A program made the translations under genes and the position numbers. The notes under the pieces were generated by a model that did not search any database, was not told where the DNA came from, and worked only from the letters and a program-made list of their open reading frames with translations. From a virus, in IMG/VR virus record IMGVR_UViG_3300045738_000854, positions 1 through 38,840 of that record: a stretch of 38,840 bases of DNA. One strand, given 5' to 3'. Shown piece by piece: positions 1-38,840 of this stretch. The stretch's first letter is position 1, and each line of letters begins with the position of its first letter.

Positions 1-898
1 TCTTGCGCAGCATCCTGGTGGCAAAGGTATGGCGCAGATCGTGAAACCGGAAGTTGTCGATCCCAGCGTCCAGCAGGGCCTTACGCCAGACGGTGCCGAA
101 TACACCTCCGCTGGCGACGATCTGGATCCGCTCTGCCGAGTGGCCGTCGACGCGTGTGAACACGTAGCGACGGCTTTCCATGACATTCGACTTGGGCAGG
201 GCGGATAGCAGCGCCGCAAGCTCGCTATTGATCGGAAAGATCATCAGCTCGTCCCCCTTGAGCCGGAACATGATCTCGCGGTTGGGCATGTCGACATCGC
301 GCCACAGCAGGCCGGTGATCGTGCTGATCCGCGCGCCAGTCATCAGCGCAAACGCGACCATCGGGTGAAACTCTTGGGGCAGGGCGGCGAATAGCCTGGT
401 CTGCTCGTCTGTGGTCAGCTCGCGCACGCGTTCCCGAGGCTCTTTCGTTTCGGCTGATTTCAGATCGATGTCGGGGATCTCGGTTTTGTAGACCTTGCCC
501 ATATGCCTCAGCGCGCGGCCCAACATTTGCAGGTGACGGTTCACGGTGCTGTTGGCGCAGGTGGCGCGATGCTTGGCGGCATACTGGATGATATCCGCAT
601 CGGTCAGTTTGGAGATCCGCTTCCTTCCGTCCATGTGGGAGAGGATGACGCGCGCTTGGCTCTTGGTGGTGCCCTCTGAAGGGCGTCCGGCGATCTTATC
701 GTTGATGTAGGTGCCAAGGGCCTCGGATAGCGTGTAATCGGACCCTCTGGCGGCGTTGCGTTTGGCGTTGGCTCGAATGTCTGCCTCTACCGCTTTCGCG
801 GCTTCGAAATCCTCCGTCCCGCAAGATCCTCGAAGGCGATGACCCCCGACGACGATGTCGTATTGATAGACGCGGGTTTTCTTGGTTCGAAATGGCAT
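1..898 (-). CDS. int: Tyrosine recombinase (phage integrase), C-terminus outside window
   Basis: This enzyme integrates and excises the phage at its attachment site. The frame is open from an ATG at 898 to the window edge (299 complete codons). The catalytic domain shows the box I arginine in TGARIS (R190) and the box II motif HDLRHTF with H286 and R289. The nucleophilic tyrosine, expected some 30 residues later, is beyond base 1. The N-terminal part is rich in Arg and Lys and fits an arm-binding plus core-binding region. The start is uncertain: stops at 932 and 956 bound the frame upstream and the ATG at 898 is the first good codon. It overlaps the end of the excisionase gene by 112 bases, so translation is probably coupled. 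It is the last gene of the left operon. Confidence 0.93.
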   Translation of the reverse strand, partial: MPFRTKKTRVYQYDIVVGGHRLRGSCGTEDFEAAKAVEADIRANAKRNAARGSDYTLSEALGTYINDKIAGRPSEGTTKSQARVILSHMDGRKRISKLTDADIIQYAAKHRATCANSTVNRHLQMLGRALRHMGKVYKTEIPDIDLKSAETKEPRERVRELTTDEQTRLFAALPQEFHPMVAFALMTGARISTITGLLWRDVDMPNREIMFRLKGDELMIFPINSELAALLSALPKSNVMESRRYVFTRVDGHSAERIQIVASGGVFGTVWRKALLDAGIDNFRFHDLRHTFATRMLRK

Positions 899-1065
899 TG
901 TGTCTGGGCCTCGATGTAATCCTGCAGGTCGTCAGCGCGGTACCGGATCGCACCTCTAGCGACCTTCACATACTTTAGCCCGCGACGGCGGCACTCTTGC
1001 AAGGTCTTTGTGCAGACCCCCAAGAGGTCCGCAGCGTCCGTGGGCTTGAGCAGTGGTTGTGTCAT
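787..1065 (-). CDS. xis: Excisionase / AlpA-like HTH protein
   Basis: A 92-residue protein whose first 55 residues form a MerR/excisionase-type winged helix-turn-helix: a helix with DAADLLGV, a recognition segment CTKTLQECRRRGL, then a basic strand and the YRADDLQDYI helix typical of the HTH_17 excisionase family. Such proteins bend DNA at the attachment site and direct the integrase toward excision. The basic tail ends in KPRKR. The ATG overlaps the stop of the upstream 44-codon ORF as ATGA, and the 3' end overlaps the integrase start by 112 bases. The order xis then int in one operon is the common phage arrangement. Confidence 0.85.
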   Translation of the reverse strand: MTQPLLKPTDAADLLGVCTKTLQECRRRGLKYVKVARGAIRYRADDLQDYIEAQTQCHFEPRKPASINTTSSSGVIAFEDLAGRRISKPRKR

Positions 1066-1196
1066 TTGTGAATTCCCTGGGAAGAATTCTCGTTCCGCCC
1101 TGATTGGAGGCCGCGCTTAAGGTTTTGTTCGATGCCACTGCAAAGGCCGCCACTAACAGCGAAGCTGTTAATGATCAGGTAAACGTGGGTGCTCAT
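1062..1196 (-). CDS. Small ORF (44 aa) between recombinase and excisionase
   Basis: I do not recognise this protein. The ATG at 1196 overlaps the stop of the upstream ATPase gene as ATGA, and its own stop overlaps the excisionase ATG as ATGA. That double coupling, repeated through this operon, is the main evidence that it is translated. It begins MSTHVYLII and has a short hydrophobic stretch, one cysteine and a polar tail. A perfect 7-base inverted repeat with a 3-base spacer (TAACAGC/GCTGTTA, 1154-1170) lies inside it, so the segment could instead act as RNA structure or a protein-binding site. Its only role may be to carry ribosomes to xis. Confidence 0.45.
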   Translation of the reverse strand: MSTHVYLIINSFAVSGGLCSGIEQNLKRGLQSGRNENSSQGIHK

Positions 1197-2299
1197 GAGC
1201 CCGACATCTCCTGCTGATCCCGCTCCGCAATCTCGCGGCGGATTTCCTCTTCCTGCTCGGGGGTAAGGCGGTGGTCGTCGTCGGATGTCGCCTCAAAGGG
1301 GTCATCGCTCAGATCATTGTCTGCCTCAGCGTCCGCTTCCTTCGCCATGCGCTGACAATCATCGATGATCGTTTTGACCAGAGGTCGGACATCAGGGTTT
1401 GCCTGCCACCATTCGGTAAAGGCTTTGGTCCCCTTGCGAGCTTCGGCGCGGGCAGCATCAAGTGTCTCTTTGTCTTTCTGACGATCCCCTTGGCTCATAG
1501 CCCAGTCAGCCATTGCGCGGCCCGTATCTTTCCCCATTGGGCGACGAACGTCCAACAGTCCTTTGAATTGGTCAGCCACCTTGATCTGATGAACGGGGCA
1601 GCCCGGGGCCGATGGGTCGAGTATGATCATCGTTGTCATTTCGAACATCAGATCGCCGTCGCTGGCTGGATCCCACGGCACATCTGCGCGCCGCGTCTTG
1701 GTCGCGCGGGCATTGGTTTCTTTCCAGCCGGTCTTGGCCGACTTCTCCTGCATGACGGGCTTCGCTCGGGTGCAGATGATGATGTTGCACTTGGCGCGCA
1801 CGATGCGGTCGATCAAGCGGCGATACCGCGGCTTGACCTCGGCCCATGCAAGCTGGCTGCGCTGGTTCTTCTTGCTATCGTCACCGCCCGTCAGCCGGTC
1901 CAGAACTTGGGCCTGCAGATCGAGCACCCCGCCAACGCCTTCCCAAGCGTGAGAAAAGGAATCCAAGATCACAACGGGCAGCTTGGCCTCTTCGGCGGCG
2001 TCAATCACCTGAATCCAGCGCTCGGGTCCGAAGCCGACCATATTGCCGTCATCGTCTACGGCTTTCATGTCGTAGTGAACCATCTGAGGGAACGCGGCCT
2101 TGTAGTGCAGGGCGCGACGGTTCTCGGTGTCGACATACCCAATAGGGGCATCGGCCTTGCCGGTGACGCGCTCAGCGATGCCGACAGCCATCAGCAGTGC
2201 GGTGTAGGTCTTGCCGGTGCCTGATCCGCCTGACAGGCCGATTGCCAGCGTCAGCGGGTCGTTGAGTTCGGAAACGGGGGTGAATCTGATCATGCCCAT
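1193..2299 (-). CDS. Sak4-like RecA-fold ATPase, phage single-strand recombination protein
   Basis: A 368-residue P-loop ATPase. Walker A is GGSGTGKT at residues 24-31, and Walker B is VVILD at 109-113 followed by SFSHAWEG. DTEN at 57-60 and CTRAK further on fit the RecA-like core of the Sak4/AAA_24 family of phage recombinases. These proteins promote single-strand annealing or strand exchange together with a phage exonuclease. The C-terminal third is charged and has an acidic stretch (residues ~330-350) like the tails of ssDNA-associated proteins. The ATG at 2299 is chosen because GGAG lies 9 bases upstream and the PD-(D/E)XK gene ends just before it; the frame is open for 61 more codons upstream, but that part reads like out-of-frame sequence. 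Confidence 0.82.
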   Translation of the reverse strand: MGMIRFTPVSELNDPLTLAIGLSGGSGTGKTYTALLMAVGIAERVTGKADAPIGYVDTENRRALHYKAAFPQMVHYDMKAVDDDGNMVGFGPERWIQVIDAAEEAKLPVVILDSFSHAWEGVGGVLDLQAQVLDRLTGGDDSKKNQRSQLAWAEVKPRYRRLIDRIVRAKCNIIICTRAKPVMQEKSAKTGWKETNARATKTRRADVPWDPASDGDLMFEMTTMIILDPSAPGCPVHQIKVADQFKGLLDVRRPMGKDTGRAMADWAMSQGDRQKDKETLDAARAEARKGTKAFTEWWQANPDVRPLVKTIIDDCQRMAKEADAEADNDLSDDPFEATSDDDHRLTPEQEEEIRREIAERDQQEMSGS

Positions 2300-2303
2300 C
2301 GGG

Positions 2304-3266
2304 TCATTCTCCTGCGTGTCTGAAGGGTTCGGGGGATTGCCACTGCCGCGCCATCTCAAGCACGTCTTTGCCGGTTCGGCTCTTGTGGTCGAGTTCGACG
2401 CTTTCGCGCTCAAGCCAACGGGTGTGGAAGAATTCGGGGAGTTCGATGCGGTGAACGCCCAAGGGGTAGCCTGGCCAATCATCGACGCTGAGGCAGTTCG
2501 CCCACATTGCGCGGGCCCGGGCGATCTTCTTGCGGGCCATCATCATGGAATCCGGTCCGACCTCGATAACGGCAACCTCGTAAGGAGCGTCCTTCTCCTG
2601 GAAGATGAAGCGGAACAGCCGATCTTCGCCGGTCGCACCTTTCCATGTGTCGAGATAGTGCGCAGCCTGAACGTCGTAGCCGTAGTTCATCACTGCCCGC
2701 ATGGCGGCGTCTGGGCTGGCGTCGGTGGTGGTTTTGAAGTCGTAAAGGGGTTGGCGCGCATCGCCGGGGGCGTTGTCGACCATGGCGCGGCACCACACAC
2801 CGTCAAGCTGGGCGAGGGCGGCCACCTCAGAGTGAGCCGGATCCAAATCGATATTTAGTGCGGTCAGCTTTTCCGAGATTTTGGCCCGCATGGCCTCGAT
2901 CTGCAAAACCTCCTCGGATTTCAGCGGTGTCAGGCCAGCTTCGCGCGCAGCCTCGATGAATTCCTTTGCAGCCTTGGTTGATGCCGCCCCATTACTGGCG
3001 AGGATATCGTCAGGGATGGCGCAGAAATCAGAGCCAGCGCCGAGGGTGGCCCGGTGGGCAGCGCGACCAATATCGAACGTCTTGCTATCCTTTGGCTCCC
3101 AGTCAGGGTTCAGGCGGGGTGAGGCCGTCCAAGCATGCAGCGGCGACTGCGCAAGCATGATCTTGGCGATGGTGCTGGACAGGGACGGGGCTGGTGCCGG
3201 ATCGGCGTGATAGACGTCAGCGTCAAGTTGATAGATGCCGGATTGGAGTGGGGTTTGGGGGATCAT
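2304..3266 (-). CDS. PD-(D/E)XK exonuclease (RecE/DUF3799-like)
   Basis: A 320-residue nuclease. The order DIGRAAHRATL, then SEVAALAQLDGVWCRAMVDN, then LYDFKTTTDASP, then YDVQAAHYLDTW gives the four motifs of the PD-(D/E)XK exonucleases near phage recombination genes (RecE C-terminal/DUF3799 type): the His helix, the acidic residue before beta 2, the D-x-K core in DFKTT, and the Q-x-x-x-Y helix. It is expected to resect double-stranded phage ends and load the neighbouring ATPase on single strands. Its ATG overlaps the coiled-coil gene stop as ATGA, and it ends 4 bases before the ATPase start, so the three are one translational unit. Confidence 0.85.
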   Translation of the reverse strand: MIPQTPLQSGIYQLDADVYHADPAPAPSLSSTIAKIMLAQSPLHAWTASPRLNPDWEPKDSKTFDIGRAAHRATLGAGSDFCAIPDDILASNGAASTKAAKEFIEAAREAGLTPLKSEEVLQIEAMRAKISEKLTALNIDLDPAHSEVAALAQLDGVWCRAMVDNAPGDARQPLYDFKTTTDASPDAAMRAVMNYGYDVQAAHYLDTWKGATGEDRLFRFIFQEKDAPYEVAVIEVGPDSMMMARKKIARARAMWANCLSVDDWPGYPLGVHRIELPEFFHTRWLERESVELDHKSRTGKDVLEMARQWQSPEPFRHAGE

Positions 3267-4378
3267 ATCCGAACCTCCACGTGACCGATCTGGCCAGTCA
3301 TGATGGCATCCGCGATCAGCGCAGCTGTGGCCTCATCGGTGAAGCCGTTCATGCTGGTGGCAATGTCGTCGCGGATCCGCTTGCGGTGAGCCTGATCGGC
3401 CTCGCGTTTGGCGCGGGCCTGTGCCGCTTGGCGCTGTTCCTCGGCGATCCGGTCGCGTTCACGCTGGGCTGCGGCTATTTCGCGGGCCCTTGCGTCAGCG
3501 ATTTCGTTGGCATAACGCTCTTCTGCCGCCTTGCGGTCGGCTTCTGCCTTGGCTTCGGCATCCTTCCGTGCCTGATCAGCGGCTGCAGCACGATCTCGCT
3601 CTGCCTGTTCCCGACGTGCGGCTTCAGCTTTCTCCGCTTCGGCCCGACGGGCTTCGGCTTGTTCAGCCTCAATCCGGTCGGCCTCAGCTTTCTCGGCGGC
3701 GAGGCGATCGCCTTCGCGGCGCTCCGCTTCTTCAGCGTCCTTCTTGGCGCGGGCTTCGGATTCTGCACGCAGACGGGCTAGTTCTGCAGCATCCGCCTCT
3801 CGCTGTTCAGCTGCAGTGAGCAGGCCGCGATAGTAGTTCAGCGCCTGCTCGTGCTTTGCCGCGGCGATAGGCTGGAATTCATCCCACTCTTTGCCAACGG
3901 AAACATTTTCAATGTCATGCAAAATGTGTCGAACCTGCTCTGAGGTCGAGCTTGCGTCTGCGCGGTTCAGATCAAAGCGGTCAAGCGCCTGCTTATGCTG
4001 CGCGACACGTGCTTCCTCGGCAGCATCCCAATCCTCAACGGGCTTCTTGATCTCATCGCGAAGAGCGGCGAGCCGATCCTCAGCCTGCTTTCGGCCGGCA
4101 TTTACCGCGGCAATCTCTTTTCGCTGCGCCTCAGTTAGTGCTTTGCCCTGCCGATCAAGCTCGGCCTTCTTGCTGCTGACCGTGTTGGCCAGCGAGCGGA
4201 GAGCCTTTCGACCCTTGGCTGTGCTTAGGTCGTGGGTTAGCGCCTCTGCTCGGGCAGCCGCTTCCAGCTTTGCGATGATCGGATCTAGGGCGTTCTCGCC
4301 CTTGAACAGTCCGATCAGGTCAGTCTGTGAGGGCAGGGCGAGCGCAGTGCCTGTTTCCATGGGGGATTGGTCGTTCAT
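3263..4378 (-). CDS. Long coiled-coil phage protein of the recombination module
   Basis: A 371-residue protein. The N-terminal ~170 residues are helical (STAKGRKALRSLANTVSSKKAELD, then EIKKPVEDWDAAEE), a pattern I associate with a conserved uncharacterised phage family located beside RecE/Sak-type genes. Residues ~180-330 are an almost pure Ala/Glu/Lys/Arg coiled coil, and the last 45 residues form a small folded tail. TolA-like hits would be low-complexity artefacts. No enzymatic motif is visible. It overlaps the exonuclease ATG by four bases, so it probably acts with the exonuclease or protects DNA ends; that is inference. The start has AAAGGA 7 bases upstream. Confidence 0.8.
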   Translation of the reverse strand: MNDQSPMETGTALALPSQTDLIGLFKGENALDPIIAKLEAAARAEALTHDLSTAKGRKALRSLANTVSSKKAELDRQGKALTEAQRKEIAAVNAGRKQAEDRLAALRDEIKKPVEDWDAAEEARVAQHKQALDRFDLNRADASSTSEQVRHILHDIENVSVGKEWDEFQPIAAAKHEQALNYYRGLLTAAEQREADAAELARLRAESEARAKKDAEEAERREGDRLAAEKAEADRIEAEQAEARRAEAEKAEAARREQAERDRAAAADQARKDAEAKAEADRKAAEERYANEIADARAREIAAAQRERDRIAEEQRQAAQARAKREADQAHRKRIRDDIATSMNGFTDEATAALIADAIMTGQIGHVEVRI

Positions 4379-4557
4379 GCAGATGTCCTTTCGGGGGGAT
4401 GCAAAGGGGATGGCTGATCAATCAACTGGTCAGTTTCGCCACACATGCGGCGCAAAACACTTCGGTCTTCAGGTGCTACGTTGGGATCGCGCATCGCGGC
4501 CTTGCAGACGGCGTAGATGTCGCTGTTGAGCTTGCGCAGGGCCGTTGCGTAATCCAT
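4375..4557 (-). CDS. Small early protein (60 aa)
   Basis: A predicted small helical protein beginning MDYATALRKLNSDIY. I do not recognise the family. The ATG at 4557 shares one base with the upstream stop (TGATG), and the stop overlaps the coiled-coil gene ATG (ATGA). A GTG two codons upstream (4563) is an alternative start with the same frame. There are two cysteines (CKAAM and MCGE) and a proline-rich tail. Its position between two early genes suggests an accessory role in the recombination operon. Confidence 0.65.
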   Translation of the reverse strand: MDYATALRKLNSDIYAVCKAAMRDPNVAPEDRSVLRRMCGETDQLIDQPSPLHPPERTSA

Positions 4558-4745
4558 CAGCACGCCCCGCAGTTTGTGACGCGATTCAGTTGGCGCGCGA
4601 TTTCATTATTCGCTCCGGCGGTTGCCAGATGCGCAAAGGCAAGCGCGGCAAAGAACGCCACAACCAAGATGATTTTGCGCCGTGCCGCGCGGCGGCGGGC
4701 TTGCGCTTTTGTCGGCGGGTGGCCCCATGTGCTGTAGTGTTTCAT
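4557..4745 (-). CDS. Small single-pass membrane protein (62 aa)
   Basis: The frame opens far upstream, but the coding part starts at the ATG at 4745, which has GGAG 8 bases before it and overlaps the previous stop as ATGA. Residues ~12-23 are strongly basic (QARRRAARRK) and are followed by one hydrophobic segment, IILVVAFFAALAFAHLA (~24-41). The short tail ends in NCGAC. This fits a small inner-membrane protein with a cytoplasmic N-terminus. No family is recognised. Early-expressed membrane micro-proteins of phages often alter host envelope physiology or exclude other phages, but nothing here proves that. Confidence 0.65.
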   Translation of the reverse strand: MKHYSTWGHPPTKAQARRRAARRKIILVVAFFAALAFAHLATAGANNEIARQLNRVTNCGAC

Positions 4746-4891
4746 TGCGGGGTCTCCTCGTGGAATTCTGCGCTGTGTTCGGCATCGCGGATGGCCTTGC
4801 GCTCTATCCGGTCGGCCTCGAATTTCAGGTCGTTCATGTATTGGGCATCGGTCTTGATGCGGCGAAGACTGGCGAGTAGGCGGCGGATCAC
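4742..4891 (-). CDS. Small basic helical protein (49 aa), GTG start
   Basis: This short gene is bounded by two four-base overlaps: its GTG at 4891 overlaps the stop of the cysteine-rich gene (GTGA) and its stop overlaps the next ATG (ATGA). The product starts with a basic amphipathic segment (MIRRLLASLRRIK) and continues as a charged helix (DRIERKAIRDAEHSAEF). I recognise no family. The unbroken chain of overlaps on both sides is the argument for translation. Confidence 0.55.
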   Translation of the reverse strand: MIRRLLASLRRIKTDAQYMNDLKFEADRIERKAIRDAEHSAEFHEETPQ

Positions 4892-5250
4892 AGCTCGGCC
4901 TCCCGCTCGGCGCGCTCATTATCGTCACGGGTCTGTGCTGCTTGCTGGGCCGGGCTCGCGGTCTGGCACTTTTCACACCAATGATCGCCGTCGTTGTCGG
5001 TCGCAGCATCGTCGAGCCACAGGGCAACGTCGCAGCCAGCGCACTGAACGTGCGCATCTGTGCAGCCATTGCAGCAGGGACCGAGATAGCGGGCCTTCAT
5101 CGCGTCGTTGTGGGCGTCCCAGTATCCGGACACGTCCATGTCGGAGCGGAACAGGGTATCGTCATTGCAGCAGGCGCATGTGCAGCAACCGTCGATCGGC
5201 AGCATGTGGCGCGAGATTAGGGCGGCGTTGATAATGCTGTGGGCGGTCAT
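4888..5250 (-). CDS. Cysteine-rich putative zinc-binding early protein (120 aa)
   Basis: The protein has clustered cysteines: CCTCACC at about 22-28, then CCNGC at about 59-63, QCAGC at about 69-73 and CEKC at about 92-95. That is enough for two zinc sites of the rubredoxin-knuckle type. The C-terminal 25 residues are charged and helical. It probably binds metal and a nucleic acid or protein partner; no specific family is recognised. The ATG at 5250 overlaps the previous stop (ATGA), with GGTGAG upstream. It is the second gene of the left operon and therefore among the first to be expressed. Confidence 0.7.
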   Translation of the reverse strand: MTAHSIINAALISRHMLPIDGCCTCACCNDDTLFRSDMDVSGYWDAHNDAMKARYLGPCCNGCTDAHVQCAGCDVALWLDDAATDNDGDHWCEKCQTASPAQQAAQTRDDNERAEREAEL

Positions 5251-5531
5251 TGGCTCACCCTCGTCATGCTCACTATTTCGGAATCTTCGATCTCATCGAA
5301 GCCAGCCAACGCCTCTGCCAGCTCAATTGCTTCTTCCTTCGTGGATGCCTCGACAGTGAAGTATTCCGTCTCAATTGCTGGCTCGTAGGTTCCAGAGACC
5401 TCAACTTTGACCTTGAAGACAGATTTGCCGCCCATGACGCGGGCGTCGTCCCAATTTCCGGAATTGCGCAGCGCCTTTTCAGCGTTTCCGGCATATGGGG
5501 CGTTCGCCAGCTCATGCAGATTAATTGTCAT
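5247..5531 (-). CDS. First gene of the left operon, unknown 94-aa protein
   Basis: An alpha/beta protein starting MTINLHELANAPYAGNAEK. The strands around FKVKVEVSG and EYFTVEASTKEEAIELAEA look like a small ferredoxin-like or beta-alpha-beta fold, followed by an acidic tail. I do not recognise the family. The ATG at 5531 is preferred over an upstream ATG at 5576, because GGAGAGAG lies at normal spacing and the 5576 ATG falls inside an operator palindrome. Being first after the OL-like operators, it is probably an immediate early protein. Confidence 0.72.
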   Translation of the reverse strand: MTINLHELANAPYAGNAEKALRNSGNWDDARVMGGKSVFKVKVEVSGTYEPAIETEYFTVEASTKEEAIELAEALAGFDEIEDSEIVSMTRVSQ

Positions 5532-5571
5532 TGGCTCTCTCCGTTGCAGGGTGGTGCGTTGGAGATAGATG

Positions 5572-5619
5572 TGCATTAATGCATCTTCTTAGTCAATGCA
5601 TAAATGCATATTATATGCA
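5572..5619. promoter_or_regulatory. OL-like operator cluster and left early promoter
   Basis: Three copies of a palindrome built from TGCAT and ATGCA lie in 48 bases: TGCATTAATGCA (5572-5583, perfect), TGCATAAATGCA (5597-5608), and an overlapping wider-spaced pair, TGCAT-N5-ATGCA (5605-5619). On the minus strand a perfect TATAAT -10 box lies inside the third site (5610-5615), so a bound repressor would cover it. I see no good -35 box at 17 bases from it. A TTGACT at 5591-5596 on the same strand offers a second possible promoter but has a poor -10. The same half-sites recur in front of cro. Confidence 0.75.
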
Positions 5620-5680
5620 TTTACTCTGCAAGGCAGCAGAATCGTGAGTTACCAAACCCCTGAAAATATAGTGTTGGCGC

Positions 5681-5705
5681 AAAGAAAAACCCGCCGGAGC
5701 GGGTT
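5681..5705 (-). terminator. Intrinsic terminator of the repressor operon
   Basis: Read on the minus strand, AACCCGC - TCCG loop - GCGGGTT forms a 7-base-pair GC-rich stem followed by a T-rich run (TTTTTCTTT). This is a textbook rho-independent terminator. It stops transcription that comes leftward from the repressor and its two companion genes before it can reach the left operon promoter. Confidence 0.85.
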
Positions 5706-5835
5706 GGGGGGCAATGCTGAAAGTTCGAGAAATCTTTGAAACGATCCCGGGCTTTGGCATGACCTAACGGATCAGACGACGCACATGGCTTCTGTTCGGG
5801 GCCATTCCGCTGGCGTGGTCAAATACTATTGAGCG

Positions 5836-6303
5836 TTACTGATCCGGCTGACTATCACGGCGATCAAGGATAATCACTTGCGGCTGTTCAGCCGATCGAG
5901 CGGCTGTGATAGCGTCGGAGAGCGTCCGGTTCAGTTCCATCAGGTTCTGATTAATCTCACCGGGCAATGCGTTGACACGATTACCTAAGTCATCGACTTT
6001 GGAGCCAAGCTCGCGAAACTGAGATTGCGTATCCAGCATCATGCTGAGCAACAATCCCATCGCACCAAGAAGCAAAGTGGAGACGACCGCAACCGACGCG
6101 ACGATGGCGGTCTGCCCGCCCTCTAGTCTTGCAATGCGTTCACCGAAATTCACTTCGTCTCTTCCTGTGCCGTAACCATCTCCATCTTCAAGATATGGTG
6201 AGCTAGGATGGTCTGGCAAGGGGCGACCCCTCTGCTCTGCTTGCTCTGCAAAGTTTATTGGCTCTGATGGCCGCTGCGGCTCTTTAAACTTTGAATTTGC
6301 CAT
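5836..6303 (-). CDS. Membrane-anchored coiled-coil protein of the lysogenic operon
   Basis: A 155-residue protein: a polar, proline-rich cytoplasmic N-terminus (1-60), one strong transmembrane segment (about 66-90, IVASVAVVSTLLLGAMGLLL), and a helical coiled-coil C-terminus (FRELGSKVDDLGNRV onward). No enzymatic motif is visible. It lies third behind the repressor on the same strand, with no promoter or terminator in between, so it is probably expressed in the lysogen. A superinfection-exclusion role is a reasonable inference but is unproven. The start is ambiguous among three consecutive ATGs (6309, 6306, 6303); the reading MANSKF is chosen. It overlaps the previous gene by about 20 bases. 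Confidence 0.7.
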   Translation of the reverse strand: MANSKFKEPQRPSEPINFAEQAEQRGRPLPDHPSSPYLEDGDGYGTGRDEVNFGERIARLEGGQTAIVASVAVVSTLLLGAMGLLLSMMLDTQSQFRELGSKVDDLGNRVNALPGEINQNLMELNRTLSDAITAARSAEQPQVIILDRRDSQPDQ

Positions 6304-6616
6304 CATCATCCCAGACTAAGTTTGATGCCGACTTTATCGCATCATCAAGATTTTTAGAGTGAAGCTTGACGTTATTCTCAAAATCTTGCCTTCCCGCGAT
6401 TAATTTTGAGGATGCTGCTTTGTCTCGGCTGAACGCCTTCTGCATATCCTCGAGAACCGACAATTGAGCTACATTCGACAATTCAAATGACATGCTACCG
6501 GCAGCGGTCAGGCCGTTTATAAGATATCCGATCGCCGCTCTGAGTTCGGCAATGTCTTGAGATTGCTTTTCAACAATCGCTTGCAATTCTTTGTTGGTTT
6601 TCACGTCTTCACCCAT
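6284..6616 (-). CDS. Helical protein of the lysogenic operon (110 aa)
   Basis: This gene lies between the repressor and the membrane protein and is co-oriented with both. From the ATG at 6616 the product (MGEDVKTNKELQAIVEKQ...) is predicted to be mostly helical with heptad-like spacing; it has no transmembrane segment and no recognised domain. The frame stays open to 6703, inside the repressor gene, but those 29 codons look like read-through of another frame. Ribosome binding is weak at every candidate start, so translation may depend on the upstream gene. Expression in the lysogen is likely; the function is unknown. Confidence 0.65.
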   Translation of the reverse strand: MGEDVKTNKELQAIVEKQSQDIAELRAAIGYLINGLTAAGSMSFELSNVAQLSVLEDMQKAFSRDKAASSKLIAGRQDFENNVKLHSKNLDDAIKSASNLVWDDDGKFKV

Positions 6617-6665
6617 CACACCCGCCGCACCAGATGCAGCCGGACGCAGGCGGAAAGGGTCGGCG

Positions 6666-7343
6666 TCATGGCTGCTTTGCCCCAACCCAAATAACACGTC
6701 CAACCACTTCGATCTCGTCTACGGCATACTCTTCAGGGGAGTGCAGCGACGTGTTGTCAGAGATCAACATAATAGTTTGCTTGCCCGGCCCCCATTGAAG
6801 GCGTTTCACTTTCAGCAGGCCGTCATGCCGTAGAACAAACATGCCGTCATAAGCGATATTCTTTTTGGTCGTGTCGACCATGACGATATCGTCGTGGTGC
6901 AATGTCGGGACCATTGACCCGCCAGTTACGCTAATGATCGCCAGGTTCGCCGGGTTTGTCGTCGTGATGTGGCGCAGGTAATCGGGCGGGAATGATAGCT
7001 TGCTTGCGATTGCCTCATACTCATCAACCAAGACACCGTCACCAGCTGCGGCTTGGACGTCATACACGTTGACCATTTGGCGCTCAGTTGACGGCTGACT
7101 TTCGGCGTCGACGATCTCAACCGAAGATGAGCTTTCTCCTGAAGCGAACGGCCCCCAAGGTATACCCGTGGCTCGCTCAACTGCATCGAGAGTGCTCTGC
7201 TTAACCTGAAACTTATAGTCGCGGGCATTTACTGGGCGGGTCAGGGTTGTGCTCGATAGATTTGCATCCACAGCAATAGCCGACAGCTTTCGCCCGGTCT
7301 GCTTTTCAACATGCTTAAGATATTCAATCGACCAATTCGCCAT
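6666..7343 (-). CDS. CI-like repressor, S24 self-cleaving peptidase family
   Basis: A 225-residue repressor. The N-terminal HTH covers about residues 15-55 (KLSAIAVDANLSSTTLTRPVN). The linker carries the Ala-Gly cleavage site at A100-G101 (VQAAAGDG). The C-terminal LexA/CI peptidase has the serine in GGSMVPTL (S143) and the lysine in KVKRL (K180). It should dimerise on the TGCATnnATGCA operators, shut both early operons, and cleave itself when RecA is activated by DNA damage. The ATG at 7343 starts the HTH domain directly. The reading frame continues upstream for 29 codons, but these overlap operator sites and are unlikely to be coding. No good Shine-Dalgarno sequence precedes it, so its mRNA may be leaderless or nearly so. 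Confidence 0.9.
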   Translation of the reverse strand: MANWSIEYLKHVEKQTGRKLSAIAVDANLSSTTLTRPVNARDYKFQVKQSTLDAVERATGIPWGPFASGESSSSVEIVDAESQPSTERQMVNVYDVQAAAGDGVLVDEYEAIASKLSFPPDYLRHITTTNPANLAIISVTGGSMVPTLHHDDIVMVDTTKKNIAYDGMFVLRHDGLLKVKRLQWGPGKQTIMLISDNTSLHSPEEYAVDEIEVVGRVIWVGAKQP

Positions 7344-7360
7344 GCCATGCAGAGTATCAA

Positions 7361-7437
7361 TGCATATATGCATAGTCATGCTGCATTCCTGCATTGACAG
7401 GTGATCTGCACAAATGCATAAAGACTGCACAAAAGCA
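7361..7437. promoter_or_regulatory. OR-like operator cluster between repressor and cro
   Basis: Four 12-base sites of the form TGCAn..nTGCA lie in 77 bases: TGCATATATGCA (7361-7372, perfect palindrome), TGCATTCCTGCA (7382-7393), TGCACAAATGCA (7407-7418) and TGCACAAAAGCA (7426-7437, degenerate). Centre spacings are 21, 25 and 19 bases, about two helical turns each. The perfect site is nearest the repressor start, and sites become weaker toward cro. This gradient suggests ordered binding as at lambda OR. The cluster shares its half-sites with the left cluster at 5572-5619. Confidence 0.8.
7394..7422 (+). promoter_or_regulatory. Early right promoter (PR-like)
   Basis: A perfect TTGACA -35 box (7394-7399) is followed after 17 bases by CATAAA (7417-7422, four of six matches to TATAAT). 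The operator TGCACAAATGCA lies in the spacer and touches the -10, so repressor binding would block it. It would drive cro and the rest of the right operon. Confidence 0.7.
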
Positions 7438-7453
7438 GAAGGCGTGCAGATTT

Positions 7454-7663
7454 ATGCTTCAACCCGATGATATCCCGAAGATGGAAGAGGCGCTTGCAGA
7501 GCGCGGAATTCCAGTAGCGGAGCTGTGCCGCCAGGCTGGCATTGCTGAAACGACATGGGGGCGGTGGAAGCGCGATAAGTTCAAACCCTCCTTTCGGGCT
7601 TGGAATGGAGCAACCTCTGCATACCAAAATCTGATGCAGGACGCTGCTTCCAGCGCCGCCTGA
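7454..7663 (+). CDS. Cro-like HTH regulator (69 aa)
   Basis: A small DNA-binding protein transcribed divergently from the repressor. It carries a helix-turn-helix (GIPVAELCRQAGIAETTWGRWKRD, about residues 18-41), followed by KFKPSFRAW, as in short phage Cro/XRE regulators. By position it should compete with the repressor at the shared operators and favour lytic growth. The ATG at 7454 is chosen because the upstream part of the frame lies within operators and the promoter. AGAAGG about 11 bases upstream is a weak ribosome-binding site. Confidence 0.75.
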   Translation: MLQPDDIPKMEEALAERGIPVAELCRQAGIAETTWGRWKRDKFKPSFRAWNGATSAYQNLMQDAASSAA

Positions 7664-7692
7664 TGTCACCACAACCATTTTCAAAAACACTC

Positions 7693-7708
7693 GTTCCATT
7701 CTTGGAAC
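7693..7708. repeat. Inverted repeat between cro and the CII-like gene
   Basis: GTTCCA - TTCT - TGGAAC is a perfect 6-base inverted repeat with a 4-base spacer in the 87-base gap after cro. No T-run follows it, so it is not a convincing terminator. It may be an operator for the next regulator, or an RNA hairpin like the lambda nut/tR1 area. Confidence 0.45.
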
Positions 7709-7750
7709 CTGCGCTGGCTCGCCCCGTGCAGCAAGAAAACAGGGTTTCTC

Positions 7751-8161
7751 ATGCGTAAGGTTTACGAAGGCGCTGCGATCCGGTCGCTTTATCGCCAGCT
7801 GGTGGAAGACTTCGGTGGCTTTGATGCGGCTGCGGCGTTCCTCGGTCACTCAAAGGGCACGATTTCCAAACAGTGCTCTGGCGATGCTGCGATCGGCTGC
7901 GACAGTTACGGCCAGCTTGAAGATGCTGTGGGTCGTTGGCCGATCACGCTGCTCATGTCCGGACGTCTCAAGGATACCGACAGGGCTGGGCAGATCAGCA
8001 AGCAAGCTGATCAAGCGCTGCGTGAGGCTTCTGACTTAGCTCCTGCGATTTTTGCGCTGCTCATAAATGGTGATGCTGACCCGTTGCGGAAAGAGGGGCC
8101 CGAGTTGCAGGCCGCGCTGGCAGCGTTGTTGCGGTCGGTTGATGCGGGAAGTGACGCGTGA
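7751..8161 (+). CDS. CII-like phage regulator (136 aa)
   Basis: The N-terminal half (FGGFDAAAAFLGHSKGTISKQCSGD) reads as a lambda-repressor-type HTH in which the recognition helix follows GHSKGTI, and it continues with PITLLM, as in phage CII/regulatory families of alphaproteobacteria. The C-terminal 60 residues form a helical dimerisation region. It is the second gene of the right operon, where CII-type activators usually sit. Which promoter it would act on is not visible. The ATG at 7751 is the only plausible start. The stop overlaps the methyltransferase ATG as TGATG. Confidence 0.65.
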   Translation: MRKVYEGAAIRSLYRQLVEDFGGFDAAAAFLGHSKGTISKQCSGDAAIGCDSYGQLEDAVGRWPITLLMSGRLKDTDRAGQISKQADQALREASDLAPAIFALLINGDADPLRKEGPELQAALAALLRSVDAGSDA

Positions 8162-8799
8162 TGACCCAGAACACCAGCAGTGCTGTGATGCAGCGTCGAT
8201 CAGAGCCACATAACAGCCTAGATGATTTCCCCACCCCGCCTTGGGCAACCCGAGCGCTCTGCAATTGGCTGGTATCATCCGGATACAATCTCAAAGCGAT
8301 GAATTGTCGCGAGCCTGCCGCGAATAGAGGGCACATGGTTAAGCCACTCTCGGAATGCTTTGCTGAGGTGATTGCGTCTGATATTTTTGACTACGGCGAA
8401 GGGTATCCGGTTCAGGACTATCTCTTTGAAAAGCCCGTATACCCGTACCATTGGACGATCACAAATCCACCATTTCGGCTTGCCCAGCAGTTCATTGATC
8501 AAGCGCGAAGCAGCAGCCGTCACGGCGTTGCTATGATCGTTCGAAGCGCGTTCCTAGAGGGTATTAGTCGGTACCGCGATCTGTTCAGTATCGCCCCACC
8601 GACGAATATTCTGCAATTCTCAGAACGTGTGGTGATGCACAAAGGCAAGCTCAGCGCCAAAGGGAGCACTGCGACGGCTTACTGCTGGCTGGTTTGGGAC
8701 AACGGGGGCTTGCAAGGCCACACAAGGTTTGACTGGATACCGCCCTGCCGGAAACGCCTTGAGCGTCCCTCTGATTATCCCTCCGAGGTGGCGGCATGA
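8161..8799 (+). CDS. Adenine-specific DNA methyltransferase-like protein
   Basis: A 212-residue SAM-dependent methyltransferase-type protein. It has the catalytic NPPF motif at 102-105 (TITNPPFRLA) and a divergent SAM motif, EPAANRGHM, at 51-59. The N-terminal DDFPTPPWAT is typical of phage N6-adenine methyltransferases. The normal glycine-rich F-x-G-x-G loop is altered (AANRG), so activity should be tested rather than assumed. The sequence specificity cannot be read. It could protect phage DNA from restriction or alter methylation-controlled host promoters. A GTG at 8158 is an alternative start; the ATG at 8161 shares one base with the previous stop. Confidence 0.75.
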   Translation: MTQNTSSAVMQRRSEPHNSLDDFPTPPWATRALCNWLVSSGYNLKAMNCREPAANRGHMVKPLSECFAEVIASDIFDYGEGYPVQDYLFEKPVYPYHWTITNPPFRLAQQFIDQARSSSRHGVAMIVRSAFLEGISRYRDLFSIAPPTNILQFSERVVMHKGKLSAKGSTATAYCWLVWDNGGLQGHTRFDWIPPCRKRLERPSDYPSEVAA

Positions 8800-9038
8800 C
8801 GACCCGAGCAAATGACTTCATAGTTTGGCGCGCCGGCAATTCTGTTCAATGGGACTGCACCGTTGCCGAAATCTCCGACGAGACGGGGCTCTCAATCCCG
8901 AAAGTACGATCAATCTTGAAGCGCCGAAGCTGGGTGTGCCTCGCCGATAACCGCAACATGGACCCTTATGCATACCTCCATCTGGGCAACCAGCATGGAC
9001 AGGGTAGGGCGCTGCACAATCAAAGGGGCGATGTATGA
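8796..9038 (+). CDS. Small winged-HTH-like protein (80 aa)
   Basis: It starts within the previous stop (ATGA). The core CTVAEISDETGLSIPKVRSILKRRSW (residues ~20-45) reads as a helix-turn-helix of the kind that checks whether DNA is engaged (DETGLS, KVRSIL). The rest is polar. The family is not recognised. It is probably a DNA-binding accessory to its neighbours. The stop overlaps the ParB-like gene ATG. Confidence 0.65.
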   Translation: MTTRANDFIVWRAGNSVQWDCTVAEISDETGLSIPKVRSILKRRSWVCLADNRNMDPYAYLHLGNQHGQGRALHNQRGDV

Positions 9039-9865
9039 CTTTTCGCACAATTGACGTAGCGGGGTTTGATGCCTGTCAACTTGCCGAGCAGCCCGCGCCG
9101 ATGCTGCAATGGGTGCAGATCGATGATCTGGTGATTGATGGCGCGTACCAACGAGATCTCGGACGACAGAACCTGACCGCGATCCGCAAGATCGCGTCAG
9201 ATTTCCGATGGTCAAGGTTTGCTCCAGTTCTAGTAGCACCCGTCGACGGTGGCAGGTTCGCGATCATCGACGGTCAGCACCGGACCCATGCCGCGAAGAT
9301 TTGTGGTATCAAGTCGGTGCCCGCCATGATCGTGCAAATCGACCCCGCAGAACAGGCGAGCGCGTTTGCGTTCGTTAACTCTGCGACCACCAAGATCACG
9401 CCTCACCACATCTATAAAGCAGGACTTGCGGCGAAGGAGTCATGGGCTGTGGAAATGAAGACGGCCGTCGAGGCTGGCGGGTGTGATCTGCGCATGTCGA
9501 ACGCATCCACTGCGCACAAAAAGCCGGGGCAAATTTACTGTATCGGCTTGATCAGGGATATCGAAAAACGCGGATATCTCAGAGCGTTGACGGCTGTTCT
9601 TAAAGGGCTGGTTGAATACGACACTTCCGGCCGCGTGCCGCTCTACTCTGACTTCATCATCAGGCCAATGGTCTTCGCCTACGCTGAAAGCCAGGACTTT
9701 AAGACGCTCGATGTCGCGGCCTTCTTGCGCGAAAACGACCCCTTCAAGGTCATCAACTTTGTAGATCGGGCAATGGCTGACGAGCAGCTGCAGGGGTCGC
9801 GGCAGGTCAACTACCGCAATGCGTTCCGAGTGCAATTTCAGCAATTTCTAAAGGTGAGCTCATGA
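9035..9865 (+). CDS. ParB/Srx N-terminal domain protein
   Basis: A 276-residue protein with the ParB-type nucleotide-binding signature IIDGQHRTHAA (DGQHR at 79-83). It is preceded by VQIDDLVIDGAYQR (27-40), which matches box I of ParB-like domains. ParB-fold proteins bind CTP or ATP and include nucleases and partition proteins. Here no centromere-binding HTH of the usual ParB type is seen; the C-terminal 150 residues are helical and unrecognised. Phages carry such genes in the replication region. It overlaps both neighbours by four bases. Confidence 0.72.
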   Translation: MTFRTIDVAGFDACQLAEQPAPMLQWVQIDDLVIDGAYQRDLGRQNLTAIRKIASDFRWSRFAPVLVAPVDGGRFAIIDGQHRTHAAKICGIKSVPAMIVQIDPAEQASAFAFVNSATTKITPHHIYKAGLAAKESWAVEMKTAVEAGGCDLRMSNASTAHKKPGQIYCIGLIRDIEKRGYLRALTAVLKGLVEYDTSGRVPLYSDFIIRPMVFAYAESQDFKTLDVAAFLRENDPFKVINFVDRAMADEQLQGSRQVNYRNAFRVQFQQFLKVSS

Positions 9866-10059
9866 GCACCGCGCGTCGGGAAGGTGACACCATCGTCATC
9901 ACCGTGCCGATCGAGGAGGCCCAGAGTCTTCGGGTCGCGCTGCAACCTTGTCTGTGCCGTCACACAAAGAGCGAAGCCACAGCAAAGATCCGCGCCAGGT
10001 TCGTGCGCGGGATTGGGATGGCGATGGACCATCGAAAACCGAAGGCCACTGCCGAGTAG
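9862..10059 (+). CDS. Small unknown protein (65 aa)
   Basis: The ATG overlaps the ParB-like stop (ATGA). The N-terminal EGDTIVITVPIEEAQSLRVAL reads as a beta-beta-alpha element, followed by a CLCRH segment with two cysteines and a basic tail. No family is recognised. It lies in the early operon between the ParB-like and 107-aa genes. Confidence 0.55.
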   Translation: MSTARREGDTIVITVPIEEAQSLRVALQPCLCRHTKSEATAKIRARFVRGIGMAMDHRKPKATAE

Positions 10060-10093
10060 CTGCGCTTCAGGAATTTTTAGAAAGGAGACGGTG

Positions 10094-10417
10094 ATGTTGG
10101 ATCAGCAGTATTACGATCTCGGCGAAGTGCGTTCAACGCCTGCCGTTGCACAAGATACGCAATCCAAACCCAAGCCTTTGACGGCAAAAGACTGGTTCAA
10201 GGTGATCGGGCCGAGGGTCGGTGACGCGATCAAGCCGTTCCAGTGCGGCGCGCCTTGGACGGCTTTTGCCAAGGATTGCGAGTTGCGCCGTCTCGCCAGA
10301 CTGCAAGCCCGGATCGAACGCAAGCAGATGGCGCTGTCAGAGCTTAAAGCCGACCGTCGGCAGATAATGGTCCGTTGCGTTCGGCGTATGCGGCGTGAGC
10401 GGGGTTTGCAGTCGTGA
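10094..10417 (+). CDS. Unknown early protein (107 aa)
   Basis: The coding part begins at the ATG at 10094 with AAGGAG just upstream; the frame is open further left, but only as a shadow of the previous gene. The first half is polar (LGEVRSTPAVAQDTQSKPKP), and the second half is a basic helix (ARLQARIERKQMALSELKADRRQIMVRCVRRMRRERG) that could bind nucleic acid. No domain is recognised. Its stop overlaps the GTG start of the RusA-like gene. Confidence 0.65.
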   Translation: MLDQQYYDLGEVRSTPAVAQDTQSKPKPLTAKDWFKVIGPRVGDAIKPFQCGAPWTAFAKDCELRRLARLQARIERKQMALSELKADRRQIMVRCVRRMRRERGLQS

Positions 10418-10773
10418 GCGTGCGCATAATCGAACTACCTTGGCCGTCAAAGGATCTGACGCCGCACGCCAAGGGCAGCAAGTGGCCAAAGATACGCGCC
10501 ACCAAGCAGGCTCGCGCTATGGCCCATGCTGTGGCGCTGGAAAAGCCCCGCATCAAGACCGTGCCGGATGCCGTCATATTCGTTGAATACTGGCCAAAGG
10601 CGCGCCGTGGTGACGTCCACAACATGCACGGGCGAATGAAAGCCTACATCGACGGAATTGCCGATGCCATGGGCTGCGATGATCGCGGTTTCCGTGTGGA
10701 TTTTCCGTCTGTCTGGGCGGGGAAAGACCCCAAGGGCAAGGTGGTTTTCCGCGTTGTTGAGGGGGCAATATGA
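10414..10773 (+). CDS. RusA-like Holliday junction resolvase
   Basis: A 119-residue protein (RusA of E. coli is 120). The conserved acidic site is present as RRGDVHNMHGRMKAYIDGI (D67, N70, K76, D80) followed by GCDDRGF (D89, D90), which matches the D-x-D...K...D pattern of RusA dimers that cut branched DNA. It probably resolves recombination and replication intermediates before packaging, and it fits the presence of a phage recombinase set in the left operon. It starts with GTG inside the previous stop (GTGA). Confidence 0.82.
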   Translation: MSVRIIELPWPSKDLTPHAKGSKWPKIRATKQARAMAHAVALEKPRIKTVPDAVIFVEYWPKARRGDVHNMHGRMKAYIDGIADAMGCDDRGFRVDFPSVWAGKDPKGKVVFRVVEGAI

Positions 10774-11627
10774 GCCAAGCTCCATCAATGCCGATGTATT
10801 GGGACGCCTATCTGGCAGACACCACGCACCTGACCACCGAGGAACACGGAGCCTACATGCTGTTGCTTGCGGCGATGTGGCGGCGCAATGGTTCCGTGCC
10901 TGACGACGATAAGGACAACGCACGAATACTCGGACTTACGGTCGCAAAATGGCGAAAGATCAAGGCGCGCCTTACGGCGACAATTTCAGGCTTTAGCGTT
11001 GAAGGCGGTGAAATTACACAAGAAAAGCTGCGAAAAACTTGGGAAAACACGCAAGAAAAAATCGTTAAGAACCGCGCAAATGGTGCAAAAGGTGGACGCC
11101 CCAAATCTAGCGGAAACAAGGACTTAGGGAAAGCGAACGGTTCCGTTTCGGTTAGCCCAATCGAAACCATACCAGAACCAGAACCAGAGCCATATATAGA
11201 AGAAGATAAATCTTCTTCTTCTCAAGAGGCGGAAGATTATCAGAGATATTTGAAGGCTCACCCGAGGCCTGTCGACAGCGATGCCGGCGAGGTGCTTTTT
11301 GCCGATCTGGTCGCAAGTGGTGTCGATCCTGAGCGTATCATCGCCGCAGCTCGATCGTACGCCGACACCGTCCGGAGCTGGTCGTCCGCGGGCAAGGTGC
11401 AGCAGTCCGACAATTTTCTCGATCCGGAGCGGGGCAAGTGGGAGGCCTACACGGTCAAAGCCATTGAGCGTCCGAGCGAAGAGGCCGTCTTGGCGTTCTA
11501 TGCGGATGTGGTTCTCAGCAAGAAGCGGACTGCCCCGTCTACGGTCAACAGCGGCATGGCCGGAAAGCTCTTGGCGGCTGGTTTGGTGACCGAAGGCGAC
11601 CTCAGGGCGGCAGGGGTGGCAGCATGA
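10770..11627 (+). CDS. DUF1376 phage replication protein (O/YdaU-like)
   Basis: The first 65 residues (MYWDAYLADTTHLTTEEHGAYMLLLAAMWRR...) match the DUF1376 domain found at the N-terminus of phage replication initiators. A basic region follows (EKIVKNRANGAKGGRPK, about 95-112), then a low-complexity linker of repeated Pro-Glu and Ser, and a helical C-terminal domain (160-285) that could contact the replisome or a helicase loader. The organisation is like lambda O, where the origin lies in the linker part of the gene; here the linker DNA is AT-rich and repetitive. It overlaps both neighbours by four bases. Confidence 0.78.
   Translation: MSQAPSMPMYWDAYLADTTHLTTEEHGAYMLLLAAMWRRNGSVPDDDKDNARILGLTVAKWRKIKARLTATISGFSVEGGEITQEKLRKTWENTQEKIVKNRANGAKGGRPKSSGNKDLGKANGSVSVSPIETIPEPEPEPYIEEDKSSSSQEAEDYQRYLKAHPRPVDSDAGEVLFADLVASGVDPERIIAAARSYADTVRSWSSAGKVQQSDNFLDPERGKWEAYTVKAIERPSEEAVLAFYADVVLSKKRTAPSTVNSGMAGKLLAAGLVTEGDLRAAGVAA
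11171..11222. other. Candidate replication origin inside the DUF1376 gene
   Basis: Within an otherwise GC-rich gene this stretch has three direct CCAGAR repeats (11172-11189), an AT-rich run (CATATATA), and a perfect 22-base palindrome at 11198-11219 whose arms are AGAAGAAGAT and ATCTTCTTCT around AA. Lambdoid phages keep their origin in the equivalent linker of the O gene. The composition could also just reflect codons for a Pro-Glu/Ser linker. Confidence 0.4.
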
Positions 11628-11953
11628 AACCGACCGTCCTCGAAATCGTCGCGTGTGCATCTGAAGCGTTTCGGGTTGATGCGTATCAGATACTGAATGG
11701 TGATCGCAGTGACCTGCACTGCCGCCCGCGATTTGCCGTCTGTCTGATCGCTCACGACCTCGGATACTCGCACCCGCAGATTGGCCGGACGCTTGGCGGA
11801 CGTGACCACACGTCGATCATCAACGCCTGCAAGCGAGCGCGCGCATTCGCGGCAGAGGAGCCGGAATATCTGGATCTGATCGAGGAGATCAGGGCGGCCG
11901 CATGCCGTGACCGAATGCCATTTTTCAAATCGCAAAGGAGCAGTCCTGTATGA
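11624..11953 (+). CDS. Free-standing DnaA domain IV-like DNA-binding protein
   Basis: A 109-residue protein with the DnaA signature GGRDHTSII at 58-66, preceded by AVCLIAHDLGYSHPQIGRTL, which matches the DnaA-box-binding domain (domain IV) of the replication initiator. The ATPase and DnaB-loading domains are absent. Such a protein could occupy DnaA boxes on the phage or the host chromosome and so recruit or block initiation. It lies directly after the replication protein (ATGA overlap), which supports a role in phage replication or in taking over host initiation. Confidence 0.85.
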   Translation: MKPTVLEIVACASEAFRVDAYQILNGDRSDLHCRPRFAVCLIAHDLGYSHPQIGRTLGGRDHTSIINACKRARAFAAEEPEYLDLIEEIRAAACRDRMPFFKSQRSSPV

Positions 11954-12414
11954 GAACCGAGCCACGCCCATTGAAGAAGCTGACGCGCGAGCACCTGGAG
12001 CCGCTTTGGTCGCGCCGGGATATCCCGATCGCGCGCATTGCGTCTGCTCTTGGGGTGACCCCTCAGGCTGTAAGCGTAAAGGCGAAATTATTAGGACTGC
12101 CACCCAGGCGGGGCAACAAAGAACCCATGAAAAGAACGGATGATGCCGAGTTTCGAAGCATGTGGCTCGCAGGGGTGAATTCGACGGAAATGGCGAAATT
12201 GTTTGGATATGCCGACGCTGCATCTGTGGTCCATCGGCGGATCAACTTGGGTCTGCCCGGAAGGAACAGAGGGGCAGGCGGGGGCACCAATGTTCGCTAC
12301 GGTTGGTCCGAAACGATCAGTTTGGCGCAGTTCCGCGAGATGCAGTTTGCACGGGCGGTGCAGGGCATGGTCCGCAGCACTCAAACAAGGAAACCACAAA
12401 GGCAGGCTTTATGA
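11950..12414 (+). CDS. Tandem GcrA-like HTH protein (154 aa)
   Basis: Two similar HTH units occur: residues ~12-52 (LEPLWSRRDIPIARIASALG...AVSVKAKLLGLPPR) and ~62-105 (FRSMWLAGVNSTEMAKLFGY...VVHRRINLGLPGR). Each has a tryptophan before the first helix and ends in LGLPxR, the pattern of the alphaproteobacterial cell-cycle regulator GcrA. GcrA acts with sigma-70 RNA polymerase at adenine-methylated promoters; whether this phage protein does so is inference. The remaining ~45 residues are polar. It overlaps both neighbours by four bases, and its position near the end of the early operon would suit a late-gene regulator. Confidence 0.65.
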   Translation: MRTEPRPLKKLTREHLEPLWSRRDIPIARIASALGVTPQAVSVKAKLLGLPPRRGNKEPMKRTDDAEFRSMWLAGVNSTEMAKLFGYADAASVVHRRINLGLPGRNRGAGGGTNVRYGWSETISLAQFREMQFARAVQGMVRSTQTRKPQRQAL

Positions 12415-13037
12415 AAAACTACACCAAAGGCGCAAAACTTCGGGCCAAAAAGGCAATGACACCGCTGGCTCGGTTGGCGGAAACACCTAAGCGTAAGTCA
12501 CGGGGCTCAAAGCGCATGCAGGAAATCGCGAAAAATCCAGATGCCGAGCGTACAGTTCTTGAAGCCCGCGCGCGTCACTGCGGAATCGTTCCTGCCGACA
12601 GAACTCAAATGAGAGATCCAGCGCTCGGCGAGGCAGCGGGGAGGGCGATCTATGCGGCCCACTCCGGCGATCACGCCAAAAAGATGTGGGATGCCTATGC
12701 GGGACTGACCAGGGCAGAGGCAGTCTACATCAAGACAAATCTAGGTCTATCGATCCACGCCAAAACAGCGAAGGTCGAATACCTGATCGAGACCTTCGAG
12801 GCGAGGTCGGATCATAATCCGGATATGCGGGACGAGGATGAACGCGCCCGGGACGCATCAAATAAATGGATGCGCTGGCGTGGCTTTATCGGGCATCTCG
12901 GCGCGGACGACCAAAAAGCGATATTCGATGTTGCCTATGGCCGGATTGAACCGATGGACGCTGGATCATTGACCACCCAAGGCAGCCGGTTCGTTGCCGC
13001 AATCGAGAGGTTGGCTGATGTCGTGAATGAGCGTTGA
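12411..13037 (+). CDS. Last gene of the early operon, unknown (208 aa)
   Basis: The ATG at 12411 overlaps the previous stop (ATGA) and starts a very basic N-terminus (KNYTKGAKLRAKKAM...KRKSRGSKRM). A helical core follows, with no motif that I recognise. The frame is open upstream, but only as a shadow of the HTH gene. Because it is the last gene before the putative late promoter and terminator, it occupies the place where lambdoid phages keep Q-type antiterminators; that is an argument from position only. Confidence 0.7.
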   Translation: MKNYTKGAKLRAKKAMTPLARLAETPKRKSRGSKRMQEIAKNPDAERTVLEARARHCGIVPADRTQMRDPALGEAAGRAIYAAHSGDHAKKMWDAYAGLTRAEAVYIKTNLGLSIHAKTAKVEYLIETFEARSDHNPDMRDEDERARDASNKWMRWRGFIGHLGADDQKAIFDVAYGRIEPMDAGSLTTQGSRFVAAIERLADVVNER

Positions 13038-13063
13038 CGAATAGGACTGGAACGCGTTAGTAT
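13034..13063 (+). promoter_or_regulatory. Possible late promoter
   Basis: TTGACG (13034-13039) is followed after 18 bases by TAGTAT (13058-13063). Both boxes are imperfect. The site overlaps the stop of the last early gene and lies about 25 bases before a strong terminator, which would give a very short leader unless antitermination occurs. Confidence 0.3.
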
Positions 13064-13086
13064 ATTGCGAAGCAAGTTATGTTCAG

Positions 13087-13116
13087 AGCCGCCGGGGAAA
13101 CCTGAGCGGCTTTTTT
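13087..13116 (+). terminator. Intrinsic terminator between early and late genes
   Basis: AGCCGC (13087-13092) and GCGGCT (13106-13111) form a GC-rich stem around a 13-base loop, followed directly by TTTTTT. It ends the early right operon. About 140 bases then remain before the small terminase gene; in these I see no ORF and no clear promoter, only the AGGAG-type site before 13256. Confidence 0.85.
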
Positions 13117-13255
13117 CGTTTGCAGCCACCCGACCCCTCCTTCCGAACCGCTCCACTCCCGCAGCGGTTAAGCCTGCATTGCGACAGTCAACGCATCGGG
13201 CGTCGGGTTTCATTTGGTAAGATGCGAAATGCAGGACGGGGGATAGGAGAACAGC

Positions 13256-13741
13256 ATGTCTGCGCGTGAGTTGACCCCAAAGCAGGAAGCCTTCGCGCTC
13301 GCATACTTCGAGACCAGAAACGGTGGTGAAGCATATCGCCGCGCCTACGATGTCGCCGAAAAGACGACCGACAACTGGATCTATGTCGAGGCATGGCAGC
13401 TTCTCAGCAACCCAAAGATTGCCCAAAGGCTTGAACAGCTCGAAGCCGAGGCGGTCCAGCTTTCAATCTACACCCGCCACAAGGCGATGGAGGAACTGGA
13501 GGAGGCCCGGACGGCTGCTTTCAAGCTCGGCCAGGCATCCGCAATGGTTGGTGCGACTTCGGCGAAGATCAAACTGTTGGGCCTCGACAAACCAAGTCGT
13601 GTTGAGGTGACCAGCCCTGACGGCAGCATGACGCCAAAGTCTGCCATTACTCTCACCAACCTGTCGGACGAGGAGCTTGCACAGCTTGAACGCCTTACCG
13701 ACAAAACGCGAAATTCAGATGGAGTGGGCGAAGCGGAATAG
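13256..13741 (+). CDS. terS: Terminase small subunit
   Basis: A 161-residue protein with the N-terminal signature LTPKQEAFALAYFETRNGGEAYRRAYD (residues 6-32) of the Terminase_2/TerS family, which forms the DNA-recognising HTH. A helical oligomerisation part (70-115) and a flexible tail follow. It recognises the packaging site and loads the large subunit. It is the first gene of the late operon, with AGGAGAA before the ATG. Its end overlaps the large-subunit gene by 23 bases, the standard terS-terL arrangement. Confidence 0.85.
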   Translation: MSARELTPKQEAFALAYFETRNGGEAYRRAYDVAEKTTDNWIYVEAWQLLSNPKIAQRLEQLEAEAVQLSIYTRHKAMEELEEARTAAFKLGQASAMVGATSAKIKLLGLDKPSRVEVTSPDGSMTPKSAITLTNLSDEELAQLERLTDKTRNSDGVGEAE

Positions 13742-15143
13742 CCTGGGGTTCGCCCGATATTTCTTCCCCGCCCGCGAGGGCATGGACCTGATCGAAGGCC
13801 CGCACCATCGGGTGATCGGGGCCACGCTGGACCGGGTGCTGGCTGGAGAGATATCCCGCCTGATCATCACCCTGCCGCCAGGTTACACTAAGACTGAAAT
13901 GGCGGTGGTCAATTTCATCGCCCGCGGCTTTGCGATCAACCCAGCATCGCGCTTCATCCATGCCACATTTTCAGACGATCTGGCACGCGAGAACAGCGAC
14001 AAGATCAAGAGCTTGATCGAGCTGCCAGAGTTTGCAGAGATTCAACCGGTCACGATCAAGACGGACAGCCGCGCCAAGGATCGGTGGAAGACGAACGAGG
14101 GCGGCGGGATGCTGGCTAAAGCTGCCGGCGGGCCGATCACAGGTTTCCGCGCCGGATACATGGACAAAACGCGGTTCACCGGTGCGCTGGTGATCGATGA
14201 CCCTCTAAAACCGGACGACGCATTTAGCCCGACGAAGCGGGCGGCGGTCAACAAGAGGGCAACCAACACGTTTCGCAGTCGGATTGCACATGAGGATGTT
14301 CCCATCGTTGTGATCATGCAGCGCCTTCATGGCGACGACTTCGCAGGTCATTTGCTGACAGGCGGGACGGGGGAGATCTGGGATCATCTGGATCTACCGG
14401 TGATGATTGAGCGTGGGGTGGAATACCCAAAGGAATGGACGCATGGCAGGCCAGTGCCGCACGATCTTCCAGATGGTCCGCTGTGGGCTCACAAGCACTC
14501 GGCGGCGCAGATCGAGGTCCTGAAGCACGACGCCTACACCTTTGCCAGTCAGTACATGCAGCGGCCCGTCAGCATCGAGGGCGCGTTGTTCGATATGGCT
14601 GGCTTCGAATGGTGGACGGAACTTCCCGAATTCGAGTGGACATGTATGTTCGCCGACACAGCAATGAAAACCGGCGAGCGGAACGATTTCTCGGTGATAC
14701 AGCATTGGGGAAAAGCAAAGCGCGGCGTCTATTTGATCGACCAGATACGCGGCAAGTGGGAAGCCCCGGACCTTGAGCGTAACACGTTGGCGTTTTGGAC
14801 CAAGGTGAAGGGTGAGGGGTATCGCCCCAGAAATCTGCGAGTTGAGGATAAGGCCTCAGGTACGGGGCTGATCCAGTCTATCCGGAGGCAAGGCGGTATA
14901 CCCATCTCAGGCATTAAGCGCGAGAAAGACAAATACACACGCGGCTTGGATACAGCGCCTTGGATCGTCAACGGTCAAGTTTGGCTGCCCAAGGATGCGT
15001 CATTCACGCCATCACTGCGACACGAACTACAGATTTTTGACGGCATGGGTACTGGTCACGATGACCAGGTTGATCCGTTAATGGACGCGATTTCCGAAAT
15101 GCTAAACAAAAACACCTTCAACCTTGCGGGGATGGCATCTTGA
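13719..15143 (+). CDS. terL: Terminase large subunit
   Basis: A 474-residue packaging motor and nuclease. The ATPase has a Walker A variant PPGYTKTE at 53-60 and Walker B ALVIDD at 156-161. The RNase H-like nuclease part begins with MFADTAMKTGERNDFS (D313), continues with RVEDKASGTG, and ends near GHDDQVDPLMDAI. It cuts concatemers and pumps DNA into the prohead through the portal. The ATG at 13719 is chosen over a TTG at 13677, which lies deep in terS. The classical Walker A lysine-Gly pattern is altered to G-Y-T-K-T, as in many phages of this terminase family. Confidence 0.92.
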   Translation: MEWAKRNSLGFARYFFPAREGMDLIEGPHHRVIGATLDRVLAGEISRLIITLPPGYTKTEMAVVNFIARGFAINPASRFIHATFSDDLARENSDKIKSLIELPEFAEIQPVTIKTDSRAKDRWKTNEGGGMLAKAAGGPITGFRAGYMDKTRFTGALVIDDPLKPDDAFSPTKRAAVNKRATNTFRSRIAHEDVPIVVIMQRLHGDDFAGHLLTGGTGEIWDHLDLPVMIERGVEYPKEWTHGRPVPHDLPDGPLWAHKHSAAQIEVLKHDAYTFASQYMQRPVSIEGALFDMAGFEWWTELPEFEWTCMFADTAMKTGERNDFSVIQHWGKAKRGVYLIDQIRGKWEAPDLERNTLAFWTKVKGEGYRPRNLRVEDKASGTGLIQSIRRQGGIPISGIKREKDKYTRGLDTAPWIVNGQVWLPKDASFTPSLRHELQIFDGMGTGHDDQVDPLMDAISEMLNKNTFNLAGMAS

Positions 15144-16900
15144 GCATTTTTACACCCATCGCCGATGGCCTGCAAAGCCTTGCCACACGACTGGGGACAT
15201 CCAGCGACAAAGCCGCGACGGTTAGCTACGCGGTCAATATGCTGGATGATCAGCAGCTCGAAGCCGCATTCCGCACGTCTTGGATCATGCGCAAGGTTGT
15301 CACCATCCCTGCGATGGACGCTGTACGAAAATGGCGCGAGTGGAGCGGTGAGGGTGCAAAGGAAATCGAGGGGCTGGAAGACGCTTTTCGGGTCCGCTCC
15401 AAGATAAACGAAGCAAAGTGGAAAGGCCGGCTATACGGCGGCGCGGCAATCCTGATCGGGACGGGACGGGAGGATCTGAACCAACCCCTCGACCCACGCA
15501 AAACCCGCAAGGGTGATCTGCGCTATCTCACGGTTATCACGCGCAAGGACATTATCGCCGGACTGGCGGACATCGACCCTCGCAGCCCGCGCTATGGCTT
15601 ACCCATCGACTATCAGTTCAGCACCAACCGCGGCGAAGTTTTGCGGGTTCATCCCAGCCGCCTTGTCGAATTTCACGGCGAACCGTTGCCTAGCCAATTC
15701 ATCGCGGGATCGGGCCAATATGGCTGGGGTGACAGCGTTCTGCAGTCGGTTTACACGGCCTGCCAACACCTCGACATGACGATGGCTAACGTCGCTTCGC
15801 TGGTGTTCGACGCCAAGACTGACATTATCAAGATTGAGGGGCTTTCCGACAATATCACGGACCCGAAATACGAAGAAATGCTGTTCAAGCGGTTCGCCAC
15901 GGCGCGTCTTCTCAAGGGCAACAACGGCACGCTGATCCTCGACAAGGACGAGGAGTACGAAAGCAAGTCATTCTCGTTCAGCGGACTGTCTGATATCGCA
16001 GACCGCTTCATGCAGGTCGCATCCGGGGCGGCTGATATCCCGATGACACGCCTGCTAGGTACATCACCGGGCGGGCTGAACAGCACCGGCGAAAGCGATC
16101 TGAATAACTATTACGATCGAGTGCAGGCTATGCAGACGCTGGAAATCGAACCGGCGATGAGCGTTCTCGATGAGGTGCTGATCCGGTCTGCGATTGGTGA
16201 CTGGCCAGCGAAGACGACATACGAGTGGCGTCCGCTTAAGCAGATGACCGAAACCCAGGTCAGCGAAATCCGCAATAAGGACGCGGACACGCTGAGCAAG
16301 CTGGCAACGGCTGCGATCTACGGTGACGACGAAATCGCCGCCGCTGGTGCGCAGATGTTCCGCGAGACGGGCATCGACGCGCTGACGATTGCCGATGACG
16401 GCATGGGCGATGATGACGATGATGGTATTGTCACGACAGATGCAGCACCCCGGACCCTGTATGTTCGTAGAGACGTTCTGAACGGTGCTGAAATCATTCG
16501 CTGGGCAAAGGCGCAGGGATTCAAGACCACACTGCCAGCGTCAGACTTGCACGTCACCATCGCTTTTAGCCGCGCAGATGTTGACTGGATGGATGTTGGC
16601 GAAAGCTGGCAGTCGAAAGTCGAGGTTGCACCCGGCGGCGCACGCATCATGGAGCAGTTTGGCAAGGCGCGCGTGGTGCTGTTCAACAGTGACGAACTTA
16701 AGTGGCGTCACGAGCGCATCAAAGAAGCTGGCGCAAGTTGGGACCATCCTGAGTATCAGCCCCACATCACGATCAGCTACGACCCAGAGGCTCCCGACAT
16801 TTCGGACATCGAGCCATACCAAGGCCCGATCATTCTCGGCCCTGAGGTATTCCAAGAGGTCAAAGAAGATTGGGCAGACAATATCAAGGAAATCGAATGA
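15140..16900 (+). CDS. Portal protein (DUF1073) fused to an Acb1-like anti-CBASS domain
   Basis: A 586-residue fusion. Residues 1-~415 are a DUF1073/Phage_portal_3 type portal, which forms the ring for DNA entry and the tail joint. An acidic linker (DDGMGDDDDDG, about 417-427) then leads to a ~125-residue C-terminal domain with two H-x-T motifs: LHVTIAF (H471, T473) and PHITISY (H542, T544). These are the catalytic pairs of the 2H phosphoesterase fold used by Acb1, which degrades the cyclic oligonucleotides of CBASS defence. The gene starts with TTG overlapping the terL stop (TTGA); the next ATG would remove 33 conserved residues. The portal call is firm; cyclic-nucleotide cleavage is inferred from the motifs and from the known family fusion. 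Confidence 0.88.
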   Translation: MSIFTPIADGLQSLATRLGTSSDKAATVSYAVNMLDDQQLEAAFRTSWIMRKVVTIPAMDAVRKWREWSGEGAKEIEGLEDAFRVRSKINEAKWKGRLYGGAAILIGTGREDLNQPLDPRKTRKGDLRYLTVITRKDIIAGLADIDPRSPRYGLPIDYQFSTNRGEVLRVHPSRLVEFHGEPLPSQFIAGSGQYGWGDSVLQSVYTACQHLDMTMANVASLVFDAKTDIIKIEGLSDNITDPKYEEMLFKRFATARLLKGNNGTLILDKDEEYESKSFSFSGLSDIADRFMQVASGAADIPMTRLLGTSPGGLNSTGESDLNNYYDRVQAMQTLEIEPAMSVLDEVLIRSAIGDWPAKTTYEWRPLKQMTETQVSEIRNKDADTLSKLATAAIYGDDEIAAAGAQMFRETGIDALTIADDGMGDDDDDGIVTTDAAPRTLYVRRDVLNGAEIIRWAKAQGFKTTLPASDLHVTIAFSRADVDWMDVGESWQSKVEVAPGGARIMEQFGKARVVLFNSDELKWRHERIKEAGASWDHPEYQPHITISYDPEAPDISDIEPYQGPIILGPEVFQEVKEDWADNIKEIE

Positions 16901-18015
16901 CCGAAATTCGCTTCACGGATGCCGTCGAAATCGGCAAGCCGCGCAAAACCCGTGATGGATACCTGACGGCCCGCGTAAAAGCGGCGCGCACGGGTATTCA
17001 GGATTACATGGGGTCTGAATTGGGCAAGCCCGACCTGAACCGCGTACGCGTTTACCGGCCCGCTGACGAGGTGTTCAATCTGGACAGCATGGGCAGCTTC
17101 AAAGGTAAGCCTATCACTGACGGACACCCGAAAGAGCGGGTCACGGCAGATAATCACACGGAACTGTCACGTGGTCACATTGCTGGCGTTGCGCGCGATG
17201 GTGAGGCCGTGGCGCTGGATGTGGCGATCACAGACGGCAGCACCGTGGCCTCCATCGAGGCAGGCGGACCGCGCGAGCTGTCTGTTGGCTATGTGACCAA
17301 ACTGGACTGGACCCCCGGCATCGCGCCGGATGGCCAAGCCTATGACACTGTGCAGCGTTCAATTTTCGTGGACCACCTCGCCATCGTTCCAAACGGACGC
17401 GCTGGCCAAGAATTTCGCATCGGAGACGCTGCGGATTACTGGGGGGCATCGCCCCTCACCACCCCCACGAGCAACCCCAAGGAGGACACTATGTCTGATG
17501 CTCTTATCTCGGTGGTGCTTGGCGATAAGGCGGTCAACGTGCCCGCCGCCCAAGCACCCGCAATCGAAGCGTTCAAGGACGCCTCAGCAAAGACCCTGGC
17601 TGATACCATCAACACCAAGGACGCTGAAATCGCTGGCCTTAAAAAGCAGATCGAAACCAAGGACGGCGAAATCAAGGCCAAAGACAAAGCCTTGGCCGAT
17701 GCCACCAGCCCTGCCGCGTTGCAGGATGCCGCCAAGTCGTATGCGAAGACGACCGAAGCGGGCAAGAAGGCGGGTCTTTCCGAGGATGAAATGTCCAAGA
17801 TGGATGACGCCGCAATCCGCCGTGCCGTTGTTGCCAAGCACCTCGGCGATGCCGAAGCGAAAGCCATGACCGACGCGGCAATCGACGGCGCTTTTGCTTT
17901 TGCCGCCAAATCGGCACCAACCGTCACCAATGACCACATCCTCAAGGACGGCATCCGCACGCAAGTTTCGGATGGCGCATGGGGTTCGGTCGTCACCATG
18001 AAAAAGGAGGCCTGA
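16897..18015 (+). CDS. Prohead protease with C-terminal scaffold (DUF2213)
   Basis: A 372-residue protein. The first ~170 residues are the DUF2213 prohead serine protease, with the probable catalytic His in TDGHPKE (H77) and Ser in RELSVGY (S129). Residues ~195-345 are a charged coiled coil (KTLADTINTKDAEIAGLKKQIE...), as in scaffold proteins. The protease matures the prohead after the scaffold has organised the capsid shell. The ATG at 16897 overlaps the portal stop (ATGA). A strong internal ribosome site and ATG at 17491 suggest that the scaffold is also made alone. Confidence 0.85.
   Translation: MTEIRFTDAVEIGKPRKTRDGYLTARVKAARTGIQDYMGSELGKPDLNRVRVYRPADEVFNLDSMGSFKGKPITDGHPKERVTADNHTELSRGHIAGVARDGEAVALDVAITDGSTVASIEAGGPRELSVGYVTKLDWTPGIAPDGQAYDTVQRSIFVDHLAIVPNGRAGQEFRIGDAADYWGASPLTTPTSNPKEDTMSDALISVVLGDKAVNVPAAQAPAIEAFKDASAKTLADTINTKDAEIAGLKKQIETKDGEIKAKDKALADATSPAALQDAAKSYAKTTEAGKKAGLSEDEMSKMDDAAIRRAVVAKHLGDAEAKAMTDAAIDGAFAFAAKSAPTVTNDHILKDGIRTQVSDGAWGSVVTMKKEA
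17491..18015 (+). CDS. Nested in-frame scaffold protein (174 aa)
   Basis: Inside the protease gene, in the same frame, AAGGAGG (17479-17485) stands 5 bases before an ATG at 17491 (codon 199). This is the best ribosome-binding site in the region, and it lies exactly at the junction between protease and coiled coil. The product, beginning MSDALISVVLGDKAVN, would be a free scaffold protein, as with lambda C and Nu3. Nothing else explains such a strong site in the middle of a gene. Confidence 0.65.
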   Translation: MSDALISVVLGDKAVNVPAAQAPAIEAFKDASAKTLADTINTKDAEIAGLKKQIETKDGEIKAKDKALADATSPAALQDAAKSYAKTTEAGKKAGLSEDEMSKMDDAAIRRAVVAKHLGDAEAKAMTDAAIDGAFAFAAKSAPTVTNDHILKDGIRTQVSDGAWGSVVTMKKEA

Positions 18016-18018
18016 TCC

Positions 18019-18399
18019 ATGGATATTCTCACAGAAGGCACCCGCAAGGCTGAGTTCCTTGTCTCTGAGGCCAATGACTGGCGTTCGCGCGATGCTGTCA
18101 TCGTGACCGTCCCGGCCAATACCACGCTGGCATCCGGCACGATCCTTGGCAAGATAACCGCAACCGGCAAGTTCACTCGCCAGGACACGGCCGCCGTCGA
18201 TGGATCACAAAGCCATGCGGCTTTGCTGTTTGAGCCGCTGGTCAACAACACTGCTGCCGCCGTCGATTATGACGTCACTGCTGTTGCGCGTGATGCTGAG
18301 GTCAACGGTGCCGATCTGACATATGAGGCCAGCGCTACCGCTGGTGAAATCACCGCCGCGAACGCCGCTCTGGCCGCGCTCGGCATCATTGTCCGCTGA
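18019..18399 (+). CDS. Head decoration protein (lambda D-like)
   Basis: A 126-residue, mostly beta protein of the HDPD family: MDILTEGTRKAEFLVSEAN at the start, then VIVTVPANTTLASGTILGKI and HAALLFEPLVNNTAAAVDYDVTAVARDAEV. These proteins trimerise on the capsid surface and stabilise the expanded shell. It lies between the protease/scaffold and the major capsid gene, the usual position. GGAGG lies a few bases upstream of the ATG. Confidence 0.85.
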   Translation: MDILTEGTRKAEFLVSEANDWRSRDAVIVTVPANTTLASGTILGKITATGKFTRQDTAAVDGSQSHAALLFEPLVNNTAAAVDYDVTAVARDAEVNGADLTYEASATAGEITAANAALAALGIIVR

Positions 18400-18417
18400 T
18401 AAAGGAGGTCTGAAATC

Positions 18418-19440
18418 ATGGCTACCATGGACATTTTCAACAGTTCGGCCTTCAGCACGACATCTCTGTCGGGCATGGTCGAAAAAATGGATTACCAGCC
18501 GAGCCTTTTGGGTTCGCTGGGCATCTTCGAACCGACGCCGGTGCGCACCCGCAATATCTTTGTTGATCGCATTGACGGTGGGCTGACGCTCATTCCGACA
18601 TCCGCAGATGGCGCTCCGCCTGATGTTCTGGACGGCGAAGATCGCGATGCGGTTTCGCTCAAAACCACTCGCCTTGCCAAGCGGTTCACGCTTTACGCGC
18701 ACGAACTGGACGGCATTCGTGCCTTTGGTTCCGAAACCGAGCTGATGGCTGTTCAGCGTGAATATGGCCGACGCATGGCCCGCATTCGTGCGGACATGGA
18801 ACTGACCCACGAGTTTCACCGCCTGGGCGCTTTGCAGGGCATCCTGCTGGACGCTGATGGATCGACTGTCATCTATGACTACTCGACCCAGTTTAACGAG
18901 AGCATCCCGGCTGCAACCAGCTTTGAATTGGATGTGACCACGACTGATGTGCATGGCGTCTGCAAAGACATCTCCCGCGGTATGGTGCGCTCGGGACGTG
19001 GATCTTTCACACCCGGCACCACCATCCATGCCTTGGCTGGCGACGACTTCTATGACGCTCTGATCTCGCATCCGAACGTCGAAAAGTTCTACCTCCAGCA
19101 GGTTGCAGCCAATGCACTGCGCGAGGCACAAGGCGCGATCTTCGAGAGCTTCCGCGTTGGTGGCATCACGTTCCACAACTACCGCGGCACTGACGATAAT
19201 TCGACCGTCGCCATTCCTACGGCAGAGGCGAAGTTCTTCCCGGTCGGTGCGCGTGATGTGTTCAAGGTTGCTCAGGCACCGCTTGAAACGCTGGAATATG
19301 TTGGCACTCCCGGCCAGTCCGTCTACGCGATGAACGTGCCGGATCGTGACCGGAACATGTGGACCAAGGGCGAGTTGTACAGCTATCCGCTCTATATCTG
19401 CCAGCAACCGCGCACCCTGCGCAAAGGTACACTGACATGA
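18418..19440 (+). CDS. Major capsid protein (gpE family)
   Basis: A 340-residue protein with the lambda E-type pattern: MDIFNSSAFSTTSLSGMVEKM at the N-terminus, RTRNIFVDRIDGGLTLIPTS, then HELDGIRAFGSETELMAVQREYGRRMARI (the E-loop/spine helix side), and a C-terminus with RDRNMWTKGELYSYPLYICQQPRTL. It forms the HK97-fold capsid shell. AAGGAGG stands before the ATG at 18418, a strong site befitting the most abundant protein. Its stop overlaps the next ATG. Confidence 0.93.
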   Translation: MATMDIFNSSAFSTTSLSGMVEKMDYQPSLLGSLGIFEPTPVRTRNIFVDRIDGGLTLIPTSADGAPPDVLDGEDRDAVSLKTTRLAKRFTLYAHELDGIRAFGSETELMAVQREYGRRMARIRADMELTHEFHRLGALQGILLDADGSTVIYDYSTQFNESIPAATSFELDVTTTDVHGVCKDISRGMVRSGRGSFTPGTTIHALAGDDFYDALISHPNVEKFYLQQVAANALREAQGAIFESFRVGGITFHNYRGTDDNSTVAIPTAEAKFFPVGARDVFKVAQAPLETLEYVGTPGQSVYAMNVPDRDRNMWTKGELYSYPLYICQQPRTLRKGTLT

Positions 19441-19640
19441 TGAAAGTCACAGTCGAAAACCCCACAAGCAAGAGCAAGGCCGTCCGGGTTCCGGGCGACC
19501 AACACGTCATCCTACCGGGCAAGAAAGCATCTTTGGATGTCGACTGGTCCGATGATCAGCGCGCAAAGTACGAGCGCGCCGGTCTGGTGATCAAGGATGC
19601 CAAAGCCAAGGCCGAAGCTGACGCGGACGCCAAAAAGTAG
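19437..19640 (+). CDS. Small head-region protein (67 aa)
   Basis: It starts at the ATG at 19437 overlapping the capsid stop (ATGATGA context; a second ATG follows at once). The product is a short beta segment (MKVTVENPTSKSKAVRVPGDQHVILPG) and a Lys/Ala/Asp-rich tail (DAKAKAEADADAKK). It resembles the small proteins that often follow the capsid gene in this kind of phage (FI-like position), but there is no clear family motif. It might act at the head-tail joint or in packaging. Confidence 0.65.
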   Translation: MMKVTVENPTSKSKAVRVPGDQHVILPGKKASLDVDWSDDQRAKYERAGLVIKDAKAKAEADADAKK

Positions 19641-19645
19641 ACGAG

Positions 19646-19663
19646 GTGGCCCTTCGGGGCCAC
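19646..19663 (+). terminator. UUCG hairpin after the capsid genes
   Basis: GTGGCCC - TTCG - GGGCCAC is a perfect 7-base-pair stem with the very stable UUCG tetraloop, 6 bases after the stop at 19640. The bases that follow (TTCACACCC) are not a T-run, so it may only slow polymerase or protect the 3' end of capsid mRNA, giving stoichiometric control between capsid and connector genes. Confidence 0.5.
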
Positions 19664-19685
19664 TTCACACCCATCGGAGAACCAT

Positions 19686-20192
19686 ATGGCCTACGGCAGT
19701 ATCATCGACGCACAAGCCCACTGGACGGCGAAAGGCTATGCTGGGACGCCCACGGACGCCCGGCTGGCGGTCGCAAGCGCGTTCGTTGATGGGCTGGGCT
19801 GGCGTATGGCTGGCAAGGTCGCTGTGAGCCGCTTTCCTGGCATCCCGACTGATCCCGATCAAGAAGAGCAATGGCCGCGTGTTGGCGCGTCTGACATTTA
19901 CGGCAGGGATCTTGCATCCGATGCGGTTCCGGGCGTCATCCTGCGCGCGACATATGAGGCTGCATTTTACGAACTGACAAATCCGGGCGGACTGAACCAA
20001 GCCGTCCTATCTGACGAGCGCGTTGTGCGTGAGAAATTCGGATCGGTTGAGTTTCAGTATGCAGACGGGACAAAAGGGCCGATGGCGGGCTTGACCACAT
20101 CGACGCCGATTATACCCGTGGTAATGTCCATGCTGGCACCAGTCATGGCGGGCGGATCGAACCCCTACGGCATCACAGGAATTGTCACGTGA
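19686..20192 (+). CDS. Head-tail connector-type protein (DnaT-like fold)
   Basis: A 168-residue protein: MAYGSIIDAQAHWTAKGY at the start, then a helix with RLAVASAFVDGLGWRMAGKV, SRFPGIPTDPDQEEQWPR, and AVPGVILRATYEAAFYELTNPGGL. This layout matches phage head-completion adaptors that databases often label DnaT-like ssDNA-binding. Position right after the capsid genes supports an adaptor bound under the portal. GGAG stands before the ATG. It overlaps the next gene, which starts with GTG. Confidence 0.72.
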   Translation: MAYGSIIDAQAHWTAKGYAGTPTDARLAVASAFVDGLGWRMAGKVAVSRFPGIPTDPDQEEQWPRVGASDIYGRDLASDAVPGVILRATYEAAFYELTNPGGLNQAVLSDERVVREKFGSVEFQYADGTKGPMAGLTTSTPIIPVVMSMLAPVMAGGSNPYGITGIVT

Positions 20193-20599
20193 CCGCAGGA
20201 GCCAAGATCGCAGAACGCATCGCTAAAGGCCTGGCCCGCGCCGGACAGCGCACCGGCACCGGGCCGCTGATCTGCACCATCCGCCGCGAAGGCGAGGGCG
20301 GACCACAAACCCCAAGCGAAGTTGGCATTGTTCCTGATGCAGTGCCGCAGCTATTCCCCGTCACCGCAATCGAGGATATGCAGGACGTGCGGGACATGAC
20401 GGGGATGCTGATCGGCGTCAAAAAACGCACCCTGACGATCAATGCCACGAGTGTTGCGCCGTTGAAATCGGACAGGATCGCAGTTGGTGTTGTGCCGGAC
20501 GCGGTTACAGAGCAAACTGTGTTCGAAGAAATCCTTGCGGTCACGCCACTTTCCCCCGCGGGCACCGCGCTCCTCTATGAATTGAGCCTTGCCGTTTGA
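20189..20599 (+). CDS. Connector-region protein of unknown family (136 aa)
   Basis: It begins with GTG overlapping the previous stop (GTGA). It has a helical N-terminus (KIAERIAKGLARAGQRTG) and a beta-rich body (PLICTIRREGEG, MLIGVKKRTLTINATSVAPLKSDRIAVGV), a layout common to head-tail stopper proteins. No firm family is recognised. Its stop overlaps a TTG start of the next short gene. Confidence 0.65.
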   Translation: MTAGAKIAERIAKGLARAGQRTGTGPLICTIRREGEGGPQTPSEVGIVPDAVPQLFPVTAIEDMQDVRDMTGMLIGVKKRTLTINATSVAPLKSDRIAVGVVPDAVTEQTVFEEILAVTPLSPAGTALLYELSLAV

Positions 20600-20751
20600 G
20601 CCTTTACCAAGCCTTCGCCTTTTGCTGGCACCTCAGCCGAGACGATACCGAGTCCGCTTGGATCGTCGCCAGCCTGCCGTCTGATTGTTTCGCAGCGTTT
20701 GACCGCATGATGCAGGCGGCATTTGTGCTGGGCATGGCAACCCGAGACTGA
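20596..20751 (+). CDS. Small protein (51 aa), TTG start, coupled to upstream gene
   Basis: A short ORF starting with TTG in the overlap TTGA with the preceding stop. The product (MSLYQAFAFCWHLSRDD...) is mostly helical with two cysteines and ends in VLGMATRD. The family is not recognised. The four-base overlap, matching that of the portal gene, and the in-frame length without breaks support translation. It lies between head-tail connector genes. Confidence 0.5.
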   Translation: MSLYQAFAFCWHLSRDDTESAWIVASLPSDCFAAFDRMMQAAFVLGMATRD

Positions 20752-20818
20752 ACCACCCCACACCACGAACCAACCAGCCCTGCTGTCAGCGGGGTCATTT
20801 GCATTGGAGGAACCACCG

Positions 20819-21019
20819 ATGGCAAACAGAGCAGCAGGAAGTGAATTGCCCGCAGCCGATCTGTGCTTGCGCACCAATGCAGCGGGCGCTGTAGAACTTT
20901 ATGTGAATGCGGATTGTAAAGAGTACCGCATCAGCGCGACTTCGGTTCACCTCCGCAAGATCGAAAGCCCAAGCTTCCTCGCCGCCGACATCGTCGCCCA
21001 CATTGCCCGGCTAGGCTAA
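20819..21019 (+). CDS. Small head-region protein (66 aa)
   Basis: The ATG at 20819 has GGAGG nearby upstream; the frame extends left but that part is not coding-like. The product has an alpha/beta pattern (ADLCLRTNAAGAVELYVNADCKEYRISATSVHLRKIE), and its stop shares a base with the ATG of the minor head gene (TAATG). No known family. Before it, 20752-20818 holds a GC-rich imperfect hairpin and no gene. Confidence 0.6.
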   Translation: MANRAAGSELPAADLCLRTNAAGAVELYVNADCKEYRISATSVHLRKIESPSFLAADIVAHIARLG

Positions 21020-22050
21020 TGGCCCGCCAACCCGTAGCCCAAACCCACCGCGTTCGTGAGGCTGTAGCCAAGCTGGAGCCAAGCATCCGCAAGGCCTTTG
21101 AGCGGGCGATACAGCAAGCCGCCGGTGCCGTGGATCAAGGGGCCTTGCTGGAACTGCTTGAGGCGGGCCAGATCGAACGCGCCGTGGAGCTGCTGCGTAT
21201 CAACAGGGCGATGCTGTTCCCGCTGGACGAAGCGATCCGCGCCGGTTTTATCATCGGCGGCACAATGGTAGCCGCTGACCTTCCCCGTGGAATTTCCGGC
21301 CGCTTCGGTTTCGATGGACGGCATGTACGGGCCGAGGCGTGGGTGCGAGAGCATGTCGGCGACCTGATCCAAGGGATTGAGCGGGAAAGTATCGAGACGA
21401 CGCGCCGTGTGATCCGTGAGGGCATCGAGGCGGGCCGGTCCAGCCGGTTTGTCGCGCGAGAAATCACAGGCCGCAAGGTCGGTACTCGCTGGGTAGGTGG
21501 CTATCTTGGCCTGAACAGCGACCAGACCGATCAGGTATTGCGCGCTCGGTCAATCCTGTCGGACCCTGAGCAGATCCGCAGCTATTTCACCAAGGACGCC
21601 AAGACGGGCCGGATGAAACCACGCTACAAGCTGAGCGATAGACGTTTCGACGCCCGGATCAAGAAGGCCATTGCCGAAGGCCGGACGCTGAGCGGCAAAG
21701 ACCTTGACGACGTGATCGAGGCGCACCGATCTAAGGCGCTTGGGTATCGGGGCAGGGTGATCGCCAAGGATCAGGCCCACACCGCTTTGGCAGAGGGCCG
21801 GATGGAAGGCTATCGCCAGATGCTTGACCGCCCAGAAGTTGAGACAGTGACGAAAAGATGGGTTCACGGCCTGTCCGAGAATGCCCGCCTTGATCATGCT
21901 GCGATGAACGGCACCGTGATCGACTTCAACGAGGACTTCGAGATGGCAGACGGCACCCGCATGAGCCAGCCGCACGATCCGAGAGGCGGTGCCAAGCATT
22001 CCTTGGGCTGTAAGTGCACATGTTTCTTCCGCGTCAGATTTCGGAGATAA
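21019..22050 (+). CDS. Minor head protein, Mu F / SPP1 gp7-like
   Basis: A 343-residue protein. The C-terminal part carries the diagnostic region KRWVHGLSENARLDHAAMNG, then DGTRMSQPHDPRGGAKHSLGCKCTCF, with the conserved HxxxNG and a Cys-x-Cys pair seen in phage head morphogenesis proteins (Mu F, SPP1 gp7). The N-terminal part is helical (AVAKLEPSIRKAFERAIQQA). Such proteins are minor capsid components needed for DNA ejection or head assembly. They usually lie next to the portal; here the gene is found after the connectors, which is a variation. Confidence 0.8.
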   Translation: MARQPVAQTHRVREAVAKLEPSIRKAFERAIQQAAGAVDQGALLELLEAGQIERAVELLRINRAMLFPLDEAIRAGFIIGGTMVAADLPRGISGRFGFDGRHVRAEAWVREHVGDLIQGIERESIETTRRVIREGIEAGRSSRFVAREITGRKVGTRWVGGYLGLNSDQTDQVLRARSILSDPEQIRSYFTKDAKTGRMKPRYKLSDRRFDARIKKAIAEGRTLSGKDLDDVIEAHRSKALGYRGRVIAKDQAHTALAEGRMEGYRQMLDRPEVETVTKRWVHGLSENARLDHAAMNGTVIDFNEDFEMADGTRMSQPHDPRGGAKHSLGCKCTCFFRVRFRR

Positions 22051-22053
22051 GCC

Positions 22054-22488
22054 ATGGTCACCAAGAGCTTCAGCGCGCAACTTGACGACATCGCGGACCT
22101 GACGCTGCGTGACATGCGCTATGTCGCCAGCGAGAGTATCCAGGACGTTGCCGAGCAGATGCAGACCCCACAGCGCGGCGTCACAAAAGGCGGCACGTTC
22201 GAGGTCGGCAAGATCCCCGTGGCCGAATCCGATTTGATCAACAGCTTGTCGGTCGATGGCGGGGCAGAGGGCGAGGATGCCTATGTCCTTGCGCTTGCTG
22301 GTTATGAGTTGGGCGACAACATGACGTTTGCCTATTCCGCTGAACATGCACTGCCAATGGAGACAGGCTTCACCATCGAGCTGGCAGACGGGGGCGAGGT
22401 GAATGTTCCCGGTCGGCATTTTATGGGCAAGGCAGCAGCCCGCTTCCCTGAGTTCGTCAAGGCCCGTGCCGCCGAGGTCCGCAGGTGA
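22054..22488 (+). CDS. HK97 gp10-like tail completion protein
   Basis: A 144-residue protein. The pattern MVTKSFSAQLDDIADLTLRDMRYVASESIQDVAEQMQTP, then TGGTFEVGKIPVAESDLINSLSV, then AYSAEHALPMETGFT and PGRHFMGKAA is that of the gp10-like/tail completion family, which helps to join the tail to the head. The end overlaps the next gene's GTG start by four bases. Confidence 0.72.
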   Translation: MVTKSFSAQLDDIADLTLRDMRYVASESIQDVAEQMQTPQRGVTKGGTFEVGKIPVAESDLINSLSVDGGAEGEDAYVLALAGYELGDNMTFAYSAEHALPMETGFTIELADGGEVNVPGRHFMGKAAARFPEFVKARAAEVRR

Positions 22489-22886
22489 TCACCGATACCG
22501 ATATTTTCAAAGCGTTCGAGCAAAAACTCCTGACATTTACGCCCGCGCTCACAATCGGATGGCCGAACAAGGACGTGCCAGCCGGAACGCCACATCCGTT
22601 CCTGATCTTCGACCACGTGCCAGTGAGCCGCGTTGACAACACGCTGACCGGTGGTGGTGAATTCGTGCGGGGGTTCGCGCAGATCACGGTCATGGCGAAG
22701 CCGGGTGAGTTTGCAACCAGGGCCAACCGCCTCGCCGATCAGATCGCCGCGCTGTTCCCGTACACGCTGCGTCTGCCGGTGACCGGTGGCGAGATCACCA
22801 TCAGCCAGCCGCCGGAAGTGCAGCAAGGCTACCCAGACGGGGCGCATTGGCGCGTTCCGGTCAAGATCCCGTACTTCGCCATTTAA
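22485..22886 (+). CDS. Tail terminator-like protein (DUF4128)
   Basis: A 133-residue protein, GTG start inside the previous stop. It reads as DUF4128: ITDTDIFKAFEQKLLTF, PFLIFDHVPVSR, FVRGFAQITVMAKPGEFATRANRLADQIAALFP, and a closing WRVPVKIPYF. This family has the fold of lambda gpU, which caps the tail tube and connects it to the head. It is placed just before the tail tube gene, as expected. Confidence 0.75.
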   Translation: MITDTDIFKAFEQKLLTFTPALTIGWPNKDVPAGTPHPFLIFDHVPVSRVDNTLTGGGEFVRGFAQITVMAKPGEFATRANRLADQIAALFPYTLRLPVTGGEITISQPPEVQQGYPDGAHWRVPVKIPYFAI

Positions 22887-22901
22887 CCATAGGAGGCCGA
22901 T

Positions 22902-23165
22902 ATGGCTAACAAAGACACCGCTACGGCGGCTCAAAAAGCATTGCAAAAAGGCAACGATCTGATCACTGGAGCAACCGTCGCGCCGATCACATTGGGCAAT
23001 ATCACAACACCCGCGATGACGTTCAAAGGCGACGTGCCGAGGGTAGGCAGCAGGATCACTGCGCGCATCCAGGACGGCAAAAAATATTCGGGCATTGTTG
23101 CCACGGCTGACGTAGCTGACGGCACTGTCACGGTCACATTCAAGGACGGGATGAAACCCGCCTGA
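22902..23165 (+). CDS. Small tail-region protein (87 aa)
   Basis: It has a helical N-terminus rich in Lys and Ala, then a small beta barrel (MTFKGDVPRVGSRITARIQDGKKYSGIVATADVADGTVTVTFKDG) that looks SH3-like. AGGAGG precedes the ATG. The family is not recognised. It may be a tail or connector accessory. Confidence 0.65.
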   Translation: MANKDTATAAQKALQKGNDLITGATVAPITLGNITTPAMTFKGDVPRVGSRITARIQDGKKYSGIVATADVADGTVTVTFKDGMKPA

Positions 23166-23196
23166 GCAATAGCGGCCTTCCCGGCGGGTCGCTCCC

Positions 23197-23227
23197 TTTT
23201 TGGGATGTGCCGGGATCATCCCAAAAA
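23197..23227. repeat. Long perfect hairpin before the tail tube gene
   Basis: TTTTTGGGATG and CATCCCAAAAA form a perfect 11-base-pair stem around a 9-base loop. It ends 4 bases before the AAAGGAG ribosome-binding site of the tail tube gene. The T-run is on the 5' side of the stem, so it is not a normal terminator on either strand. It could control translation of the tube protein, act as an RNA processing site, or bind a protein. Confidence 0.6.
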
Positions 23228-23243
23228 CTGAAAGGAGCCTCTC

Positions 23244-23708
23244 ATGGCTTTGCAATCATCCGTTGGCATCAAAGTTGGCGTTAGCGCCACCCTGCCCACA
23301 ACTCACGACGATACCGCAGTCACTGGCTTCCCCAGCATGACCTACATCAATTGCGGCAAGCTAAACACACCGCCGCCCATGACCGGCACGAAAGACGTTG
23401 CAACCTTCGAGAACCTGTCCACAGGCGAAGAAGAAAAGCTGCTGGATATTCTGCGCGCTGGCAATGGTGAGATGACCTTTGGCTACGATGAGGCCGACAC
23501 CGGCCAAACCGCACTGCAAACAGCCGCAGACGCAACCACGGACGCAGCCTCAAAGGTTGCGCTGGAATTTACGCTGGCCAACGGCACCGTCTATTACCGC
23601 CTCGCGTTGATCACGTCCTACACGCCATCTGGCTCAATTGGGAACGTGCTGACGGCAGCGGTAAACGCCGAGTTCTACAAGCGTCACGTCAAAGTGGCTG
23701 CTGTGTAA
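23244..23708 (+). CDS. Major tail tube protein
   Basis: A 154-residue beta-rich protein with the tail tube pattern: GIKVGVSATLPTTHDDTAVTGF, FENLSTGEEEKLLDILRAGNGEMTFGYDE, ALEFTLANGTVYYRLALITSYTPSGSIGNVLTAAVNAEFYKR (lambda V/TTP-like). It polymerises around the tape measure. It is preceded by AAAGGAG and by the 11-base-pair hairpin, and followed by another structured gap (23710-23759) before the chaperone genes. Confidence 0.82.
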   Translation: MALQSSVGIKVGVSATLPTTHDDTAVTGFPSMTYINCGKLNTPPPMTGTKDVATFENLSTGEEEKLLDILRAGNGEMTFGYDEADTGQTALQTAADATTDAASKVALEFTLANGTVYYRLALITSYTPSGSIGNVLTAAVNAEFYKRHVKVAAV

Positions 23709-23709
23709 T

Positions 23710-23759
23710 CCACTTCGGTGGCTAGGGGCTGGCGTGATGTGGTTCGCCACGTCGGCCCC
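23710..23759. other. Structured gap between tail tube and chaperone genes
   Basis: The 81-base gap holds a short CCAC-TTCG-GTGG hairpin (23710-23721) and a longer one with GGGGC/GCCCC (23725-23729 with 23755-23759) stacked on TGGCG/CGCCA (23730-23734 with 23745-23749). There is no T-run. These could set the ratio of tube to chaperone mRNA. Confidence 0.4.
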
Positions 23760-23789
23760 GATCTTGAACCAGAACCAAGGATTAAAAAC

Positions 23790-24227
23790 ATGGATTTCTC
23801 CAAACTGACGGGTCAGCCCGCAACCATCGACGAGAGCCTTGAGGCGTTCGAGTTCAAGCCAGAGGGCTATGAGAACGGCATGGGCAAGCCCCTTTCGATC
23901 ACAATGCACCCCGGTTCCGGGACGCGGTTCAAGCGGGCTGTGCGCAAGATGCACATCAAGATGACGCGCGCGAATAATGAGCCGGACACCAGCGACGATC
24001 TGAGCGAAGAGGAGCTCGAGGCCGAACTGCGTCAGCAGGACAGCCGCACCTGTGAACTGCTTGCCCGCCTTTGCGACGGCTGGAACATGACGGACGGTGA
24101 AAAATCTCTGGAGTGCACCGTCGACAACGCAACCGAACTGTTCATCCAAGTTGAACCTTTGCGCGTCTTGGCGGACAAGGAAATTTCCGAACGGGGAAAC
24201 GGATCGAAGGCGAAAAAGAGCGCCTGA
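23790..24227 (+). CDS. Tail assembly chaperone G-like
   Basis: A 145-residue protein (MDFSKLTGQPATIDESLEAFEFKPEGYENGMG...) in the position of lambda G, right after the tail tube and before the large tape measure. The ATG at 23790 is chosen because upstream codons lie in the structured gap. Residues up to 137 are shared with the frameshift product GT. These chaperones coat the tape measure during tail assembly and do not enter the virion. The acidic helical part (DDLSEEELEAELRQQD) is typical. Confidence 0.78.
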   Translation: MDFSKLTGQPATIDESLEAFEFKPEGYENGMGKPLSITMHPGSGTRFKRAVRKMHIKMTRANNEPDTSDDLSEEELEAELRQQDSRTCELLARLCDGWNMTDGEKSLECTVDNATELFIQVEPLRVLADKEISERGNGSKAKKSA

Positions 24228-24631
24228 TACTCTGGTCTAAGCAACTGGCTTGGCTCCAATGCTCCGACACCGAAAAGGGTGGGGATCGTTGGGGCCAGCT
24301 TGAACGCGGGATGCACATTATCCCGGAACGCGGCGATCTACCCGATGCGCACTACATCTTGCGACGTGTGGGCATGACGACCAGTAACGGAATGGGCGTC
24401 GGGCCGATCGCGGCGGGGCCTATCGTCGAGTTTCTCGCAGCGACAGGCAGATCTGCGTCACCCTACGAGATCGACGCAGCCTTGCTCGCATCGGGGGCAT
24501 ACTTCGATGAGCACCAACGGTCGGACGGCAAAAGCACCGATGCGCCGTGGGATTGGCCGAAGTCGCAACGTGATCTTGAGGTATTCGGGAAAGCGCAGGA
24601 GCGGGTGATTAGGGCTCTGATGGGGGAATGA
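24155..24631 (+). CDS. Tail assembly chaperone T-like extension, made by -1 frameshift
   Basis: This frame is open from 24155 to 24631 but has no start codon at its head; the first ATG is at 24311, well inside. It overlaps the end of the G-like gene in the -1 frame. Protein-like sequence begins at once (RIEGEKERLILWSKQLAWLQCSDTEKGGDRWGQLE) and ends in ERVIRALMGE. A slip at GGGAAAC (24194-24200) would join 137 residues of G to 143 residues of T, giving a GT product of 280 residues, as in lambda. Confidence 0.75.
   Translation, partial: TFARLGGQGNFRTGKRIEGEKERLILWSKQLAWLQCSDTEKGGDRWGQLERGMHIIPERGDLPDAHYILRRVGMTTSNGMGVGPIAAGPIVEFLAATGRSASPYEIDAALLASGAYFDEHQRSDGKSTDAPWDWPKSQRDLEVFGKAQERVIRALMGE
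24194..24200 (+). promoter_or_regulatory. Programmed -1 frameshift slippery site
   Basis: GGGAAAC occurs in the exact phase required: the zero-frame codons are GGA and AAC, which re-pair as GGG and AAA after a one-base slip. This is the X-XXY-YYZ heptamer used in lambda G/GT (GGGAAAG). It lies 25 bases before the zero-frame stop at 24225. A weaker A-rich site (GAAAAAG, 24212-24218) in the same phase is an alternative. Confidence 0.75.
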
Positions 24632-24650
24632 TTGAATGAGGGGAATGCAA

Positions 24651-24866
24651 ATGAACATTGAGCCGCTACCAAAAAGGGATTGGACAATCACGTTTAAAGG
24701 CGGCCGATTGGTTTTGACAGCCAATCACAACGCTGATGCCAATTCTCTTCACCACACCATATTTGAACTGACGGGATCAGACCCGGCGGATAATCTGGTC
24801 GGTATCGAGGATCTGGAAGGCGTCGTGTTTGCTGCCCACGAAGTTGACGTGCCTCCCGTCGCTTAG
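24651..24866 (+). CDS. Small unknown protein (71 aa) after the chaperones
   Basis: The start at 24651 has AGGGG 7 bases upstream; ATGs at 24636 and 24645 are alternatives. The product (MNIEPLPKRDWTITFKGGRLVLTANHN...) has a beta-rich first half. Its last 90 bases lie antisense to a gene on the other strand. No family is recognised. It could be a real small gene, or a remnant left where cargo genes were inserted. Confidence is limited because of the overlap. Confidence 0.4.
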   Translation: MNIEPLPKRDWTITFKGGRLVLTANHNADANSLHHTIFELTGSDPADNLVGIEDLEGVVFAAHEVDVPPVA

Positions 24867-25004
24867 GGTTGCATCCTTAACCCCCGCAACTTCCACTGCA
24901 GGACCACTTAACGGACGAAAGGTGCTAAACCTCTGCCAGATCACAACCGTATATTCATCACCATTTTCGCCTTGGCAATTTAACCGTTCAATTTCTCGGC
25001 GCAT
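24777..25004 (-). CDS. Small conserved-type protein (75 aa), minus strand
   Basis: Starting at the ATG at 25004 (GGAG 7 bases upstream), the product reads MRREIERLNCQGENGDEYTV...GRHVNFVGSKHDAFQILDTDQIIRRV. From memory this resembles a widespread small proteobacterial family ending in a similar strand-turn-IIRR motif, of unknown role. It is transcribed against the tail genes, so it needs its own promoter, which I could not pinpoint. An extension to 25055 is possible but lacks a ribosome-binding site. It belongs to the inserted cargo block. Confidence 0.6.
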   Translation of the reverse strand: MRREIERLNCQGENGDEYTVVIWQRFSTFRPLSGPAVEVAGVKDATLSDGRHVNFVGSKHDAFQILDTDQIIRRV

Positions 25005-25100
25005 GGTGGTTCTCCCAAAATTCTGATCCTCCGCGAGAATCGTGCAGGCGGTCAAGGATGGTTGGTGGATCAGGCGCTTACTGCGTTGATAGGGAGTAGG

Positions 25101-25736
25101 TTAGGCAGGTTCTTCATTGGGAAGTGCAGACGCAATTCGCGCTGGGAGCTCGTAGGAGTATACCAAAAACAAGCGGGTGAAATCGCGGCCGCGCTCAACG
25201 TCGTCAACAGATGGAGGCTCTTCGTCGTGAGCCCCTTCGTTACCAAGGAATTTCACGGTGTCTAAAAGCCTGATTAACGTGTCTGGGACCGCTTCTTCCT
25301 TCTGAAGTGCGCGTATGCGCGAATTGAGCATCCCTTTCCCTTCAGGGTTTAAATCCCGAACCGTAAGCTCGACGGTTTTTCGAAACATGATTGCTGAGCT
25401 CATCAATCGGCCGTCCACGAAGTTTGCCTCAGCTTCGGAGAAGGTCTGCTGAATTTGAGGAGGTAAATTACCGATGACATCGAGAGTTGGCACCGAAGGC
25501 GCGGAACTGAGGATCCTAAAAGAATCGGAGAATGTTTCACCCGATCGGCCAGCTGCATTACCAATAGGGTCGTTGCCCCTTTTTTCGATATATAAAATAA
25601 TTCCGCGATTACACACTGGACAAGTGGCGAATAGATTTCCTACGCCGCCGTCTATCGACACGACTGAGTGGGTTGTGAGACCGACATTTTTGGTTAAGCA
25701 GCCCACGTGCGGGCAATTGAAAGGGACAGTACCCAT
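25101..25736 (-). CDS. DUF4145 protein with N-terminal zinc knuckle
   Basis: A 211-residue protein. The N-terminus has a Cys-rich zinc site, CPHVGC (8-13) and CPVC (39-42). The C-terminal domain (about 95-205) reads as DUF4145: MFRKTVELTVRDL, then SRIRALQKEE, then DTVKFLGNEGAHDEE, with the conserved G-N-E/D-G/A-A-H core, as in HEPN-like helical domains. DUF4145 proteins occur alone or attached to restriction and other defence enzymes. Here it is alone, on the strand opposite to the late genes, so it is probably expressed in the lysogen. A defence or stress role is an inference from family context. Confidence 0.75.
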   Translation of the reverse strand: MGTVPFNCPHVGCLTKNVGLTTHSVVSIDGGVGNLFATCPVCNRGIILYIEKRGNDPIGNAAGRSGETFSDSFRILSSAPSVPTLDVIGNLPPQIQQTFSEAEANFVDGRLMSSAIMFRKTVELTVRDLNPEGKGMLNSRIRALQKEEAVPDTLIRLLDTVKFLGNEGAHDEEPPSVDDVERGRDFTRLFLVYSYELPARIASALPNEEPA

Positions 25737-25953
25737 GCCTCATAATCCTCAAATTGCAGTACTGAATTCGACAATTCGAGCATCCAGCGATTCCGTAAAT
25801 CTAACACGCCTACTGTTGTCGCACTACGGTCACCTCGGATATGCTGAGAAGGACCAATTTACCATGGCGCTGATCATGGAGCTCGGCACTCGCGAAGCTA
25901 TTGCGAGAACGGCTTCAATTAACGCTGATTTGCTGGATAAGGGCGATCCCTAG
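25735..25953 (+). CDS. Possible small protein (72 aa) divergent from DUF4145 gene
   Basis: From the ATG at 25735 the frame gives MPHNPQIAVLNSTIRASSDSVNLTRLLLSHYG...MELGTREAIARTAS. It reads as a plausible helical protein, but no family is recognised. Its ATG shares the CATG with the ATG of the divergent DUF4145 gene. The frame is also open upstream to 25474, antisense to that gene, which I treat as a shadow. AAAGGG about 13 bases upstream is a weak ribosome site. It ends just before a repeated hairpin motif, which supports it being a gene. Confidence 0.45.
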   Translation: MPHNPQIAVLNSTIRASSDSVNLTRLLLSHYGHLGYAEKDQFTMALIMELGTREAIARTASINADLLDKGDP

Positions 25954-25980
25954 CCGCCTTGTGCATCCCCCAAGGGGGGG
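25951..25980 (+). repeat. Repeated 3'-end motif with GC hairpin (copy 1)
   Basis: The stop codon is followed by CCGCCTTGTGCATCCCCC, then a small C/G hairpin (CCCC-CAAG-GGGG). A very similar sequence follows the stop of the HTH gene at 26907 (16 of 21 bases shared). Both act as probable 3' ends of cargo genes. Confidence 0.45.
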
Positions 25981-26063
25981 GCTCAACACACACTGAAACA
26001 ATTTCACCCACTGCATCTTGTGCCAGTTGGTGATCACAAGCAGTATCTGGTGGATATCATAAG

Positions 26064-26128
26064 CGTCTATCACAGACGTCACATTAAAATGTGCGGCCCG
26101 TTGACAGAAGTAAACAAAATATTAGATA
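26064..26128 (+). promoter_or_regulatory. Own promoter and palindromic operators of the cargo gene pair
   Basis: A perfect TTGACA -35 box at 26101-26106 is followed 16 bases later by TAGATA (26123-26128), just before the gene at 26141. Immediately upstream stand two inverted repeats: CGTCT-N5-AGACG (26064-26078) and the perfect 14-base palindrome CACATTAAAATGTG (26080-26093). The arrangement looks like an autoregulated toxin-antitoxin promoter. The rest of the 187-base gap (25954-26140) contains no ORF. Confidence 0.6.
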
Positions 26129-26140
26129 AGGGCGCATAGG

Positions 26141-26389
26141 ATGAGTCGATCAAGACACCCTAATAAGGACATCGAAGCGGCAGTTTCCTACGCTGAAAAA
26201 TGCGGATGGAGATATGTCGATGCCGGTAAGAGCGCACATCCTTGGTGCAAGCTTTACTGTCAATTCGCTGACCGAGAAGGGTGCAAGATTACGGTTTATT
26301 CTACGCCAAGGAATGCGCACAACCATGCAGCGACGATCATGAAGGCTGTAAACCGGTGCTCGCATATAGTCGACAACGAAGGGGGCTAA
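26141..26389 (+). CDS. Small basic protein, HicA-like toxin candidate (82 aa)
   Basis: The protein reads MSRSRHPNKDIEAAVSYAEK...GKSAHPWCKLYC...ITVYSTPRNAHNHAATIMKAV. A helix, then a strand with the motif GKSAHPW (H33 in the place of the HicA G-x-H active-site histidine), further strands and a final helix fit a small double-stranded-RNA-binding-type fold. From memory this belongs to a small family that occurs in front of an HTH-protein gene. It has its own promoter and a 1-base gap to the next gene. Toxin activity is inferred, not shown; the histidine motif is not the exact HicA motif. Confidence 0.6.
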   Translation: MSRSRHPNKDIEAAVSYAEKCGWRYVDAGKSAHPWCKLYCQFADREGCKITVYSTPRNAHNHAATIMKAVNRCSHIVDNEGG

Positions 26390-26390
26390 C

Positions 26391-26909
26391 ATGACTGTTT
26401 TTGATTTCACATTTGTCGTTGAGGCTGATCTTGACGATGAGGCTTTTGAGGACCGTTTTTTTGAAGCTGGCTGTGACGATGCCACGTATATGATTATGCG
26501 CGGCAACGGCCATTTGTGCTTTGACCGTGAGGCGGAAACTTACAAAGAGGCGGTTCTCTCTGCGTATGAGGAAATCGTCAGCACAGGAACTCCGATTGTT
26601 CGTTTCGAGCCTGACTTCTTGGTGAGTGCCGCCGAAATTGCCACACGATCAAAGATGACCAAGCAGGCAATTGGCTTGTTCAGTAAGGGTGAGCGACGCG
26701 ACGGATTTCCTGCACCGACTGCTCGGGTAAATTCAGCCAGTCCCCTTTGGGATTGGGTTCAAGTTTCGCGCTGGATGTATGACCATGACAAGGTAGGCTA
26801 TGAAGTCTACTGCGATGCTTTGATTTCTCGCGTTATCAACGTCGGCTCCCAATTCAACAATCTGGCCGGTCAGAACAAGGTTAACCTCCGCGAGATGCTT
26901 GACGCTTAA
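26391..26909 (+). CDS. HTH protein with N-terminal alpha/beta domain, antitoxin candidate (172 aa)
   Basis: Residues 1-75 form an alpha/beta domain (FDFTFVVEADLDDEAFEDRFFEAGCDDATYMIMRGNGHLCFDREAETYKEAV). Residues ~78-130 are an AlpA/MerR-like HTH (SAAEIATRSKMTKQAIGLFSKG...FPAP...LWDWVQVSRWM). A regulator fused to a partner-binding domain, directly after a small basic gene and under a palindromic promoter, fits an antitoxin that also represses its operon. This is inference from layout. The composition is lower in G+C than the structural genes. Confidence 0.65.
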   Translation: MTVFDFTFVVEADLDDEAFEDRFFEAGCDDATYMIMRGNGHLCFDREAETYKEAVLSAYEEIVSTGTPIVRFEPDFLVSAAEIATRSKMTKQAIGLFSKGERRDGFPAPTARVNSASPLWDWVQVSRWMYDHDKVGYEVYCDALISRVINVGSQFNNLAGQNKVNLREMLDA

Positions 26910-26940
26910 CCGCCTTGGGTATCCCTTCGGGGGTGTCTAT
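26907..26940 (+). terminator. UUCG hairpin, copy 2 of the repeated 3'-end motif
   Basis: After the stop comes CCGCCTTGGGTATCCC, then the hairpin ATCCC-TTCG-GGGGT (26921-26934), which can be extended with G-U pairs. There is no long T-run. It separates two convergent genes (the next one ends at 26937 on the minus strand) and may serve both strands. Confidence 0.5.
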
Positions 26941-27365
26941 TGCTTGATGGTGTACTTAATCTGCATCTCGGAGAGTTCAGGGATTGCTGCATAGGTTTGA
27001 AACCCGAAGCCTTCGATGTAGGTAAAACCCGATGTTAAAAAGGTTTCGCCATCATAGAGGCGGTAGTTGAGCTTTCCGCTTTCACACGTCGCCGCTCCTA
27101 CAATATGCGCGTTGCTGCCTTTGCGTGTATACGACCAGTCTTCTATTTTACATTCACCGGTCACGTCGCCAGCGACTGCAAGTGTGACGGCTGCGATTTG
27201 AGGCGGCAGGGCGTCATAGCATTCAAGTCGTGCATCTTCATCAGCCTGCATCTCAAAGCAGGCTCGATATGCCTTCGACAATTTCAGCGTTGCTTCTGCC
27301 ACATCTGCGGATGATTGGGCAGGGATAAGGCTCATAGCCGCCCCCGCAAGCGCAATAATTCTAAT
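26937..27365 (-). CDS. Small secreted protein with a non-standard start (ATT)
   Basis: From an ATG at 27335 the frame gives 132 residues (MSLIPAQSSADVAEATLKLSKAYRACFEMQ...), but this cuts a signal peptide in half. Reading upstream in the same frame gives RIIALAGAAMSLIPAQSSA, a good signal sequence with a site after SSA. The codon at its head is ATT (27365-27363), 10 bases after GGGAG, where an ATG would fit exactly. Either ATT is used as a rare start, or the ATG was lost by one base change and the gene is failing. The mature protein has four or five cysteines and resembles small periplasmic proteins; the family is not recognised. Confidence 0.5.
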   Translation of the reverse strand: MRIIALAGAAMSLIPAQSSADVAEATLKLSKAYRACFEMQADEDARLECYDALPPQIAAVTLAVAGDVTGECKIEDWSYTRKGSNAHIVGAATCESGKLNYRLYDGETFLTSGFTYIEGFGFQTYAAIPELSEMQIKYTIKQ

Positions 27366-27435
27366 TATCTCAAATCTCCCAAATGAACCGCTGCCACGCT
27401 AGGCCAGCGACCTTTTGCGTTCAAGGAATTCCTTC

Positions 27436-30400
27436 ATGACCAATGCCGTCAACTATGCCTCCCTCGTTTTGGGGGCCGAAACATCTGGGTTGCTCAAAGG
27501 CAAGAAAGCCCTTGAAGAAACCACCCGCGCAGGGGCCAATACTGACAAGGCAATCAGCGGACTAGACGGGCGTTTCAAGAAGACTGGCGACAGCGCAGGG
27601 GCAGCGGCCCCAAAGGTTGAGCGGTTTTCGCAGGCTACTGACGCAACTCGTTCTGTGGCCCTTATGGCAACGCGGGCGCTTACGGGCATGGCTGCGGGTT
27701 ATGCCTCATTCGCTGCGGCGGGCGCGGCGATCAACATGGCGCGGGGCTTCAACGCGGCTCTTGCTGAAACATCTACGTTGATTGAAGGAACGCCGGAACA
27801 GCTTGACGCCCTGACTGAGGCATCCCGTTCAATGGCGCGTGAGTTTGGCGGGTCCGCGACGGATCAAGTAAAAGCGTTCTACCAGGCAATCAGCGCGGGC
27901 GCGGACGGTGTTGAGGGTGCGACCCAACTGCTTGACCAAGCGAACAAGCTGGCAATCGGCGGCATCACAGACGTAACCACAGGCGTTGACGCCCTAACCA
28001 CCGCAATGAACGCATATGGCCCTGACGTGCTGTCAGCGGCAGAGGCATCCGACGCGATGTTTGTCGCAATGCGGGCGGGCAAAACCACTATTGGCGAATT
28101 GTCAGGCAGCTTAGGGCAGATCGTGCCAATCGCATCATCTGCGGGCGTTTCCTTTGACGAGGTGACGGCGGGCATCGCAGCGCTTACGACGCAGGGTCTT
28201 AGCACCGCGTCAGCCACAACCGGTCTGCGTCAAGTGCTTGCGTCTGTGATAGCCCCCACCAAGCAGGCGACCGATGCCGCTACCGCTCTGGGTGTTTCGT
28301 TTGACGTTCAGGCGCTGAAATCCAAAGGGCTTGCCGAGTTCCTTGACGATGTGATCACTAAGACCGGCGGCAACGAAGCCGCTATGGCACAGCTATTCGG
28401 TTCTGTTGAAGCCTTGGGTGCTGCGCTTGCTTTTGCAGGCGGCGCAGGCGGGACGTTTACGGATATTCTCGCTGATATGGAGGTTAAGGCAGGCGCGACC
28501 GATGCCGCCTATCTCAAAATGTCGGAAAGCCTCGACCAGAGGTGGAACAAGCTAGCAGCGGCGGCAACTGATATTGCTCTTGGTTTTGGCAATGCTCTGC
28601 TGGCTGTTGTTGTCCCCGCCATGGAAGGCATTGCGGCGGCGTCGGTTGCTGTCGGTCAAAATCTTGACCTTGTGCTTGTATCGTTGAGTGCCCTTGCCGC
28701 CACGCAAATACCCGCAGCGGTCGCGGGGCTGGTGACGCTCACGGCAGGCATGTCCGCGTCTGCCGTTGCAACTGGCGTGTTTACGACTGCCGTTAATATC
28801 GCCCGTGGCGCTGTTATCGCTTTGGGTGGCCCCCTTGGCGTGGTGTGGGGCATCCTTGGCGCTGGTGCAGCTGCTTGGGCTGTGTGGGGCAAGGGTGCGG
28901 GCGAGGGCGAGACTGCGGCTTACGATGCGGCGGCTGGCACATCTGCCTTGCTGGGTCAGCTTGACGAGTTCTACAAAACGACAGCGCCCAATGCAGCGGC
29001 CAAAGCCATCGACATGGCGAACGCCAACTATAAATTGGCCGCGTCTGCTTTCGAGGCTGCAAAAGGCGAGTTGGCTAAACGCCGCGCAATGCTAGACATG
29101 GCCGCGTCCTCTGGTGCGAATGGCACCTCTGGCTCAATTCGAGACATGGGTTCGTCTGCCACATATGAGGCCCCAAAATATCAAGCCGCTTTGGCGAAAA
29201 TGGAAGCGGCAGAATCTGCGCTTGAACAGGCTATGCGTGATCGGAAGGTTACGGCCAACGCTGTGACCGGAAGCGTTTCGGAGGTCATGTCCGCAACAGT
29301 AGCGGCAAGCCAGTCAACAAACGACCATTCTGTAACGCTGGATATCAATAGTGGCAGTCTTGGCAAAAACGCTAAGGCCGCAGGCGGGGCTTCTAAGGCA
29401 CTAAAGGACTCTGCGAAGTCCGCCAAAGACATGGCCGACGAAATCGAGCGCCTAGAGTTCGACGCTGACCCGCTCAAGAAGTACAACGCCGAGCTTGCCG
29501 ATCTGGACAAGCTGGTTGCCGCTGGCCTGTCAGATGGCGCGTATCGCAAGGCCGTCGACGAACTGAACGATAGTCTCGCGTCCGGCATCCCGATGGTCGA
29601 CGATTTGGCAAATGCTTTTGGCGATTGGGCCGCGTCTGGCCTGACTGACTTCAAGAGCTTCACCAAGTCGATCCTTTCCAGCTTCACGGGGATGATCAGT
29701 CAGATGATCGCCACGGCTGCTCGTAATCGAATTCTCATCGGCTTAGGCTTCTCTGGTGGCGGGGTTGCAGGCGCAGCAGCAGCCGGAACGCCGGGTGGTG
29801 GTGTCCTAGGGTCACTAACTGGAGGCGGAGGTATCCTTGGATCTCTCAGCGGTTCGGGCGGCATCCTCGGCAGTATTGCGTCGAAGGGCATCTTTGGCGC
29901 GTCCGGCATTTTTGGGTCCATCGGGTCCAGTCTTGGCACCAGCCTGGGTGGCATCCTCGGCGGGTCCGGGTCTGCGCTGGCCACATCGTTGGGCGGCATC
30001 GGCGCATCCATTGGTGCAATCGTGCCTGTCTTGGGTATTGCGGCTGCAGCGTTCAGCTTTTTCCGCACCAAGACAAAAGAGCTGGATTCTGGCCTGCGAA
30101 TCACGACGACAGGTATGGAAAGCCTGATCCAGTCGTTCAGCACGGTTGAAAAGAAGAAGTTCTGGGGCCTGTCGAAGAAGGTCCGTACCAGCTTTAGCGA
30201 TCTGGACGAGGCGGCAGCGGCACCGCTTGAGCGCATCATCACAGATCTGCAAATGGGCGTCGTCGGCGCGACCAAGGCGCTTGGCATCGGTGCGAGCGTG
30301 TTTGACGACTTCACATCTTTGATCACGGTCAGCACCAAAGGCATGTCTGACGCTGACGCACAAAAGGCCGTCGAAGAGGCCCTGCAGGGGTTCGGTGATG

Positions 30401-33400
30401 ACTTCGCCGGCATGGTTCCGGGTCTGGAAGCGCTGCAACAGGAAGGCGAGGGTGCATATGACGCGCTGACCCGGCTTTCCACGTCTCTTGGGGCGGCAAA
30501 CGCTGTCTTGGATACCCTCGGGGCCGCGCTGTACGAGATCAGCTTGTCCGGGGCCGCTGCTGCGTCCTCTCTGGTGCTGGCCTTCGGCGGGCTTGAAGCG
30601 TTCAACGCGGCAACGACAGCGTATTATGCCGGGTTCTACACCGAGCAAGAGCGTATCGAAACAGCAACCCAGCTGGTCACTGAGGCGCTGGCCGATTTGG
30701 GGCAGGTGTTGCCCGAGACGCGGGCCCAGTTCCGCGCGATTGTCGAAGCGCAGGATCTCAGCACTGAAAGCGGGCGGAAGATGTTCGCGTCGCTGGTCGG
30801 TTTGGCTGGCCAGTTGGATCTTGTGCTGCCTGCAATGGATAGCCTGGCCGACAAGCTGGGCGCGCTGACATCGGCTGCGGTGGACGCTGCCCTCGGCCCG
30901 ATCAATGACCAGATCACGGCATCAAACTCGGCGGCGACACAGGCGCGGCAGTCGGCGGATGAATTTTTCCGGTTGGCTGACAGCTTGAGGGGTGCAGCGG
31001 ATGGCATTGGTGGCGTGAGCAATGCTGCTGATGCAGCCGCAGCAGGGCGGAGCTTTGCAGCGCAATTCCGGGCTGCGATCAGCGGCGACGTGGCCGCGCT
31101 TGGCGGTTTGGGTGCAGCGGGCACAAGTGCGGCACAGAACGGGGCCCGCTTTGCCTCCACCCAAGAAGACGCCCGGTTCCTTGAGGCCCAGATCGCCACC
31201 CAGCTCAATCAGGCGGCGTCTGTGGCCGAAGCTCTTGGGCTTGGCGCGGACTATCAGGCGATGCTTTTCGACGTGCAGACGGCGGCGCTTGAGGTCATTC
31301 GCGATGGTCTGGCGCAGGGCAATATCACTCAGGACATCCTGCGCGAGCAAATCGGCCTTCTCGAAAACATCGGCCAGCAGATCGCAGACGGTGCCAATCT
31401 TCAGGTCGTCTCGGGCAGGGACGAGACGGGTCGGGTGGTCGCAGGGCTTGTCGACAACGGCGGAAGGGTGGTTGCAGGTCTGTCTGATCACGGTGCGCTC
31501 TACATTTCCGCGGTCGGTGCTGCAAGCGTGAGAACAGCTGATCTTGTGAATGCAGTTCTGCGCAGCAGTGCCGGCGTTACGGTTGATGCAATCGTGCAAT
31601 CGCTTGCCGGTGTGGCGTCTGACGAGGTGCTTGCTCGCGTCATCGCCTCGGTCGACCAGAACCGTGATGGGCTTGTCTCGCAGATGGAAATTGACGCATC
31701 GCGCTTGTCGCAGGGGCTGAACCAGCTGGGATCTGGCCTGTCTATCGATATCTTCCGGGCGCTGGATGGAAACGCTGACAGCATCATCTCGGCGGAAGAG
31801 ATCAGCCGTGCGGCACTTATCGCGGCCAACAGCGCTGCATCCAATGCGATTTCGGCCAGTGTCGCGCAGAGCGGCACGGTCACGGCCAACACGTTGCGAT
31901 CATCCCTCGCTGGAAAGGCGTCCGATGATGTACTGCGGGCGGTAATTCTGGCGGTCGATGCCAATGGCGATGGCCTGATCACCGCACAAGAAACAGCGGC
32001 AGCACAGACTGTATCGGGCATTTCGTCAGCTTCGCTTTCCCAGATCCAGAGCGACGTAGCGGCAGCAACCCGCGTGTCGAATGCTATCGCTCAGCAGTCG
32101 AACCTGATTTCGTCTTTGACGGCGCAGCAGATCGCGGCGGTTGATGCAAATGGTGATGGCATTGTGAGCGCCCAAGAAGCTCAGACTGCCTCGATCGTCA
32201 GCGCGTACCAAAGCACGGTGGCCGCGCTCGCATCTGCGATTGATCGCAATGGCGCGATGACCACAGCTCAAATCCGTACCTCGCTGGCAGGCAAGGCCTC
32301 GGACGCGGCTATCAGCGCGGTGATCAGTGCCGTGGATCGGAACAAAGACGGGATCGTGAGCGCCGAAGAGATTGCGGCCGCGCGCACGCTCTCTGGCCTA
32401 TCGAGCAACACCGCAGCGCAGTTGCAGGCTTTGACCCAGCAGAGCTTGGTGTTCGGGAATGCGATCACTGGCCAGACTGGCAGTATCACTGGCACGCAGG
32501 GGCTGACCAACGATGAACTTGGCAAGGTTCAGGATCTGCAAGGCCAGACTGTCAGCATTACCGAACTGGTGAAACGCGCCGTGGCCGGGAGTGAAACGCT
32601 GAACGAGGCCTTGCTGAACCGGCTTTCCGACGGGATCACAGTGGCCGGCGTGCCGTCCATGGTTTCTGGACTGAACAACATCAGCAACCTGATGGCGCGG
32701 ATTGTTTCTGCGCAAGAGGCGGCGCTTGCGGCGGCTGAGGCCGAGGCCAACCGGCAGCAGGCGCTGACCAAGGCACAGGCGCAACTGGAATCCACATTCA
32801 CGGCGCAGCAAGCTGCGATCGGTGAGGTGTCGTCAGCGTCTGCTGCGATTTACGGGCTGGCATCGCAGTTTGGCGTCTACGTGAACGCTAAGTCTGGCGC
32901 GGTCGATCTGTCGCAGTCAGCGAAATTCGGGGTGAGCGATCAAGGTCTGTTCGAAGCGCAGTACGGGCAGATTTCGTCAACGGGCGGCAGCAACGTATCC
33001 GGCTTCAAAAACACCTTCTATCAGGATGGTGGTCTTTACAGCCAGACCTACGGGCGCGCGGGCGAGCTTCGCAATCTTGCGGCAGACCTGGCAGCGCGGC
33101 GGCAGGCCATTATCGACCTGGGCGGTATCCCCTCCTATTCGGTGGGCACCGACTTCCACCCCGGCGGGCTGGCTTATGTCCACAAGGACGAAATGATCAA
33201 CCTTCCGCGTGGTTCCAGCGTCAGCACCACATCGCAGACCAGCAAGATGCTCGATAACAGCGCGGTGGTCGAAGAGCTGCGCGCGCTGCGTGAAGAGGTG
33301 GCCCGCCTGCGTTCCGAGAACAACCAAGGACACCAGAACACGGGTAGCGAAGTCGCGCGGGGCACCAAGCCTTTGCGCGAAGTGACCGCGACCGGTTCCC

Positions 33401-33423
33401 TCCCAGTAAAGGTAATCTCATGA
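27436..33423 (+). CDS. Tail tape measure protein with EF-hand repeats
   Basis: A 1995-residue tape measure (the tail should be about 0.3 micrometre at 0.15 nm per residue). Residues ~85-390 are the TP901-type core (FNAALAETSTLIEGTPEQLDALTEA... GITDVTTGVDALTTAMNAYG). Hydrophobic stretches follow at ~410-500. Residues ~1395-1650 contain five EF-hand-type loops: DQNRDGLVSQME (1407), DGNADSIISAEE (1444), DANGDGLITAQE (1508), DANGDGIVSAQE (1570) and DRNKDGIVSAEE (1634). The C-terminus has a coiled coil. The ATG at 27436 (AAGGA upstream) is preferred over a TTG at 27415. It is separated from its chaperones by the cargo block. Confidence 0.93.
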   Translation: MTNAVNYASLVLGAETSGLLKGKKALEETTRAGANTDKAISGLDGRFKKTGDSAGAAAPKVERFSQATDATRSVALMATRALTGMAAGYASFAAAGAAINMARGFNAALAETSTLIEGTPEQLDALTEASRSMAREFGGSATDQVKAFYQAISAGADGVEGATQLLDQANKLAIGGITDVTTGVDALTTAMNAYGPDVLSAAEASDAMFVAMRAGKTTIGELSGSLGQIVPIASSAGVSFDEVTAGIAALTTQGLSTASATTGLRQVLASVIAPTKQATDAATALGVSFDVQALKSKGLAEFLDDVITKTGGNEAAMAQLFGSVEALGAALAFAGGAGGTFTDILADMEVKAGATDAAYLKMSESLDQRWNKLAAAATDIALGFGNALLAVVVPAMEGIAAASVAVGQNLDLVLVSLSALAATQIPAAVAGLVTLTAGMSASAVATGVFTTAVNIARGAVIALGGPLGVVWGILGAGAAAWAVWGKGAGEGETAAYDAAAGTSALLGQLDEFYKTTAPNAAAKAIDMANANYKLAASAFEAAKGELAKRRAMLDMAASSGANGTSGSIRDMGSSATYEAPKYQAALAKMEAAESALEQAMRDRKVTANAVTGSVSEVMSATVAASQSTNDHSVTLDINSGSLGKNAKAAGGASKALKDSAKSAKDMADEIERLEFDADPLKKYNAELADLDKLVAAGLSDGAYRKAVDELNDSLASGIPMVDDLANAFGDWAASGLTDFKSFTKSILSSFTGMISQMIATAARNRILIGLGFSGGGVAGAAAAGTPGGGVLGSLTGGGGILGSLSGSGGILGSIASKGIFGASGIFGSIGSSLGTSLGGILGGSGSALATSLGGIGASIGAIVPVLGIAAAAFSFFRTKTKELDSGLRITTTGMESLIQSFSTVEKKKFWGLSKKVRTSFSDLDEAAAAPLERIITDLQMGVVGATKALGIGASVFDDFTSLITVSTKGMSDADAQKAVEEALQGFGDDFAGMVPGLEALQQEGEGAYDALTRLSTSLGAANAVLDTLGAALYEISLSGAAAASSLVLAFGGLEAFNAATTAYYAGFYTEQERIETATQLVTEALADLGQVLPETRAQFRAIVEAQDLSTESGRKMFASLVGLAGQLDLVLPAMDSLADKLGALTSAAVDAALGPINDQITASNSAATQARQSADEFFRLADSLRGAADGIGGVSNAADAAAAGRSFAAQFRAAISGDVAALGGLGAAGTSAAQNGARFASTQEDARFLEAQIATQLNQAASVAEALGLGADYQAMLFDVQTAALEVIRDGLAQGNITQDILREQIGLLENIGQQIADGANLQVVSGRDETGRVVAGLVDNGGRVVAGLSDHGALYISAVGAASVRTADLVNAVLRSSAGVTVDAIVQSLAGVASDEVLARVIASVDQNRDGLVSQMEIDASRLSQGLNQLGSGLSIDIFRALDGNADSIISAEEISRAALIAANSAASNAISASVAQSGTVTANTLRSSLAGKASDDVLRAVILAVDANGDGLITAQETAAAQTVSGISSASLSQIQSDVAAATRVSNAIAQQSNLISSLTAQQIAAVDANGDGIVSAQEAQTASIVSAYQSTVAALASAIDRNGAMTTAQIRTSLAGKASDAAISAVISAVDRNKDGIVSAEEIAAARTLSGLSSNTAAQLQALTQQSLVFGNAITGQTGSITGTQGLTNDELGKVQDLQGQTVSITELVKRAVAGSETLNEALLNRLSDGITVAGVPSMVSGLNNISNLMARIVSAQEAALAAAEAEANRQQALTKAQAQLESTFTAQQAAIGEVSSASAAIYGLASQFGVYVNAKSGAVDLSQSAKFGVSDQGLFEAQYGQISSTGGSNVSGFKNTFYQDGGLYSQTYGRAGELRNLAADLAARRQAIIDLGGIPSYSVGTDFHPGGLAYVHKDEMINLPRGSSVSTTSQTSKMLDNSAVVEELRALREEVARLRSENNQGHQNTGSEVARGTKPLREVTATGSLPVKVIS
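31570..32400 (+). repeat. Degenerate repeats encoding calcium-loop units in the tape measure
   Basis: Units of about 186-192 bases carry the loops with first codons at 31957, 32143 and 32335. An earlier pair at 31654 and 31765 is 37 residues apart, the usual distance within an EF-hand pair. The motif SLAGxASD precedes three of them (near 31600, 31905, 32281). The pattern suggests growth by internal duplication. Confidence 0.7.
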
Positions 33424-34325
33424 GCGCGCGCATCATCATCCCACTGACGATCACGGACGCCAATCTGATCGAGGGCGGCACTACAATCGCAGAGGATGAT
33501 GCCCCGTTTTGGGATATCGGGACTGAATACGCTGAGAATGACACCGTGATCCGCAATCACGTCATCTATATCAGCCTCATTGCGGCAAACACCGGCAATG
33601 ACCCCGCGACCGATGACGGCACCAACTGGTTCAAGGGCCTCGCCACAAACCGATGGAAGGCCTTCGATGGCTACCTGCAGGACGCTGCGATGCAGGCTGA
33701 CAGCATGGCGTGGCAGATCGAGACAGCGGATCTGATCAATGGTGTGGCCCTGCTGGCACTGGAAGCGGCAACGGTGCGGGTCGTGCTGGATAGCGATGAC
33801 GATGGCGTCGTCTATGACCAGACATTCGAGATGGCTGACGAGAGCCATATCACCGATTACGATCTCTGGTTCTTTGCACCCCAGATCCGGGCCATTGATT
33901 TTGCCGTGACAGATCTGCCGCCCTATCCCGGCACCCTCACGGTTACGGTGGCCGATGCGGGCGATACCGTGAAGCTAGGCCAGCTTTCGCTTGGGTCTGA
34001 AATCGACCTCGGCATCACGCTGAACGGCTTCGACCAGGATTTGGAAATCTTCTCGGACAAGGGACCGGACCAGTTCGGGCGGGTATCTGCGGTCAAGCGG
34101 GCGTCGTCGGACATCCTGGAGCCGCGCGTCAAGATCCTGACGGCCCGCGTCCCGTACCTGCGCAGCATTCTAAAGAAGCGCGAGGCGCTGCCAACAGTCT
34201 ACCTTTTCGACGGCCCGACGCGGGACAACGAATACATCGCTTTCGGTGACTTCGAGCGCCTGCGCACCAACACGGCTTACGGCCTTTATTCAGACATGAC
34301 GATCACAATCAGGGAGTTCGTATAA
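33420..34325 (+). CDS. Tail-tip protein with carbohydrate-binding-like module (301 aa)
   Basis: It follows the tape measure with an ATGA overlap, the position of distal tail proteins. Residues ~30-73 (FWDIGTEYAENDTVIRNHVIYISLIAANTGNDPATDDGTNWFKGL) have the W-Y-V-Y-W spacing of the CBM5/12 (chitin-binding-like) fold. The C-terminal ~150 residues (GTLTVTVADAGDTVKLGQLSLGSEIDLGITLNGF...FERLRTNTAYGLYSDMTITI) look like a tail hub domain. No firm family name. It probably sits at the tail tip and helps bind the host surface. Confidence 0.7.
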   Translation: MSARIIIPLTITDANLIEGGTTIAEDDAPFWDIGTEYAENDTVIRNHVIYISLIAANTGNDPATDDGTNWFKGLATNRWKAFDGYLQDAAMQADSMAWQIETADLINGVALLALEAATVRVVLDSDDDGVVYDQTFEMADESHITDYDLWFFAPQIRAIDFAVTDLPPYPGTLTVTVADAGDTVKLGQLSLGSEIDLGITLNGFDQDLEIFSDKGPDQFGRVSAVKRASSDILEPRVKILTARVPYLRSILKKREALPTVYLFDGPTRDNEYIAFGDFERLRTNTAYGLYSDMTITIREFV

Positions 34326-36907
34326 TGAGCGATCCAAAATTTACCGACCCGCCGGAAACGCCAGTTCGCGGCAGCGCTTCGTTTTCTTCGCAGGTGGCGT
34401 CCTTTCTGGCCTGGCTGACGCTCTATGTCGGGCAGCTGCGCACCACAGTTTCGTGGATCCGTTCGCGGGTTACTGACGTCACCAACAGCACCACGTCCGC
34501 AGCCACATCTCAGGCAGGGGCGCTGGCTGCAAAGATTGGGGCCGAAGCTGCGCGCGATGATGCCCTGTCGGCGTCTGACGCCCCTCTCTGGACGGACAAG
34601 ACCTATGCGGTCGGCAATGCGGTGATCAGCCCTCTCGATTTCAAAATCTACCGCGACAAGACGGGGGGCGTTTCCGCGATTGATCCATCGCTTGACCGGG
34701 TTCGCTGGGCGTCGATCGAGGTGGCAACGCTGGCCTCTATCGCGCAGGTCAAAGGCCTCACAATGGTTGACGGCTGTATTGATACGTCACCTAACCCGCC
34801 GCTTGCGGTGCAGCGCCGCACAAGATGGTTCGCTGAGCTTGGCCCCCTGCCTGCTCGAAAAGTTATTATCGCAACTTTGAGTGAAGTAACGATCTACAAC
34901 GGAGACGATCCTTCTTGCCCTGATTGGGCCACTTTTCCCATCGGTTCGGGTGTGCAAGGCAGCCGTTGGCAGAGAACTGCAAACAACTCTGGCGTTAAGA
35001 TGGTCAACGGCGTGATGACTGTTGCTCGCGCCGATGGGTCAGACGGTCTTTTGATCGTGAATTTTGGTCGAGGCGTCGGAAAACGGGTCCGTAACTCTGC
35101 TCAATCGGGAACGACGACATCCCAAGAGTGGGACATAACTACACGGGCCAGCGCAAACCCTCCATATACAAATACGTACACGACCCCTGAAATCATCAAC
35201 AGTGTCGTAAAATCCGTAGCCATGCACGTTCCTGCCGACGCGCCAATCGACCCACAAACGGGGATGCAAATACCGACAATCGCGGTGGGAACAGTTGGTG
35301 GGGTAACTATTATCCACGGCGACGAAACAGTAACACACAGTCTTTCCACGCTGGGAATTGCGAACGTGGTTTTCGATGCTGATGGTGGGCTTTACGCCAG
35401 CCGCGACAACTTCGGGTCGCATATGATCTACGCTTCAGCGGAGGATTACAAATCCGGGGGGTTCGGTGTGGCTGTCGGTCTAAATACCGCCACGCCATCC
35501 GCTGTCGCCATGCTGGCAGGGGCTATCCGAACCAATGCCCTTGCGGTCGGGCCGGATCACGTCGCCTTGGCGGGGCGCGACGCGTCTCAAAGCTCGCGAT
35601 ACGGCTTGATGCTTATGGCTCCCGTAAAGCATGATTTTGGGGCCAGCATGACGGCTTTCATCACGTCGAAATACAACACCGGATGGATGCCAAAGGGGAT
35701 TATCGGGGCATACCTTAGCAGCACGGACGCAACGTCTCTGGTGGGCGAGGAGTTCATAAGCGGAACAAGTCACCCCTTGGACGGCTCTTACGTGGTGCGG
35801 GGCACTCTGGCCGATGCCGGTGGTGGCTATTGGACAGTAGCAGGTAATGACCCATCTAACCCCGCCGTTATAGCGTCTGCCGACGGAAAACTGGTAATCG
35901 GCCAAGAGTATGAGGTGATACTGGAGGTATCTGCGGCGAGTGGCGGGACCGTCTCACTATACCAATCCTTAACCGAGAACTCAGGCCTTTCGCTGCCTGC
36001 CATGTTTTCTGGTCTGGGGGTCGGGATCTACAAGACCACCTTTACCGCCAGTCGGGACACCCTAACCTTAGTTGCGGGCGGTAACGGTACAAGCGTCACG
36101 CTTAAAGTCTCACTGCGTCGCGCCGAGTTTGATAGGTACCTTGGCACCAAAAGCCTTACTGTTAAGGGTACAATACAAAGATCGCCCGTGGCTACTGGCG
36201 CTGAACTGACAAGATATCACGGGGGGTTTGACGCGACTAACCACCTCCACGGATTCATTGAAGACTTCAACGAAAAGTCTTTCTACCTTGCGATGTGGTT
36301 CTTAGGTTACGGCGGTTCCAAGCTTCTAATGGGTACTGGCGACCTGGGCACTCTCTCGAAAGGGCGAGCCCTATATATCAACGGCGCGGGGATGCTGGTG
36401 GCTTCGGGTTGGTCTAATGACGTTAGCTCGGAAATGATCGTTCTTGGTGGGCAGTGGCATCTTGGCGTTGCTCAGTGGGAATATCTCGGCGGCACCGATT
36501 ACAATGTCTCTATCGCTGTTGATGGTAAAATCAGGGGGGCTGGATCAAAGTCTCTGCTCAATTTCACGGATAAAGAGTTGCGCATCGGATATCACCCGAC
36601 GCCGCCGTCGAACGGCACAGGCTGCGAAATGGCCTTGGCGCGGGTGGGACTAGGAACCATCCCCCCCGAACAGATCGCAAAGATGTATCGGGATGAATTG
36701 CCGCTTTTCCAGCCAAACAGCAAAGCGGCGCTACACGGCGCGTCTGACGGGGTGAACGCTGTAGGGCACGACCAGAAAACAGGGCTGCTACACGCGGGCA
36801 CCTCCGCAGGCCGGTCTGATTTCTCCGGCCTTGTTCGCGTCGGGCAAACCGATACCCCAATCACCACAAACATCGTCGCGCATGACGGCATGATTTTGGA
36901 GGCTTGA
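34325..36907 (+). CDS. Tail fibre / receptor-binding protein with LamG-like C-terminus
   Basis: An 860-residue protein. Residues 1-85 are helical and may anchor it to the tail tip. Residues ~87-129 (PLWTDKTYAVGNAVISPLDFKIYRDK...RVRW) repeat the CBM5/12-like module of the previous gene. Residues ~605-790 look like a LamG/concanavalin-type jelly roll (GGSKLLMGTGDLGTLSKGRALYINGAGMLVASGW...). The C-terminal part is a beta-rich fibre end. From about base 34860 on, the codon use becomes less G+C-rich than in the flanks, which fits an exchanged receptor-binding part. The ATG shares a base with the previous stop (TAATG). Confidence 0.75.
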   Translation: MSDPKFTDPPETPVRGSASFSSQVASFLAWLTLYVGQLRTTVSWIRSRVTDVTNSTTSAATSQAGALAAKIGAEAARDDALSASDAPLWTDKTYAVGNAVISPLDFKIYRDKTGGVSAIDPSLDRVRWASIEVATLASIAQVKGLTMVDGCIDTSPNPPLAVQRRTRWFAELGPLPARKVIIATLSEVTIYNGDDPSCPDWATFPIGSGVQGSRWQRTANNSGVKMVNGVMTVARADGSDGLLIVNFGRGVGKRVRNSAQSGTTTSQEWDITTRASANPPYTNTYTTPEIINSVVKSVAMHVPADAPIDPQTGMQIPTIAVGTVGGVTIIHGDETVTHSLSTLGIANVVFDADGGLYASRDNFGSHMIYASAEDYKSGGFGVAVGLNTATPSAVAMLAGAIRTNALAVGPDHVALAGRDASQSSRYGLMLMAPVKHDFGASMTAFITSKYNTGWMPKGIIGAYLSSTDATSLVGEEFISGTSHPLDGSYVVRGTLADAGGGYWTVAGNDPSNPAVIASADGKLVIGQEYEVILEVSAASGGTVSLYQSLTENSGLSLPAMFSGLGVGIYKTTFTASRDTLTLVAGGNGTSVTLKVSLRRAEFDRYLGTKSLTVKGTIQRSPVATGAELTRYHGGFDATNHLHGFIEDFNEKSFYLAMWFLGYGGSKLLMGTGDLGTLSKGRALYINGAGMLVASGWSNDVSSEMIVLGGQWHLGVAQWEYLGGTDYNVSIAVDGKIRGAGSKSLLNFTDKELRIGYHPTPPSNGTGCEMALARVGLGTIPPEQIAKMYRDELPLFQPNSKAALHGASDGVNAVGHDQKTGLLHAGTSAGRSDFSGLVRVGQTDTPITTNIVAHDGMILEA

Positions 36908-36908
36908 T

Positions 36909-37427
36909 ATGGCAAAATTTCAAGATTTAACTGGTGCTAATTTTGGAAGACTTACTGTAATTTCTTACCGCGGTAAAAACAGAAATGGCAAATCGGTGTG
37001 GCTGTGCCATTGCAGCTGCGGCAATGCTACTAGCGCAGAGATTAGTCAATTAAATGCAGGCAAAGTGACTTCTTGTGGCTGTCTTGCAAGGGACTTGGCT
37101 AAGTCGAGAACTGCTAAGGTTATGAAGTCACACGGGCATTCTGCCAAGGGTATACGCTCCCCAGAGTACAATGCTTGGCGACACATGAACCAAAGATGTT
37201 CGAACCCCGACTATAAGCAATGGAAAGACTATGGAGGGCGGGGGATATCGGTATGTCCTGAATGGAGAGAAAGCTTCGAGGCTTTCCTTGATGACGTAGG
37301 CCCAAGACCGTCACCGGAACTGACCTTAGACCGGATACAGAACGATGGGAACTACGAACCCGGAAATGTCAGGTGGGCCGATAGAACCATACAGTCCCAA
37401 AACCGTAGAAATTACAAAGGTAAATAA
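36909..37427 (+). CDS. HNH-type homing endonuclease-like protein
   Basis: A 172-residue protein typical of stand-alone phage HNH-like endonucleases. There is a Cys-rich zinc part (WLCHCSCGNATSAEISQLNAGKVTSCGCL), then YNAWRHMNQRCSNPDYKQWKDYGGRGISVC, and the core LDRIQNDGNYEPGNVRWADRTIQSQNRR, which resembles the D-R/H-x-x-N-x-x-N catalytic turn. It lies between the fibre gene and small tail genes, is AT-rich, and has GGAGG 7 bases before its ATG. Such genes spread by cutting a sister phage's DNA at the same spot. Confidence 0.75.
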   Translation: MAKFQDLTGANFGRLTVISYRGKNRNGKSVWLCHCSCGNATSAEISQLNAGKVTSCGCLARDLAKSRTAKVMKSHGHSAKGIRSPEYNAWRHMNQRCSNPDYKQWKDYGGRGISVCPEWRESFEAFLDDVGPRPSPELTLDRIQNDGNYEPGNVRWADRTIQSQNRRNYKGK

Positions 37428-37428
37428 T

Positions 37429-37725
37429 ATGGTCGCACGCATAACGCAGCCCGCAATCAATTTGCGCGAGATCCTCACGAAGCTTGCGCAACCGCCAAAG
37501 CCTTTCCTGGCACCGCGCAAACAATATCCCGCCGATGGGGTGCAGAAAGATTTCAAGCTGCCTTTCGGGTTCAAGGCATATGCTGTCGATTCTGCAGGGT
37601 TGATCCGCGTCGAGGGCGAGCTCGAGGAATTTACCCAGAAATTTGACGGCTTCAACTGGATCGTTTCGTTTGCACAAGCGCCGGCCAATGGTGCGATCGT
37701 CGGCATCTGGCCGGTGGGGGTTTAA
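37429..37725 (+). CDS. Small tail-end protein (98 aa)
   Basis: The ATG at 37429 lies just after the endonuclease stop, with AAAGGTA upstream. The product (MVARITQPAINLREILTKLAQPPKPFLAPRKQYPADGVQKDFKLPFGFKAYAVDSAGLIRVEG...) is a small beta-rich protein like fibre-associated or hinge proteins. The family is not recognised. Its composition is back to the phage backbone, so the endonuclease gene marks the end of the foreign block. Confidence 0.65.
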   Translation: MVARITQPAINLREILTKLAQPPKPFLAPRKQYPADGVQKDFKLPFGFKAYAVDSAGLIRVEGELEEFTQKFDGFNWIVSFAQAPANGAIVGIWPVGV

Positions 37726-37727
37726 AC

Positions 37728-38237
37728 ATGGGTATTCTCGAGGATCTCAAGCTCGACAAAGGGCAGCGGCCGATGAATGCCGGGCAGTTTCAACGCCGGG
37801 TGCTGGCCTATAACGAAAACATCTGGCCGCAGGCTTTGCGCGAGCAATACACCGATGCTTTCGAGCTCTGGAAAGATGAAATGCGCCCGATCTTGGCCGA
37901 GGCTGAGGCGAACTATGCTTTCAATCACAAGCTCGCGGCCTACCAGGCGTCGCGCGCGCGTCTGGCGCGGTATCGCCTTGCCGCTGGCCGTCCGGAAATC
38001 ACCGACATGATCGACACTGGCAAGATCAATCCCGATGGCTCGCCCTATCTCGAAAGTGTCGTTGTGCAACCCGCGATCGAGCCGCTGCCGGCGTTGATCG
38101 AGACGATCAATGAAGCGGGGCAAACCGTTGTTTCGCCCAATCCCGCGATCGTGCAAGACGATGCCGAGCGCGCAGCGGCGCAGGCGGTGATCGACGCCAC
38201 GCCGGCCGATGTGGTGGAATTTTACGAGGGCTTGTAA
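37728..38237 (+). CDS. Tail-end protein of unknown function (169 aa)
   Basis: A mostly helical protein (MGILEDLKLDKGQRPMNAGQFQRRVLAYNENIWPQALREQYTDAFELWKDEMRPILAEAE...). It resembles short helical phage proteins found beside tail fibre genes, possibly fibre-assembly related. I name no family. It lies 2 bases after the 98-aa gene, and its stop shares a base with the next ATG (TAATG). Confidence 0.65.
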   Translation: MGILEDLKLDKGQRPMNAGQFQRRVLAYNENIWPQALREQYTDAFELWKDEMRPILAEAEANYAFNHKLAAYQASRARLARYRLAAGRPEITDMIDTGKINPDGSPYLESVVVQPAIEPLPALIETINEAGQTVVSPNPAIVQDDAERAAAQAVIDATPADVVEFYEGL

Positions 38238-38587
38238 TGAGTGCTTATACGGCCGCCTCGGATTGGTATGCCCATGATGTCGGGATCCTGCACCGCGTCA
38301 CAAAGCCGCTAGCCTGGTGGGTCGGCAGCCCGATCACCGGCGCGCTCTATGTCGTGCCGGTCGGGGCTCAATTCGATGTCTCGGTGCCTCTGGGGCTGCG
38401 GTGGATCTGCAACCCGATGGATCCGCGGTACTTCAAGGCGGCCGCGTTGCATGATCACTTTCTGTCGATCGGCTGGGATCGGTTCACGGCCGGCGCGCAG
38501 TTTCACCAGGCGTTGAAAGCTGACGGCGTTCCAAAGTTGCGGCGGGCGCTTATGGCCCTGGCCGTGCTGTTTTTCAAATATCAATAA
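38237..38587 (+). CDS. DUF1353 phage protein (116 aa)
   Basis: It shows the DUF1353 pattern: WWVGSPITGALYVVPVGAQFDVSVPLGLRWICNPMDPRYFKAAALHDHFLSIG, with the AxLHD motif, then a helical end. DUF1353 proteins are common in the tail or lysis region of phages. Their function is not established; a hydrolase-like or structural role has been suggested. It is placed where phage lysis genes often begin. Confidence 0.78.
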   Translation: MSAYTAASDWYAHDVGILHRVTKPLAWWVGSPITGALYVVPVGAQFDVSVPLGLRWICNPMDPRYFKAAALHDHFLSIGWDRFTAGAQFHQALKADGVPKLRRALMALAVLFFKYQ

Positions 38588-38620
38588 AGGCGGCGCTTTC
38601 GGGTAGTCGAATGGTGAGCA

Positions 38621-38840
38621 GTGAGCGAGCAAAAGCCCGCATCGAGCCTTGATGCGTATCGAATTAGCCAGCTCGAGCATTCCGTCTCGAGCTTGCGTGA
38701 AGCCAACACAATCCTTGCGGCCGAGTGGCGCGAAGAAAGCCGCGCGCTGCACCAGGAAATCACCGACATGAAATCCGCCGAGGCCGCGAAAGAGCGCCAA
38801 CTGCTCTTGGTGGGCATAACGACTTTGGGCGGAATCGTGA
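38621..38840 (+). CDS. Coiled-coil protein with terminal hydrophobic segment, 3' end outside window
   Basis: From a GTG at 38621 the frame is open to the window edge (73 codons). The product (MSEQKPASSLDAYRISQLEHSVSSLREANTILAAEWREESRALHQEITDMKSAEAAKERQ...) is a coiled coil ending in LLLVGITTLGGIV, the beginning of a transmembrane segment. That layout is common among phage holin-like or spanin-adjacent proteins (DUF7201-like). The start is weakly supported, since no clear ribosome site is seen. Confidence 0.6.
   Translation, partial: MSEQKPASSLDAYRISQLEHSVSSLREANTILAAEWREESRALHQEITDMKSAEAAKERQLLLVGITTLGGIV

Follow-up and report, generated by a model that had tools for sequence, protein, structure and literature searches.

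Background

In phage lambda the tail assembly chaperones G and GT are encoded by two overlapping frames that precede the tape measure gene, the downstream frame lying at -1; the slip site, the heptamer GGGAAAG, is near the 3' end of G, and T is read only by the shift. Work on this system includes that of Levin 1993 and Xu 2004, 2013 and 2014, as cited in PMC5009743, and the excerpt of that source used here gives a G to GT ratio of 30:1 and wide conservation of the system among long-tailed phages. Excerpts of other sources report 2,397 tail chaperone genes of the joined kind in 3,679 SEA-PHAGES genomes, with 342 genomes carrying two unjoined genes (PMC10885494), measured frameshifting of 6% and 7% for two tail chaperone genes (PMC3711429), and frameshifting as the usual state of tail chaperone genes, phage RcZahn being an exception to most Rhodobacter phages described (PMC8601537). 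As to the slip sites themselves, the same excerpt of PMC5009743 lists G_GGA_AAC among the shiftiest with mammalian ribosomes and as the site used for -1 frameshifting in g-t of the haloarchaeal virus HCTV-1; the shifty sites that it names for E. coli include G_GGA_AAG and A_AAA_AAG but not G_GGA_AAC.

The window, by which is meant the whole stretch of DNA analysed here, is an entire viral record of 38,840 bases, and this record may itself be a fragment. Its G and T frames are likened to those of lambda by arrangement, not by alignment: two frames overlap before the tape measure gene with the downstream one at -1, a slip site (here GGGAAAC) lies near the 3' end of G, and T would be read only by the shift. 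Unlike lambda, the window has a 2.8 kb cargo between T and the tape measure gene. HCTV-1 is likened by slip site alone, and differs in having an archaeal host. A relative by sequence is Salicola phage CGphi29 (SLPG_00033/00034, HQ634153.1), whose T shares 27% identity with that of the window across 92% of the latter (E 3e-3) and which has a -1 overlap with an in-phase A_AAT_TTT, the letters of which differ from the window's heptamer; it differs further in that the pair is annotated as two separate hypothetical proteins and that a 4.3-kb gene (annotated hypothetical, presumably tape measure) follows T directly.

The locus very probably carries a lambda-type G/GT tail assembly chaperone pair expressed via programmed -1 ribosomal frameshifting, a reading drawn from the frames, the phase of the heptamer, the lack of a T start, the relatives, purifying selection on T, gene order and remote Pfam homology. 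We infer slippage itself, the slippage rate and, by analogy with lambda, the chaperone action.

Results and discussion

Reading frames and predicted slip site

Features of the window are collected in Table 1. G begins with the ATG at 23790 and ends with the TGA at 24225-24227. Overlapping G, the open -1 frame spans 24155-24631 (158 codons, stop to stop), and its first ATG, GTG or TTG is the ATG at 24311; since the frame is open and holds none of these codons before that point, a -1 slip would yield a GT of 280 residues, comprising 137 G codons through AAC and 143 codons from 24200. The heptamer stands in the X_XXY_YYZ phase, with zero-frame codons CGG GGA AAC. An earlier reading made from the letters of the window (the sequence-only reading) had placed GGGAAAC in this phase correctly to the base; the lengths it gave for G (145 residues) and GT (280 residues) are borne out by the frame count, as is its T frame overlapping G at -1 and lacking a start codon before 24311, and simple gene calling would be misled as it had said, missing the beginning of T or putting its start wrongly at 24311. 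Its term "canonical" for the slip site holds for the X_XXY_YYZ form and needs qualifying as regards E. coli, since the shifty sites named for that host in the excerpt of PMC5009743 end in AAG.

Table 1. Position and basis of features in the window
Feature	Position	Strand	Basis or remark
Major capsid protein	18418-19440		63% identity with that of Synechococcus phages Ssp-JY39 and Yong-M2-251
Major tail protein, encoded just ahead of G	23244..23708	+	phrog_158 E 8.7e-9, phrog_584 E 6e-6
Gene G, predicted tail assembly chaperone, zero-frame product, 145 aa	23790..24227	+	ORF, phrog_313 matches, major tail protein gene just upstream
Predicted slippery heptamer G_GGA_AAC, -1 shift to GGG AAA	24194..24200	+	Phase; in-phase heptamers in 16/17 loci
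T domain, -1 frame, 143 codons after slip plus stop	24200..24631	+	Open frame, dN/dS, profile-profile match; proposed product only as GT fusion, 280 aa
Possible proximal stimulator, 5-bp stem AGGCG/CGCCU, 8-nt loop, 7 nt after heptamer	24208..24225 (24208-24212 with 24221-24225)	+	Paired in 9/9 distinct rows
Possible distal stem-loop, ~45 nt after heptamer	24245..24302	+	Fold and covariation, suggestive only
Variable cargo spot, T to tape measure gene	24632-27414		Candidate defence genes
DUF4145 protein	25101-25736	-	Pfam E 7.9e-12; weak PD-T7-4 defence match E 1.1e-5
Two adjacent genes	26141-26909		PDC-M06A E 7.2e-23, PDC-M06B E 6e-21 (PADLOC-DB)
Small ORF adjoining tape measure gene	26937-27335	-	
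Tape measure protein, start uncertain, expected G/GT client	27415..33423	+	phrog_991 E 2.9e-50, PhageMin_Tail E 6e-30

Predicted slip sites of near relatives

Viral contigs were scanned with G and T, which returned 17 contigs; 15 of these were examined and, with the window and CGphi29, make up the 17 loci of the near set. Contigs L009 (16-residue match) and L021 (a T fragment at a contig edge) were left out of the slip count, and L007, L008, L011, L013-L015 and L017 show, centred on T, contigs that the count already includes. Searches of a genome contig collection with G or T, and of plasmids and a phage collection with G, found no relatives.

An in-phase X_XXY_YYZ heptamer was present at 16/17 loci, the XXY codon lying 30 or 27 bases ahead of the stop codon of G, and at all 16 the T frame lies at -1 and overlaps G (the contig of L023 ends within T). 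The heptamer reads GGGAAAC in the window, L002 and L003, GGGAAAG in L004, L005, L012 and L022, AAAAAAG in L006, L024 and L025, and AAATTTT in CGphi29, while L018, L019, L020, L023 and L026 have GGGAAAAAAG, with two overlapping heptamers on offer. The residues encoded at the slip site vary among relatives and the slippery form is kept. The seventeenth locus, L016, has a broken G frame and for that reason was not counted among those with a heptamer, yet its aligned DNA shows a CGGAAAAAAG run. Overlap and heptamer are conserved together in 16/17 loci, window and CGphi29 included; the sequence-only reading had counted relatives lacking both, along with the absence of a fusion peptide, against itself, and near relatives retain both with the letters of the heptamer changed.

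Distant phages

A search with the T of CGphi29 gives 108 phage records, two of which are its own and 99 from Vibrio phages. Nine of the 108 were read as distant loci, namely CGphi29, which is also counted in the near set, and eight others. T overlaps G in the -1 frame at 9/9 of these, and a canonical heptamer is present at 6/9 (5/8 without CGphi29): AAATTTT in CGphi29, L030 and L031, TTTTTTC in L028 and L029, and GGGAAAG 93 bases before the G stop, with TTTGGGA adjacent, in L033. Among the eight further distant phages, a canonical heptamer is absent from three Vibrio phages (L032, L034 and L035), which offer only T_TTT, at the site of the TTT codon of L028-L031; match range and identity in the spread listing suggest that many of the remaining 108 records resemble the L034/L035 type. 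In 9/9 annotated phage records the two frames stand as separate uncharacterised proteins and no feature joins them; these Salicola, Vibrio, Acinetobacter and Paracoccus phages thus appear, as judged from their sequences, to have GT products missing from the records.

Chance expectation for the heptamer

GGGAAAC occurs twice in the window, as against a mean of 5.16 expected by chance; it is not rare by itself, so that phase and place are what matter. Across 18 chosen ORFs with 6699 codon positions in all, 14 positions carry an in-phase XXXYYYZ of any letters, and synonymous shuffles of G put a heptamer somewhere in the overlap in 9.8% of cases and at the exact place in 2.9%. Taken alone, the lone heptamer of the window is weak evidence and suggestive only. 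What raises the slip site above chance is the recurrence of in-phase heptamers with other letters in the relatives. At eight representative loci, synonymous shuffles with the window's codon usage gave a chance of 2.7-5.7% each for a heptamer at the two places; these values were not multiplied because the loci share ancestry.

Selection on T and alternatives to frameshifting at the heptamer

Both proteins are under purifying selection, with dN/dS outside the overlap of 0.15-0.26 for T and 0.06-0.16 for G (four pairs). A conserved block of T begins at most 4 codons away from the slip, as EGEKxRLIL in 5 aligned rows and GxKxRLIL in 10 rows.

The position of this block bears on whether T is instead a separate protein, started in its own frame (at the 24311 ATG or a rare start codon) and coupled to the G stop, with the heptamer a coincidence. 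The ATG at 24311 is the first standard start of the frame, a lone heptamer could be chance at the 9.8% shuffle rate for the overlap, and a TTG is found close to the G stop codon, starting 5 bases past the first base of that codon in L018-L020 and L024-L026 and overlapping it in L023. Against such an origin of T, the block GxKxRLIL lies upstream of any standard start in the window, L002-L005, L012 and L022, and the heptamers recur among relatives. Moreover, 24311 is not a conserved start: its Met (T residue 38) aligns with M, L, S or P among near relatives and with Y in CGphi29, and across loci the position of the first standard start relative to the G stop ranges from -145 to +167. A separately started T is accordingly judged very unlikely.

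Slippage, ribosomal or transcriptional, elsewhere in the overlap, for example at the A-rich run GCG AAA AAG at 24210-24218, can be given hardly any credence: the GAAAAAG run is shared by the window, L002-L006, L012 and L022, but it is not an XXXYYYZ heptamer, five A's are short for polymerase slippage, and the run is interrupted (GACAAAG) in L018-L020 and L023-L026, all of which keep a heptamer upstream. A single gene split by sequencing or assembly error or by decay, for which the broken G frame of L016 might speak, is in effect refuted because the relatives share the -1 arrangement (16/17 near-set and 9/9 distant loci), with purifying selection on both parts.

Protein families

The window's G matches phrog_313 ("Tail assembly chaperone") weakly (E 0.018), and at E up to 0.1 this family is matched by 8/11 members of the G alignment (A4), with a best E of 1.2e-4; two G members weakly match phrog_569, tape measure (best E 0.0015), and two T members weakly match phrog_9284, holin (best E 0.027). 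The window's own T had no Pfam or PHROG match at E 0.1, and against Phage_TAC_18 (PF23812) specifically none at E up to 10, the 27-bit cut-off not being reached; in a control set of 14 genomes Phage_TAC_18 gave weak matches in 4 and none over the cut-off.

Intermediate members provide the connection. Matches at E 0.01-0.5 link the T of L006 to CGphi29 and to Acinetobacter and Vibrio phages, and phrog_18915, a family of distant T proteins, is matched by 4/9 members of the T alignment (A3), one of them CGphi29. When five distant T proteins were scanned with Phage_TAC_18, that of Acinetobacter phage Effie scored 34.6 bits, above the 27-bit curated cut-off, CGphi29 scored 25.3 bits and a Paracoccus phage 16.4, and two Vibrio phages had no match. 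Profile-profile comparison of the window's T group with the distant T group (headed by Effie T and including the Phage_TAC_18 hits) gave a probability of 97.9, and that of G with distant G 90.0, as against 0.9 for a G versus T control. By these sequence comparisons T is bridged to Pfam Phage_TAC_18 via CGphi29 and Acinetobacter phages. The 311 positions of phrog_4966 are matched at 9-113 by the G of L028 and at 237-305 by the T of L031 and of CGphi29, which suggests that it is one family holding both G and T parts.

AlphaFold gave weak models of both proteins (pLDDT 48.4 for G and 61.2 for T), which were left unused; a PDB sequence search gave no match for G or T, and Foldseek of the weak T model against viral models gave none at E 0.001 or better. 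Three of its first 13 matches for T are named tail assembly or tape measure chaperones (E 0.16, 0.42 and 0.93) and are not counted as evidence.

Candidate RNA stimulators

The proximal stem (Table 1) is invariant in all 9 distinct rows, without covariation; the stretch is doubly coding, and because both frames code there the invariance says nothing either way. Folds of the 60 nt just after the slip are unremarkable in 8 loci (z 0.52 to -1.77).

Further downstream, the region 24206-24300 has a fold z of -3.69, and the distal stem is more stable than synonymous versions in the window (fraction as stable 0.003), L003 (0.003), L004 (0.015) and L022 (0.005), and no more stable than these in L025 (0.32), L020 (0.165) and L006 (0.88). 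These p-values are flattering, since the region was chosen after the folds were seen. A stability scan along T at four loci placed the distal stem lowest in the window and L003 and near lowest in L022, and did not single it out in L004. For both stems together the covariation score was 0.152 as against 0.095 in shuffled alignments (reached in 0/500), and the cells paired also beat all 500. Measures less prone to relatedness did not stand apart from the shuffles, with 4 two-sided-change pairs versus 3.0 shuffled (174/500) and 8 further pair types versus 7.1 shuffled (190/500). The distal stem lies at a long distance from the heptamer and can be called no more than suggestive as a stimulator. 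Rfam models run over 23700-24700 gave only a microRNA match (E 0.33), far under its gathering score.

A Shine-Dalgarno-like stimulator was considered and rejected. In the 9 near loci tested, AAGGA, GGGG, GGAG or GAGG occurs 10-14 nt before the slip, and CGphi29 has none of these there; compared with all other segments of G-T the place ranks 20/264 (5 lineages), 12/264 (7 loci) and 40/264 (8 loci), and because this control failed such a booster is not claimed.

That the G:GT ratio is held by trading slip-site strength against RNA structure across lineages is improbable. Under such compensation, phages with GGGAAAC or GGGAAAG would retain a stable stem 45-100 nt downstream, an uncommonly long distance for a stimulator, and phages with the shiftier A_AAA_AAG would have lost the downstream stem. 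If true, this would be a natural compensatory tuning of a fixed protein ratio.

Gene neighbourhood and the cargo spot

The G/T pair is flanked by the major tail protein gene upstream and, beyond the cargo that follows T, by the gene for the tape measure protein downstream. The distance from the T stop to the tape measure frame varies among relatives, this frame being identified by profile in the window only and elsewhere presumed from its length: 2.8 kb in the window and 2.3 kb in L022, with a similar-looking gene set, 1.3 kb in L002 and 3.3 kb in L004, with other genes, and 184 nt in L003 and 33 nt in L025. A minus-strand gene also occupies this spot in Vibrio phages L1 and K24.

Within the cargo of the window, the two adjacent genes matching PDC-M06A and PDC-M06B, both parts of a candidate anti-phage system, are a defence candidate within a phage tail operon; PHROGs instead assigns the PDC-M06B gene to phrog_2620, "excisionase and transcriptional regulator" (E 9.9e-26), and the PDC-M06A gene to phrog_5923, of unknown function. 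By eye we take the pair to resemble a HicA/HicB-like pair. L022 has a gene like the DUF4145 gene (E 6.2e-7). Minus-strand ORFs of 143 aa, mutually alike by eye and with a signal-peptide-like beginning, lie beside the tape measure gene in L004 and L022.

The tape measure protein of 2002 aa has EF-hand calcium-binding repeats at about residues 1445-1655 (PF13202 E 3e-13, above cut-off) and a weak dockerin-like match. The collection that gave the relatives of the major capsid protein yielded no G match.

Proposed mechanism and implications

Under programmed -1 frameshifting at GGGAAAC, most ribosomes would finish G at 24227, and a minority, with two tRNAs on GGA AAC (24195-24200), would move back by one base onto GGG AAA and continue in the -1 frame as far as 24631, so that GT is made in small quantity. 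On the lambda model, the tape measure protein would be coated by G together with the G part of GT, the T part would recruit the major tail protein, and both G and GT would leave the finished tail.

As proposed from sequence, the G/GT frameshift of this locus is ordinary in kind and new in sequence, and it lies in a branch of phages without such annotation in the records examined. It corrects the gene map at the beginning of T, which a simple caller would miss or place at 24311. The slip letters GGGAAAC, GGGAAAG, AAAAAAG, AAATTTT, TTTTTTC and T_TTT, found within one chaperone group, form a natural series for slip efficiency.
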